A DNA stretch of 64,000 bases from Atopomonas hussainii. Lineage in GTDB: Bacteria; Pseudomonadota; Gammaproteobacteria; Pseudomonadales; Pseudomonadaceae. Below, piece after piece: positions 1 to 64,000 of the stretch (position 1 is its first letter; the number at the start of each line of letters is the position of its first letter). Position numbers and translations under genes: made by a program. Location: assembly GCF_900109735.1 (NCBI RefSeq), contig NZ_FOAS01000007.1, positions 1-64,000 on the forward strand. The letters are read 5' to 3'. The notes under the pieces are model-generated. The model ran no database searches. It was not told the DNA's origin and saw nothing but the letters and a program-made list of their open reading frames with translations.

Positions 1-175
1 GAGAAAACCCTAAACTTGGCTCAGTAATCGCAAATAAACTCATTGTGAATTCACAGAGTTACTTACTCTTACTGATAATCATGCGATCATCATTCATCGT
101 AAGCACCCACACGAATTGCTTGATTCAGGTTGTTAAAGAGCAATTTGGCTAAGCAGCTCGCTTAACCGAGGGCGC
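1..175 (-). promoter_or_regulatory. rRNA operon leader (upstream of 16S rRNA)
   Basis: This is transcribed leader DNA of an rRNA operon that reads leftwards out of the window. Read on the minus strand, it resembles the conserved Pseudomonas pre-16S leader and ends at position 1 with the GTTTAGGGTTTTCTC block that I recall lying just before 16S. The antitermination element boxA (TGCTCTTTAACA core) is at 131-144. No 16S sequence is inside the window. That the 16S gene starts shortly beyond position 1 is inferred. Confidence 0.8.
131..144 (-). promoter_or_regulatory. boxA antitermination element of rRNA leader
   Basis: The minus strand reads ATTGCTCTTTAACA, which matches the boxA core (GCTCTTTAACA). 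In rRNA operons the Nus factor antitermination complex binds this element. It lies about 25 nt downstream of the start expected for the promoter-proximal rRNA promoter. Confidence 0.8.
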
Positions 176-203
176 ATTCTACAGCACCTCATTTCGCTGT
201 CAA
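176..203 (-). promoter_or_regulatory. rRNA promoter, leader-proximal
   Basis: A minus-strand sigma-70 promoter. The -35 TTGACA is at 198-203 and the -10 TAGAAT at 176-181, with a 16-nt spacer. The -10 is followed by a GC-rich discriminator (GCGCCC), which is typical of stringently controlled rRNA promoters. It is the closest of three similar promoters to the rRNA genes. Confidence 0.82.
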
Positions 204-286
204 GCACTGTTTCGAAGAATTTTTTCTTTCGATTCAGCCACTTAAAAAAGCCACTCGTTAAAGCCGGCTTCGTCAGCGGGAGGCGC

Positions 287-314
287 ATTCTACACTGAGC
301 AAGCTCTGTGTCAA
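287..314 (-). promoter_or_regulatory. rRNA promoter, middle
   Basis: A minus-strand promoter with -35 TTGACA (309-314), a 16-nt spacer and -10 TAGAAT (287-292), again followed by GCGCC. Its layout is nearly the same as the promoter at 176-203, so this is the second member of a tandem rRNA promoter array. Confidence 0.8.
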
Positions 315-447
315 CACCTCATTTTCGAGCCTTTTCACGCCTCACCGAAGCGAGCTAGAAAACCCTCAGGACAGCTCCTATTGCCGCCTCACCTCGCAAA
401 AACCTTAACTAAGTCAATCAGTTACGACTCGCTGCGAAGTGGGGCGC

Positions 448-475
448 ATTATAGGGACGGCATTTTTGCGGTCAA
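448..475 (-). promoter_or_regulatory. rRNA promoter, distal
   Basis: A minus-strand promoter with -35 TTGACC (470-475), a 16-nt spacer and a consensus -10 TATAAT (448-453), followed by the same GCGCC discriminator. It lies about 60 bp downstream of the mobA stop codon, so the rRNA promoters start immediately after the molybdenum gene cluster. Confidence 0.8.
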
Positions 476-533
476 CTGTTTTTTGCGAGTTTTTTAAGAT
501 TAGTTTCTGGATTAGACCACGCAAGGCCGTTGG

Positions 534-1097
534 TCAGCCCGGCAGGCTATTGAGGTTACGCAGGCTTTGCGGCTGATCCGCAAAGCTGACCAAGGCTGGC
601 TGTTGCGCCATTACCCAACCCATAACGCGACGCTCGCCGCTGCGCAGATAGGCTTCGAGCGAATCTGCAAGCTGTGTTGGCAGCCATAAGTGCAAAGGAT
701 GGATACGCTCGCCATCGGTTGCACACACCACTTGGGCGCCAGCACCGATTAAGCGCTGGGCAAAGTCAGCCGGCAGATCAGGCGTATCGCAAGGGCTGAC
801 CAACAGCCACGGGGTTGGACAAGCCCGCAGCAGTGCTAATAACCCCAATAGCGGCCCAGCGAAGGGCTCGACACCGGCCAAAGCGGGGTCTTCAACCACT
901 TGCCAGCCGAGTGCGGCGTAGTGCGCTTGATTACGATTGGCGCTGACCAGCCAGGCTTGCGGCTCGCCAAGCGCTTGTCGCACCCACTCCACCAACGGCT
1001 GGCCGTGCCAGTCGAGCAAGCCTTTATCGACGCCGCCCATGCGCTGCGCTTTACCGCCTGCCAACACCGCCGCGCTATATGAAGGCCACTCAACCAT
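534..1097 (-). CDS. mobA: MobA, molybdenum cofactor guanylyltransferase
   Basis: Transfers GMP from GTP to molybdopterin-bound molybdenum, giving the bis-MGD cofactor of DMSO-reductase-family enzymes such as nitrate reductase and formate dehydrogenase. It acts in the cytoplasm. The 187-residue length fits the family. The N-terminus has the nucleotide-binding LAGG loop (12-15) and RMGG-DK (19-25), and a conserved acidic site SPCD lies at 101-104. The gene overlaps the end of modC by 8 bp and is last in the moaA-modABC-mobA run, so cofactor synthesis and molybdate uptake are probably co-transcribed. Confidence 0.94.
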   Translation of the reverse strand: MVEWPSYSAAVLAGGKAQRMGGVDKGLLDWHGQPLVEWVRQALGEPQAWLVSANRNQAHYAALGWQVVEDPALAGVEPFAGPLLGLLALLRACPTPWLLVSPCDTPDLPADFAQRLIGAGAQVVCATDGERIHPLHLWLPTQLADSLEAYLRSGERRVMGWVMAQQPALVSFADQPQSLRNLNSLPG

Positions 1098-2100
1098 GTC
1101 GCACCATAGCCACGGCTTTAATCAAGGCGTGCACGTGCTGACCGGGCTGCAAATTCAGCTGATTAAGGGCGCGGCGGGTAATTTGCGACCACAGCGCATA
1201 GTCGCCACAGCGTAAGCGCACCAGCACACTACTTGCATTCAGTTCGCGCCAGCTTTCTACCTGCACCGGCAAAGTGTTTTGAATGGAAGCGGACGGCAAA
1301 GGTTCGAGACTCAGCGCCACATCACGCGCATGGATCAGTAAACGCGCCTCACTGATCGCCACTGACGGCTGCGCCAGCCACAAGGTACCGCCGGCACACT
1401 GTGCTGGTACCAAGCCATGCTCGGCGCGCTCTGGCTGTAGCCGTGCAGGCAGTACCGAGCAGGCTTGCTGATCTGCAAAAGGCCCTGCCCAGTCGGCTGC
1501 CAATGTCAACGCTTCGCCCTGCTGGGTGACGCGCCCTTGTTGCAGCCAGATGAGGCGATCGGCCAACTGCAGGACTTCATCACGATCATGGCTGACCAGC
1601 AGGCAAGTGAGCCGATGCTGCTGCACCACGTCACGCAGCCAATGCCCCAACCGCTCGCGAGTTGCGCCATCCAAGGCGGAAAACGGCTCGTCCAGCAGCA
1701 GTAACGGTGCTTGATTTAACAAGGCGCGGCCCAGCGCTACGCGCTGCTGCTGACCGCCAGACAGTTCATGCGGTTTACGCGGCAGCCAAGCGGCCAAGCC
1801 TAGCTGCTCGATGACCTCAGCTTCGGCGCACCAGCGGTCTTGCACAGCCACACGGCGCAAGCCAAAGCGCAGATTCTCTAGCACGGTTAAGTGAGGAAAG
1901 AGCCGCGCGCCCTGCGGGGCATAGCCCACCGCGCTGCGTGGAATAACCCCAGCAACAGAATCAAGCCCGGCCAAGGCGCGCAGCACGCTGGTTTTGCCGG
2001 CACCGCTGTCACCCCAGAGCGCGGTGATCCCCGGCGTCAGCTCCGTATTGAAGCTCAGAGCAAAACTGCCGCGAGTGAGGCGAAAATCACAGCGCAACAC
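1090..2100 (-). CDS. modC: ModC, molybdate ABC transporter ATP-binding protein
   Basis: The ATPase of the molybdate importer ModABC, on the cytoplasmic face of the inner membrane. With the chosen start it has 336 residues. Walker A (GDSGAGKT) is near 30-37, the Q-loop near 63, the LSGGQ signature at 113-117 and Walker B LLLLDE ending at 137-138. A C-terminal TOBE-like domain, expected to bind molybdate, occupies about the last 70 residues. I chose the GTG at 2100 because GGGGTG lies 6 nt upstream. A TTG at 2121 would add seven residues. It overlaps modB by 14 bp, which indicates translational coupling. Confidence 0.92.
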   Translation of the reverse strand: MLRCDFRLTRGSFALSFNTELTPGITALWGDSGAGKTSVLRALAGLDSVAGVIPRSAVGYAPQGARLFPHLTVLENLRFGLRRVAVQDRWCAEAEVIEQLGLAAWLPRKPHELSGGQQQRVALGRALLNQAPLLLLDEPFSALDGATRERLGHWLRDVVQQHRLTCLLVSHDRDEVLQLADRLIWLQQGRVTQQGEALTLAADWAGPFADQQACSVLPARLQPERAEHGLVPAQCAGGTLWLAQPSVAISEARLLIHARDVALSLEPLPSASIQNTLPVQVESWRELNASSVLVRLRCGDYALWSQITRRALNQLNLQPGQHVHALIKAVAMVRHG

Positions 2101-2746
2101 GGCGATCACCCCGGTAGGCAATAAACAGCGCGATCAAGCTCATGCCCAATAGCACGGCGGCCAATTGGTGGGCGCGGGCGTAATCCAAACTTTCCACATG
2201 GCGGAACAAGGCCACCGAGAGCACCTCGGTTTCGCCGGGAATACTGCCGCCAATCATCAGCACCACACCGAACTCACCCAAGGTATGTGCGAAAGCCAAC
2301 ACTGCGGCGGTAATAAACGCCGGTCGAGTCAGCGGCAGAATGATTTCGCGCCAGCATTGCCAGCGGTTGGCGCGCAGGGTGTAGGCCAGTTCTAACCAGT
2401 CGCGATCCAGCGCGCGAAACGCTGCGGTGAGCGGCTGCACCACAAAGGGTAACGAATACAGCACTGAGGCCAGCACCAAACCGCTAAAACTAAACGCCAG
2501 CATCGGCAAGCCCAGCGCTACCAGCGGGCCGCTTGGCGCCATTAAGAGTAATAAATAAAAACCCAGCACAGTGGGCGGCAACACCAAGGGCAAGGCCACT
2601 AGCGTTTGGATCAGCGCGCGGCCACGGCCCTGCCCTTGCGCCAGCCACCACGCGAGCGGAGTACCCAGCAGCAAGAGCAAAACCGTACTGAGCGCCGCCA
2701 GTTGCAGCGTTAACGCCAGCGCTTGCCAGTCATCAGGGTGCAGCAT
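2087..2746 (-). CDS. modB: ModB, molybdate ABC transporter permease
   Basis: The inner-membrane permease that forms the molybdate channel as a dimer with ModC ATPases. It has 219 residues from the ATG at 2746, preceded by AGGTGG. It is rich in hydrophobic segments, about five to six. The inner-membrane-component motif (EIILPLTRPAFITA region, followed by AHTLGEFGVVLM) sits in the second half, where the coupling helix contacts ModC. An upstream TTG at 2761 is possible but lacks a better ribosome site. The start lies inside the end of modA (14-bp overlap). Confidence 0.93.
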   Translation of the reverse strand: MLHPDDWQALALTLQLAALSTVLLLLLGTPLAWWLAQGQGRGRALIQTLVALPLVLPPTVLGFYLLLLMAPSGPLVALGLPMLAFSFSGLVLASVLYSLPFVVQPLTAAFRALDRDWLELAYTLRANRWQCWREIILPLTRPAFITAAVLAFAHTLGEFGVVLMIGGSIPGETEVLSVALFRHVESLDYARAHQLAAVLLGMSLIALFIAYRGDRRVAL

Positions 2747-3449
2747 AGCCACCTGCAGCAATCTGCTGACGCGCTGTAGGGCTGAATAAGAAGTCCCAGA
2801 AAGCCTGCGCCGCCGGATGTGGCGCCGGGCGCTTAAGCAATACCGCCTGTTGGATCAGCGGCGCATGGCACGTCTCAGGCAGCAGGCGCACTTCGGCCTC
2901 AGGCGCTGTAAGCACTTGCGACCACGCGACAAACCCGGCCGGCGCAGCACCACTGATGAGCATCTGGTGCGCCTGTGCCACGGAGGTACCTTTGAGCCAT
3001 TGGCCTTGCCATGTTGGGACTAAGCGCTGCACGCAACTCAAGGCTGCGGCGCCGTAGGGGGCCAGCTTAGGGTCGGCCATGACCAAACGAGCAAAGCCCG
3101 CTAACTGACTGAACTCCGGTGCCGGCTGCCCGGGCGTCCACAGCGCCAAGCGGCCAATGGCATAGGTTTGCGGGGCCGTGAGCGCCTTGCCTTCGTCATA
3201 CAAGCGCTGCGCGGTGGTTTGATCGGCGCTTAAAAACACGTCAAACGGCGCACCTTGGCTAATTTGCGCATACAACTGCCCGGTTGCACCGGGGTGCAGG
3301 GTCATGCGCTCGGCACCAAACTCAGCGCGTAGCACTTCAGCAGTGGGTAAAAAATTCGCCGCGACCGCAACACGCAAAGGCGTTTCGGCGAAAACAGCAG
3401 GGGACAAACAACACAGCACCAGCAGTAGGCGCGACCAAACGGGTGACAA
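2733..3449 (-). CDS. modA: ModA, periplasmic molybdate-binding protein
   Basis: The periplasmic receptor that delivers molybdate (or tungstate) to ModBC. It has 238 residues. A signal peptide spans 1-21, with a hydrophobic core LLLVLCCL and cleavage after AVFA. The mature protein has the family's AANFLPTAEVL opening and HPGATGQLYAQI, including ligand-contacting Ser/Thr-rich segments. No ATG is available near the start. A TTG at 3449 follows GGGGG at a 6-nt spacing, directly after the moaA stop, so initiation at TTG is the likeliest reading. Confidence 0.93.
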   Translation of the reverse strand: MSPVWSRLLLVLCCLSPAVFAETPLRVAVAANFLPTAEVLRAEFGAERMTLHPGATGQLYAQISQGAPFDVFLSADQTTAQRLYDEGKALTAPQTYAIGRLALWTPGQPAPEFSQLAGFARLVMADPKLAPYGAAALSCVQRLVPTWQGQWLKGTSVAQAHQMLISGAAPAGFVAWSQVLTAPEAEVRLLPETCHAPLIQQAVLLKRPAPHPAAQAFWDFLFSPTARQQIAAGGYAAP

Positions 3450-3451
3450 GA

Positions 3452-4450
3452 TTAACCCCCGGTCATGTTCATAAAGCGCACCACTTGCACGTCATCGCTC
3501 ACACGGAAGTCATGCGACCACGGCTTGCGCGCCATGGCCTCGAAGATCGCTTCGCGCAAGCGTACTTCATCACCGGGATGGCGGCGCAGCACGGCTTTTA
3601 AATCCGCCGAATGTTCGTTACCCAAGCACAGCAGCAAGCGCCCTTCGGCAGTTAAGCGCACGCGATTACAGGTGGCGCAGAAGTTATGGCTGTGGGGCGA
3701 GATAAAACCAAGACGGGAGTTGGCCACACCTTGAATGCGCCAGTAACGCGACGGGCCTTGGGTCGACTCGGTGGACTCCAGCAAGTCATAACGCTGGCTA
3801 ATGATCTCGCGGACTTCGGCGCTGGAGCAAAAGGCCTCGGCTCGGCTGTGTTCGTTGATCGCGCCCAGCGGCATTTCTTCAATAAAGGTTAAGTCCAGCT
3901 CACGCGCCACGGCGTAATCGACCAGATTGAGGACTTCTTCATCGTTGCGGCCCTTCATGATCACTGCATTAAGTTTGATGCGCGCAAAGCCGGCTTCACG
4001 CGCGGCGTCGATGCCATCAAGCACTTGCTGCAGATCACCGGTGCGGGTGATCTGGCGGAATTTTTCCGCGTTTAGGCTATCGAGGCTGATATTCAGACGC
4101 TTCAACCCGGCCTGCGCCAGCGGCTTGGCGTAGCGGATCAGCTGCGAGCCATTGGTGGTCATCACCAGCTCACGCAGGCCCGGCAGCGCGGCAATGCGCT
4201 CGCACAATTGGACCACACCACGGCGCACCAACGGCTCGCCGCCGGTTAAGCGAATCTTTTTCACCCCAAGGCTAACGAAGGTGCGCGCCAGGGTTTCGAT
4301 TTCTTCGAGGCTAAGTACTTGCTGACGCGGCAAAAACTGCATGTCTTCAGCCATGCAGTACACGCAGCGAAAATCGCAGCGATCTGTCACGGAGATGCGC
4401 AGGTACTCTACTTGGCGGGCAAAGCTGTCTTGCAGCAGGCTTGTGCTCAC
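3452..4450 (-). CDS. moaA: MoaA, GTP 3',8-cyclase (molybdenum cofactor step 1)
   Basis: A radical-SAM enzyme that converts GTP to 3',8-cyclo-7,8-dihydro-GTP, the first committed step of molybdopterin synthesis (with MoaC, which is not in this window). The N-terminal cluster motif C-x3-C-x2-C is at residues 25, 29 and 32. The second [4Fe-4S] site uses C258, C261 and C275. The protein ends in the Gly-Gly pair that is conserved and needed for activity in this family. I chose the GTG at 4450 (332 residues) because GAGG lies 6 nt upstream and the length is typical. ATG/TTG starts up to 4492 are possible. It leads the modABC-mobA genes. Confidence 0.93.
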
Positions 4451-4622
4451 ATCCGGCCTCTTTTTTACGGTGCGCTGCGACATGCCGAGCAACGCGTTTA
4501 CTTTTTCAGCCTACTCAATCGGCCGTTGGATACCACTGTTGCCACTGTAGACCAGCGGCCAACCGCGCCCTTGCGCTAGATCAAGAGCCTGTCACACAAC
4601 AGACCCTCGGCGCGGCCATGTA

Positions 4623-5315
4623 TTACACGCTAGCGATTTCTGCGGCGCTCAGCGCACGCCATTGCCCCGGCTTTAATTCAGGGTCTAAGTGCAGCATACC
4701 CATTTGTTCACGGTGCAGGCTGAGCACTTTATTACGCAAATGGCCAAACATTCGCTTGACCTGATGGTAACGCCCCTCGTGCAGGGTGAGGCGCGCCTCG
4801 TGACTGCCGAGCAGTTCCAGCTCGGCGGGCAAGGTAGTGCGGTTTTCGAAGGCAAAATAAATGCCGCGCGCGAACACCTCGGCAGTTTCGGCGCTGATCG
4901 GCTGCTCGGTACGCACTCGGTACACCTTGCCCAAGCGCTGCCCCGGCAAGGTTAAACGCCGCGACCACAGACCATCGTTGGTCAGCAGCATCAGGCCGGT
5001 GCTGGTTAAGTCGAGCCGACCGGCGATATGCAGTTCGCTGCGCAGCGCCTCGGGGAAGAAGTCCAACACGGTGGTGTGTTCATTGTCGGCGGTGGCGCTC
5101 ACGCAGCCGGCGGGCTTGTGCAGCATAAAATAGTGCGCCGCACGCCCGGCACGCACCACCTGCGTGCCAATGGCGACCTCGGCAAAGCGGTCGATAGCTT
5201 GCGTGCCATCGTGGCACACCGCGCCATTGACCTGCACCACGCCAGCGCGTAATAGCTCGCGCACCTGTTTACGACTGTACTGCGACTGGTTAGCCAGCAG
5301 CCGATCCAAACGCAT
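4623..5315 (-). CDS. rsuA: RsuA-type 16S rRNA pseudouridine synthase
   Basis: Predicted to isomerise a uridine to pseudouridine in 16S rRNA (U516 for the E. coli enzyme). The 230-residue protein starts with an S4 RNA-binding domain (RLDRLLANQ, about 2-60). The catalytic domain has GRLD-STG with the catalytic Asp at 102, the same number as in E. coli RsuA. The ATG at 5315 overlaps the moeA stop as TGATG, which fixes the start. A longer in-frame form reaching 5408 would run into moeA. Its place behind moeA suggests co-transcription but no cofactor role. It could be another RsuA/RluE/F subtype. Confidence 0.88.
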   Translation of the reverse strand: MRLDRLLANQSQYSRKQVRELLRAGVVQVNGAVCHDGTQAIDRFAEVAIGTQVVRAGRAAHYFMLHKPAGCVSATADNEHTTVLDFFPEALRSELHIAGRLDLTSTGLMLLTNDGLWSRRLTLPGQRLGKVYRVRTEQPISAETAEVFARGIYFAFENRTTLPAELELLGSHEARLTLHEGRYHQVKRMFGHLRNKVLSLHREQMGMLHLDPELKPGQWRALSAAEIASV

Positions 5316-6553
5316 CAGGCCAACCAGTCGGCGAAGCTGACATAGGGCAGACAGTCGCCCGCCGCCACACTCTGCCCCACCTCTTGCCACGCCAAGCCTT
5401 GCGCCCAACTCACCGAGCTAAGTACGCCGGAGCTTTGATTGGCAAACGGCAGCAAGCGCGCTTGGCCGTCGACATCGACGCGCTGCACACGCAGGTATTC
5501 GCGGCGTTTACCGGCGCGGCGCGCACTGGGGTAAGGCAACAGCTGCGGCACAGGGAGTTGATAATGCTCCCCTTCCAACCAACGCATAAACGGCAGCGCC
5601 ACCACCAAGGCGGTGACTAACACCGCCACGGGGTTACCCGGCAAGCCTAAATACGCCGCCTCGCCCAGCTGACCAAAGGCCAGTGGCTTGCCAGGCTTAA
5701 TGGCTAGCTTCCAGAGTAAAAGTTCGCCGTGGGTTTGCAGCGCAGCTTTGAGGTGATCTTCTTCACCCACCGACACGCCACCGCTGGAGATCAGCACATC
5801 ACACTGCGCCGCTAGCTCACCCAAGCGCTGTACGCTGGCGGCGTGCTCATCGGGCAGAATGCCGCCGTCGATCAGCTGAAAATCAAACCCCGCCAGCACG
5901 CCCTGCAAGGTGTAGCGGTTGCTGTTAAACAGCTTGCCCGGCGCCAGCGGCTGACCGGGTTCGAGCAGCTCATCGCCGCTGGAGACAATTGCCACGCGCA
6001 GCGGCACATACACCTCGACCTCGGCGATACCCACCGAGGCCAGCAAACCTAAATCGGCGACGCGCAAACGACGACCCGCACTCAGCAGCACGCTGCCTTG
6101 GCGGATATCTTGCCCCTGCGGGCGCACGTTGTTGCCGCGCTCGCTGGCGGGCAAACGCACGCGGCCATCGGCCAGCACTTCGGCGTCTTCTTGCATCACC
6201 ACGCAATCGGCCCCGGGCGGGATTTCTGCGCCGGTGAAGATGCGCGCGCACGTACCCGGCGCTAGCTCAGTACCGATATGCCCGGCGGTAATCCGCTGGC
6301 TTACCGGCAGCGGCTCGCCACCTGAAGTATCGGCAGCGCGCACGGCGTAGCCATCCATCGCGCTGTTGTCGGCTTGCGGCACATCGATGGCCGAGATCAC
6401 ATCGTCGGCCAAGACGCGATTGAGCGCCGCCAACAAACTCATTCGCTGGGTAGCACGCTGCGCAGCCAGCGCTGCGGCGCGCTCACGCAGTTGCGCTAGC
6501 GCCTGCTCGACGGGCTGCAAGGCGCCGCGTGCGCAGCAATCGCCATCACTCAT
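5315..6553 (-). CDS. moeA: MoeA, molybdopterin molybdotransferase
   Basis: Inserts molybdate into adenylylated molybdopterin to form the molybdenum cofactor, in the cytoplasm. It has 412 residues, typical of the family. Visible landmarks are the DVPQADNSAMDGYAV segment near 60-75, the IFTGAEIPPGAD segment, and the MoaB-like domain with SSGDELLEPG and SSGGVSVGEEDH (sequences reading SGG-S-GE-D). The C-terminal beta-barrel domain follows LGLPGNPVA. The ATG at 6553 overlaps the moaB stop as ATGA, so translation is coupled. An upstream in-frame start at 6568 is less likely. Confidence 0.94.
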   Translation of the reverse strand: MSDGDCCARGALQPVEQALAQLRERAAALAAQRATQRMSLLAALNRVLADDVISAIDVPQADNSAMDGYAVRAADTSGGEPLPVSQRITAGHIGTELAPGTCARIFTGAEIPPGADCVVMQEDAEVLADGRVRLPASERGNNVRPQGQDIRQGSVLLSAGRRLRVADLGLLASVGIAEVEVYVPLRVAIVSSGDELLEPGQPLAPGKLFNSNRYTLQGVLAGFDFQLIDGGILPDEHAASVQRLGELAAQCDVLISSGGVSVGEEDHLKAALQTHGELLLWKLAIKPGKPLAFGQLGEAAYLGLPGNPVAVLVTALVVALPFMRWLEGEHYQLPVPQLLPYPSARRAGKRREYLRVQRVDVDGQARLLPFANQSSGVLSSVSWAQGLAWQEVGQSVAAGDCLPYVSFADWLA

Positions 6554-7116
6554 TCGCGCGGCCCGCAATTATCCAAGCGGCGCACGCCTTGATCGGCCTG
6601 CGGCTTTTGCGTCAGCAGGCCGACGAAGTTGCACGGGCGATGACGGGCGTCTAACTGCTCGGCAATGATGCGCGTCCACGCGGTGCGGCAGGCGTTGGTC
6701 GAGCCCGGCACGCAGCAGATCAGGGTGAAATTGGCCAAGCCCGCCAGCGCACGCGACTGCACGGTGGAGGTGCCAATTTCTTCATAAGACACCTGACGGA
6801 ACAGCTCGCCAAAGCCTTCGACGTGTTTATCCAACAGCGGCATGACCGCCTCTGGCGTGCTGTCGCGGGTGGTAAAGCCGGTGCCACCGGTGATCAGCAC
6901 GGCATGCACCTGCGGATTGGCAATCCACTGCGAAACCACCGAGCGAATTTGGTACACGTCATCGCGCACCAACACGCGGTCGGCCAGCACGTGGCCGGCC
7001 TCGGTGAGTTTGTCGACAAGCAGCTGCCCAGAGGTGTCCTCGGGGAAATCACGGGTATCGCTGACGGTAAGTACAGCCACATTCAGCGGTACAAAAGTCT
7101 GACTGCCACGGCTCAT
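6550..7116 (-). CDS. moaB: MoaB, molybdopterin adenylyltransferase-type protein
   Basis: A member of the MogA/MoaB family, which adenylylates molybdopterin before MoeA inserts molybdenum. The 188-residue protein has the characteristic VLTVSDTR near the N-terminus, ITGGTGFTTRDSTPEAV (the TGGTG and D-TPEA substrate site) and the later CCVPGSTNACRTAW segment. It is the first gene of the moaB-moeA-rsuA set and feeds MoeA directly, which is consistent with the start/stop overlap between them. Whether it is active, as in Pseudomonas-like genomes lacking mogA, or redundant cannot be decided from this window. Confidence 0.92.
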   Translation of the reverse strand: MSRGSQTFVPLNVAVLTVSDTRDFPEDTSGQLLVDKLTEAGHVLADRVLVRDDVYQIRSVVSQWIANPQVHAVLITGGTGFTTRDSTPEAVMPLLDKHVEGFGELFRQVSYEEIGTSTVQSRALAGLANFTLICCVPGSTNACRTAWTRIIAEQLDARHRPCNFVGLLTQKPQADQGVRRLDNCGPRE

Positions 7117-7288
7117 GGGGCACCTCTTGGTTATGCATTAGGTTGCGGGGGTTGGCCGCAGTATGCCGCGCATCCTGCTAACTCAGCTGCCGCAGGTCAA
7201 GATTTGCGCGGTTTGATATTCACATTGGCAATAGCCGTTGTGCCGGGCTAGTTTGAACGAGCAGGGAAAACTACTAAGGAGAGAAACC

Positions 7289-7513
7289 ATGCGTCGCATT
7301 CTTCCACTCACCGCTTTGCTGGCTGCCGCCACCTTACTGGCTGGCTGTAGCTCACCGTATGTCATGACGACTAAGAGCGGTAACGCCATCATGACCCAAG
7401 GCAAACCTAAGCTGGACGAAGACACCAACACCTTAAAGTACGAAGACAGCGAAGGCCGCGAAGGGCAAATTCGTGCTGAAGAGGTGAATCAAATTATTCA
7501 GTGCGGCGACTAA
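7289..7513 (+). CDS. YgdI/YgdR-family small lipoprotein
   Basis: A 74-residue lipoprotein of the YgdI/YgdR (DUF903) family. The signal peptide has the lipobox LLAGC with the lipidated Cys at 20. The short mature domain reads YVMTTKSGNAIMTQGKPKLD and then a predicted small beta-barrel. Members are small envelope lipoproteins whose role is not established. The ATG at 7289 has a strong ribosome site (AAGGAGAG, 6 nt upstream). A start at 7238 would add an unlikely N-terminus. It is a single gene, convergent with copZ. Confidence 0.88.
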   Translation: MRRILPLTALLAAATLLAGCSSPYVMTTKSGNAIMTQGKPKLDEDTNTLKYEDSEGREGQIRAEEVNQIIQCGD

Positions 7514-7522
7514 GCACTGCCC

Positions 7523-7549
7523 AGCAGGCGCGGCCACCCTGCGCCTGCT
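7523..7549. terminator. GC-rich hairpin between convergent genes (possible terminator)
   Basis: A perfect 9-bp stem (7523-7531 with 7541-7549) lies between the lipoprotein gene and the convergent copZ, and its right arm covers the copZ stop codon. There is no clear run of T on either side, so efficient intrinsic termination is uncertain. Confidence 0.4.
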
Positions 7550-7739
7550 AACTCACCACATACCCTGCCTCAGTAATCAGTGCGCGCAGCACGGCGGCAC
7601 TCAGCACACTGTCTACTTGTACTCGTCCGCTGTCTAAATCGACCTCGACCTTAGCCTCGGCATCCTGCGCCTGAATGGCCGCTTTAATGGCGCTGACACA
7701 ATGCGCACAGGTCATGCCCACCACGTTCAATGTCTGCAT
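7548..7739 (-). CDS. copZ: CopZ-type copper chaperone (HMA domain)
   Basis: A 63-residue single heavy-metal-associated domain with the metal site GMTCAHC (Cys at 10 and 13). It carries Cu(I) in the cytoplasm and passes it to the CopA pump or to CueR. The ferredoxin-like beta-alpha-beta-beta-alpha-beta length is standard. It is transcribed divergently from copA across about 117 bp, which agrees with a shared copper response. Its promoter was not clearly identified. Confidence 0.9.
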   Translation of the reverse strand: MQTLNVVGMTCAHCVSAIKAAIQAQDAEAKVEVDLDSGRVQVDSVLSAAVLRALITEAGYVVS

Positions 7740-7793
7740 CGGGTTATCTCCTCAAGCCTACCCACAGACTAGTTCAGAGCCATCGACAGCGCA

Positions 7794-7820
7794 GGCTTGA
7801 CCTTGCCGTAAGGTTAAGCT
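7794..7820 (+). promoter_or_regulatory. MerR-type dyad/promoter upstream of copA (candidate CueR site)
   Basis: An inverted repeat with 11-bp arms and a 5-bp centre. The left arm is GGCTTGACCTT, the right arm AAGGTTAAGCT, and 9 of 11 positions pair. It contains TTGACC as a -35. A long, MerR-like spacer of 19 nt leads to the weak -10-like GAAACT at 7824-7829. It lies about 37 bp before copA, whose operon encodes CueR. Assignment to CueR is inferred from context. Confidence 0.55.
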
Positions 7821-7856
7821 TGAAACTCGACGCATGGATGATCTGAGGACAACACC

Positions 7857-10229
7857 ATGAGCGCACTGACACTCCCCATCGACGGCATGACCTGCGCCAG
7901 CTGTGCCAAACGGGTGGAAAACGCCCTGCTCAAGGTCAGCGGCGTGCACAGCGCCAGCGTCAATGCCGTTAGCGCCCAAGCGCAGCTAGAACTCACCGGC
8001 ATGGTGGATAGCGCCGCGCTGCAACAGGCCATCGAACACGCCGGCTACCAACTGCGCCAGCAAAGCGCGGCCTTTGCCGTGAGCGGCATGAGCTGCGCCA
8101 GTTGCGTGGCGCGCATTGAGAAAGCCCTGCTCGCCGTGCCCGGCGTGCTGGCAGTGAGCGTTAATTTGGCGAGCAATCAAGCGCATGTCACTTGGTTGGC
8201 CGAGCACAGTAGCGAGGCCCTGCTGGCTGCGTTCAAAAGCGCCGGCTACCCCGCCACGCTGATCGACACCGAACAAAAGCAGGCCAGCGCACAAAGCACG
8301 CCGTGGCTGTTAATCCTCTGCGCCCTACTCAGCCTGCCATTGGTTGTACCGATGTTTTTCGAGCTGGGCGGCGGGCATTGGATGCTGCCGGCTGTACTGC
8401 AATTTCTTCTCGCCACGCCCGTGCAATTTGCCGGGGGTGCACGTTTTTACCGTGCCGCGTGGGCCGCGCTTAAAGCCCGCAGCGCCAATATGGATGTGCT
8501 GGTAGCCCTCGGCACCAGCGCCGCTTACGGCCTGTCGCTGTACCACTGGGCGGTGCAAGAAGGCATGCCGGTACTGTATTTCGAGGCCAGCAGTGTGGTG
8601 ATTACCCTGGTGCTGCTCGGTAAGTATTTGGAAGAACGCGCCAAGCACAGCACCCGCGAGGCGATTCTTGCCCTGCAAGCCTTACGCCCCGACAGCGCGC
8701 TACGCTTGACCGCCGATGGCAACAGCGAGCGCGTGCCATTAAGCCAACTCGCCTTGGGCGATCAGCTATTGCTGCAACCCGGCGCCAGCGTGCCGGTGGA
8801 TGGCCGTATCGTCAGCGGCAGCAGCCATGTGGATGAATCCATGCTCACCGGCGAGCCACTGCCGGTGGCGCGCAGCACCGGCGCCACGTTAAGCGCCGGC
8901 AGCATCAACGGTGAAGGCGTGCTCACTCTAGAAGTCACCGCGCTGGGTGGCGATACCCTGCTCGCCCGCATCATCGCCTTGGTCGAGCAAGCGCAAGCAG
9001 CCAAGGCACCGATTCAAAAATTGGTCGACCGCATCAGCGCGGTGTTCGTGCCGCTGGTCTTGGTGTTGGCGCTGCTGACCTTACTCGGCTGGCTGGCGGT
9101 GGGCAGCCCGCTGGAGGTCGCACTGATTAACGCGGTCAGCGTACTGGTGATTGCCTGCCCCTGCGCCTTGGGCTTGGCCACACCGGCGGCGATCATGGTG
9201 GGCACCGGCAGCGCCGCGCGCCACGGCATTCTGATTCGCGATGCGCGCATCTTAGAAAGCGCCAAAGCGGTGGACTGCGTGGCCTTCGATAAAACCGGCA
9301 CCCTCACCCAAGGCAAGCCGCAGCTGTTGGCTTTACACAGCTTCAACGGCGAGCAAAGCCGCGTTTTACAACTGGCCGCCAGCTTGCAGCACGGTAGCGA
9401 ACACCCCTTAGCCCGCGCAGTGTTAGCCGCAGCCAAAGCACAAAACATCGCCCTATTGCCCAGCAGAGACGTGCAGGCGCTACCGGGCAAAGGCGCGCAA
9501 GGCGCGGTGGATGGGCTGTTGTTGCAGCTGGGTAGTGATCGCTTGCTGCCTGAGGGCCAACCGCTGCACGGCGAACTCGCCGCTGCGCGCAACAACGAAC
9601 AGAGCCAAGGGCGCAGCGTGTCGTGGCTGATCGACGTCAACGCCCAACAGGTACTCGCCATGCTGGCCTTTGGCGATGCCATTAAGACGGGCACCCCGCA
9701 GGCACTGGCGCAGCTGCAACACGACGGCATTCAACGGGTGCTGATCAGCGGCGACAACCGCGGCAGCGTCGGCGCCCTCGCCAAGCAGTTACAGCTCGAT
9801 AGCTGGCATGCCGAAGTACTGCCCGCCGACAAAGCCGCGCTGGTCAATCAACTGCGCGAGCAAGGCCGGCATGTGGCGATGGTGGGCGATGGCATTAATG
9901 ATGCCCCCGCACTCGCCGCCGCCGACGTGAGCCTCGCGATGGGCGAAGGCAGCGATGTGGCCATGCAAACTGCCGGTATCACCTTAATGCGCGGCGACCC
10001 GCGCTTAGTGCCCGCCGCGCTGGATATCGCCCGCCGCACCTACCGCAAAATTCGCCAGAACCTGTTTTGGGCGTTTATCTATAACGTGATCGGCTTACCG
10101 CTGGCCGCCTTTGGCTTGCTCAACCCCATGCTCGCCGGAGCGGCGATGGCGGCCTCGAGCTTGTGTGTCGTAGGTAATGCCCTGCTGCTCAAACGCTGGC
10201 AGCCGAACCTGAAGGAGACTGCACAATGA
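7857..10229 (+). CDS. copA: CopA, Cu(I)-exporting P1B-type ATPase
   Basis: An inner-membrane pump that exports Cu(I) from the cytoplasm using ATP. The 790 residues contain two N-terminal HMA domains with CASC sites (C13/C16 and C80/C83). Membrane helices, the actuator motif TGEP and the transmembrane CPC metal site (434-436) follow. The phosphorylation motif DKTGT has Asp478. The nucleotide domain has a SEHPLA-type motif (GSEHPLAR) and GDGINDAPAL. It overlaps cueR by 4 bp (ATGA), so pump and regulator form an operon that a CueR-type site upstream would control. Confidence 0.96.
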   Translation: MSALTLPIDGMTCASCAKRVENALLKVSGVHSASVNAVSAQAQLELTGMVDSAALQQAIEHAGYQLRQQSAAFAVSGMSCASCVARIEKALLAVPGVLAVSVNLASNQAHVTWLAEHSSEALLAAFKSAGYPATLIDTEQKQASAQSTPWLLILCALLSLPLVVPMFFELGGGHWMLPAVLQFLLATPVQFAGGARFYRAAWAALKARSANMDVLVALGTSAAYGLSLYHWAVQEGMPVLYFEASSVVITLVLLGKYLEERAKHSTREAILALQALRPDSALRLTADGNSERVPLSQLALGDQLLLQPGASVPVDGRIVSGSSHVDESMLTGEPLPVARSTGATLSAGSINGEGVLTLEVTALGGDTLLARIIALVEQAQAAKAPIQKLVDRISAVFVPLVLVLALLTLLGWLAVGSPLEVALINAVSVLVIACPCALGLATPAAIMVGTGSAARHGILIRDARILESAKAVDCVAFDKTGTLTQGKPQLLALHSFNGEQSRVLQLAASLQHGSEHPLARAVLAAAKAQNIALLPSRDVQALPGKGAQGAVDGLLLQLGSDRLLPEGQPLHGELAAARNNEQSQGRSVSWLIDVNAQQVLAMLAFGDAIKTGTPQALAQLQHDGIQRVLISGDNRGSVGALAKQLQLDSWHAEVLPADKAALVNQLREQGRHVAMVGDGINDAPALAAADVSLAMGEGSDVAMQTAGITLMRGDPRLVPAALDIARRTYRKIRQNLFWAFIYNVIGLPLAAFGLLNPMLAGAAMAASSLCVVGNALLLKRWQPNLKETAQ

Positions 10230-10633
10230 ATATCGGCGAAGCGGCGGCCAAGTCGGGCCTATCGCGCAAGATGATCCGCTACTACGAAAACTACGGGCTA
10301 CTGCCGCAGGCGCAACGCAGCGACAACGGCTATCGCCACTACCAAGCCAGCGACTTGCGCCGTCTGCGCTTTATTCATCGCGCCCGCGAACTGGGGTTTT
10401 CGTTAGACGAAGTCAGCCGCCTGCTGGCCCTGTGGGACGACCAAGCGCGCGCCAGCGCCGAGGTTAAACAGCTCGCCAAGACGCATATCGTCGAACTGGA
10501 ACAGCGCATCACCGAACTACAGCAGCTGAAAGCCAGCTTGGAGCAGCTCACCCACTGCTGCCACGGCGATGAGCGGCCCGAATGCCCGATCCTCGATGCA
10601 CTCGCCGGCAACGATAATGCTGTGCAACCTTGA
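10226..10633 (+). CDS. cueR: CueR, copper-responsive MerR-family regulator
   Basis: A MerR-family activator that senses cytoplasmic Cu(I) and distorts its target promoter to switch on copA. It has 135 residues. The N-terminal winged helix starts NIGEAAAKSGLSRKMIRYYE, a dimerisation coiled coil spans about 75-110, and the C-terminal metal loop has Cys112 and Cys120 with seven residues between, the same numbering as E. coli CueR. An extra Cys at 111 is also present. Co-transcription with copA (4-bp overlap) is common in pseudomonads. Confidence 0.93.
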   Translation: MNIGEAAAKSGLSRKMIRYYENYGLLPQAQRSDNGYRHYQASDLRRLRFIHRARELGFSLDEVSRLLALWDDQARASAEVKQLAKTHIVELEQRITELQQLKASLEQLTHCCHGDERPECPILDALAGNDNAVQP

Positions 10634-10706
10634 GCACCGCGCCGCTATGATTCGCCGAGCACGCCAATAGCACCTAAACTGGCGCTAACAACAATGAGAA
10701 TCTGCT

Positions 10707-11882
10707 TTGAAACTACCGCATCTTGACTGGGTGAATCAGGACTCCCCCTACCTGCGCCAACACAAGGACGGCTTCCGTTTGCTGCGTTTTTACGCCGATA
10801 TGGAGCGTGCGTTCGACCGTTATCACACCGACGTTTACCTCATCCGCATTCGCTGGGCCTTGCTGGTTGCCGTGTTCTTGATGGGCATGTTCGCCCTGCT
10901 CGACGCCCTGACCATGCCCAGCGAAGTGCGCAATCCTGTGGTGCTTTTGCGCCTTGGCCTAATCGTGCCGATGCTCTTGCTCACGTGGTGGAGCACCTAC
11001 CACGAACGCCTAGTGAAACACCTGCAATTAATTGGCGGTTTCTGCGCTTTAGCTGCCGGCCTTGGCGTGGTGGCGATTGTTGGCACCGCGCGAGCGCACG
11101 ACTTCCCGCTGCCCTATGAAGGGCTGATTCTGGTCATCGTGTTCTTTTATTTTCTCGCTGGGCTGCGCTTTGTCGCCGCCTCTGTGTGCGGCTGGCTGAC
11201 ATTCTTGGCCTACCTGAGCATGGAACTCTTGATGGGCATGCCGGCTGAGACGCTGATTTTTAACTGTTTCTTTCTCGCCACCGCCAACGTGATTGGCTCG
11301 GTGGGCTGTTACTTCCTTGAATACGCCTCGCGGGAGAACTTTCTCGCCCAAGGCTTGCTGCAAGATTTGGCCGAGAAAGACGGCCTCACCGGCCTGCTCA
11401 ACCGCCGTGCGTTTAACGAATACACCGAACGCAGTTGGCGCCAAGCCAGTCGCGAACAAGTGCCGGTAGCGGTGATGATGATCGATGTGGACTTCTTCAA
11501 GCGCTACAACGACCACTTTGGCCACAGTGCCGGCGATGAAGCGTTAAAGAAAGTCGCCGGCGTACTGGCCGAACACGCCAAGCGCCCGCTGGATGTGGTG
11601 GCCCGTTATGGCGGCGAAGAGTTCATTGGCTTGTGGTTCAACGTCAGCGAAATGGCCATCCGCGAGATTGCCGAAGACCTGCGCCGTGGTGTGGAACAAC
11701 TGCACATGGCCCACCCGCAATCTGATGCCGCCCAAGTGGTGACCATCAGTATTGGCATCGCCTACTTAACCCCGCGCCCGCATATTCCCAATGAAGAAGC
11801 GCAGCGCTTGGCTGACGTAGCCCTGTATCTGGCGAAAGAAAATGGCCGCAACCAAGCGGTGCTAAAGCGCCACGGCTACTGA
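10707..11882 (+). CDS. Membrane-bound diguanylate cyclase (GGDEF)
   Basis: Predicted to make cyclic di-GMP from two GTP. The 391-residue protein has a soluble N-terminal stretch of about 50 residues, then about six hydrophobic helices (50-205), and a GGDEF domain from about 215. The metal-binding IDVDFF, the active-site GGEEF at 302-306 and an intact inhibitory I-site RPLD (293-296, five residues before GGEEF) are visible, so an active and feedback-inhibited enzyme is likely. The start is a TTG. No in-frame ATG occurs before residue 32. No partner domain or output gene adjoins it. Confidence 0.9.
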   Translation: MKLPHLDWVNQDSPYLRQHKDGFRLLRFYADMERAFDRYHTDVYLIRIRWALLVAVFLMGMFALLDALTMPSEVRNPVVLLRLGLIVPMLLLTWWSTYHERLVKHLQLIGGFCALAAGLGVVAIVGTARAHDFPLPYEGLILVIVFFYFLAGLRFVAASVCGWLTFLAYLSMELLMGMPAETLIFNCFFLATANVIGSVGCYFLEYASRENFLAQGLLQDLAEKDGLTGLLNRRAFNEYTERSWRQASREQVPVAVMMIDVDFFKRYNDHFGHSAGDEALKKVAGVLAEHAKRPLDVVARYGGEEFIGLWFNVSEMAIREIAEDLRRGVEQLHMAHPQSDAAQVVTISIGIAYLTPRPHIPNEEAQRLADVALYLAKENGRNQAVLKRHGY

Positions 11883-11913
11883 CTCAGCGCCGCAGCGCCG
11901 CAGCGAGCGCCGC

Positions 11914-12279
11914 TTAGATATTTTGCGCAATGCGCCACAGCACCCCGCTGGGGTCATACAGGAAGAACTCGCGCATGCCCCACGGTTGCTCGACGATGTC
12001 GGTCATCTTGACCTGATAGGTTGCTGCCACCGCCTTGCGCGTCAGCAGCTGATGCCAAGCGGCGACATCTTCGACCAGCCAGTGCAGCATCAGGTTATCG
12101 GCCAAGGTAGGCGGAAAATAATCTTGCAGCAGAAAGCTGCACTGGCCGTGATGAAAGTAAGCGACGCCATCCCCATCAGACGCCATAACAAAGCCGACGT
12201 CCTGATAGAACTGTTTGCTTAAGGCGAAATCTTTGGCCGGTACAAAGGCTTTAAGTTCGACGCTATTTAAGTTGTCCAT
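11914..12279 (-). CDS. VOC-family (glyoxalase/bleomycin-resistance fold) protein
   Basis: A 121-residue single vicinal-oxygen-chelate domain. It opens ELKAFVPAKDFALSKQFYQDVGF and ends with REFFLYDPSGVLWRIA, the usual C-terminal signature, with metal-ligand-like His/Glu positions. The substrate is not predictable: related proteins include glyoxalases, dioxygenases and antibiotic-binding proteins. It overlaps the end of the YqcC-family gene by 17 bp and is the last gene of the mrcB-lpoP run, so it is probably co-transcribed. A role in the cell wall is not implied. Confidence 0.82.
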   Translation of the reverse strand: MDNLNSVELKAFVPAKDFALSKQFYQDVGFVMASDGDGVAYFHHGQCSFLLQDYFPPTLADNLMLHWLVEDVAAWHQLLTRKAVAATYQVKMTDIVEQPWGMREFFLYDPSGVLWRIAQNI

Positions 12280-12604
12280 AACTGATCAGGCCATCCAACT
12301 TGCCCAACACATCCAATAGCGGGCGCGCTTCGACCATGCGCTCACGCCACACCACTTCGCCCATGCTGCGCATGGCTGACTTACCGCTAAACACCTTGCC
12401 CTCGGCAACCATCTGCTGCAGGCGCGGCAAAAACAGCCATTGCAGCCATTGATCGAAACTTAACGTATCGACACAAAACGGCTGCTGGCTGCTGAGCTCT
12501 TGCTCGGTCGGCGGCGTGTCACGCCACAGCTGTAGACGGCGCAACTCGTGCTCCAAGAGCAGCAGCTGATCGGCAATCGCCAGCAAACGCTCATCCACTG
12601 GCAT
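12263..12604 (-). CDS. YqcC-family (DUF446) protein
   Basis: A 113-residue, mostly helical soluble protein matching the YqcC/DUF446 family. It contains the family segment PFCVDTLSFDQWLQWLFLPR and a following KVFSGKSAM stretch. The function is not established. Its ATG overlaps the lpoP stop (TAATG), and it is followed by the VOC gene with a 17-bp overlap. It therefore belongs to the mrcB-lpoP operon. In E. coli a relative sits beside the pseudouridine synthase gene truC, so the neighbour relation here is different. Confidence 0.85.
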   Translation of the reverse strand: MPVDERLLAIADQLLLLEHELRRLQLWRDTPPTEQELSSQQPFCVDTLSFDQWLQWLFLPRLQQMVAEGKVFSGKSAMRSMGEVVWRERMVEARPLLDVLGKLDGLISYGQLK

Positions 12605-13296
12605 TACATCGGCACCCGGACATTTTGCCGCGCGGCGGCAGCGCCAGCGGCATCGCCTTGGCGTTCACGGGCATTGGCAATCAGGTTCCACAGTTCGGCC
12701 TGTAACGCTGGGCGGCCCTGCGCATAGGCCAAACCCTGACGAGCAAACTGCTCGGCTTGCGCGGCATTGCCTTGGGCCAAGTTCACCCGACCTAAGTGAT
12801 ACAGCACCTGCGGCTCACGCGGGGCAATGCGCTGGGCGCGCTCAAGGCTGGCAGCGGCGCCGCCTAAATCGCCCGAGCCTTCTTGCTGCTTGGCGGTGGT
12901 CAACAGCGCCAGCACGGGGCCGGCCAGTTGTTCGTCACCGGCCAGCGAGGTACTCAGCGGCTGGCTGCTTTGCGGCGCAGCCATCGGCGCAGGGCTAGTC
13001 ATGGGGCTAGCGGCGGGCGGTGTCCAGCCACTGTCAGCTGGCGGCACAAAGCCAGAATCACCGGCAGGCGAGACTTGAATCGGCTGGCTGCTCTGCGGCG
13101 CATTCGGCACCATCACCACCACACCACTGTCTTGCGGCTGGGCTTGCGGGGCACTGGCAGCGCTGTGCTGGCCGTAACTATCACCCTGCTGCACGGTCTG
13201 CCCGGCATCTACCACGGGCACGGCGCCACGCTGATTGCTGGCACAACCGGCTAACAACACGGTTAGCGCCAGCAACGACATCATTGATTTGTTCAC
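12604..13296 (-). CDS. lpoP: LpoP, TPR outer-membrane lipoprotein activating PBP1b
   Basis: A 230-residue lipoprotein. The signal peptide ends in LLAGC with the lipidated Cys18. A Pro/Ser/Gln-rich linker (about 24-120) spans the periplasm, and a C-terminal domain with tetratricopeptide-like helices lies at about 125-228. In P. aeruginosa the TPR lipoprotein encoded next to PBP1b, LpoP, activates that synthase. Position and architecture match, and that is the basis for the name. The start is GTG with AGAGGA 5 nt upstream, 33 bp after mrcB. The linker holds a short duplicated segment (APQSSQP...AGD twice). Confidence 0.85.
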   Translation of the reverse strand: MNKSMMSLLALTVLLAGCASNQRGAVPVVDAGQTVQQGDSYGQHSAASAPQAQPQDSGVVVMVPNAPQSSQPIQVSPAGDSGFVPPADSGWTPPAASPMTSPAPMAAPQSSQPLSTSLAGDEQLAGPVLALLTTAKQQEGSGDLGGAAASLERAQRIAPREPQVLYHLGRVNLAQGNAAQAEQFARQGLAYAQGRPALQAELWNLIANARERQGDAAGAAAARQNVRVPM

Positions 13297-13329
13297 GAAC
13301 GTCCTCTCACCTTTTTAGGGCTAGCGTGG

Positions 13330-15645
13330 TTATTCCAGCCAGCCTTTAACCCAATCCATGACCTGATTCACCGGGTTCTCCGGTGTACAGCGTACGCCTT
13401 GTGCCGGCTCGCTGCCGCGAATATAGGGCATTTGCACCGCGCCGGGGCAACTGGCTTCAGAGCCTAGGCCATTACGCGAGTCGACCCACGCTGTGACGAT
13501 ATTATCCGGCGGCGGCGCACTTAACGAACTTGGCCCAGCCGCCGCCATAAAGCGGCTCCACAGTTGCAGCGAGCCACTGGCGCCGGTCAAACCGGCCTTG
13601 CCGTTGTCATCGCGGCCCATCCACACCACGGCCAGCAAGTCTTGGCCGAAGCCGGCAAACCAACTGTCGCGGCCATCGTTAGTGGTACCGGTTTTACCCG
13701 CCACGTTAATGCTGCCGGGCAGCTGCGCATACGCCGAGCGACCGGTGCCTTCACGCATGGCGCGCTGCATGGCTTGTTGCAGCAGGTAAATGGCACCGGG
13801 ATCAAAACGCTGCTGCAACTGGAACGGATAACGCTTGAGCGGCTGACCGTTGGCATCCAGCACACTGCGAATCACCCGCAGCGGCGTGTTAAAGCCGCCA
13901 TTGGCGATGGTTTGGTACATGGTCGCAACTTCCAAGGGCGTCATCGCCCCCGCGCCGAGCAGCATAGACGGATACGCCGGCCAATCGGTCTCCACGCCTA
14001 AACGCTCGATGGTTTTCAGCACCTGCGGCACGCCCATATCCAAGCCCAACCGCGCAGTGGATAAGTTGTAGGAGTTGGCCAAGGCTTGATACAGGAACAA
14101 GGTGCCGTGCGGCTGCCCGTCGTAGTTTTTCGGCCGCCAGACTTTGCCATCGGCGCCTTTAACCTCGAACGATTGATCTTCAATCAAGCTGGTTAAGGTG
14201 TACTGACTGGGGCGCTCTAAGGCGGTTAAGTAAATCGCCGGTTTTACCAGCGAGCCAATCGGCCGCTTGGCATCCAGCGCACGGTTAAACCCAGCAAAGC
14301 GTGGCTTACGGCTGCCGAGCAAGGCTTGCAGTTCGCCGGTTTCCGGGTTGGCCACCACCATGGCCGCTTCCACCTGATCAATGCCGGTACGGCCTTTAAA
14401 GCGCGCGAAGGTTTCCGCCAGCGCGGCTTCGGCTTTCTTCTGCAGAATCGGGTCGAAGCTGGTGAACACCCGCAGGCCTTCTCCCGTTAAGTCTTCTTCG
14501 CGGTAATCCTCACGCAGCTGGCGTTTGATCAAATCCAGCAACGCCGGGTGCGAGGTATTGGCCAAGCTACCCTGCGCGGTGACGCCCAGCGGTAATTGCT
14601 TGGCCTTCTCGATCACCTCGGGGGCAGCGAAGTTTTGCTCGGCGAGCAAATCGAGCACTAAGTTGCGCCGCGCCAAGGCACGCTCAGGATGACGACGCGG
14701 GTTGTAATAAGACGGGCCTTTGACCATGCCGACCAGCAGCGCCACTTGGTGCAGCTTCAGCTCGTTCACCGGCTGAGAGAAAAAGTACTGACTGGCCAAG
14801 CCAAAACCATGAATAGCACGGCGGCCATCTTGGCCCAAGAACACCTCGTTAAGGTACGCCTCGAGGATTTCTTGCTTGCTGTAATGCAACTCCAACAGCG
14901 GCGCCATAATGGCTTCGCGAGCTTTACGCACCAACGAGCGCTCGTTGGTTAAGTAGAAGTTCTTCACCAACTGCTGGGTGAGCGTACTGCCGCCTTGGCG
15001 CATTTCGCCGGCGGTCAAGTTCACCCACATGGCTCGCGCAATGCCTTTGGGCGAAATGCCGAAGTGGTCGTAGAAGTCGCGGTCTTCCACGGCAATCAGC
15101 GCGTCGGTCAAGAACTGCGGCACCTCATCCAAGCGCACCAAAATACGGTCTTCGTTATGCGCCGGGTAAATCCCGCCGATCAGCATGGGCTCTAGCCGCG
15201 CCACCGGCAGAGTGCTGCCGGCACGGGTCAGGCTAGTGACGTAATCGCCGGAGAAAGTCACGCGAATGCGCTGGGCAGGCTCCACCCCTTCATAAAAGGT
15301 AAAGCCACGGCTGTGCAGCTCGACCGCGCTGCCGGCCACCGAGATCAATCCCGGCCCCGAGGCTTGGCTGGCACGTCGATAACCCAAGGCGTCTAGCTCA
15401 GTGAGCAAGTCATCGCGTTTAAGCTTCTGGCCGACGAACAGCTCCAGCGGCCGTGCATACACCTTGGCAGGAATGGTCCAGCGCTTGCCGGAGAATTTCT
15501 CCTGCACCACACCATCAAAATAAATCGCCACGCCGATCAGCAGCACAAGGCCAACCAGCGCGAGTTTAAAGCCTAAGCCCAGCAGGCGGCGCAGTAGCGA
15601 CGGGCCCGCTTGGCGGCGTTTACGAGAAGAAGAGGATCGAGTCAT
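13330..15645 (-). CDS. mrcB: PBP1b, bifunctional peptidoglycan synthase
   Basis: A class A penicillin-binding protein that polymerises glycan strands and crosslinks stem peptides on the periplasmic side of the inner membrane. The 771 residues comprise a short basic cytoplasmic tail, one membrane helix (about 23-45), a UB2H-like region (about 70-160), a GT51 transglycosylase with catalytic Glu187 (VEDRDF) and GGSTLTQQ, then a transpeptidase with SLVK (Ser465), SYN and KTGT. lpoP follows 33 bp downstream, consistent with an activator-enzyme pair. Minus-strand TATAAT lies just upstream at 15654-15659, but its -35 is weak. Confidence 0.96.
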   Translation of the reverse strand: MTRSSSSRKRRQAGPSLLRRLLGLGFKLALVGLVLLIGVAIYFDGVVQEKFSGKRWTIPAKVYARPLELFVGQKLKRDDLLTELDALGYRRASQASGPGLISVAGSAVELHSRGFTFYEGVEPAQRIRVTFSGDYVTSLTRAGSTLPVARLEPMLIGGIYPAHNEDRILVRLDEVPQFLTDALIAVEDRDFYDHFGISPKGIARAMWVNLTAGEMRQGGSTLTQQLVKNFYLTNERSLVRKAREAIMAPLLELHYSKQEILEAYLNEVFLGQDGRRAIHGFGLASQYFFSQPVNELKLHQVALLVGMVKGPSYYNPRRHPERALARRNLVLDLLAEQNFAAPEVIEKAKQLPLGVTAQGSLANTSHPALLDLIKRQLREDYREEDLTGEGLRVFTSFDPILQKKAEAALAETFARFKGRTGIDQVEAAMVVANPETGELQALLGSRKPRFAGFNRALDAKRPIGSLVKPAIYLTALERPSQYTLTSLIEDQSFEVKGADGKVWRPKNYDGQPHGTLFLYQALANSYNLSTARLGLDMGVPQVLKTIERLGVETDWPAYPSMLLGAGAMTPLEVATMYQTIANGGFNTPLRVIRSVLDANGQPLKRYPFQLQQRFDPGAIYLLQQAMQRAMREGTGRSAYAQLPGSINVAGKTGTTNDGRDSWFAGFGQDLLAVVWMGRDDNGKAGLTGASGSLQLWSRFMAAAGPSSLSAPPPDNIVTAWVDSRNGLGSEASCPGAVQMPYIRGSEPAQGVRCTPENPVNQVMDWVKGWLE

Positions 15646-15752
15646 GGGCCGGCATTATACGGGCTTTGCCTTGGCAAAATAGCTAGGTTTCCTCACTGCG
15701 GCATAACCGCCATAATGACGCCCCTGCAAAGCCCATAACCCAAGGACACACC

Positions 15753-17315
15753 GTGAGCCAGGCCCTGCTGCAAGCCCTGCAGAATCCCGCCCTTTATCCG
15801 CACCCGGTAGAGCGCTTTGAACTGATCGAAACGCATATTTCGTGGGTTCTGCTCACAGGGCCGTACGCCTACAAAATTAAAAAGCCGGTGGATTTTGGCT
15901 TTTTAAACTTCACCCAATTAAGCGACCGCGAGCACTTTTGCCGCGAAGAGCTGCGCCTAAACCAGCGCCTGACCCAAGGCCTATACCTTGACGTGCTCCC
16001 GATCAGCGGCAGCGAAAGCGCACCGGTCATCGGCGGTACTGGCGAGGCCTTTGAATACCTGCTCAAGATGCGCCAGTTCCCGCAGGGCCAACTGCTTGAT
16101 CGCTTGCTGGCCGCAGGCAACCTGACCAGCCAGCACATTCGCGAGCTGGCCGAACAAATTGCGCAGTTCCACCAAACCACCCCCAGCGTGCCGGCCAGCG
16201 AGCCGTTTGGCTCCCCGGCGGTAGTGATGGAGCCGGTGCTGCAAAACTTCGAGCAGATCGCACCGTTTCTAGAAACCAACGCCGACAAGCGCCAGCTTGA
16301 GCAGCTGAAAGCCTGGGCCGAAGACAGCTTCGCGCGGCTTGAGCCCGTGCTCGCTGCGCGTAAAGCGCAGGGCTTTGTGCGTGAATGCCACGGCGATATT
16401 CACCTCGCCAACGCGGCGGTGATCGACGGCCAAGTGGCGCTGTTTGACTGCATCGAATTCAACCAACCGTTCCGCTGCACCGATGTGATGGCCGATATCG
16501 CGTTCTTGGTGATGGACCTGCAAGACCGCCAGCAACAAGGCTTGGCCAACTTACTGCTCAGCCAGTATCTGGAGCTGACCGGCGATTATTCCGGCCTCGC
16601 CGTACTGCCGTTCTACACCGCCTACCGCGCCTTAGTACGCGCCAAGATCGCCCTGTTTGGCTTAGCCCATGCGCCGGATGACGCGGCGCGCGGCCAGTGC
16701 TTCACCCGCTACCGCAGCTACGCCAATTTGGCGGAAAGCTACAGCGCCATTCCCTCACGCTTTGTCGCCATCACCCATGGCGTATCGGGCGTGGGCAAAA
16801 GCACCGTAGGCCTCACCTTGGTAGAGCAACTGGGCGCCATTCGCATTCGCTCCGACGTCGAGCGCAAACGCCTATTCGGCGAGCAAGATGCCAGCCACGA
16901 AGGGCAAATCGGCAGCGGCATCTATAACGCAGAGGCCAGCAGCAAAACCTATGCACATCTGCACGGTTTAGCCGCGCAAGTGCTAGAAGCCGGTTTCTCG
17001 CCCTTGCTCGACGCCACGTACCTGAAACAAGCACAGCGCCAAGGCGCCGCCGATGTGGCCGAAGATCACGCCGCACCGCTGCTGATTCTCGACTGCCAAG
17101 CTCCGGACGAAGTCATCGCCCAGTGGCTGGAAGAACGCCGCGCACAAGGTGACGATCCGTCCGATGCCAGCCTTGAGGTGATGCGCGCGCAGCAAGCCAG
17201 CCGCGAACCACTGACCAGCGACGAGCAACAACTGGCCAAGTTTATCGACACCCACGACGCCAGCAGCATTGCCTCACTGGTCAAACGCATTCGCCAGCGT
17301 TACCCCAGCCTCTAA
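15753..17315 (+). CDS. Fusion of APH-like kinase domain and P-loop kinase domain
   Basis: A 520-residue protein with two parts. The N-terminal half (about 1-320) resembles aminoglycoside-phosphotransferase/choline-kinase folds, with the catalytic-loop-like CHGDIHLAN (H213, G214, D215) and a later metal-site-like FDCIEFN. The C-terminal part (about 335-510) is a P-loop nucleotide kinase-like domain with Walker A GVSGVGKST at 343-351. The function is unknown. A true antibiotic-resistance role is not suggested by this conserved chromosomal setting. The start is GTG with AAGGA upstream. It is divergent from mrcB. Confidence 0.85.
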   Translation: MSQALLQALQNPALYPHPVERFELIETHISWVLLTGPYAYKIKKPVDFGFLNFTQLSDREHFCREELRLNQRLTQGLYLDVLPISGSESAPVIGGTGEAFEYLLKMRQFPQGQLLDRLLAAGNLTSQHIRELAEQIAQFHQTTPSVPASEPFGSPAVVMEPVLQNFEQIAPFLETNADKRQLEQLKAWAEDSFARLEPVLAARKAQGFVRECHGDIHLANAAVIDGQVALFDCIEFNQPFRCTDVMADIAFLVMDLQDRQQQGLANLLLSQYLELTGDYSGLAVLPFYTAYRALVRAKIALFGLAHAPDDAARGQCFTRYRSYANLAESYSAIPSRFVAITHGVSGVGKSTVGLTLVEQLGAIRIRSDVERKRLFGEQDASHEGQIGSGIYNAEASSKTYAHLHGLAAQVLEAGFSPLLDATYLKQAQRQGAADVAEDHAAPLLILDCQAPDEVIAQWLEERRAQGDDPSDASLEVMRAQQASREPLTSDEQQLAKFIDTHDASSIASLVKRIRQRYPSL

Positions 17316-17328
17316 GCGCAACGATGCA

Positions 17329-17353
17329 GCTCGCCAGCAAGCCGCTGGCGAGC
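17329..17353 (+). terminator. Hairpin after the kinase-fusion gene (possible terminator)
   Basis: A perfect 10-bp GC-rich stem (17329-17338 with 17344-17353) and a 5-nt loop lie 14 nt after the stop codon. Only TTC follows instead of a long T run, so this may be a weak terminator or an RNA-stabilising hairpin. Confidence 0.45.
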
Positions 17354-17389
17354 TTCTATACTTCAGTCAGGCCTTGACTGGAGACTGCC

Positions 17390-17728
17390 ATGCGCGCGCC
17401 ACACCCAATTGACCATCCGCTCTACCAGCTGCTGCACAACGAAAAAATCAAAGAGTTCAACGAGCAGCGCAAAAACCATCATCCCGTGGACTTATCCGGC
17501 GGCGACTTTCGCGGTGCCGACCTGCGCGGCATCGAAGTCGACGGCGTGAGCTTTGCCGACGCGTACTTTCGCGGCGCCGACTTGCGCGGCATCGACTTCC
17601 GCCGCACCAATCTAGAAGGCGCGAGCCTGGCGCATGCGCAAATCTCCGGCACGTACTTCCCCAAAGAGCTATCTGCCGAAGAAGTGCTGATGTCGGTCAA
17701 CCACGGCACCCGCCTGCGCTATCGCTGA
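17390..17728 (+). CDS. Small pentapeptide-repeat protein
   Basis: A 112-residue protein whose middle (about 35-90) is a run of A(D/N)LRG-type pentapeptides (DFRGADLRGIEVDGVSFADA and similar). This suggests a short right-handed quadrilateral beta-helix. About 30 polar residues precede it, and a short tail with SVNHGTRLRYR follows. The length is too short for a full gyrase-mimic of the Qnr/MfpA type, so no activity is claimed. The ATG at 17390 follows GGAGA. It overlaps the methyltransferase gene by 1 bp (TGATG). Confidence 0.85.
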   Translation: MRAPHPIDHPLYQLLHNEKIKEFNEQRKNHHPVDLSGGDFRGADLRGIEVDGVSFADAYFRGADLRGIDFRRTNLEGASLAHAQISGTYFPKELSAEEVLMSVNHGTRLRYR

Positions 17729-18489
17729 TGAGCCAAGCGGCCGCGCTGTTTGCGCAAAACCCCGGCGATTATCAGCGCTATCGCCCCGACTACCCTGCCG
17801 AACTGTTCCGCTGGGTCGCGCAGCAGTGTCGGCAGCATGAGCGCGTTCTCGATATTGCCTGTGGCAGTGGCCAAGCCAGTGAAGTGTGGCCAACTTATTT
17901 TCAGCAAGTGCTGGCCTGCGATCTCAGTTTTGCCAGCCTGCAACTAAGCCCCGAGCACAGCCCAGTGCTGTACTTTCAAAGCCCTGCCGAAGCACTGCCA
18001 GTGAGCAGCCACAGCGTCGATTTAGTCAGCGTGGCGCAAGGCCTGCACTGGTTTGCCACGCCAACCTTCTATCAAGAGGTGCGCCGCGTGCTGCGCCCAC
18101 AAGGCATCTTTTGCGCCTGGAGTTACGGCTTACCGGTGTGCGCCAACGCCAAGGTAAACGCATGGCTGCGCAGCACCCACGACCAACTGTTGGGCCCCTA
18201 TTGGCCTGCTGGTCGCGAGCATGTCGTCAATGGCTACCGCGACGTGCCCTTCCCCTTTGCCCATCGCCCAGCCCCCGCACTTGGCATCAGCCGCTACTGG
18301 CTGCCCAGTGAGCTGCTAGGCTATATCAGTAGCTGGTCGGCCACCGCGCAGTACCGCCAGCAACAGGGAGATCCGCTGCCACAACTGGCCGCGCAACTAG
18401 AGGCCTGCTGGCCGCAGGAGTCGCCACGTCTAGCACTTGACTGGCCCATCACCCTCCTGCTGGGTAGTCCAGACTGGCCCGCCACATGA
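17728..18489 (+). CDS. Class I SAM-dependent methyltransferase
   Basis: A 253-residue cytoplasmic methyltransferase of the UbiE/type-11 sort. The SAM-binding motif I is VLDIACGSGQ at about 40-49. A post-I acidic strand (ACDLSF) follows, then an SVAQGLHWF segment and the VRRVLRPQG region. The opening DYQRYRPDYPAELF is shared with a family of small-molecule methyltransferases of unknown substrate. The gene is coupled at both ends: TGATG with the pentapeptide gene and a possible ATGA with the TfoX-C gene. The three genes are therefore one transcription unit. The substrate cannot be read from the sequence. Confidence 0.87.
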   Translation: MSQAAALFAQNPGDYQRYRPDYPAELFRWVAQQCRQHERVLDIACGSGQASEVWPTYFQQVLACDLSFASLQLSPEHSPVLYFQSPAEALPVSSHSVDLVSVAQGLHWFATPTFYQEVRRVLRPQGIFCAWSYGLPVCANAKVNAWLRSTHDQLLGPYWPAGREHVVNGYRDVPFPFAHRPAPALGISRYWLPSELLGYISSWSATAQYRQQQGDPLPQLAAQLEACWPQESPRLALDWPITLLLGSPDWPAT

Positions 18490-18500
18490 AGGTACTGCCT

Positions 18501-18764
18501 ATGCAAGACGAACTGTTGGAGATGAAAAACCTCGGCAAAACCTCGGTGCAGTGGCTGCACGCCAGCGGCATTCACAGCCCCGACGAGCTACGCAAACTGG
18601 GCAGTATTGCCGCTTACCAAGCGGTGAAGTCGCGTGGCTTTCGTGCCAGCAAAGTGCTGCTCTACGCCATCGAGGGAGCACTGCTTAACGTACCGTGGAA
18701 TAACCTCTCCGAGACCCACAAGGAAGCCCTATTGGCTCAACTGGATCATGCGCAAGCCCATTGA
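18501..18764 (+). CDS. TfoX/Sxy C-terminal-domain protein
   Basis: An 87-residue protein made only of the TfoX C-terminal (helix-hairpin-helix-like) domain. It carries the diagnostic LLEMKNLGKTSVQWLHASGI and KLGSIAAYQAVK. The N-terminal domain of full TfoX/Sxy competence regulators is absent, so a TfoX-like regulatory role should not be assumed. The ATG at 18501 has GAAGG 8 nt upstream. Another ATG at 18486 overlaps the methyltransferase stop (ATGA) and would add five residues. It lies at the end of the pentapeptide/methyltransferase unit. Confidence 0.8.
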   Translation: MQDELLEMKNLGKTSVQWLHASGIHSPDELRKLGSIAAYQAVKSRGFRASKVLLYAIEGALLNVPWNNLSETHKEALLAQLDHAQAH

Positions 18765-18910
18765 AAAAATTTGCGCCATTTCACAGATTCCATCACAGCG
18801 TGGCACATGCGACATTGTTCTCCTGCGCTTGCCCCCCTATTGTGAGCAACAGGGCTTTGGCCTCGTCGGTACACGTCACGCATCATGCTGTTTGAGAAGG
18901 AAGTACGTCC

Positions 18911-19711
18911 ATGTATGTGCTTGGTGAGCAACCCACCTATGTTGATCAACTGATTGCCCGCCTGCAGACACTGCCTGAGCAGTTCCTGCAAGGTTTGGCC
19001 GCTACCGAGCCAGTGCTGCAGCTAGAGCACATCGGCAACCTCAGCGAGCAACTGCACGGCGACAACCTGTATTTGATCAAAGACGGCTTACTGCACGCCG
19101 GCATTGATGGCCGCCCGCTGTTTTACCTGCAAGAAGGCGATCTCCTGGGTCTGCGCCAAGGTAGCGATCTGCCGCACTGGCAATACAGCAGTGACGAGCC
19201 TCTGGCTCTGCAGCCCTACCCGCGCGCCGAAGTGTTCAAGCACATTCACGCCGACGAACAGCGCCAAGAGTTGTTTACCCAATACCTGATCGGCCAAGCC
19301 GCACTGCTGTCGGATGCCTTCGCCCGCACTAAACTGCCAGATATTCGTCCCAATACGGGCTTTCAGTACTACGCCGCTGGCGAAGAGCTGATCCACGAAG
19401 GCGACGATGCCGAGCATGTGTTCGTGATCATCGAAGGCCACGCCGAAGCCTTTGTAAACGGCATGAAAGTGGGCGACGTGCATAAAGATGAGATCTTCGG
19501 CGCCATGGCCGTGTTCACCCAAGAGAAGCGCACCGCTACTGTGATTGCCAGCGAGCCGTGCACGGTGATGGTCATCCCCAAAGAGCAGTTCTTGGGCCTG
19601 ATGAACAGCAATCCGCGCATTGCCCACAGCCTGATTGAAGGCATGGCGCGGCGTATTGACTTAATGAACAAAGAAATCACCGCGCTGCGTCGTCAGATTG
19701 GCGAAAACTAA
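18911..19711 (+). CDS. cbpA: CbpA-like cyclic-nucleotide-binding protein
   Basis: A 266-residue cytoplasmic protein. Residues about 150-255 form a cyclic-nucleotide-binding domain (EELIHEGDDAEHVFVIIEGHAEAF, then EIFGAMAVFTQEKRTATV with the phosphate-cassette-like FG-MA and R-TA). The first 140 residues are an extra module, and there is no helix-turn-helix. The ortholog next to prrF in P. aeruginosa is CbpA, a cAMP-binding protein regulated by Vfr, and matching synteny supports the name. The ATG follows GAAGGAAG. It is a single gene with its own terminator. Confidence 0.84.
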   Translation: MYVLGEQPTYVDQLIARLQTLPEQFLQGLAATEPVLQLEHIGNLSEQLHGDNLYLIKDGLLHAGIDGRPLFYLQEGDLLGLRQGSDLPHWQYSSDEPLALQPYPRAEVFKHIHADEQRQELFTQYLIGQAALLSDAFARTKLPDIRPNTGFQYYAAGEELIHEGDDAEHVFVIIEGHAEAFVNGMKVGDVHKDEIFGAMAVFTQEKRTATVIASEPCTVMVIPKEQFLGLMNSNPRIAHSLIEGMARRIDLMNKEITALRRQIGEN

Positions 19712-19727
19712 GCAGCCCGATTGATAC

Positions 19728-19756
19728 AAAGCCCGCTTTCTTGGCGGGCTTTTTTC
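19728..19756 (+). terminator. Intrinsic terminator of cbpA
   Basis: A stem of AGCCCGC (19730-19736) with GCGGGCT (19744-19750), followed by a run of T (19750-19756). It lies 18 nt after the cbpA stop codon and separates it from the prrF unit. Confidence 0.85.
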
Positions 19757-19807
19757 TGCTTGCGGGAAACCCATCAGCGGCACTATGAAAAAAATGCGTA
19801 AAAGCGG

Positions 19808-19839
19808 TTGACTCGCAAATGATAATTGTTATTATTTGC
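19808..19839 (+). promoter_or_regulatory. prrF promoter with overlapping Fur box
   Basis: A -35 TTGACT (19808-19813) and a -10 TATTAT (19830-19835) flank a 16-nt spacer. A near-palindromic AT-rich element at 19815-19839 (core AATGATAATTGTTATTATTT) covers spacer and -10 and matches the GATAAT-repeat pattern of Fur boxes. Iron-loaded Fur would block this promoter, so the sRNA would be made when iron is scarce. Confidence 0.85.
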
Positions 19840-19840
19840 A

Positions 19841-19956
19841 CATCTGGTCCTCGACCAGATTGGATAATCTGAAAGTCAGCCATGTATCAGGCTCTCAGCT
19901 TATCTCCTCATCAGGCTAATCACGGTTTGGCCCGGCAATTTGCCGGGCCTTTTTTT
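19841..19956 (+). ncRNA. prrF: PrrF-type iron-regulated small RNA
   Basis: About 116 nt from the predicted start (5-7 nt after the -10) to an intrinsic terminator. It opens with a perfect 8-bp hairpin (19842-19849 with 19853-19860) and contains the conserved PrrF core ending CTTATCTCCTCATCAGG (about 19899-19915). It ends with GGCCCGGCA...TGCCGGGCC and a T tract. PrrF RNAs pair with mRNAs of iron-containing proteins such as sodB and spare iron. In P. aeruginosa prrF1 and prrF2 are tandem at this same locus after cbpA. Here there is one copy, so a PrrH-like read-through RNA cannot form. Confidence 0.87.
19929..19956 (+). terminator. Intrinsic terminator of prrF
   Basis: A 9-bp GC-rich stem (19929-19937 with 19941-19949) followed by seven T residues. 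It forms the 3' end and probable Hfq-binding U tail of the sRNA. Confidence 0.88.
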
Positions 19957-20003
19957 GCCTGAAATTTGCCAAGCCCCGCTGAATAAATTGTCATCACCCA
20001 GAA

Positions 20004-20033
20004 ACAACAAAGGCCCCCGAAGGAGCCTTTGTG
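20004..20033 (-). terminator. Intrinsic terminator of pnp
   Basis: On the minus strand, AAAGGCTCC pairs with GGGGGCCTTT (imperfect) around a TTC loop, followed by a short TTGTTGTTT stretch. It lies 14 nt beyond the pnp stop codon, between pnp and the convergent prrF unit. Confidence 0.7.
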
Positions 20034-20047
20034 TTACTCAAGCGTGA

Positions 20048-22153
20048 TTAAACGCCGGAGTTTTCCGCCGAAGCGACGTCCTTGATGGACAGCTTGATAC
20101 GGCCGCGGTTGTCCACGTCCAGCACCAATACTTTAACCATCTGACCTTCTTGCAGCACGTCGGTGACTTTCTCGATGCGCTTGTCGCTGATTTGCGAAAT
20201 GTGCACCAAGCCGTCTTTGCCCGGCAGGATGTTCACGAACGCACCGAAATCAACGATACGCTCAACCTTGCCTTCGTAGATCTTGCCCACTTCGGCTTCG
20301 GCAGTGATCGCCAGTACGCGCGCCTTAGCGGCTTCAGCAGCTTCTTTGGTGTCACCAAAGATTTTCACGCTGCCGTCGTCTTCGATATCGATCGACGCTT
20401 TGGTTTCTTCACAGATACCGCGAATGGTCGCGCCACCTTTACCGATGACGTCACGGATTTTCTCCGGATCAATCTTCAGGGCAACCATAGTCGGAGCGTT
20501 TTCCGACAGCTCGGTACGCGAACCGCTGATCACCTTGTTCATCTGACCGAGAATGTTCAGACGCGCTTCCAGCGCCTGATTCAGAGCGATTTCCATGATC
20601 TCTTCGGTGATACCGTTGATCTTGATGTCCATCTGCAGCGCGGTCACACCTTTGTCGGTACCGGCTACTTTGAAGTCCATGTCGCCCAGGTGGTCTTCGT
20701 CACCCAGGATGTCGGTCAGAACGGCAAACTTGTCGCCTTCCTTCACCAAGCCCATGGCGATACCAGCCACCGGTGCTTTCATCGGTACACCAGCGTCCAT
20801 CAGCGCCAGCGACGCGCCACACACCGAGGCCATCGACGAGGAACCGTTAGATTCGGTGATTTCCGATACCACGCGCACGGTGTAAGGGAACTCGTCACCC
20901 TTCGGCAACATAGCCTGCACGCCACGACGCGCCAAACGGCCATGACCGATCTCACGACGGCCAGCGCCGCCCATACGGCCACACTCACCTACCGAGTAGG
21001 GAGGGAAGTTGTAGTGCAGCATGAAGCTGTCACGACGCTCGCCTTCCAGGGTGTCAAGCAGCTGCGCATCACGCGCGGTACCCAGAGTAGCGACAACCAG
21101 CGCCTGCGTTTCGCCACGGGTGAACAGCGCAGAACCGTGGGTTTTGCCCAGCACGCCGACTTCGATCTGCAGCGGACGTACAGTGCGCGCGTCACGGCCG
21201 TCGATACGCGGCTTGCCGTTAACGATGTTCTCGCGCACGGTGCGGTATTCCAGCTCACCGAAGGCGTCTTTCACTTCACCGGCAGAAGGCTTGCCTTCTT
21301 CGTCGCCAGACAGTGCAGCAACCGCTGCATCACGCAGTTCGCCCAGACGCGCGTAACGGTCTTGCTTAACGGTGATGGTGTAAGCCTCAGAAACCGCATT
21401 GCCGAACTCGGCTTTCAGCTGGTTCTGCAGAGCAGTGTTAGCGGCAGCAGCTTGCCATTCCCAACGCGGCTTACCGGCTTCAGCAGCCAGTTCTTTAACG
21501 GCGTTGATCACGCTTTGCAGTTCTTCGTGAGCGAACAGCACAGCGCCCAGCATTTGGTCTTCGGTCAGCTCTTGCGCTTCGGATTCAACCATCAGCACTG
21601 CATCGCTAGTACCGGCCACCACCATGTCCAGCAGCGAATCTTGCAGCTCGGCATAGCTGGGGTTCAGCACGTAGCCTTTGTCGTGGCTGAAGCCAACGCG
21701 CGCAGCACCGATCGGGCCATCAAACGGCAGGCCAGAAATTGCCAGCGCAGCAGAGGTACCGATCATCGCCGCGATGTCCGGATCCTGAGTCTTGTCGGTG
21801 GAAACAACGGTACAGACCACCTGCACTTCGTTAAGGAAGCCTTCTGGGAACAGCGGGCGGATCGGACGGTCGATCAGACGCGAGGTCAGGGTTTCCTTCT
21901 CGGAAGGACGGCCTTCACGCTTGAAGAAACCGCCGGGAATACGGCCAGCGGCGTAGGTTTTTTCTTGATAGTGCACGGACAGCGGGAAGAAGCCCTTGCC
22001 CGGATCAGCTTGCTTGGCACCGACTACGGTCACCAGCACACTGACTCCACCCATGTTAACCAGCACAGCGCCGGAGGCCTGACGAGCGATACGCCCGGTT
22101 TCGAGGGTGACGGTCTGCTGACCGAATTGGAATGATTTGGTAACCGGATTCAC
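20048..22153 (-). CDS. pnp: Polynucleotide phosphorylase
   Basis: A 3'-5' exoribonuclease that degrades RNA phosphorolytically, forming trimers and the degradosome with RNase E. The 701 residues contain two RNase PH-like domains (about 1-225 and 310-545) with an all-alpha linker. A KH domain (about 553-610, with [11 protein letters not shown]) and an S1 domain (about 620-690, [13 protein letters not shown]) follow. It is downstream of rpsO, separated by a strong hairpin. In E. coli the corresponding region is where RNase III and PNPase autoregulate pnp. Confidence 0.97.
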
Positions 22154-22186
22154 GGTGTCTTTACCTTCTTTGTTTTGTCCTTGGGG

Positions 22187-22224
22187 AAAAAAGGGGCATG
22201 GCCCGGGTATCGACCCGGGCCATG
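22187..22224 (-). terminator. rpsO-pnp intergenic hairpin (terminator and possible RNase III target)
   Basis: A perfect 12-bp stem (22197-22208 with 22213-22224, loop of 4) lies 10 nt after the rpsO stop codon. On the minus strand it is followed by CCCC and six T residues. It can act as the partial rpsO terminator and as a processing or stability element between rpsO and pnp. Confidence 0.75.
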
Positions 22225-22234
22225 TCCAAAGCCA

Positions 22235-22504
22235 TTAACGGCGCAGGCCCAAACGGCCGATCAGAGCGCTGTAACGAGCTACGTCCTTGGACTTCAGGTA
22301 ATCCAGCAGCTTACGACGCTGGTTAACCATACGGATCAGACCACGACGGGAGTGGTGATCCTTGGCGTTTGCCTTGAAGTGGCCTTGCAGCTTGTTGATG
22401 TTGAACGTCAACAGGGCAACTTGTACTTCCGGAGAACCGGTGTCGCCTTCAGCTTGCTTGTAGTCGTTAACGATTTGCGCTTTTTCTTCAACACTCAGTG
22501 CCAT
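22235..22504 (-). CDS. rpsO: Ribosomal protein S15
   Basis: A primary-binding protein of the small subunit that organises the 16S central domain and contributes to a bridge to 23S rRNA. The 89-residue length is exact for the family. It has the S15 pattern [16 protein letters not shown] and [16 protein letters not shown]. The ribosome site AAGGAG lies 6 nt before the ATG. It sits between truB and pnp as in most gammaproteobacteria. Confidence 0.98.
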
Positions 22505-22596
22505 GATGGGCTCCTTACATAACAGGCCAGAGTTTTCTCTGTGTGATAAAAGAGGTATGACCGTGCCTGTTGACAGCCACCCTCGTATCGCTCGCG

Positions 22597-23514
22597 TTAC
22601 TGCGAGCGAATCAGTCGACGCGGCGCTACGCGCGCGTCGTCGGTCATGTCACCGATACCGATGAACTGACCTTGATGATCATAGACCCGCACACTGCCAA
22701 AGGCAGGCGCGCCCGGTGCACGCACCGGCTGGCCGTGGAGCCAATAGTAAGCACTGTGCTCACTTAAATGGACTTGCGGCCAATCTTGCAAACCACTGTC
22801 GACCGGTAGCAAGAAGGCATCTAACGCCTCATTACCGCCCGCCTCGAAGGCTTCTTCCAGTTGCGCCAAGGTAATCGCCTGCGGCAACGAGAAAGGCCCG
22901 GCTTGCGTGCGACGCAGCTCAGCCACGTGTGCACCACAGCCTAAGGCAGCGCCGATATCTTCAGCCAATGTGCGCACATAGGTGCCCTTGCTACAGGCCA
23001 CATGCAGACTAGCGCGATCGGCGTCCAGTGCCAGTAATTGCAAGCGATGAATAGTAACAGAACGCGGCTCGCGCTCCACCACCTCGCCGGCGCGGGCCAG
23101 TTTGTACAGTGGCTGGCCGTCTTTCTTCAGCGCCGAATACATCGGCGGCACTTGCTTAATCGGGCCAGTAAAGCGCGGCAGAACACCTTCTAACTCGGCT
23201 TGACCACTGCTCACGGCGCGGCGCTCCAGCACTTCGCCTTCGGCATCGGCGGTGGTGGTGGTTACGCCTAACTGCAATACGGTGTCATAGGCTTTGTCGG
23301 CATCGAGCAAGAACTGCGAAAACTTGGTCGCCTCACCAAAACACAACGGCAATACGCCGGTGGCTAACGGGTCGAGACTGCCGGTATGTCCGGCCTTCTC
23401 GGCATTCAATAACCAGCGCACTTTTTGCAGTGCCGCGTTCGATGACATGCCACGCGGCTTATCCAATACCAGCACGCCATTGACCGGCCGGCGGATTCGT
23501 TTCTTCTGCGTCAC
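22597..23514 (-). CDS. truB: TruB, tRNA pseudouridine-55 synthase
   Basis: Makes pseudouridine-55 in the T-loop of tRNAs. It has 305 residues, with the catalytic motif GSLDPLATG in which Asp48 has the E. coli numbering, and a C-terminal PUA-like region. The GTG start at 23514 overlaps the rbfA stop (GTGA), so translation is coupled. It belongs to the rimP-nusA-infB-rbfA-truB-rpsO-pnp series. Confidence 0.96.
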
Positions 23515-23915
23515 GCCTTGCCCTCGCCTTCGCTCGGCTCGCCGTCTTCGTGGGCACGGTCTTCGGCGACCGCGCGCTCGATCAGCGCCGACAAATGCGC
23601 GCCACGGGCGATGCTTTCGTCATAGCGGAAGTGTAACTGCGGCACTTGGCGCAGCTTCATCAAGCGTCCCAGCTGAGTACGCAAAAATCCGGCGGCGCCT
23701 TTCAATACGCCCAGCATGTCGGCGATTTGCGCGGGGTCTTCTGCGCCAAGGGAGGTCACAAACACCTGCGCATGCGCCAAGTCACGACTGACTTCCACAG
23801 CGCTGACGGTCACTAAGCTGACACGCGGATCTTTCATTTCGCGTTGGATCAGCACGGCCAGCTCACGCTGCATCTGATCACCCACGCGCTGGGTGCGACT
23901 GTATTCTTTAGCCAT
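23511..23915 (-). CDS. rbfA: RbfA, 30S ribosome-binding factor
   Basis: A late 30S maturation factor that binds near helix 1 of 16S rRNA and is needed for cold growth. From the ATG at 23915 (MAKEYSRT) it has 134 residues. A GTG six bases further upstream is possible, but GAGAAAG is correctly placed for the ATG. The KH-like fold is indicated by [22 protein letters not shown]. The last 20 residues are acidic. It overlaps truB and follows infB by about 90 bp. Confidence 0.95.
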
Positions 23916-24006
23916 TACCACTTTCTCGTTAAAAAGCCAGAAGCCGGGGGTATCAGGCAGGCTGCTTCCAGCCCACCTAACGCCCCCAGCTTCCGCTTGT
24001 TACTGC

Positions 24007-26517
24007 TTACAGACTACGTGCAACGGCAACTTTTTCGAACACTTCGATCTTGTCGCCCACTTTCACGTCGTTGTAGCTCTTCACTGCGATACCGCACTCC
24101 ATACCGGAGCGTACTTCGGCGACGTCGTCTTTGAAGCGGCGCAGCGATTCCAGCTCGCCTTCAAAGACCACTACGTCGTCGCGCAGTACACGGATCGGAC
24201 GGTTACGGTGTACGTGGCCTTCAACCACCATACAGCCAGCCACCGCGCCGAACTTCGGCGAACGGAACACGTCACGCACTTCGGCAATACCCAGAATCTG
24301 CTCACGCAGATCGCTGCCGAGCATACCGGTCAGGGCTTTCTTGACGTCTTCGATGATGTCGTAGATCACGTTGTAGTAACGCATATCCAGACCTTCGGTC
24401 TCGACAATCTTGCGCGCACCGGCATCGGCACGCACGTTGAAGCCAAACAGTACCGCATTGGAAGCCAGCGCCAGGTTAGCGTCAGACTCGGTGATACCAC
24501 CGACGCCGCCGCCAATCACTTTCACTTGAACTTCGTCGTTACCCAGGTCCGCCAGGGCTCCTTGCAGCGCTTCCAAAGAACCACGCACGTCCGACTTGAG
24601 GACGATATTGAGGGTCTTCTTCTCGTCTTGGCCCATGTTGCTGAACATGTTTTCCAGCTTCGCGGACTGCTGACGGGCCAGTTTGACCTCGCGGAACTTA
24701 CCCTGACGGAACAGGGCGATTTCACGCGCTTTTTTCTCGTCGGTGACCACGGAGATTTCATCACCGGCGTCCGGGGTGCCATCCAAACCGAGGATCTCGA
24801 CCGGAATCGACGGGCCCGCTTCTTTAATCGGCTTGCCGTTTTCGTCATTCATGGCACGCACGCGGCCATAGTTAACGCCAGCCAGCACGATGTCGCCTTG
24901 GCGCAGGGTACCGTTCTGCACCAGCACGGTAGCCACCGGGCCACGGCCTTTGTCCAGACGCGATTCAACCACCAGACCACGACCCGGTGCGTCAGTCGCA
25001 GCAGCCAGCTCCAATACTTCAGCTTGCAGCAGTACCGCTTCGAGCAGCTCGTCGATACCTTCACCGGTTTTCGCCGACACATGCACGAACATAGTGTCGC
25101 CGCCCCACGCTTCCGGAATCACTTCCAGCGCGGACAGGTCGTTCTTGATGCGATCCGGGTCGGCACCTTCTTTATCGATCTTGTTCACCGCCACAACCAG
25201 CGGCACACCCGCAGCGCGAGCATGTTGCACGGCTTCTTGGGTCTGCGGCATCACGCCGTCGTCGGCTGCGACCACCAGAATCACGATGTCGGTGGCCTTG
25301 GCACCGCGTGCACGCATAGCGGTAAACGCCGCGTGACCGGGGGTATCCAAGAAAGTCACCATGCCGCGATCGGTTTCTACGTGGTAGGCACCGATGTGCT
25401 GGGTAATACCACCGGCTTCGCCGGCAGCCACTTTGGCGCGACGAATGTAGTCCAGCAGCGAGGTTTTACCGTGGTCAACGTGACCCATCACGGTCACTAC
25501 CGGGGCACGGTTAGCCAGCTCGCCTTCGTACTTCAACGATTCGGCCAGTTGGTCTTCCAGCGCGTTCTCATTGACCAGTTTCACCTTGTGGCCAAACTCT
25601 TCAATGATGATCTGCGCGGTGTCCTGATCCAGCACTTGGTTAATTGTCACCATAGTGCCTTGCTTGAAGAAGTACTTGATGACTTCGGCAGCCTTGATCG
25701 CCATCTGCGCGGCCAGTTCAGACACGGTGATGGTTTCACCGACGCTGACTTCACGCACGATCGGGCCAGTAGCCGCCTGGAAGCCATGTTTGTTCGGCTT
25801 CTTCTTGCCACCACGACGACCGCCGCGACGACCACCAAACTCTTCATCATCAGCGCGACCACGGCTCGGACCTTTCGGCTGCGGACGATGTTGCGCCGGC
25901 TTACGCTCGCCGCGATCTTCTTCGCGACGGTTTACGCGCTCAACTTTCGCGGTGAACTCACGCTCGGTACGCACCGGAGCCGGAGCCTCTTTGGCCTTCT
26001 TCGAGTCGCGGTCAGCAACAGCGGCAGCCGCTTGCTGCTTAACCAGCTCTTCTTCGGCCTTGCGCTTGGCTTCGTCGTCAGCTTTACGCTTGGCGTCGTC
26101 TTCGGCCTTGCGCTTGGCATCTTCATCAGCGCGGCGACGGGCTTCTTCCTGGGCATTCATGCGTGCGGCTTCTTCGGCCAGACGCTGATTTTCTTGCTCT
26201 TTAGCTTGCTCAGCCTCTAGCTCATCGGGCGAACGCTTCACGTAGGTACGCTTTTTACGCACTTCTACGCTGACGGTTTTGCTGCCCGCCACCTTAATGG
26301 TGGTGGTGGTTTTACGCTGCAGAGTAATTTTGCGCGGCTCTTCCAGCTTCTCGCCGTGACTGCTCTTCAAATGCGCCAGCAAGGTCTGCTTTTGCGCATC
26401 GGTGACCGCAGCATCAGCACTACTGTGCTTAAGCCCGGCTTCCTGCATCTGCTGCAGTAAGCGGTCGACCGGGGTACCGACCGTTTCGGCCAGTTGTTTA
26501 ACCGTGACTTGTGTCAT
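24007..26517 (-). CDS. infB: Translation initiation factor IF-2
   Basis: A GTPase that brings initiator tRNA to the 30S subunit and joins the 50S. The 836 residues start with an IF2 N-terminal subdomain ([20 protein letters not shown]). A charged, Ala/Lys/Asp/Glu-rich linker follows with an 8-residue repeat ([24 protein letters not shown]). The G domain has GHVDHGKT at 345-352, NKID and the later beta-barrel and C2 domains. It lies between nusA and rbfA in the usual order. The repeats make the linker low in complexity but not abnormal. Confidence 0.97.
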
Positions 26518-26546
26518 GCACTTCTCTCCTCAAGCCGCCGGACGAC

Positions 26547-28028
26547 TCACTCAAACCAATGGGCACGGGCAGCCATGATTAGCTTGCCTGCTTGCTCTTC
26601 ATCCATACCGTCGATATCCAGCAGATCGTCGATGGACTGCTCGGCCAGGTCTTCACGGCAAACCACGCCACGACCAGCCAAGGCCACCGCCAACTCGCTG
26701 TTCATACCGTCTAGGGTCAGCAGGTCTTCGGCGGGGTGCGCGTCCACCAGCTGCTCTTCAGTAGCGATGGCGCGGGTCAACAGACGGTCTTTGGCGCGAG
26801 CACGTAGCTCGTTGACGATGTCTTCGTCAAAGCCGTCGATTTCCAACATTTCTTCCATGGGCACGTAGGCGATTTCTTCCAAGCTGGTGAAACCTTCTTC
26901 CACCAGAATGCCGGCCAGCTCTTCGTCAACGCCCAGCTCAGCAACAAAGTTGCTGAGGATGTCGCTGGTTTCGGCTTGCTGACGAGCATGAATTTCGTCT
27001 TCGGTCATCACGTTCAGCGTCCAGCCGGTCAGCTGGCTGGCCAAACGGACGTTCTGCCCACTGCGGCCAATGGCCTGGGCCAGATTGTCTTCGGCAACGG
27101 CGACATCCATGGTGTGGCTGTCTTCGTCGACGATGATCGACGCCACTTCGGCCGGAGCCATGGCGTTGATCACGAACTGCGCGGGGTTTTCATCCCACAG
27201 CACGATGTCCACACGCTCACCAGCCAACTCGCCAGAGACGGCCTGCACACGCGAACCGCGCATACCGATACAGGCACCTTGTGGGTCGATACGCTTGTCT
27301 TTAGCACGCACGGCAATCTTGGCGCGCGAACCTGGGTCACGCGCGGCGCCCATGATGTCGATCAGGCCTTCGGCGATTTCCGGCACTTCGATGCGGAACA
27401 GCTCGATGAGCATTTCCGGCGCAGTGCGCGACAGAATCAGCTGCGGGCCACGGTTTTCGCTGCGAATTTCTTTCAGCAGCGCACGCACGCGAGTACCAAC
27501 ACGAAAGATTTCCCGTGGGATCAGGTTTTCACGCCCCAGCAGTGCTTCGGCGTTATTGCCCAAGTCGATAATCACGCTGTCGCGGCCAGTTTTCTTCACT
27601 GTTCCGGCGATGATTTCGCCGACTTTATCGCGGTAAGCGTCGACAACTTGGGCACGCTCGGCTTCACGTACTTTCTGTACGATGACCTGCTTAGCCACTT
27701 GCGCCGCGATACGACCGAATTCGATGGACTCGATCTTCTCTTCCACCACGTCGCCCAGTTTCAGCGCCGGGTCTTTCTCGTGCGCTTCATCAAGGGTCAG
27801 CTGGGCACCAAGAATTTCTAAATCTTCATCGGCAACCACGGTCCAGCGCCGGAAGGTTTCATAGCTGCCGTTAGCGCGGTTGATGGCAACGCGGATATCC
27901 ACTTCAGTCTCGTAGCGTTTTTTGGTCGCCGTGGCCAACGCCACTTCCAGCGCTTCAAAAATCAAAGCCGCTGGGACGCCTTTTTCGTTGGAGACGGACT
28001 CCACAACCAACAGAATTTCTTTACTCAT
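26547..28028 (-). CDS. nusA: NusA, transcription elongation/antitermination factor
   Basis: Binds RNA polymerase and modulates pausing, termination and rRNA antitermination. With the second of two adjacent ATG codons it has 493 residues. An N-terminal polymerase-binding domain (1-125) is followed by S1 (about 135-200), two KH domains (about 200-345; [12 protein letters not shown] and [14 protein letters not shown] are visible) and two C-terminal acidic repeats (about 365-490). GAGG lies 6 nt before that ATG. infB follows after 29 bp. Confidence 0.97.
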
Positions 28029-28076
28029 CATAAGCCTCGCTAACGCAATCCTTGGGTCTTGCGAATTTCGCAGCCA

Positions 28077-28532
28077 TTAATCAAAACGGGGAATGACTTG
28101 TGCCTTATCGATACTGTCGATAGGCAACAGGAACTCGTGATCATCCACTTGCACCACGACATCCTGCTCTTCAATACCTTTGAGCAGCCCTTGGAAGTTG
28201 CGCCGACCTTCAAACGGCACACGCAACTTAATCTTCACCTGACTGCCAGCCCACGCCGCGAACTGCGGCAAGGTGAACAACGGGCGATCCATACCCGGCG
28301 ATGACACCTCAAGGGTGTACTCAGCGCTGATCGGGTCTTCTACATCCAGCACGCCACTGACTTGGCGGCTGACTTTTTCGCAATCTTCGACACCAATGCC
28401 GTCGGCATGGTCGATATACACACGCAGCAAGCTGTGCTTACCCTGCGCGAGGTATTCAATACCCCAGCAGTCGTAACCCAGGCCTTCGACCACGGGCGCC
28501 AGCATGGCGTGTAATTGATCCAGTTTGGCCAC
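28077..28532 (-). CDS. rimP: RimP, ribosome maturation factor
   Basis: Needed for 30S subunit maturation. It has 151 residues from the GTG at 28532 (AAGG 7 nt upstream), which matches the family length. A longer in-frame start at 28577 adds 15 atypical residues. Landmarks are [34 protein letters not shown] and [14 protein letters not shown]. It is the first protein gene of the rimP-nusA-infB operon, downstream of tRNA-fMet. Confidence 0.95.
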
Positions 28533-28622
28533 AGAGAACCTTTCTTGGCTGAAACAAAAAATGGGCGAAACGCCCATCCAACATGTGCCTAGTCAGGCGA
28601 CCGGCACGCACTGTCCAGCTAG

Positions 28623-28646
28623 CAAAAAGCCCCTAACAAGGGGCTT
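28623..28646 (-). terminator. Intrinsic terminator after tRNA-fMet
   Basis: On the minus strand AAGCCCC pairs with GGGGCTT around a short TTGTTA loop and is followed by TTTTTGC. It lies 9 nt past the 3' end of the tRNA gene, upstream of rimP. It may end or attenuate transcription between the two. Confidence 0.75.
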
Positions 28647-28654
28647 CGTACAAC

Positions 28655-28731
<77 letters not shown>

Positions 28732-28786
28732 TCAAAGCTGGGGCGAGATTATAGGCGTCGCCTAGTTAGGCGGTCAACCTCGCCAA

Positions 28787-28816
28787 CAATAAGGCCCGCG
28801 ATTGCGGGCCTTATTG
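28787..28816. terminator. Bidirectional hairpin between tRNA-Leu and tRNA-fMet
   Basis: A long GC-rich stem with A/T flanks (AATAAGGCCCGC pairing with GCGGGCCTTATT, loop AATC) lies 6 nt past tRNA-Leu. It probably ends the secG-tRNA-Leu transcript before the tRNA-fMet/rimP unit. Confidence 0.72.
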
Positions 28817-28821
28817 ATATT

Positions 28822-28907
28822 TGGTGCCGAAGATGGGACTCGAACCCATACGACCTACGGTCACTACCCCCTCAAGATAGCGTGTCTACCAATTCCACCA
28901 CTTCGGC
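28822..28907 (-). tRNA. tRNA-Leu (GAG)
   Basis: An 86-nt class II tRNA with a long variable arm and encoded CCA. The anticodon GAG is at 28871-28873 and the acceptor stem is GCCGAAG/CTTCGGC. It starts 10 nt after the secG stop codon, so it is probably cut from the secG transcript, as in other gammaproteobacteria. Confidence 0.95.
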
Positions 28908-28917
28908 TAAAACAGTT

Positions 28918-29301
28918 TTATTCTGCCGGGATTGCCGGCACGTCTTCACTGGCTGCTTTTTCTACAGCTTTCGGGGCTTCTTTCAGCTCCGGCAGCTCAG
29001 CAGCCTGCTCGGCTTGCTGCTCAAGAAGCGCCGGATCCGGCAAACCTTCTGAACCCGCAAGACCAGCTTTTTGCTTGGCGTAATAAGCCAAACCCAAACT
29101 TGTTACGAAGAACACAGTGGCCAGAATTGCCGTCATGCGACTCAGGAAATTACCCGAACCCTGGCTACCAAATACGGTGGCGGAAGCACCAGAACCAAAC
29201 GACGCACCGGCATCCGCACCTTTGCCCTGCTGAATTAACACCAAGCCAATCACGGCGATGGCAGCCAGCAAGTGCAACACAATCACTACTGTCTCAAGCA
29301 T
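28918..29301 (-). CDS. secG: SecG, protein translocase subunit
   Basis: A small inner-membrane subunit of SecYEG that stimulates protein export. It has 127 residues from the ATG at 29301, with two membrane helices (about 3-23 and 50-72) and the conserved [13 protein letters not shown] loop between them. The last 45 residues form a Glu/Ala/Pro-rich acidic tail, as in other pseudomonads. It starts directly after tpiA (2 bp), with GGAG inside the end of tpiA. Confidence 0.95.
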
Positions 29302-29303
29302 CT

Positions 29304-30062
29304 TTACTGCTCCGCAGCCCTGCAAATGGCTGCAAATTCTTTAGCATCCAGAGAGGCACCACCTACCAGCCCCCCATCGATATCCGGCATCGCAAACAGT
29401 TCCGCCGCATTGGCGGCCTTAACGCTACCGCCATAAACAATTCGCACTTGAGCGGCAATCTCAGAGCCATGCACAGCAATCTCATCACGGATCACCTTAT
29501 GCACCGCCTGCGCCTGCTCGGGCGTCGCTGTCAAACCTGTGCCTATCGCCCAAACCGGCTCATAAGCCACCACTGCCTGACGCAACGCTTCAGCACCGCA
29601 CAACTCAATCACTGCGCGCAGCTGCTGCAAAACAATCGCTTCAGTTTGCTGCGCTTCGCGCTCTGCCAGCGACTCACCCACACACAAAACCGGGGTCAAA
29701 CCAGCACGCAATGCTGCGGCAAACTTCCCTGCCACTAGCGCATCCGTTTCAGCAAACAACTGACGACGCTCAGAGTGGCCAACCAACACCGCCTTACAAC
29801 CAAGATCCTGCAACTGCTCAGCAGCGACCTCGCCGGTAAAGGCGCCCTGCCCCGACTGCGCAGCACATACCTGCGCCCCTACAGAGAGCTTCGAGCCTGC
29901 CACTTGCGCGAGCACTGATGACAAATGGATAGCGACGGGGAACACCGCGCAATCAACATTTCCTTCACCAACCTGCTCGCTGAGCAAACCCTGCACCAGC
30001 TGCGCTACCGATTCACGGCTGCCATGCATTTTCCAATTGCCGGCTACCAGTGGACGTCGCAT
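29304..30062 (-). CDS. tpiA: Triosephosphate isomerase
   Basis: Interconverts dihydroxyacetone phosphate and glyceraldehyde-3-phosphate in glycolysis and gluconeogenesis. The 252-residue TIM barrel has GNWKMHGS (substrate Asn/Lys), the electrophilic His in VGHSERR, the catalytic Glu in [11 protein letters not shown] and the phosphate-binding GGSVKAAN. It lies 72 bp after glmM and is followed immediately by secG. Confidence 0.97.
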
Positions 30063-30134
30063 GCCAAACCTCTCAGTGCAAAGTGGGCGCAGATATTACC
30101 CAAGGGGTTAGCCTCAGGCAAGCCAATTCAAGGC

Positions 30135-31472
30135 TTAACTGCAAACATTTTCAACAACTTGCGCCAACTGCTCGGCATGTTGGTGGACTTGCGTGGCATC
30201 ACTGCCTTCCACCATCACGCGCACCAACGGCTCGGTACCGCTTTTGCGCAACAACACGCGCCCAGCACCGGCCATTTGCGCCTCAGCGGCAGCCACTGCT
30301 TGCTGAACCTGCTCACTCTGCAGCGGATCCACGGCGCCTTTTAGGCGCACATTAATCAGCACTTGCGGGCACATTTTGAGCCCCGCACGCGCCTGCGCTA
30401 ACGATTCATCATGACGCTTGAGCGCCTGCAGCACTTGCAGCGCAGCGATAATGCCGTCGCCGGTGGTGGTGTGATTGCCGCACACTAAATGCCCGGAGTT
30501 TTCACCACCCAACAACCAGCCATTGGCTTTTAGCTCAGCCATCACATAACGGTCGCCGACTTTAGCGCGCACAAAGGGAATGCCCAGCTCTTTAAAGGCC
30601 AGCTCAAGCCCCAAATTCGACATGAGGGTGCCAACAACGCCGCCCTGCAACTTGTCACGGCGATTTAAATCGCGCGCGATGATGTACAACAACTCATCAC
30701 CATCGACCACGCCACCATCGGCATCCACCATCAACACGCGATCGCCATCGCCATCGAAGGCAATCCCCATATCTGCGCCTTGCTCAGCCACAGCAGCCTG
30801 CAAAGCCGCCAGATGGGTAGAGCCGCAATCACGATTGATGTTCAAGCCATCCGGCTCATCACCAATCACCGTCACTTGCGCACCCAGCTCACGGAACACG
30901 CTAGGCGCCACTTTATAGGTCGCGCCATTGGCGCAATCGAGCACCAGCTTCATGCCCTTGAGGGTGATGGATGACGATACGGAGCTTTTGCAGAACTCGA
31001 TATAGCGCCCCGGCGCATCGACGATACGCGACACCTTGCCCAACTCAGCGGACTCCACCACCGTCATCGGCGCATCGAGCAGCTCTTCAATGGCTAGCTC
31101 TACCTCATCCGGCAACTTAGTGCCGTCACCGGAGAAAAACTTGATGCCATTGTCGTAATACGGATTGTGCGAGGCACTGATGACAATGCCCGCCTGCGCC
31201 TGAAAAGTGCGCGTCAAATAAGCAATCGCCGGGGTCGGCATAGGGCCTAGCAAGAGCACTTGCGCGCCGGCTGCGGACAAGCCCGCCTCTAAGGCCGACT
31301 CGAACATATAGCCAGAGATGCGCGTGTCCTTACCGATCAATACCTTGCAGATTCCCTGACGACGAAACGCCTGCCCCGCCGCCCAACCGAGCTTAAGCAC
31401 GAACTCAGGTGTAATCGGGAAATCGCCCACGCGCCCGCGAATGCCATCGGTGCCAAAGTACTTTCTGCCCAT
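30135..31472 (-). CDS. glmM: Phosphoglucosamine mutase
   Basis: Converts glucosamine-6-phosphate to glucosamine-1-phosphate for UDP-GlcNAc, the precursor of peptidoglycan and lipid A made by genes at the right end of this window. It has 445 residues. The phosphoserine loop [11 protein letters not shown] places the catalytic Ser at 101 (102 if the adjacent upstream ATG at 31475 is used). The magnesium site DGDGDR and the sugar-binding GENSGH are present. folP lies 19 bp upstream. Confidence 0.97.
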
Positions 31473-31494
31473 CATTGAATTCCGTTACGTATTG

Positions 31495-32346
31495 TTATTC
31501 TGCCTGCGCCACTGCCCGCAGCATGCGCACCACATCGACGGTTTCCGCCACATCGTGCACACGCAAAATCTGCACACCGGCCAAAGTTGCTTGTGCCGCC
31601 AGCGCCAAACCACCTGCCAAACGCTGCTCGACCTCGCGACCCAGCGCCTGACCAATCATGCTCTTGCGCGATACACCGACCAATAGGGGATAACCCCATG
31701 CCAGCATCTGCGGCAAGGCTTTAAATAAGCTCAGGTTATGCGCCAAGGTTTTGCCAAAACCAAACCCCGGGTCCAACAACAGCCGCGCACGGGCAATACC
31801 TGCCGCTTCACACGCCGCCACACGGTCGAATAAAAACGCCTGCACCTCATCCACCACGCTGGCGTAATGCGGCGCTTGCTGCATGCTGCCCGGCTCTCCC
31901 TGCATATGCATCAGGCAGATCGGTAAACCGGTATCAGCTGCGGCATCGAGCGCACCCTCACGCTGCAGGGCACGCACATCGTTAATCAACCCCGCACCCA
32001 AACGTGCAGATTCGCGCATCACCGCTGGCGTTGAGGTATCCACCGACACCACAGCACCCAACTCACGTACCAACGCTTCAACAATCGGCGCTACGCGCTC
32101 CAACTCTTCCACGGGCGAAACGGGCTTAGCACCGGGACGTGTCGACTCGCCACCGACATCAATCAGATCGGCCCCCGCATCCAACATGCTTTGCGCATGA
32201 CGCAGCGCCGCATCGCGCCGCGCAAAGCGGCCGCCATCGGAGAACGAGTCTGGAGTGACGTTAAGGATGCCCATAACATTGGGCCGGGAAAGATCAAGCT
32301 CCCGACTGCCGCAAGGCAGCCGAGAGCTTTGCTTATGCAGCGACAT
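31495..32346 (-). CDS. folP: Dihydropteroate synthase
   Basis: Joins p-aminobenzoate to the pterin pyrophosphate in folate synthesis and is the target of sulfonamides. The 283-residue TIM barrel has the two family signatures, MGILNVTPDSFSDGG and the DVGGESTRPGA segment, and a later LDPGFGFGKT. It follows ftsH by 2 bp and precedes glmM, the same order as in E. coli. Confidence 0.96.
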   Translation of the reverse strand: MSLHKQSSRLPCGSRELDLSRPNVMGILNVTPDSFSDGGRFARRDAALRHAQSMLDAGADLIDVGGESTRPGAKPVSPVEELERVAPIVEALVRELGAVVSVDTSTPAVMRESARLGAGLINDVRALQREGALDAAADTGLPICLMHMQGEPGSMQQAPHYASVVDEVQAFLFDRVAACEAAGIARARLLLDPGFGFGKTLAHNLSLFKALPQMLAWGYPLLVGVSRKSMIGQALGREVEQRLAGGLALAAQATLAGVQILRVHDVAETVDVVRMLRAVAQAE

Positions 32347-32348
32347 GC

Positions 32349-34262
32349 TTAGTGTTCGCCGGCAGGACCGCCAATCGGCGAGCTGGGCTTATCCGGCTTC
32401 GCTTCTGTTGCCGGCGCACCACCATCGCCACCGCCGGACGTCCAATCCTTCGGCTCACGTGGCGGCTTGCCCGCCATAATGTCGTCGATCTGGTCTGAGT
32501 CGATGGTTTCGTACTTCATCAACGCCTCAGCCATGACATCCAGCTTATCGCGGTGCTCTTCAAGAATGCGCTTAGCCGTGGCGTAGCTTTCGTCGATAAA
32601 GCGGCGCACTTCTTGGTCAATCAGCTTGGCCGTGTCACCAGAGACATTAGTCTGCTGACTACCGGCACTGCGCCCCAAGAACACTTCGCCTTCTTCTTCG
32701 GCATACATCAGCGGGCCGAGTTTTTCCGACAAGCCCCACTTAGTCACCATGTTGCGCGCGATCTGCGTGGCACGCTGAATATCATTCGACGCGCCGGTGG
32801 TTACGCCATCAAAGCCTAAGGTCATTTCTTCAGCGATACGACCACCGAACAGCGAGCAAATTTGGCTTTCCAGCGCACGCTTAGACAGGCTGTAACGGTC
32901 TTCTTCCGGCAGGAACATAGTCACGCCCAAAGCACGACCGCGCGGAATGATCGACACTTTGTAGACCGGGTCGTGCTCCGGCACGATGCGACCGACAATC
33001 GCGTGACCAGCCTCATGGTAGGCGGTGTTGAGCTTTTCTTTATCGGACATCACCATGGATTTGCGCTCAGCGCCCATCATGATTTTGTCTTTCGCCAGCT
33101 CGAATTCTTTCATTTCGACCAAGCGCTTATTGGCGCGCGCCGCAAACAGTGACGCCTCGTTCACCAAGTTGGCCAAATCGGCACCGGAGAAGCCCGGGGT
33201 ACCGCGCGCTATCACCGCTGCTTCAACATTTTCGCCCAGCGGTACTTTGCGCATATGCACTTTAAGGATTTGCTCGCGGCCACGGATATCCGGCAGACCA
33301 ACCACCACTTGACGGTCGAAACGCCCTGGACGCAACAGTGCCGGGTCAAGGACATCCGGACGGTTTGTCGCAGCAACAACGATCACCCCGTCATTCATTT
33401 CAAAGCCGTCCATCTCAACCAGCAACTGGTTGAGGGTTTGCTCACGCTCGTCGTGACCACCGCCTAAACCGGCACCACGATGACGGCCCACGGCGTCAAT
33501 CTCGTCGATAAAGATGATGCACGGCGCGTGCTTCTTAGCCTGATCAAACATATCGCGCACACGACTAGCGCCGACGCCGACAAACATCTCAACAAAGTCC
33601 GAACCGGAAATGGTGAAGAACGGCACTTTGGCTTCGCCAGCAATAGCCTTGGCCAGCAAGGTCTTACCGGTACCGGGCGGGCCAACCATCAGCACGCCAC
33701 GCGGAATTTTGCCGCCCAAGCGTTGGAACTTGCCCGGGTCGCGCAGGAACTCGACTAACTCGCCGACTTCCTCTTTAGCTTCATCACAACCAGCCACATC
33801 AGCCAGCGTGGTTTTTACTTGGTCTTCCGACAGCAGGCGCGCTTTACTCTTACCAAAGCTCATCGGGCCGCCGCGACCGCCGCCACCACCCTGCATTTGG
33901 CGCATGACGAACATAAACACGGCAATCATCACCAGAATCGGGAAGCTGGCGACTAACAGCTGAGTCCAGATGCTTTGTTGCTCAGGCTGCTTGCCTTCGA
34001 TGATCACGTTGTTGTCCAACAGATCGCCAATCAGGCCGCCGTCTTGAATGGCTGGACGCACAGTTTTGAAGGAACGGCCATCACGGCGCACGCCAGTGAT
34101 CATGTAACCGTCCACGGTCACGCGCTCAACCTGCCCCTGCTTCACCTGCTCAATGAAGTCGGAATAGTTCAGACCTTGCGACTCGCTGGTGCTGGAGAAG
34201 TTATTCATCACAGCGACCAACACCGCAGCGATGATCAGCCACAGGACAAGATTTTTTGCCAT
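32349..34262 (-). CDS. ftsH: FtsH, membrane AAA+ zinc protease
   Basis: An ATP-dependent inner-membrane protease that degrades damaged membrane proteins, sigma-32 and LpxC. LpxC is itself encoded at 48172-49083. It has 637 residues from the ATG at 34262, with two membrane helices around a periplasmic domain (about 5-25 and 100-120). The AAA module has GPPGTGKT and [13 protein letters not shown], and the zinc motif is HEAGH. A TTG three codons upstream fits the GAGGGTAG ribosome site and remains possible. A sigma-32-type promoter lies about 200 bp upstream. Confidence 0.96.
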
Positions 34263-34564
34263 ATCGTTCAATGAACTACCCTCAAGGCGCACGTACGCCA
34301 GTTAAAACACTATCCGTTTACCTTACACCAGAGCGCCGCGCTCGGCAGGCGTAGATGTAAGTAAATGTATCCATAAGCCCGAAAAAGCACTGCTGTAGCA
34401 CTAAGCCGCGCAGCAACTCACGCAAGACCGGCGCATTCAGGCATCTAACAACTCTATATGGGGGCATCTGCAGAAATAACAAGACTGACCGGCTAGCCTG
34501 TGTTGCTAGGCGCTTAAGAGCCGCTAAGGTAGAATCTGCGCCCTTTGACCGGATACCCAAGATT
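34263..34564. other. Divergent control region between ftsH and yhbY, no gene seen
   Basis: About 300 bp with no credible coding sequence. One open frame on the minus strand (34318-34560) lacks family resemblance and good codon usage. In E. coli and P. aeruginosa the 23S rRNA methyltransferase gene rlmE (ftsJ) occupies this place next to ftsH; it is absent here. The region contains a sigma-32-like promoter for ftsH (34456-34483) and, on the plus strand, a TAGAAT -10 at about 34530 for yhbY without a strong -35. Confidence 0.7.
34456..34483 (-). promoter_or_regulatory. Candidate heat-shock (sigma-32) promoter for ftsH
   Basis: The minus strand has CTTGTTA (34477-34483) as -35 and CCCCATAT (34456-34463) as -10, separated by 13 nt. 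The -10 matches the sigma-32 consensus CCCCATNT fully and the -35 differs from CTTGAAA at two positions. It would give a leader of about 190 nt before ftsH, a known heat-shock gene in E. coli. Confidence 0.55.
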
Positions 34565-34876
34565 ATGTCGCTGACTCAGGACCAGAAAAAACGCTTCAAG
34601 CAAATCGGCCACCACTTAAAGCCCGTGGTTATGGTCGCTGGCAACGGCTTGACCGAAGGCGTTGTGGCAGAAACCGAACGCGCCTTAGTTGATCACGAGC
34701 TGATTAAAGTGCGCTTCAGCATCACCGAGCGTGAGCTGCGCCTTGAGCTGATGCATGAGCTGTGCAAGCAAACCCGCGCCGATCTCGTGCAGATCATCGG
34801 CAAGCTGGCGTTAATCTACCGCGCCAACCCCAAGGCCAACCCAAAGCTGTCGAACCTTAAGCGTTACGCTGAATAA
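34565..34876 (+). CDS. yhbY: YhbY, CRM-domain ribosome-assembly RNA-binding protein
   Basis: A 103-residue protein consisting of one CRM (CRS1/YhbY) domain that binds pre-50S particles. It has the GxxG RNA-binding loop in VVMVAGNGLTEGV and the family opening LTQDQKKRFKQIGHHLKP. It is divergent from ftsH. Its 3' end overlaps the convergent DUF4149 gene by 20 bp. Confidence 0.93.
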   Translation: MSLTQDQKKRFKQIGHHLKPVVMVAGNGLTEGVVAETERALVDHELIKVRFSITERELRLELMHELCKQTRADLVQIIGKLALIYRANPKANPKLSNLKRYAE

Positions 34877-35252
34877 AGCCCGGCACCGGCTGCATTACCA
34901 GCATTAGACCCAGCAGGGCCAGCACGGTGTAGTTGAAGGTCAACCAGCGCTCGGCAGCCATGCCGAGTGCTGCGACAGCCAGATACACCGCCGCCAACAA
35001 CACACACGCCAACAACAGCTGACCGCGCAACTCGCGCCACAGACTATTCAAACGATGCACGCGCACCAGCAGCAAAGCCTGCAGCAGCGAGGCAACCAAC
35101 GCCACGCCGACCACCAACTGTCGCAGATAATCCACTAAGCCGTGCACTAACATAGGCGCCAGCTGATACTGCTCCAGTGCCGGCAGCAGCATAAACTGCA
35201 GCGCCCACAGGCCGCCTACCCAGAGCATTTGCAGCAGGGGCCAGCCCAGCAT
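34857..35252 (-). CDS. DUF4149-like inner-membrane protein
   Basis: A small protein of unknown function with about four hydrophobic helices in 131 residues from the ATG at 35252. It starts LGWPLLQMLWVGGLWALQFMLLPALE, a pattern shared with DUF4149 proteins next to greA in pseudomonads. A longer in-frame start at 35339 would overlap greA by 59 bp and adds polar residues without an evident signal. It converges on yhbY with a 20-bp overlap, so there is no space for a separate terminator. Confidence 0.75.
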   Translation of the reverse strand: MLGWPLLQMLWVGGLWALQFMLLPALEQYQLAPMLVHGLVDYLRQLVVGVALVASLLQALLLVRVHRLNSLWRELRGQLLLACVLLAAVYLAVAALGMAAERWLTFNYTVLALLGLMLVMQPVPGFIQRNA

Positions 35253-35280
35253 CACCGCCGGTGACGCTGGGCGCAGCTCA

Positions 35281-35753
35281 TCAGAGATGCTTAACCTCGA
35301 CAATCTCGTACTCCACGAGGCCGCCTGGGGTCTGCACATTGACCACTTCGCCTTCTTCCTTGCCGATCAGGGCGCGAGCAATCGGAGAGCTGACGGAAAT
35401 CTTGCTCACTTTAATGTCCGCCTCGTCATCACCGACGATCTGGTAGGTCACTTCTTCGCCGGTTTCAACGTTGGCGATATCCACGGTCGTGCCGAAGATC
35501 ACCTTGCCGCTGTGCGCAATCGTAGTGACGTCGATCACCTGCGCATTGGACAGCTTGGCCTCGATATCGCGAATGCGCGCTTCCACCAAGCCTTGCTGCT
35601 CGCGCGCGGCGTGGTATTCGGCGTTTTCCTTCAAATCACCCAGCTCACGCGCTTCGGCGATGGCTTGGCTGATCTTCGGGCGCATTTCGCCTTTGAGGTG
35701 TTTCAGTTCTTCCTCCAAGGCACGCGAGCCTTGGAGGGTCATGGGGAACTTAC

Positions 35754-35757
<4 letters not shown>
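35281..35757 (-). CDS. greA: GreA, transcript cleavage factor
   Basis: Rescues backtracked RNA polymerase by stimulating cleavage of the nascent RNA. The 158-residue protein has an N-terminal antiparallel coiled coil (about 1-75, [17 protein letters not shown] through [12 protein letters not shown]) carrying the acidic tip, and a C-terminal FKBP-like globular domain. Its ATG overlaps the carB stop (ATGA), which is the usual coupling in this group. Confidence 0.96.
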
Positions 35758-38978
<3,221 letters not shown>

Positions 38979-39001
38979 GTGCTTACTCTCAAATCCCGTG
39001 C

Positions 39002-40138
39002 TTAGCGGCGCTTGGCCATGCTGTCGATGAAACGATCAAACAGCGGCGCAACATCGTGCGGGCCGGGGCTGGCTTCCGGGTGACCTTGGAAGCTGAACGC
39101 GGCCTTATCGGTGCGCTCAATACCCTGCAGGGTGTGGTCGAACAGCGACTTGTGGGTAGCACGCAGGTTGCTCGGCATGCTCGCCTCGTCCACGGCGAAA
39201 CCGTGGTTCTGGCTGGTGATCATCACCACACCGCTGTCTAGATCTTGCACAGGGTGGTTAGCACCGTGATGGCCGTGGCCCATCTTCACGGTTTTTGCGC
39301 CGGAGGCCAGTGCCAGCAACTGGTGACCCAAGCAGATGCCGAATACCGGAATCTCAGTTTCCAGCACTTCCTGAATCGCCTTGATGGCGTAATCGCACGG
39401 CTCCGGATCGCCAGGGCCGTTGGACAGGAACACGCCGTCGGGATTCAGCGCGAGCACTTCTGCGGCCGGGGTTTTCGCCGGCACTACGGTTAAGCGGCAG
39501 CCGCGCGCGACCAACATGCGCAGGATGTTCAGCTTAACGCCGTAGTCATAGGCCACCACGTGGTAGGGCAGCTGATCGGCAGCCACTTCGGGATGGCTGT
39601 CGGTTTCCAGACTCCACACGCCAGAGCGCCACTCGTACGCTTTAGCGCAGGTGACTTCTTTGGCTAAGTCCATGCCTTTGAGGCCCGGGAAGCCACGCGC
39701 CAGCTCCAGCGCTTGCTCGTCGGTGATGTTGTCACCGGCAAGAATGCAGCCGTTTTGCGAGCCTTTCTCACGCAGGATGCGGGTCAGGCGACGCGTGTCA
39801 ATACCGGCAATGGCGACCACATTATTGGCTTTTAGGTACTCATCCAGCGGCTGCTTGTTACGCCAGTTGGAGGACAGCAGCGGCAGGTCACGAATGACCA
39901 AGCCTGCGGCCCACACGCGGTCGGCTTCAGCATCTTCCGGCGTGGTGCCGGTGTTGCCGATATGGGGATAAGTCAGTGTTACGATTTGGCGCGCGTACGA
40001 CGGGTCAGTGAGGATTTCCTGGTAACCGGTCATGGCAGTGTTAAATACCACTTCACCGACGGTTTGCCCGTCAGCACCGATTGCCTCACCGCGAAAAATA
40101 CTACCGTCTGCGAGGGCGAGAATGGCTGGCTTGCTCAA
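39002..40138 (-). CDS. carA: Carbamoyl-phosphate synthase, small subunit (glutaminase)
   Basis: Hydrolyses glutamine and channels ammonia to CarB. The 378 residues include an N-terminal CarA domain and a class I glutamine amidotransferase domain with the nucleophile Cys269 in GICLGHQ and a C-terminal HPEASPGP. The start codon is TTG at 40138, with GGGAGG 5 nt upstream. No suitable ATG precedes it. Upstream is a leader with a short reading frame and a terminator-like hairpin, suggesting attenuation. Confidence 0.96.
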
Positions 40139-40187
40139 GAAGGCCTCCCGAAAAGCATAAGCAAGTCTTTAAGAAATCGCAGGTTGT

Positions 40188-40230
40188 AAAAAAGCGGAAT
40201 GACATTTCAGACAACGTCATCCCGCTTTTT
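40188..40230 (-). terminator. Terminator-like hairpin in carA leader (candidate attenuator)
   Basis: The minus strand folds into a 15-bp stem with one mismatch (40216-40230 with 40189-40203), a 12-nt loop and a run of six T at the 3' side (40188-40193). It ends 50 nt before the carA start. Because it lies inside the probable carA leader, it would act as an attenuator rather than as a terminator of dapB. Confidence 0.65.
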
Positions 40231-40263
40231 ATGCGAATTGTGTGGCGCACCGCGGAGGCACAC
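40207..40263 (-). CDS. Candidate 18-codon leader peptide of carAB
   Basis: A short frame starts with GTG at 40263, runs for 18 codons and stops with TGA at 40207-40209. Its last codons form the 5' arm of the terminator-like hairpin and the stop codon lies in the loop. A ribosome translating to the stop would therefore break the hairpin. I recall a short leader peptide and pyrimidine-dependent attenuation being described for Pseudomonas carAB, but no ribosome site is obvious here and translation is unproven. Confidence 0.45.
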   Translation of the reverse strand: MCLRGAPHNSHKKRDDVV

Positions 40264-40272
40264 TAAAGCAGT

Positions 40273-40301
40273 AGTCTACCGAAAAAGCCTTTTTTGGTCT
40301 A
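40273..40301 (-). promoter_or_regulatory. Candidate carAB promoter
   Basis: On the minus strand TAGACC (40296-40301) as -35 and TAGACT (40273-40278) as -10 are separated by 17 nt. Transcription would start near 40266, just before the leader frame. An alternating A/T stretch (AAAAAAGGCTTTTT) fills the spacer. Confidence 0.5.
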
Positions 40302-40469
40302 CCGCTTAACCGCCACACATTGCCAGATTGGCGACTAAAGAGCTGCCGAGCTAATTGGCGAACAGCTCAAGCGCAAGGCGTACGGAGCACAGCAACCGAG
40401 ACATACCGCCTTGGTAGGCGAGGCTGAGAGCACCGCACAACGCAGCGATTGAGCTGTGCAGCCATTAGA
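40302..40469. other. Non-coding DNA between dapB and the carA promoter
   Basis: About 170 bp follow the dapB stop codon (minus strand). No gene, tRNA or clear intrinsic terminator of dapB was found here. Transcription of dapB may run into the carA leader and end at the hairpin at 40188-40230. Confidence 0.5.
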
Positions 40470-41288
<819 letters not shown>

Positions 41289-41328
41289 CTAAATGATCGC
41301 CGGCCGCATCAGCGGCCGACCATCAGGA

Positions 41329-42459
41329 TTACAGATCACCAAAGAAGCGCTTCACGCCTTCAAACCAGCTATCCGCCTTGGGCGAATGCGTGCCGTCACC
41401 CTTGAGCGAACCACGGAACTCTTCGAGCAGTTCGCGCTGGCGCTTGGTGAGATTCACCGGTGTTTCTACCGCAATGCGGCAGAGCAAATCACCCGGCCCG
41501 CCACCGCGCACCGGTGCTACGCCTTTGCCGCGCAGGCGGAAGAGCTTACCGGTCTGGCTGCCTTCAGGGATTTTCAGCTTAACGCGACCATCCAGCGTCG
41601 GCACTTCCAGCTCGCCACCTAACGCGGCATCGGCAAAGCTGATCGGCACCTCGCAGTACAGGTTACGCCCATCACGCTGAAAGATCGCGTGCTCGCGCAC
41701 CTGCACCACCACGTACAAGTCACCCGCCGGCGCACCGGAGCTGCCCGCCTCGCCTTCGCCGGTCAGACGAATGCGATCGCCATTATCCACGCCCGCCGGC
41801 ACTTTCACCGACAGCGTTTTTTGCTCTTCTACGCGCCCCTGGCCACCACAACTACCGCACGGGTCGGTGATCATCTTGCCGCTGCCATGACAACGCGGAC
41901 AGGTCTGCTGCACCGAGAAGAAACCCTGCTGCATACGCACCTGGCCAATACCGCCACAGGTGGTACAGGTGGTCGGGCTGGTGCCTTTTTTCGCGCCAGT
42001 GCCATCGCACGGCTTACACGCCACCAGCGTGGGCACACGAATGGTCACGGTAGTGCCGCGCACCGCTTCTTCAAGATCTAGCTCCAGCGTGTAGCGCAGG
42101 TCAGCGCCGCGCTGCGGACCGCCACGACCACGGCCACCGCCGCCACCAAAGAAGTCGCTGAACACATCCCCGAAGATATCCGAGAAACTACCCGCGCCGG
42201 CGCCGCCACCAAAGCCGCCGCCACCCATTTGCGGGTCTACGCCGGCATGACCGTATTGGTCGTAAGCCTGACGCTTGCTGGCATCGGAGAGCACTTCATA
42301 GGCCTCGTTGGCCTCTTTGAATTTCTCTTCGGCTTCTTTGTCATCTGGGTTGCGGTCTGGGTGATATTTCATCGCCAAGCGGCGGTAAGCCTTTTTCAGC
42401 TCCGCATCACTGACGCCCTTGGCGACACCCAGCACCTCGTAATAATCACGCTTAGCCAT
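41329..42459 (-). CDS. dnaJ: DnaJ, Hsp40 co-chaperone
   Basis: Delivers substrates to DnaK and stimulates its ATPase. The 376 residues show the J domain with HPD at 33-35, a Gly/Phe-rich linker (about 75-115), four CxxCxGxG-type zinc repeats (about 145-215) and the C-terminal substrate-binding region. It follows dnaK by 81 bp and completes the grpE-dnaK-dnaJ set. Confidence 0.98.
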
Positions 42460-42540
42460 TACCCCTCCTCACGGGTGGTCCAGATATGCCAACGCGGGAG
42501 AATCTCCCGCGCCGGCATCGTTCAGGACAGTGCGACCCGC

Positions 42541-44457
42541 TTATTTGGAGTCTTTAACTTCTTCGAACTCAGCATCAACCACGTCGTCAGCCGGCTTGGC
42601 AGCGTCTTCGGCTTGCGCCTCGGCGCCTTGCTGCTGCGCCTGCTCGGCGTACATCTTCTGCACCAGCGGCGAGGAAGCCTCGGACAGCGCATTGATCTTG
42701 GCTTCGATCTCGGCCTTGTCGTCGCCTTTCAGAGCCACTTCCAGGGCCGCAACAGCCGCTTCGATCGCACTCTTTTCCTCGGCAGTGGCTTTGTCGCCCG
42801 CTTCAGTCAAGGTCTTCTTGGTGCCATGCACCAATGCATCGCCTTGGTTGCGGATGGCCGCCAGCTCTTCGAACTTACGGTCTTCCTCGGCATGCGCCTC
42901 GGCGTCGCGCACCATGGCTTCGATTTCGTCATCGGACAGACCGGAGTTGGCCTTGATCACGATGGACTGCTCTTTGCCGGTGGCCTTGTCTTTGGCCGAC
43001 ACGTGCAGAATGCCGTTGGCATCGATGTCGAAGGTCACTTCGATCTGCGGCACGCCACGCGGCGCCGGCGGAATGTCGGCCAAGTCGAAACGACCCAGCG
43101 ACTTGTTCTGCCCAGCCTGCTTACGCTCACCTTGCAGCACGTGGATGGTCACGGCGCCTTGGTTGTCGTCAGCGGTAGAGAACACCTGCGATTTCTTGGT
43201 CGGAATGGTGGTGTTCTTGTCGATCAGCGGCGTCATCACGCCACCTAAGGTTTCGATGCCCAAGGTCAGCGGGGACACGTCCAGCAGCAGCACGTCTTTC
43301 ACGTCGCCAGACAACACCGCGCCCTGAATCGCCGCACCCATGGCCACAGCTTCATCGGGGTTAACATCTTTACGCGCTTCTTTGCCGAAGAACTCAGCAA
43401 CTTTCTTCTGCACCAGCGGCATACGGGTCTGGCCACCGACCAGAATCACTTCCTTGATGTCGCCCACGTTCAGGCCAGCATCTTTCAGCGCCACACGACA
43501 CGGCTCGATAGTACGCTCAACCAAGTCCTCAACCAGCGCTTCCAACTTGGCGCGGGAGATCTTCACGTTCAAGTGCTTAGGACCGGTGGCATCTGCAGTG
43601 ATGTACGGCAGATTCACATCAGTCTGGCTGCTGGAAGACAGTTCGATCTTGGCTTTTTCAGCGGCTTCTTTCAGACGCTGCATGGCCAGCGGATCGCCTT
43701 TCAGGTCGATACCAGCTTCTTTCTTGAATTCGTCAGCGAGGAACTCGATCAGACGCATATCGAAGTCTTCACCACCCAAGAAGGTGTCACCGTTGGTGGC
43801 CAACACTTCGAACTGATGCTCGCCGTCCACTTCGGCAATTTCGATCACGGAAATATCGAAGGTACCGCCGCCCAAGTCGTACACCACGATGGTGGAGTCG
43901 CCTTGCGCTTTGTCCATACCGTAAGCCAGCGCTGCGGCGGTAGGCTCGTTGATGATGCGCTTAACGTCCAAGCCTGCAATGCGACCAGCATCTTTGGTGG
44001 CCTGACGCTGGCTGTCGTTGAAGTAGGCCGGCACAGTGATCACCGCCTCGGTGACGGTTTCGCCAAGGTAGTCCTCAGCGGTTTTCTTCATCTTCTTCAG
44101 CACTTCGGCGCTGATTTGCGGCGGTGCAATCTTCTTGCCCTTCACCTCAACCCAGGCGTCGCCGTTGTCGGCTTTGGCGATGGTGTACGGCACCATCTTG
44201 ATGTCTTTCTGCACGACGTCTTCTTCAAAACGACGACCGATCAAACGCTTCACCGCGAACAGAGTGTTCTGCGGATTGGTCACCGCCTGACGCTTGGCAG
44301 ACTGGCCTACCAAGGTTTCACCATCATTGGTGTACGCAATGATCGACGGCGTAGTACGCGCACCTTCGGCGTTTTCAATCACTTTCACATTGCCGTTTTC
44401 CAACACCGATACGCAGGAGTTGGTGGTGCCCAGGTCGATCCCGATAATCTTGCCCAT
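42541..44457 (-). CDS. dnaK: DnaK, Hsp70 chaperone
   Basis: An ATP-dependent chaperone. The 638 residues include the nucleotide-binding domain with [19 protein letters not shown] and [11 protein letters not shown] conserved linker ([10 protein letters not shown]), a beta substrate-binding domain and an alpha lid follow, ending in the acidic EFEEVKDSK tail. It has its own sigma-32-type promoter immediately upstream, in addition to read-through from grpE. Confidence 0.98.
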
Positions 44458-44517
44458 AAATACCTCGTAATAATGAACTGGCTCGTGACTTGAGCCTTAA
44501 CTTTGCCTATGCCCTAG

Positions 44518-44545
44518 AAGTGGGGGCACTGAGAGTAATTTCAAG
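44518..44545 (-). promoter_or_regulatory. Heat-shock (sigma-32) promoter for dnaK
   Basis: A perfect -35 CTTGAAA (44539-44545) and -10 CCCCACTT (44518-44525) are separated by 13 nt on the minus strand. Only one base differs from the sigma-32 -10 consensus. It lies just beyond the grpE stop codon, about 60 bp before dnaK. Confidence 0.82.
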
Positions 44546-44551
44546 CCCGCG

Positions 44552-45118
44552 TTAGGCCTGCTCATCAATCGATGGCAGCGCATCGGCCGGCGCTTTGCTG
44601 ACCACGACCATCGCCGGGCGCAGCAAACGACCACTTAAGGTGAAACCTTTCTGGAACACTTTCAGCACGCTGCCGGGCTCCATGGTGGCGCTTTCTTCCA
44701 TCACCATGGCCTGATGGTGCTCAGGATTAAACGGCTCGCCGACTGGGTTGAGCTGCTGCACTTGGAAGCGCTCCAGGGTGTCGAGGAACATCTTCAGCGT
44801 CAGCTGCATGCCTTCGCGCATGGGCTTGATGCTTTCGTCGTCGGCATTGGACAGCTCCAGACCGCGCTCCAGACTATCGACCACCGGCAGCAAGTCGTTG
44901 GCGAATTTTTCCAGCGCAAACTTGTGCGCCTTCTCCACATCCTGCTCGGCACGGCGACGGGCGTTTTGCACATCAGCCGCGGCGCGCAGCAATTGCTCTT
45001 TCGCCTCGGCCAGCTGGTTTTCCAGCTCGCCCACGCGACCCTCTGCCTCGCCGGACACATCATCGACCTGCGGGTTTAGCTCTTCGGGCTGGTTATCTAA
45101 GGTTTGCTCGTCAGCCAT
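44552..45118 (-). CDS. grpE: GrpE, nucleotide exchange factor for DnaK
   Basis: Releases ADP from DnaK. It has 188 residues from the ATG at 45118 (MADEQTLDN). GGAG is 6 nt upstream, and the adjacent ATG at 45121 is too close to it. A long coiled coil spans about 25-85, and the C-terminal beta domain contains [15 protein letters not shown]. Long in-frame extensions up to 45193 would overlap the promoter. Confidence 0.96.
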
Positions 45119-45171
45119 CATCCACTCCTTCAACCAATCATCTGCGAGCCCAGGGCTCGGCTTGGCCACAG

Positions 45172-45199
45172 TTATGGGGGCATCTCCCGGCATTTCAAG
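45172..45199 (-). promoter_or_regulatory. Heat-shock (sigma-32) promoter for grpE
   Basis: The minus strand has -35 CTTGAAA (45193-45199) and -10 CCCCATAA (45172-45179) with a 13-nt spacer, a strong match to the sigma-32 consensus. It is about 55 bp upstream of grpE and back-to-back with the LexA-controlled recN promoter region. Confidence 0.83.
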
Positions 45200-45245
45200 G
45201 GGTTATTGTTCAGGCTTGCGCAAATTCCAACAGCCAGCCAAACTA

Positions 45246-45261
45246 CTGTACAAATAACCAG
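45246..45261 (+). promoter_or_regulatory. LexA (SOS) box upstream of recN
   Basis: CTGTACAAATAACCAG fits the gammaproteobacterial SOS box CTG-N10-CAG with an A/T-rich centre. It lies 19 bp before the recN start, where LexA would block transcription. recN is one of the strongest SOS genes in E. coli. Confidence 0.78.
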
Positions 45262-45280
45262 ACAGCACGGAGAGCCGCTC

Positions 45281-46954
45281 ATGCTGGTGCACCTGGCCAT
45301 TCACAACTACGCGATTGTTGAACAGCTCGACCTTGAACTGCGCAGCGGCATGACCGCGATTACCGGCGAAACCGGCGCCGGCAAATCCATCATGCTCGAT
45401 GCGCTGGGCCTAACCCTAGGCGACCGCGCCGACAGCGGTGTGGTGCGCCCCGGCAGCGATAAGGCCGACATTCTCGCCACCTTCGATCTTGCCGACATCG
45501 CCGAAGCACGCGACTGGCTAGCCGAACGCGACCTTGGCGACGACGAGCAAGTCATCCTGCGCCGCGTGATCACCGCCGAGGGTCGCTCGCGCGGTTACAT
45601 CAACGGCACGCCCTGCCCGCAAGCCGATTTGCGCGAGCTGGGTGAATTACTCATCGACATTCACAGCCAACACGAGCACCAGTCGCTGCTTAAAACCGAC
45701 ACCCATCGGCGCTTATTAGATGAATACGCCGGCTGCGCCGACCTCGCCCGCCAAGTGCAGTTAGCCGCCCAGCGCTGGCGACAAACCCAGCAAGCGCTGG
45801 ATAAAGCCAACAGCAGCAGCGACGAACAACAAGCCCGCCTGCAACTACTGACCTACCAACTGGAAGAGCTCGAAGCGCTGAGCCTTGGTGACAACGAACT
45901 CAAAGAGCTAGAACAACAACAGCGCGAGCTGAGCAACGCCGAGAGCCTGCTGGCCGGCTGCCAGCAAGTGATCGACCTGTGCGCCGACAGCGATGCCGGC
46001 AACGTGCTGTCAGCACTCAACACCAGCCTCAATCGCCTAGGCGGCTTTCAAAGCAACAGCCCAGCCCTCAATGAAGCGGCCAACCTACTGGCCAGCGCGC
46101 AAATCCAAGTAGAAGAAGCCATCGGCGAGCTGCACCGCTTTTTGGATCATTTCGAAGCCGACCCGCAGCGCCTGCAAGATATTGAAGAGCGCCTGAGCCT
46201 GATCTATCAACTGGCGCGCAAACACAAAGTGCATCCCGACGAGCTGCTGAGCCTACAGCAGCAACTGCTCAATGAAGTGGAAAGCCTCAACGCCAACGAT
46301 CAAGCCGGCGAACACCTGCAAGAAGAACTCGACGCCTACGCTCGGCATTACCAGAGCAAAGCTGCAGAACTCAGCCAGCTACGCAGTCAAGCTGCCAGCA
46401 GCCTGAGCAGCGCCGTCGATGAGCAAATGCAGCGCCTTGGCATGCCCGGCGGCTGCTTTAGCGTGCATTTGAGCGCACACGAGAGCACCGACCCGCACCC
46501 TAACGGCGCCGAACGCGTGGAGTTTTTGGTTAGCACCAACCCGGGCCAACCGGCCAAGCCATTGGCCAAGGTGGCCTCCGGCGGCGAGCTTTCGCGCATC
46601 AGCTTGGCGATTCAGGTGATTACCGCGCAAACCTCACGCGTGCCGACCTTAGTATTTGACGAAGTCGATGTCGGCATCGGCGGCCCAACCGCTGAAGTGG
46701 TCGGCCAGTTGCTGCGCCAACTCGGCGCGCGCGGCCAAGTCCTCACCGTTACCCACTTGCCACAAGTGGCCGCACAGAGCCACCAACAGCTGTTTGTTTA
46801 CAAACAGCGCACCGCGCACAGCACACAAAGCGCTGTGCGCGAGCTGAGCCACGATGAACGTATCGAAGAAGTCGCACGCATGCTCGGCGGCATCGACCTT
46901 ACCGAGGCCTCGCTAGCCCACGCACGACAAATGGTCGGTAGTGCCAATCACTGA
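45281..46954 (+). CDS. recN: RecN, SMC-like DNA repair ATPase
   Basis: Acts in recombinational repair of double-strand breaks. The 557 residues have an N-terminal ATPase half with GETGAGKS at 29-36, long coiled-coil arms (about 165-370) and the C-terminal half with ASGGELSRISLA and VFDEVDVGIGG. The ATG at 45281 starts the conserved MLVHLAIHNYAIVE; GGAGAG is 6 nt upstream. A frame open back to 45104 would cross the LexA box and is rejected. Confidence 0.96.
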   Translation: MLVHLAIHNYAIVEQLDLELRSGMTAITGETGAGKSIMLDALGLTLGDRADSGVVRPGSDKADILATFDLADIAEARDWLAERDLGDDEQVILRRVITAEGRSRGYINGTPCPQADLRELGELLIDIHSQHEHQSLLKTDTHRRLLDEYAGCADLARQVQLAAQRWRQTQQALDKANSSSDEQQARLQLLTYQLEELEALSLGDNELKELEQQQRELSNAESLLAGCQQVIDLCADSDAGNVLSALNTSLNRLGGFQSNSPALNEAANLLASAQIQVEEAIGELHRFLDHFEADPQRLQDIEERLSLIYQLARKHKVHPDELLSLQQQLLNEVESLNANDQAGEHLQEELDAYARHYQSKAAELSQLRSQAASSLSSAVDEQMQRLGMPGGCFSVHLSAHESTDPHPNGAERVEFLVSTNPGQPAKPLAKVASGGELSRISLAIQVITAQTSRVPTLVFDEVDVGIGGPTAEVVGQLLRQLGARGQVLTVTHLPQVAAQSHQQLFVYKQRTAHSTQSAVRELSHDERIEEVARMLGGIDLTEASLAHARQMVGSANH

Positions 46955-46978
46955 CCACGGTCACAGAGCAATTCGCGC

Positions 46979-47013
46979 ATAAAAAAGGCGACCCGAGTGG
47001 TCGCCTTTTTTAT
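46979..47013. terminator. Bidirectional terminator between recN and fur
   Basis: A stem of AAAAAAGGCGACC with GGTCGCCTTTTTT (about 46981-47011) and a 4-6 nt loop, with A and T tracts on both sides. It can end the recN transcript on the plus strand and the fur transcript on the minus strand. Confidence 0.9.
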
Positions 47014-47045
47014 CTGCCCTGCGCATCTATTGAAGTGCGTGGCGC

Positions 47046-47456
47046 TTAGTCTTTTTTCTTCGGCTTACGGATGTACAGCACCAAGTTGTGGTCCACCAGC
47101 TCGAAGCCATGCTCCTTAACAATTTCGCGCTGACGGCGCTCAATTTCAGGATCACAAAACTCAATCACCTCGCCGGAATCGACATCCACCATGTGATCGT
47201 GATGACCGCTGTCCGCCAGCTCAAACACCGCATGGCCGCCATCGAAGTTGTGTCGCTCAACCAGGCCAGCTGCTTCAAACTGCGTCAGCACACGATAAAC
47301 CGTGGCCAAGCCAACATCTTCGCCCGCCTCCATCAGCGACTTGTAAACGTCTTCAGCGCTCATGTGACGCTGATCCGCTTGATCAAGCATTTGTAGGATT
47401 TTTACCCGCGGCAAAGTGACTTTCAGTCCGGCCTTACGCAGTTCGTTGTTTTCCAT
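47046..47456 (-). CDS. fur: Fur, ferric uptake regulator
   Basis: An Fe(II)-dependent repressor of iron uptake genes and of the prrF sRNA in this window. It has 136 residues from the ATG at 47456 (MENNELRKAGLK). An ATG two codons upstream is possible. The winged helix covers about 1-82 with GLATVYRVLTQFE as recognition region. The dimerisation domain has the metal ligands HHDHMV, then E-rich and H-containing segments. Unlike enterobacterial Fur it lacks the CxxC zinc motifs, as is known for P. aeruginosa Fur. Confidence 0.97.
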   Translation of the reverse strand: MENNELRKAGLKVTLPRVKILQMLDQADQRHMSAEDVYKSLMEAGEDVGLATVYRVLTQFEAAGLVERHNFDGGHAVFELADSGHHDHMVDVDSGEVIEFCDPEIERRQREIVKEHGFELVDHNLVLYIRKPKKKD

Positions 47457-47555
47457 AGTCATTCGTTCTCGGTATCCCGCGCTTCGCAGCGCCGGAATAT
47501 ACAGGTATGATCTTGGGCTTTGATTGCCCCGCAAGATAGTGGAAGTCGCCAACCG

Positions 47556-48074
47556 ATGCAAAAGCTGAAGATCCTGTCCGCCGTACTTGGCAGCACCCTC
47601 GCCCTTTCCGGCTGCTCGTTTTCCTTTCCCGGTGTCTACAAACTCGACATCCAACAGGGCAACGTTGTCACGCAAGACATGATAGACCAGTTGCGCCCAG
47701 GAATGACCCAACGCCAAGTGCGGTTTATTATGGGCAACCCGCTGATCCAAGACACCTTCCACCCGCTACGCTGGGACTACCTGTACAGCATTCAGCCCGG
47801 TGGCAGTGCACGCCAACAAGAGCGCGTCGCGCTGTATTTCAACCAAGAGCTAACGCTGGCAGGCCTGTCTGGCGACTTTATGCCGGGCGTCAGCCGTAAC
47901 GAGGCCATCATGGGCAGCGGCAGCAGCACGCAAGTCGATGACGGTAGCAGCCCTGCGCAGCCGGTCAGCGAAGAGCGCCCAGCACCGAGCAGCCTGCTGG
48001 AAGAAATCCAGCGTGAAGTGGACGAAGTTAAAGCCACGCCCGTGCCGACCCCAGAACCCTTGGAAGTCGAGTAA
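47556..48074 (+). CDS. bamE: BamE, outer-membrane assembly lipoprotein
   Basis: A subunit of the BAM complex that inserts beta-barrels in the outer membrane (OmlA in pseudomonads). It has 172 residues from the ATG at 47556. The signal peptide ends in LALSGC. The mature SmpA/OmlA domain has [24 protein letters not shown] and [10 protein letters not shown]. An extra 60-residue Ser/Pro/Glu-rich C-terminal tail follows, which short enterobacterial BamE lacks. It is divergent from fur, as in other Pseudomonas. Confidence 0.95.
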
Positions 48075-48090
48075 CTTCGACAGGCCAACC

Positions 48091-48114
48091 AAAGCCCGCT
48101 TCGGCGGGCTTTTT
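48091..48114 (+). terminator. Intrinsic terminator of bamE
   Basis: AAAGCCCGC pairs with GCGGGCTTT around a 4-nt TTCG loop and is followed by T residues, 16 nt after the bamE stop codon. Confidence 0.88.
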
Positions 48115-48123
48115 CATGCGCGC

Positions 48124-48157
48124 AAAAAAATACCCCGCCGATGGCGGGGTATTTTCA
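48124..48157 (-). terminator. Intrinsic terminator of lpxC / dcw cluster
   Basis: On the minus strand AATACCCCGCC pairs with GGCGGGGTATT around a 3-nt loop, followed by seven T. It lies 15 nt after the lpxC stop and is the only clear terminator found in the ftsI-lpxC series. Confidence 0.88.
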
Positions 48158-48171
48158 AGGAGAGAGCTAAC

Positions 48172-49083
<912 letters not shown>

Positions 49084-49195
49084 TCAGTCACTACTACTTG
49101 TGCTGGCTGCGAACCATTATCAACAAAGGTCGGACATGTTAGCAGAGCCAACCAAAGTTGAATACCAAGCACCGCTATGCGGCTGATTGAAACAA

Positions 49196-50386
49196 TCAAT
49201 CAGCCTGGCGGCGCAAGAACGCGGGAATGTCCAGATAGTCCAGATCATCCTGCGGGTTCAGTTTGGCGGCCGTTGCTGCACCACCTTGATTACGCATCAC
49301 CGTCGGGCGATCCAAATCGCGGTAATTCACCGCGGCATGGTCCGCTGGCTGTTGGCGTGCTGTCTGAGCCGGTGCCGTCGCCGCCGCTTGCGCTGCGGTG
49401 TTGTCGACCACTTTCATCGGCTTTTCAATGCGCTGCCCCAGGCCAGTCGCCACGACAGTCACGTGCAGTTCATCACCCAATTCAGGATTGATCACCGCGC
49501 CGACCTTAACAGTGGCGGCGTCACAGGCGATGTCTTCGATGATTTCGCCAACAGTGGCGTATTCACCCAAGGACAAGTCCGGACCTGCGGTGATGTTCAC
49601 CAGAATGCCGCGCGCACCTTGCAGGTTGATGTCTTCCAGCAACGGGTTGCGGATCGCCGCCTCAGTGGCTTCACGCGCACGGTTCTGGCCGCTGGCTGAA
49701 CCAGTGCCCATCATCGCCATGCCCATTTCGCTCATCACAGTACGTACGTCAGCGAAGTCGACGTTCATCAAGCCCGGCAGCTGCATGATGTCGGAGATGC
49801 CACGCACGGCGCCCATCAGCACGTCATCGGCCTTAGCGAAGGCAGACAGCAAGCTGGCGTCTTTACCGAGAATGGTCAGCAGTTTTTCGTTGGGGATAGT
49901 GATCAACGAATCGACACACTCGGACAGCGCGCGAATACCTTCTTCTGCCACTTGCATACGCTTGCGACCTTCGAAGGGGAACGGGCGAGTGACCACGGCT
50001 ACGGTCAGGATGCCCATTTCTTTGGCTACTTCGGCAATCACCGGGGCTGCACCGGTACCGGTACCGCCACCCATACCGGTGGTGATGAACACCATGTCAG
50101 CGCCTTGCAGCACTTCCATGATGCGGTCACGGTCTTCCAGTGCCGCACTGCGGCCGATTTCCGGGTTAGTACCAGCACCAAGGCCTTTAGTTACGCTGGG
50201 GCCCAGCTGCAACACGGTACGCGCACCAACACTTTTCAATGCCTGGGCATCGGTGTTAGCGCAAATAAATTCAACACCTTCGATGTTGTTTTTAATCATG
50301 TGGTTTACGGCATTACCGCCGCCACCACCAACACCGATAACTTTAATAACTGCACTTTGTCCGTTGTTATCAACTAATTCGAACAT
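49196..50386 (-). CDS. ftsZ: FtsZ, tubulin-like division GTPase
   Basis: Polymerises into the Z-ring. The 396 residues have the GTP-binding GVGGGGGNAVNHM at about 17-29, and the tubulin signature GGGTGTGAAPV (about 105-115). The T7 synergy loop is followed by a variable Ala/Gln-rich linker (about 318-375) and the conserved C-terminal peptide DYLDIPAFLRRQAD, which binds FtsA and ZipA. It is 58 bp after ftsA. Confidence 0.98.
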   Translation of the reverse strand: MFELVDNNGQSAVIKVIGVGGGGGNAVNHMIKNNIEGVEFICANTDAQALKSVGARTVLQLGPSVTKGLGAGTNPEIGRSAALEDRDRIMEVLQGADMVFITTGMGGGTGTGAAPVIAEVAKEMGILTVAVVTRPFPFEGRKRMQVAEEGIRALSECVDSLITIPNEKLLTILGKDASLLSAFAKADDVLMGAVRGISDIMQLPGLMNVDFADVRTVMSEMGMAMMGTGSASGQNRAREATEAAIRNPLLEDINLQGARGILVNITAGPDLSLGEYATVGEIIEDIACDAATVKVGAVINPELGDELHVTVVATGLGQRIEKPMKVVDNTAAQAAATAPAQTARQQPADHAAVNYRDLDRPTVMRNQGGAATAAKLNPQDDLDYLDIPAFLRRQAD

Positions 50387-50444
50387 TGCCCCTCTCCTTT
50401 TTCTCTTATTGTCGCCTACTTCTAATCATGCTCGGGCAGCGTGA

Positions 50445-51683
50445 TTAGAAATTCCCCTGTACCCAACGCTTGATCCTTTCCAGCATTGGGACATCAGGTT
50501 CTTGGTGGAACGAGCTGGATGGCTTGCCCTCGGCCTGCTTGCGCATGGCGTAGTGCAATAGCCCCACACTCGTCGAATAAATCGGATTACGCACGACATC
50601 CGCCAAACCTTTAACCGCTTGCGGCATGCCTAAGCGCACTGGCATGTGAAAGATTTCCTCAGCCAGTTCGACGGCGCCTTCCATCTTCGCCGTTCCCCCA
50701 GTGAGTACTATGCCAGCTGGAATTAATGCCTCATAGCCACTACGGCGTAATTCGGCCTGAACTAAGGTAAAAAGTTCGTCATAACGCGGTTCAACCACCT
50801 CAGCTAATGCTTGGCGGGATAATTCACGCGGTGGACGGTCGCCCACACTGGGCACTTTGATGGTTTCGCCGGCGCCGGTTAACTTGGCCAACGCGCAGGC
50901 GTAACGCACTTTAATTTCTTCGGCATATTGCGTCGGAGTACGCAGCGCCATGGCGATATCGTTGGTCACTTGATCGCCGGCAATTGGGATAACCGAAGTG
51001 TGCCGAATGGCGCCCTCGGTAAAAATCGCGATATCGGTGGTGCCACCGCCGATATCCACTAAGCACACGCCCAGCTCGCGCTCATCTTCGGTCAGTACCG
51101 GGAAGCTCGATGCCAGCTGCTCAAGGGTAATGTCATCGACCTCAAGACCACAGCGGCGCACACACTTTTCAATGTTCTGCGCGGCGTTGGTGGCGCAGGT
51201 CACCACGTGCACTTTGGCTTCTAGGCGCACGCCGGACATGCCCAGCGGCTCGCGCACGCCTTCTTGGTTATCGATCACGTAATCTTGCGGCAGGGTGTGC
51301 AGCACACGCTGATCCGCCGGGATGGCCACGGCTTGCGCGGCGTCCATCACCCGTTCGATATCGGCGGGGCTCACTTCGCGATCACGAATCGCCACGATGC
51401 CGTGGCTGTTCATGCTGCGAATGTGATTACCGGAAATCCCCACATAGGCGGAATGAATGCGGCAGCCGGCCATCAGCTCGGCTTCTTCCACGGCGCGCTG
51501 GATCGACTGCACGGTGGACTCGATATTCACCACCACGCCTTTTTTCATCCCACGCGCCGGCTGGGTGCCGATGCCGACCACCTCCAGCTCGCCGTCAGAG
51601 CCGACCTCACCCACCAGACACACCACCTTACTGGTACCGATATCCAGTGCGACGATCATCCTGTTCTGCTGTGCGTTTGCCAT
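50445..51683 (-). CDS. ftsA: FtsA, actin-like division protein
   Basis: Anchors FtsZ to the membrane and recruits later division proteins. It has 412 residues from the ATG at 51683. The actin-like ATPase opens VALDIGTSKVVCLVGEV, with VDIGGGTTDIA and GIVLTGGTAKMEG. The C-terminal amphipathic helix is ERIKRWVQGNF. A GTG four codons upstream is possible. It is 16 bp after ftsQ. Confidence 0.96.
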   Translation of the reverse strand: MANAQQNRMIVALDIGTSKVVCLVGEVGSDGELEVVGIGTQPARGMKKGVVVNIESTVQSIQRAVEEAELMAGCRIHSAYVGISGNHIRSMNSHGIVAIRDREVSPADIERVMDAAQAVAIPADQRVLHTLPQDYVIDNQEGVREPLGMSGVRLEAKVHVVTCATNAAQNIEKCVRRCGLEVDDITLEQLASSFPVLTEDERELGVCLVDIGGGTTDIAIFTEGAIRHTSVIPIAGDQVTNDIAMALRTPTQYAEEIKVRYACALAKLTGAGETIKVPSVGDRPPRELSRQALAEVVEPRYDELFTLVQAELRRSGYEALIPAGIVLTGGTAKMEGAVELAEEIFHMPVRLGMPQAVKGLADVVRNPIYSTSVGLLHYAMRKQAEGKPSSSFHQEPDVPMLERIKRWVQGNF

Positions 51684-51699
51684 CTGTTGTCTCACTCCA

Positions 51700-52572
51700 T
51701 TACAGGGCCTGAGCCGCTTGCTCAGGCGCCTCCGGGTTAGCCGGTGCGCGCCACGCTACCGCCAGTCCTTGCGGGTAACGCAGGTCGACGCGTGCTACCT
51801 GGTCTTGTTTTTCTTTTAATGCCTTCTCGTAAATGGTCACGAAACGGCGCATTTTCTCGATCAAGCGACCCTGCCCCAGCACAAACTCGATGCCTTGGTG
51901 GGTGTGCAAATACCAACTGCCATGCTCGCGCTGCTCGAGGCGCGAAATACTGAAGCCATACGGGCGCAGAATCTGGCTGAGTAGCTGGTACTCCTGCATG
52001 ACCTGAACTTGCGCCCGGCGCGGCCCCCACAACTTAGGCAAGTGCTGATAGTTGGTGACCTCGTTAGGCGCAAAGGCTTTACCCATGTTGTTCAGCAAGG
52101 CTTCATCGCCCCAGCGCGCCACCGGCAGTTGCTCTTCCAAACGCACCTGCACTTGATCGGGCCATACCCGGCGGACTTCCACGCGCGAGATCCACGGCAT
52201 TTGCTCAAGGCTGGCCTGCATGCCGGGGATATCCACGGCGAAGAAGCTGGCCTTGATAAACGGCGCCATGCGCTCACGCACCGCGTCTTGGCTGACGTAG
52301 CTCAAATCGCCCTGCACGCTGATGCGCGCAATGGGCCGATCGGCATACGGCAGCACGCGCTCGGCCAGCTCATAGCTGCCATAGCCCAGCACCGCTAACA
52401 GCAACGGCCAGCTGACTTGCTTCAACCACGCGATATTCAGCGCCGGCAAACTCAGGTTCAGCCGCTCGCGCAGTGGCGGACGAGCCACGACACGGCTAGC
52501 CCCGCGCACAGGAGCTTTCTTGCTCTTGCGGGCTGGGCTATGGCTGTGACGTAAACTCGGATCGGCGCGCAT
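51700..52572 (-). CDS. ftsQ: FtsQ, bitopic division protein
   Basis: Links cytoplasmic and periplasmic division proteins (FtsQLB complex). The 290 residues have a basic cytoplasmic tail of about 50 residues, one membrane helix (about 52-70), and a POTRA domain starting at [18 protein letters not shown]. The beta domain follows, with [25 protein letters not shown]. It lies 4 bp after ddlB. Confidence 0.95.
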
Positions 52573-52576
52573 CGGC

Positions 52577-54943
<2,367 letters not shown>

Positions 54944-54957
<14 letters not shown>

Positions 54958-56023
54958 GAGCCACCTCCAGACACACATCAACAACCCGACGCGTGGCATC
55001 GGGCAACGCCACGGCACGCCCTTGGGCGCCCATGGTGGTGAGTAATTCAGGTTGCATAGCTACCTCAGACAACAGAGCCGCCAGTTCCGGCGCCCCTGTT
55101 TGATGTTGCGGCAGCAAGCGCGCGGCGCCGTGCTGCACAAGGAATTCGGCATTCTTGCTTTGGTGATCGTCAATCGCATGCGGCAGCGGCACTAACAGGG
55201 CTGGCAAGCCTGCAGCGGCCACCTCGCTGACGGTCAACGCACCGGCGCGGCACAGTACCAGATCGGCCCACGCGTAGGCAGCGGCCATGTCACGAATAAA
55301 CGGCATGACTTCAGCCTCTACACCGGCTTCGCGGTAGCGCTGCACGCTGAGCTCAACATGCGCTTTGCCGCACTGATGCTTAATCTTCGGGCGCTTTTCG
55401 CTGGGCAGTTGCGCCACGGCTTCAGGCACCAACTTATTCAGTGGCTCGGCGCCTAAGCTGCCGCCCAGCACCAGCAGACGAATCGCCCGGCCCGCCAGCG
55501 GTGCACGCGGGGTGGCGATAAACAGCTCTTCACGCACCGGATTGCCGGTGGTGTAGCACTTGGCCGAGGCCGCAAAGGTGTTGGGGAAGGCTTCGCAAAC
55601 ACGCGTTGCCATCGGCGCCAAGGTGCGATTGGCGGTGCCCGCCACGGCATTTTGTTCGTGGATGATCAGCGGGATGCCCGCCAACTTAGCCGCCAGACCA
55701 CCGGGGCCAGTGACATAGCCGCCCATGCCCAGCACGCAGACTGGCTCAAGTTTGCGCACTACCTTGCGCGCTTGCCACAGGGCGCGGAGCAGCTCCAGCG
55801 GGGCTTTCAGCAGGCTCTTGATGCCTTTGCCACGCAGACCAGTGACGTTAATCAAGTGCAGCGGCAGACCGGCTTGCGGCACTAGCTCGTTTTCAATGCC
55901 GCGCGGCGTGCCTAACCAGTGCACCTCATAGCCACGGGTTTGAAACTCACGCGCACAAGCCAACGCCGGGAACACGTGCCCGCCGGTGCCGCCGGCCATG
56001 ATCAATACCTTGCCCTTAGCCAT
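54944..56023 (-). CDS. murG: MurG, lipid II-forming GlcNAc transferase
   Basis: Transfers GlcNAc to lipid I on the inner face of the membrane. It has 359 residues from the ATG at 56023 ([12 protein letters not shown]). The glycine-rich loops [12 protein letters not shown] and [12 protein letters not shown], the [10 protein letters not shown] segment, and [22 protein letters not shown] for UDP-GlcNAc binding are visible. It overlaps ftsW by 8 bp and murC by 14 bp. Confidence 0.96.
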
Positions 56024-57209
56024 GTGCCAGGTCCTCTTCAGTGAGCTCAACCTCGGCATTGCCCAGCGCATGACGGCGTTCCCAGTCGATGCGCAGCAAC
56101 AGGGCTAAACAGATGCAACAAACAATCAACGAGCTACCGCCGTAACTTAAGAACGGCAGGGTCAGGCCCTTGGTCGGCAGCAGGCCAACATTCACGCCGA
56201 CGTTGATCAAGAACTGACCAATCCACATGATGCCGATGCCATAGGCCACATAAGCGCCAAACAGCTGATCGCTACGCTCGGCCAGCAGTCCCAGATACAG
56301 GGCGCGCAAGGTGACGAAGACAAACAGCGCCACGGTGAGCAAGGCGCCGACAGCGCCGAGTTCTTCGGCTAGCACAGCAAAGACGAAATCGGTATGCGCT
56401 TCGGGCAGGTAGAACTGTTTCTGCACGCTGGCGCCTAAGCCCTCGCCCAACCAGCCGCCACGCCCAAAGGCAATCAGCGCCTGCGCCAGCTGATAACCCG
56501 CGCCGAACTGATCGGACCACGGATCAGTGAAGGTGGTCATGCGCTGCATCCGGTAAGGCTCCAGCACAACCAGCAAGGCCACGGCACCCACCGCCAAAGC
56601 CACCATGAACAAGAAGCGCAGCATGCCCACGCCGCCTAAGAACAACATGCCAATCGCGGTACCCATCAACACCACAGTGGCGCCGAAGTCGGGCTCCATC
56701 AGCAGCAACACAGCCATTGGCAGCAAGATTACAAAGGGCTTGAAGAAACCCATCCAGCTGCCCTGCACTTCGTCCTGACGGCGCACTAAATAGCCGGCCA
56801 AGAAGAAAATCGCTGCCACTTTGGCCAGCTCTGACGGCTGCACGTTAAACATGCCAAAGCCAATCCAGCGCATAGCGCCGTTCACTTCACGACCGACGCC
56901 CGGCACGATCACCGCAATCAACAGCACGAATGCGCCGAGCAGCACTAAGGGCGAGCCCTTACGCCACAAATCCAGCGGCACCATGATGATCGCCGCCGCT
57001 ATGCCAAGCCCGATGAGCAAATAAATCGCATGCCGCCAGAAGTAATACAGCGGCGAGCCTAAGTTAGCCGCCGCCACTTCAGAAGACGCCGACGTCACCA
57101 TCACCAAACCCAAGCCCAGCAGGGCCAGGCAACCCGCCAGCAGCGGGAAGTCCAGATCCAGCCCACGCGGGCCGAATAAGGGGGACGGGACGAGGCGCAG
57201 GCCAAACAT
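56016..57209 (-). CDS. ftsW: FtsW, SEDS septal glycan polymerase
   Basis: A polytopic SEDS protein that polymerises septal peptidoglycan together with FtsI, also encoded in this cluster. The 397 residues carry about ten membrane helices. Family motifs include PSELAKVAAIFFLAGYLVRR with the conserved region around the periplasmic loop 4, GRGGWLGEGLGAS and KGLTLPFLSYGGSS. It overlaps murD by 1 bp (TGATG). Confidence 0.96.
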   Translation of the reverse strand: MFGLRLVPSPLFGPRGLDLDFPLLAGCLALLGLGLVMVTSASSEVAAANLGSPLYYFWRHAIYLLIGLGIAAAIIMVPLDLWRKGSPLVLLGAFVLLIAVIVPGVGREVNGAMRWIGFGMFNVQPSELAKVAAIFFLAGYLVRRQDEVQGSWMGFFKPFVILLPMAVLLLMEPDFGATVVLMGTAIGMLFLGGVGMLRFLFMVALAVGAVALLVVLEPYRMQRMTTFTDPWSDQFGAGYQLAQALIAFGRGGWLGEGLGASVQKQFYLPEAHTDFVFAVLAEELGAVGALLTVALFVFVTLRALYLGLLAERSDQLFGAYVAYGIGIMWIGQFLINVGVNVGLLPTKGLTLPFLSYGGSSLIVCCICLALLLRIDWERRHALGNAEVELTEEDLAHG

Positions 57210-58555
57210 CAGCTCAACCCCTCGACAGCGCGGGCGAATACTTGGCCGCGCTCTTCAAAGTTACGGAACATATCCAGGCTGGCACAGGCCGGCGACAGCA
57301 GCACGGCATCGCCACGCTGAGCACGCTCGGCGCAAGCACCCACCGCTTCTTCCAGCGTGTTAACGCGGATTAGCTCGCAGCCATCAGCCAGCGCCGCTTC
57401 CAGCAGTTCGGCATCGCGCCCCAGCAGCACCACAGCACGACAATGGGCCTTCACCGCCGGAGCCAGCGGGCTAAAATCGGCGCCTTTGCCATCGCCACCG
57501 GCGATCAGCAGCAGCTTGCCGTCGATGTCGGCGCCTAGGCCTTCAATCGCTGCCAACGCCGCACCGACATTGGTGGCTTTGGAGTCATCGTAATACGTCA
57601 CGCCACGGCGCTCGCGCAGCCACTGGCAGCGGTGCGGCAGGCCGGTGAACTGACGCAAAGTGTCGAGCATCGGCTCCAGCGGCAAACCGACCGCCATACC
57701 TAAACCCAGCGCGGCCAAGGCGTTGGCTTGGTTGTGCGCACCGCGAATTTTCAGCGCGCGCGCTGGCAGCAGGGCTTGGAATTCATAAGCCAAGTGCTTT
57801 TCGCCATCCACGTCGACTAAGCCAAAGGCTTTGACATCCGGCTTACTGAGGCCAAAGGTGAAGCGCGGCAGATCATCGGCCACCAACGGGCGGGTCAGCG
57901 CATCGTCACGATTGATCAGCACCTGCTTAGCGCCACGGAAAATCCGGTGCTTGGCCAAGTGGTATTCGGCGATGCCGCTGTAGCGGTCCATGTGGTCTTC
58001 GCTGATGTTCAGCACAGTCGCCACATCGGCATTCAGCTGCTGGCAGGTTTCCAGCTGGAAGCTCGACAGCTCCAACACATACAGCTCGACGTCATCGCTG
58101 AGCAGATCCAGCGCGGGAGTGCCTAAGTTGCCGCCCACCGCGACCTTCTTACCAGCGGCAGCCGCCATGGCGCCGACCAGCGTGGTCACGGTGCTCTTAG
58201 CGTTAGAGCCGGTGATGGCCACTAAGGGCGCACGCATGTGGCGGCTAAACAAGTCGATATCGCCGGAGAGCTTCACTCCACGCGCGGCGGCTTCTTGCAG
58301 GGCCGGGGTTTTCAGGCTCAGGCCGGGGCTGATGTACAGCTCTTGGGCGCGGCACAGGAACTCGACATCTAACACGCCGCAGCGTACTTCGACCTGCGGG
58401 TAGTCGCGCTGCAGGGTTTCTAGCTCCGGCGGGTTGTCGCGGGTATCAGCCACGGCAAACGCCACCCCCTGACGCGCTAAAAAGCGCACCAGCGACATAC
58501 CGCTCTTGCCGAGGCCGACAACGATGCGGAACTGATCGGTAGCGATAAGGCTCAT
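57209..58555 (-). CDS. murD: MurD, UDP-MurNAc-L-Ala--D-Glu ligase
   Basis: Adds D-glutamate to the UDP-MurNAc-L-alanine made by MurC. The 448 residues have an N-terminal Rossmann-like UDP-binding domain (VVGLGKSGMSLVRFL), the P-loop GSNAKSTVTTL, and the C-terminal domain with YYDDSKATNVGAALAAI. It is unusual only in having Ala where the P-loop often has Gly (GSNAKST), a change also known in pseudomonads. Confidence 0.95.
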   Translation of the reverse strand: MSLIATDQFRIVVGLGKSGMSLVRFLARQGVAFAVADTRDNPPELETLQRDYPQVEVRCGVLDVEFLCRAQELYISPGLSLKTPALQEAAARGVKLSGDIDLFSRHMRAPLVAITGSNAKSTVTTLVGAMAAAAGKKVAVGGNLGTPALDLLSDDVELYVLELSSFQLETCQQLNADVATVLNISEDHMDRYSGIAEYHLAKHRIFRGAKQVLINRDDALTRPLVADDLPRFTFGLSKPDVKAFGLVDVDGEKHLAYEFQALLPARALKIRGAHNQANALAALGLGMAVGLPLEPMLDTLRQFTGLPHRCQWLRERRGVTYYDDSKATNVGAALAAIEGLGADIDGKLLLIAGGDGKGADFSPLAPAVKAHCRAVVLLGRDAELLEAALADGCELIRVNTLEEAVGACAERAQRGDAVLLSPACASLDMFRNFEERGQVFARAVEGLS

Positions 58556-58565
58556 GGCGTGTTCC

Positions 58566-59648
58566 TCAACGCAGCTTCAGGGTGGCAAGGCCGATCAGCA
58601 CCAGAATCACGGTGATGATCCAGAAGCGCACGATCACGCGCGGCTCCGGCCAGCCTTTGAGTTCGAAATGGTGATGAATCGGCGCCATACGGAACACGCG
58701 CTTGCCGGTCAGCTTGAAGCTGGCGACTTGAATCATCACCGACAGGGTTTCCATCACGAACACACCGCCCATGATGAACAGCACCACTTCTTGACGGACG
58801 ATCACCGCGATAGTGCCCAGCGCCGCGCCAAGCGCCAGCGCGCCGACGTCGCCCATAAACACTTGAGCCGGGTAGGTGTTGAACCACAAGAAGCCCAAAC
58901 CAGCACCGACCATCGCCGCGCAGAACACGATCAGCTCGCCCGCGCCCGGCACGTAAGGAATCAGCAGGTATTCGGCAAATTTCACGTTGCCCGACAGGTA
59001 ACAGAAGATGCCCAGCGCACCGCCGACCATCACCGTAGGCATGATCGCCAAGCCGTCGAGGCCGTCAGTCAAGTTCACCGCGTTACTCGAGCCGACAATC
59101 ACGAAGTAGGTCAGCACGATAAACAACACGCCCAGCTGCACTTCGACGTTTTTCAGCAGCGGCATGATAAAGGTGGTTTCCACCGGGTTTTGCGCGGTCA
59201 TATAGAGGAACACCGCCGCGCCCAAACCAAACACCGACTGCCAGAAGTACTTCCAGCGGCTCGGCAGGCCACGCGAGTTTTTCTCGATCACCTTGCGGTA
59301 GTCATCCACCCAGCCGATGGCGCCGAACAGCACAGTGACCGCCAGCACAGTCCACACGTAGCGATTGGTCAGATCGGCCCACAGCAAAGTGCTGATCGCG
59401 ATGCTGGTGATAATCAGCGCACCGCCCATGGTGGGCGTGCCCTTTTTGGAGAGGTGCGACTGCGGGCCGTCGTTACGCACCGCTTGGCCAATCTGGCGGA
59501 TTTGCAAGGTGCGGATCATCCACGGGCCCAGCCACAATGACAGCGCCAGCGCAGTCAGCACGCCCAAAATGCCGCGCAGGGTGAGGTATTGGAAAACCCC
59601 AAAACCGGAGTGCAGCTCTTTTAGGTAATCAATTAGAAATAGCAACAT
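58566..59648 (-). CDS. mraY: MraY, phospho-MurNAc-pentapeptide translocase
   Basis: Makes lipid I by attaching phospho-MurNAc-pentapeptide to undecaprenyl phosphate. The 360-residue, ten-helix membrane protein has the family signatures [12 protein letters not shown] and [13 protein letters not shown] (with Asp residues of the active site), and the [14 protein letters not shown] motif near the end. It is 3 bp from murF and 10 bp from murD. Confidence 0.97.
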
Positions 59649-59651
59649 GCC

Positions 59652-61016
59652 TCAGTGCGCCTCCCCCGCGCCGCCGAGCGCCTGCACGACTTTGTCCATC
59701 GCCGCACTGCGTGAGCCTTTAAGCAAAATGGTGGTGTCTTTATTGGTTTCGTCGGCCAGCGCCTGAATCAGCGCCGCCTGATCGGCAAAGTGTCGGCCTT
59801 GTGCGCCAAACGCTTTCACCGCATAGGCCATCCACGGGCCTACGGCATACAGGGCATCCACCTTGCCCTTGGCATAAGCGCCCACTTCGTGGTGCGACGC
59901 TTGTGCCCATTGTCCTAGCTCGCCCATGTCGCCGAGCACCAGCACCTTGCGACCACTGTATTGGCGCAAGGTCTCGATGGCCGCTTTAACCGCCACCGGG
60001 TTAGCGTTGTAGGTATCGTCGATCAGGCGTACGCCGTTATGCCCCAGCGAAATCACCCCACGACCCCGCACTGGCTCTAGCTGCGCCAAGCCTTGGGCGA
60101 TTTCGTCCAAGCTCAGGCCCAGCGCCGAGCACGCGGCGGCTGCCGCTAACGCGTTGGCGACATTATGCTGACCGAGCAACTGCAACTGGATAGCTTGCCG
60201 ACCTGCGGCACACACCAGATCAAACTGCGGGCAGCCACGAGGGCCGATTTCAACGTGCTCGGCACGGAAATCGGCAGGCTGACCGTTCATCGAAAAGCTC
60301 AGCACGCGGCGTTCGCCAGCACGCTTGCACCAAATATCGAAGGCCACATCATCGGCGTTCAGCACGGCGATACCGTCGGCAGCGAGGCCGTCGATAATCT
60401 CGCCCTTGGCCTCAACGATTTTCTCCGGCCCACCGAACTCGCCCACGTGCGCGGTGCCGGCGTTGGTGAGAATGCTCACCTGCGGCTCGGTTAACGCCAC
60501 GGTGTAGGCAATTTCACCAACATGGTTGGCACCCAGCTCGATCACTGCGTGCTTGTGCTCGGGGCTGATGCTTAACAGCGTCAACGGTGCACCAAGGTCG
60601 TTATTCAAGTTACCGCGCGTAGCGAGCACCGGGCCACGCTGCGCCAAGATAGCGGCGAGCATTTCTTTAACGGTGGTTTTACCGCTGGAGCCAGTCACCG
60701 CGACCACCGGGCCACGGAATAAACGACGGTTAAATTGCCCCAACTTACCCAGCGCGATACGCGTATCGGCGACCACCAGCTGCGGCAAATTCACGCTGCT
60801 GTCGGCTTGCTCCACCAACGCCGCCGCCGCACCTTGCGCCGCCACCTGGCCGAGGTAGGCATGGCCATCAAAACGCTCACCGCGCAGCGCCACAAACAAA
60901 CTGCCAGCGCGCAGGGCACGGCTGTCGGTGCTCACTTCACCAAAGCTGGCGTCGAGGCCCTGTAGTTGGCCATTCACCACGCTGGCGATTTGACTCAAGC
61001 GCAGGGCATCAAGCAT
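59652..61016 (-). CDS. murF: MurF, D-Ala-D-Ala adding ligase
   Basis: Joins the D-Ala-D-Ala made by DdlB to the UDP-MurNAc tripeptide. It has 454 residues from the ATG at 61016 (MLDALRLSQIA). The P-loop GSSGKTTVKEML, ELGANHVGEI and DDTYNANPVAVKAAI mark the three domains. It overlaps murE by 8 bp. A longer open form to 61073 would overlap murE further and adds basic residues unlike the family. Confidence 0.96.
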   Translation of the reverse strand: MLDALRLSQIASVVNGQLQGLDASFGEVSTDSRALRAGSLFVALRGERFDGHAYLGQVAAQGAAAALVEQADSSVNLPQLVVADTRIALGKLGQFNRRLFRGPVVAVTGSSGKTTVKEMLAAILAQRGPVLATRGNLNNDLGAPLTLLSISPEHKHAVIELGANHVGEIAYTVALTEPQVSILTNAGTAHVGEFGGPEKIVEAKGEIIDGLAADGIAVLNADDVAFDIWCKRAGERRVLSFSMNGQPADFRAEHVEIGPRGCPQFDLVCAAGRQAIQLQLLGQHNVANALAAAAACSALGLSLDEIAQGLAQLEPVRGRGVISLGHNGVRLIDDTYNANPVAVKAAIETLRQYSGRKVLVLGDMGELGQWAQASHHEVGAYAKGKVDALYAVGPWMAYAVKAFGAQGRHFADQAALIQALADETNKDTTILLKGSRSAAMDKVVQALGGAGEAH

Positions 61017-62471
61017 CGGCGGCCTCCCAGCCTTCCAGCGCCGCCTGTGCCTGCTCAAGATCCGAGAAGGCATGGCGCACGCCGTTAATTTCTTGATACG
61101 GCTCGTGACCTTTACCGGCCAACAGCACTACATCGGCCGCTTTGGCTGCGGCAATCGTCTGGGCAATCGCGGCAGCACGCCCAGCAATCACTTGCACACC
61201 ACCGGCATCGCTAAAGCCTTGCTGGATGTCAGCGAAGATCTGTTCTGGCGCTTCTGTGCGCGGGTTGTCATCGGTGACGATCACTTGATCGGCCAAGCGC
61301 TCGGCGATTTGCGCCATCAGTGGGCGCTTGCCGCGATCACGATCACCGCCACAACCAAACAAGCACAGCAGGCGGCCATGGCAGTGCGGGCGCAGCGCTT
61401 CGAGTACTTTTTCCAGCGCATCGGGGGTGTGGGCGTAATCGACCACCACCAGCGGCTTGTCACCACCGCCCAAGCGCTGCATACGGCCTTGCGGGCCTTG
61501 TACGCTGCGCAGCTCGCGCAACACATCGGCCAGCGGGTAATCCAGCGCCAGCAAGGCGCCAATCACCGCCAGCAAGTTGCTTAAATTGAAACGGCCCAGC
61601 AAGGGGCTGCGCAGCATGGCCTCGCCATAACGACCGGCCAAGCGCGCTTCGATGCCGTCATCGCTAAAGCTCACCGCGGTGCAATACAGATCAGCCTGGG
61701 GGTTATCCACGCTGTAGCTGAGTAAACGGCCTTCGCCGCCCTGTTCGGCCAGCTCAACACCAAAGGCGTCATCTAAATTCAGCACCCGCGCACGCAGCTC
61801 TGGACGCTGGAACAACTTGGCTTTGGCGGCGGCATAGGCCTGCATGCTGCCGTGGTAATCCAGATGATCGCGCGACAGGTTAGTCAGTACCGCCACATCA
61901 AAATGCAGCGCCGCCACGCGACCTTGTTCTAAACCATGCGACGACACTTCCATACTCACCGCTTGGGCGCCGGCTTGTTTAAAGCGCGCCAGCTCAGCCT
62001 GCACCGAGAGGGCATCCGGTGTGGTGTGCACGCCGGCTTTTAAGTCATCGAAGAAGCCATTGCCCAGCGTGCCGATAATCGCGCACGGGGTTTCTAAACG
62101 GCCCAGCACTTGCGCCAGCAGTTGGCTGACGCTGGTTTTGCCGTTGGTGCCGGTGACGCCGACCACCGCCAAGTTGCGGCTTGGCTCGCCATAAAAGCGC
62201 CCGGCAATGGCCGATAGGTGCTGCGCCAGATGCTTAACCGGAACCAAGGGCACTTCGGTTTGCGGCAGTTCGCCAGCGCCTTCACTTTCATACGCGACCG
62301 CAGCGGCGCCGCGCGCTAAGGCATCGGCAATGTGGCTGCGGCCATCACTGTTCACGCCCGGCAAGGCGAGGAACAAATCACCGGCGCGCACTTTGCGGCT
62401 GTCTAAGGTCAGCTCGCGGATCAGCGTGCTGCTGCTGGCTTCAACCAGCAATTGGTTTAACGGCATGGGCA

Positions 62472-62472
<1 letters not shown>
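61009..62472 (-). CDS. murE: MurE, meso-DAP-adding ligase
   Basis: Adds meso-diaminopimelate (via the DapB pathway) to UDP-MurNAc-L-Ala-D-Glu. The 487 residues have the P-loop GTNGKTSVSQLL, EVSSHGLEQGRV and the DAP-specific loop DNPRTEAP, which distinguishes the DAP enzyme from lysine-adding ones. The ATG at 62472 overlaps the ftsI stop by 1 bp. A second ATG two codons in is an alternative. Confidence 0.96.

Positions 62473-64000
<1,528 letters not shown>

Follow-up and report, generated by a model that had tools for sequence, protein, structure and literature searches.

The DNA upstream of carA in the window, by which we mean the whole stretch of 64,000 nucleotides analysed here, raises the question of how a pseudomonad carA leader would sense pyrimidines. 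A 1994 report (cited in PMC4997734) implicated a terminator in the pyrimidine control of Pseudomonas carAB, and accounts of the sensing step differ, a leader peptide being reported in P. aeruginosa and none seen in P. syringae in the passages of PMC4997734 that deal with them. A comparison across the family offers a way out, namely a start codon that would lie at the very 5' end of the RNA and open a peptide of no importance in itself, and it also points to an outer helix, P0, which is absent from those passages. The features of the locus are as follows.

40470-41273, minus strand: dapB, upstream of the carA leader and on the same strand.
40273-40301, minus strand: weak sigma-70-like promoter, TAGACC-17-TAGACT, read in the sequence and below the threshold of a simple scanner.
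40263-40264, minus strand: probable transcription start, on the GTG or one base before it, placed by the -10 spacing and the start distance in P. syringae DC3000.
40207-40263, minus strand: GTG-initiated frame of 18 codons plus TGA, read in the sequence.
40245-40263, minus strand: predicted 5'-end hairpin GUGUGCC/GGUGCGC, replacing the start-site palindrome of the family.
40192-40227, minus strand: terminator hairpin of 15 pairs with a 6-nt loop that holds the TGA, from sequence, fold and covariation in relatives.
40188-40193, minus strand: T tract and expected 3' end of the short RNA, the DC3000 3' end lying at the equivalent place.
40232-40236, minus strand: putative 5' arm of the outer helix P0, TCGCA, from the read-through fold with family-wide support.
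40177-40181, minus strand: putative 3' arm of P0, TGCGA, downstream of the T tract, on the same grounds as the 5' arm.
40143-40149, minus strand: Shine-Dalgarno-like GGGAGGC of carA, read in the sequence.
39002-40138, minus strand: carA, 378 aa, with its TTG start at 40138.

The initial annotation had read this region as a translation-coupled attenuator, and the leader anatomy that it gave (promoter, GTG frame, 15-bp hairpin, six T and TTG start of carA) is real, every element being legible in the sequence, as is the placement of the TGA of the 18-codon frame in the hairpin loop. The promoter does have a -35-like TAGACC (40301-40296) and a -10-like TAGACT (40278-40273) separated by a 17-nt spacer, but it is weak, with 8 of 12 consensus matches by our own count, and neither it nor the terminator was listed by the simple scanners run on the window. 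Transcription had been placed near 40266; we consider 40264 or 40263 more likely, since the G of the GTG lies 9 nt from the -10 box and the preceding 4 positions contain no other purine. With such a start, about one base at most would precede the GTG, leaving no room for a Shine-Dalgarno site. The GTG (40263-40261) opens exactly 18 codons, followed by TGA at 40209-40207. The hairpin (40227-40192) consists of the arms AAGCGGGATGACGTT and AATGTCATTCCGCTT around the loop GTCTGA, with G-U at 2 of its 15 pairs, and its stem sequence is common to the window and relatives; the six T (40193-40188) come after it, and the tract ends 49 nt before the TTG at 40138. The predicted fold of the leader RNA reaches -33.8 kcal/mol, whereas its shuffles average -18.1 kcal/mol (z -5.6; 0 of 200 as good). 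An A-tract and the T-tract flank the terminator stem symmetrically. Furthermore, GCCTCC near the 5' end of the leader (40259-40254) is complementary to GGAGGC (40148-40143) in the Shine-Dalgarno region of carA, a match that was not noticed in the other leaders read, which have GGAGGT or similar.

The orthologous leader of P. syringae DC3000 has been treated as the sRNA P32 (PMC4997734), reported in P. aeruginosa by Livny et al. 2006 as an RNA of about 80 bases (cited in PMC4997734) and mentioned also in passages of PMC2375449 and PMC3272035. According to the relevant passages of PMC4997734, the DC3000 leader starts 118 bases upstream of carA from a single promoter located between dapB and the hairpin, and its 3' end lies right after the terminator, 45 bp before carA; disruption or removal of the stem-loop raised the expression of lux fusions, uracil lowered that of the full-leader lux fusion, arginine plus uracil produced no change by qRT-PCR, and the authors found no possible start codon and no leader peptide. 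The same passages, citing Kwon 1994, state for P. aeruginosa that partial deletion of the stem-loop weakens the pyrimidine response and full removal abolishes it, and that a leader peptide is made, which bears out the Pseudomonas leader peptide mentioned in the initial annotation; the closing words of the Kwon 1994 title are 'no untranslated region exists'. The DC3000 start-site paper (PMC3247240) does not mention carA in its main text, and the sole main-text match to 'carA' in PMC2965389, cited for predicted carA attenuation in P. syringae, is an author's name. A literature search, whose coverage left out most subscription papers, returned no title on the sensing mechanism of the carA leader.

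The window element is a pseudomonad carA transcription attenuator, of a kind already described, a status that derives from experiments of others in relatives, namely hairpin disruption and a mapped 3' end. That part of the earlier reading stands with the DC3000 3' end after the hairpin and the rise in expression on hairpin disruption (passages of PMC4997734), but the 18-codon frame and its loop stop are not supported as the control element. The window shares with the P32 leader the gene, the position, a hairpin-T terminator that lies some 45-50 nt upstream of a TTG start, a promoter just upstream of that and an expected short leader RNA; it differs in having no canonical start-site palindrome (7 mismatches), in its 18-codon frame with a loop stop, and in a dispersed repeat between dapB and the promoter. 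The carAB operon of E. coli likewise answers to pyrimidines and arginine, but its control involves two promoters in tandem, regulatory proteins and reiterative transcription (passages of PMC4997734), whereas the window has a single promoter and a terminator.

CarA was detected in all 144 genomes searched, and for the comparison with relatives 170 carA upstream regions were read, 123 of them from the family (the genomes of genus g7 and genome G052 are outside these counts). A leader was called canonical when a segment close to TTTAGTGTRTCCACTAAA (at most 4 mismatches) preceded a terminator, which holds for 109 of the 170 loci, or 109 of the 123 family loci. The 61 non-canonical loci comprise 47 of other families and 14 of the family, the window included; its 13 companions lack the canonical segment by the mismatch rule or through a failed terminator call. 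The 109 canonical loci reduce to 73 distinct leaders, used for the frame test, and provide 78 distinct longer stretches for the alignment; for start codons and early stops, 30 loci were added and deduplication on a shorter stretch gave 78 leaders. Leaders of the g5 type, on which the automatic terminator finder failed with low scores, were located by their conserved core, and their P0 results depend on that choice. Searched as a pattern with at most 1 mismatch, TTTAGTGTRTCCACTAAA occurs in 110 of 148 family genomes with one match each, and the match lies just upstream of carA in all 10 genomes compared (G003, G006, G014, G026, G029, G041, G053, G062, G070 and G078); the palindrome was accordingly rejected as a regulon operator. 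The window differs from TTTAGTGTRTCCACTAAA at 7 positions, keeps only TTTAGTGTG and has no match within one mismatch, and we count the segment as common in, not defining for, the P32 leader class.

Alignment of the carA 5' regions did not sustain the annotated frame, and a frame unconserved in relatives was one of the refuting outcomes that the initial annotation had itself named. Across the 73 distinct canonical leaders, the GTG frame ends upstream of the terminator in 29 and within its 5' arm in 17, and only 2 have the stop in the loop; in another 16 the stop lies past the terminator, and in 9 the frame runs to carA. Counted modulo 3, the spacing between GTG and stem core is scattered (18/26/29). 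An apparent tendency of the GTG frame to be kept open relative to shuffled linkers (2 early stops vs 14.3 expected) was set aside because another frame was similarly depleted (3 vs 10.9) and matched frames were alike, with early stops in 2, 5 and 3 of 78 leaders, a comparison of low power at about 264 codons per frame. By eye, the GTG frame of four syringae-like genomes (L174-L177, the 4 of 12 genomes tested that have ice-nucleation repeats, PF00818) is 8 codons long and ends before the stem, so the hairpin effect reported in the syringae group does not depend on the geometry seen in the window. No particular frame or leader peptide is conserved among these sequences, and the 18-codon length and loop stop appear particular to the genome of the window. 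We give very little credence to the original version, in which a dedicated 18-codon leader peptide would position the ribosome through its loop stop. The frame and stop are present in the window, and a loop stop recurs in two distinct leaders of relatives, one of which (the L011 type) belongs to g9, the genus that includes P. nitroreducens (where L019 and L107 represent a single contig position); against this stand the rarity of the loop stop (2 of 73), the scattered phase and the 8-codon frame of the syringae-like leaders.

At the start site, the codon is GTG in 75, ATG in 2 and GTA in 1 of the 78 distinct canonical leaders, a count drawn from leaders chosen with a motif that itself contains GTG. 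In the GTA leader (L060) an ATG begins two bases downstream, group g18 combines a broken palindrome with an ATG codon, and ten divergent leaders of the g5 type have ATC at the GTG position. The best -10-like box ends 9 nt (52 leaders) or 10 nt (26 leaders) before the G of the GTG in the 78 distinct leaders. In the four syringae-like genomes the GTG precedes carA by exactly 118 nt, which equals the DC3000 start distance; thus, if DC3000 shares this geometry, its transcript may begin on GUG.

Covariation upheld the terminator, whose stem is kept in relatives with base-pair changes. In the 78 aligned leaders, 933 of 936 terminator cells are paired (0.997; shuffles mean 0.982, maximum 0.989), with G-C, G-U and A-U pairs replacing one another. 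The start-site palindrome behaves differently as an RNA helix, with 524 of 541 cells paired (0.969) vs a shuffle mean of 0.966 in the same alignment and no covariation; since it pairs no better than shuffled columns and its outer arm would lie upstream of the start mapped in DC3000, it was set aside as an improbable RNA hairpin, although a few single changes in it do look compensatory (in L060, and T-G to C-G in group g19). The outer helix P0 pairs ACGCAG, upstream of the terminator stem, with CTGCGT, downstream of the T tract. In the 78 aligned leaders 379 of its 433 cells are paired (0.875), whereas shuffles average 0.821 and reach at most 0.836, the column shuffles in all these tests not keeping relatedness. 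When downstream arms were swapped among 18 genera, with one representative per genus, six draws gave p 0.0004 to 0.017. Its sequences differ by group (CATGCAAAT/GTTTGCATG, GTGCGC/GTGCAC, CTGACA/TGTCAG), and tests on single sequences are mostly weak (p<0.05 in 21 of 110), only the pooled tests being significant. The window P0, seen in the read-through fold, would have five pairs (40236-40232 with 40181-40177) and taken alone gives p 0.37. Judged by the pooled alignment, P0 does coevolve family-wide; because the 3' arm is encoded downstream of the T tract, the helix would be made only once the polymerase has passed the termination point. Neither the palindrome without covariation nor the coevolution of P0 was found in the literature searched.

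The explanation that we put first, with a confidence that approaches an even chance and does not reach it, is a pseudomonad carA attenuator that would sense pyrimidines through translation coupling, which would begin at a 5'-terminal GUG and work in any frame. RNA polymerase would start at or beside this GUG and make a leader of about 75 nt, at whose end it would either stop at the hairpin-T terminator, with release of the short RNA, or read into carA, and pyrimidine repression would act through the hairpin, as others reported for relatives. A ribosome would load on the 5'-terminal GUG and follow the polymerase with no conserved peptide being involved; were UTP short, the polymerase would be slow and the ribosome would cover the 5' arm of the hairpin. 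Coupling by any such ribosome may occur despite the scattered frames, because pyrBI-type attenuation does not need a conserved peptide. A narrower proposal, which we regard as rather unlikely in all its parts, would have a leaderless, frame-agnostic coupling in which the transcript begins on the start codon and the coevolving P0, able to form once read-through has occurred and not before, sets the spent terminator apart as a domain of its own within the carA mRNA.

For translation coupling speak the real and covarying terminator, the DC3000 leader (single promoter, 3' end past the hairpin, expression higher without the hairpin and lower with uracil) and the loss of the pyrimidine response in P. 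aeruginosa on stem-loop removal (passages of PMC4997734), the ending of the Kwon 1994 title, the start codon at the start site (including the nearby ATG of L060 and the ATG kept by g18 despite its broken palindrome), and the GTG at the DC3000 start distance in the four syringae-like genomes. Against it count the lack of a conserved frame and of frame-specific avoidance of early stops, the ATC of the ten g5-type leaders and the choice of leaders by a GTG-containing motif. Leaderless GUG starts are, moreover, weak in E. coli. The likeness to pyrBI attenuation of enterobacteria drawn in the initial annotation goes only part of the way: in both, an intrinsic terminator precedes a pyrimidine gene and a frame extends into the hairpin, but the gene is another one, the frame of the window is not led by a Shine-Dalgarno site and its translation is putative, and no U run is visible by eye before the stem in the window leader, in contrast to the U-rich pause tract that precedes the terminator stem in pyrBI. 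For DC3000, no candidate start codon was found in the leader, and qRT-PCR was flat with arginine plus uracil (passages of PMC4997734). The reading that we place next, as possible and somewhat less probable, is one in which no ribosome takes part and terminator efficiency would be set by an RNA fold, by NTP-sensitive polymerase pausing or by some protein that is not PyrR. It draws on the unconserved frame, the g5-type leaders without the usual start codon, the absence of an observed leader peptide in DC3000 (passages of PMC4997734), the coevolution of P0 and the conservation of the start-site sequence beyond the start codon; it is held back by the fact that no alternative antiterminator pairing was found by eye, that the 3' arm of P0 is made only past the termination point, and that the palindrome has no RNA covariation.

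In Bacillus, PyrR binds leader RNA and promotes termination, and a PyrR over the curated cut-off is present in 58 of the 59 family genomes searched, including that of the window (the exception, G050, is 70% complete). Nevertheless, we consider control by PyrR at this leader very unlikely, since binding-type loops were not noticed by eye and in genome G089, which belongs to another family, no PyrR exceeds the cut-off and yet a hairpin-T element precedes carA (L083), which speaks against PyrR being required, on the strength of that one genome. Lower still we rank a plain or bidirectional terminator, acting on dapB read-through or on an antisense RNA with no regulated attenuator, a reading that we find barely tenable: the symmetric A-tract and T-tract and the opposite-strand match to the Rfam family P31 described below would suit it, but the sole DC3000 promoter lies between dapB and the hairpin, and changes to the hairpin alter expression in DC3000 and the pyrimidine response in P. 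aeruginosa (passages of PMC4997734).

Outer helices were also seen beyond the family. In 3 of the 4 Marinobacter leaders tested (L129, L133 and L149; p 0.037, 0.020 and 0.093), a helix like CAAGCGTA/TGCGCTTG surrounds the terminator in the absence of the canonical start-site segment; the fourth, L140, has another helix (p 0.14), and L139 was outside the test. The terminator-plus-outer-helix layout may thus be older than the family. In L083 and L084, of the f2 family, the predicted start region contains, by eye, AUUUU-GUGUCCG-AAAAU or similar, with a different stem and a loop that resembles the UGUCC of the family.

The carA gene of PAO1 lies, we take it, on the minus strand. An RNA-seq table of PAO1 lists P32 on the minus strand (passages of PMC3272035). 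The Rfam model RF01676 (P31) matches the plus strand of the window at 40138-40225, opposite carA, with 57.1 bits, above the gathering score, and matches on the opposite strand in 4 of the 6 relatives scanned (L007, L009, L012 and L114); it extends on that strand from the base that corresponds to the T of the carA start codon and ends in the hairpin. P31 was probably modelled on the wrong strand, or may instead represent an antisense RNA.

Between dapB and the carA promoter, at 40352-40468, lies a dispersed, imperfectly palindromic repeat of about 115 bp, with one copy in the window and at least 40 in its genome (40 of 87 candidates were scored, and all matched); none was found in 56 relatives, with at most 15 candidates scored per genome. 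The 149-nt stretch that contains it folds better than its own shuffles (z -3.3), and the features of the repeat suggest a REP- or MITE-like element specific to the genus.
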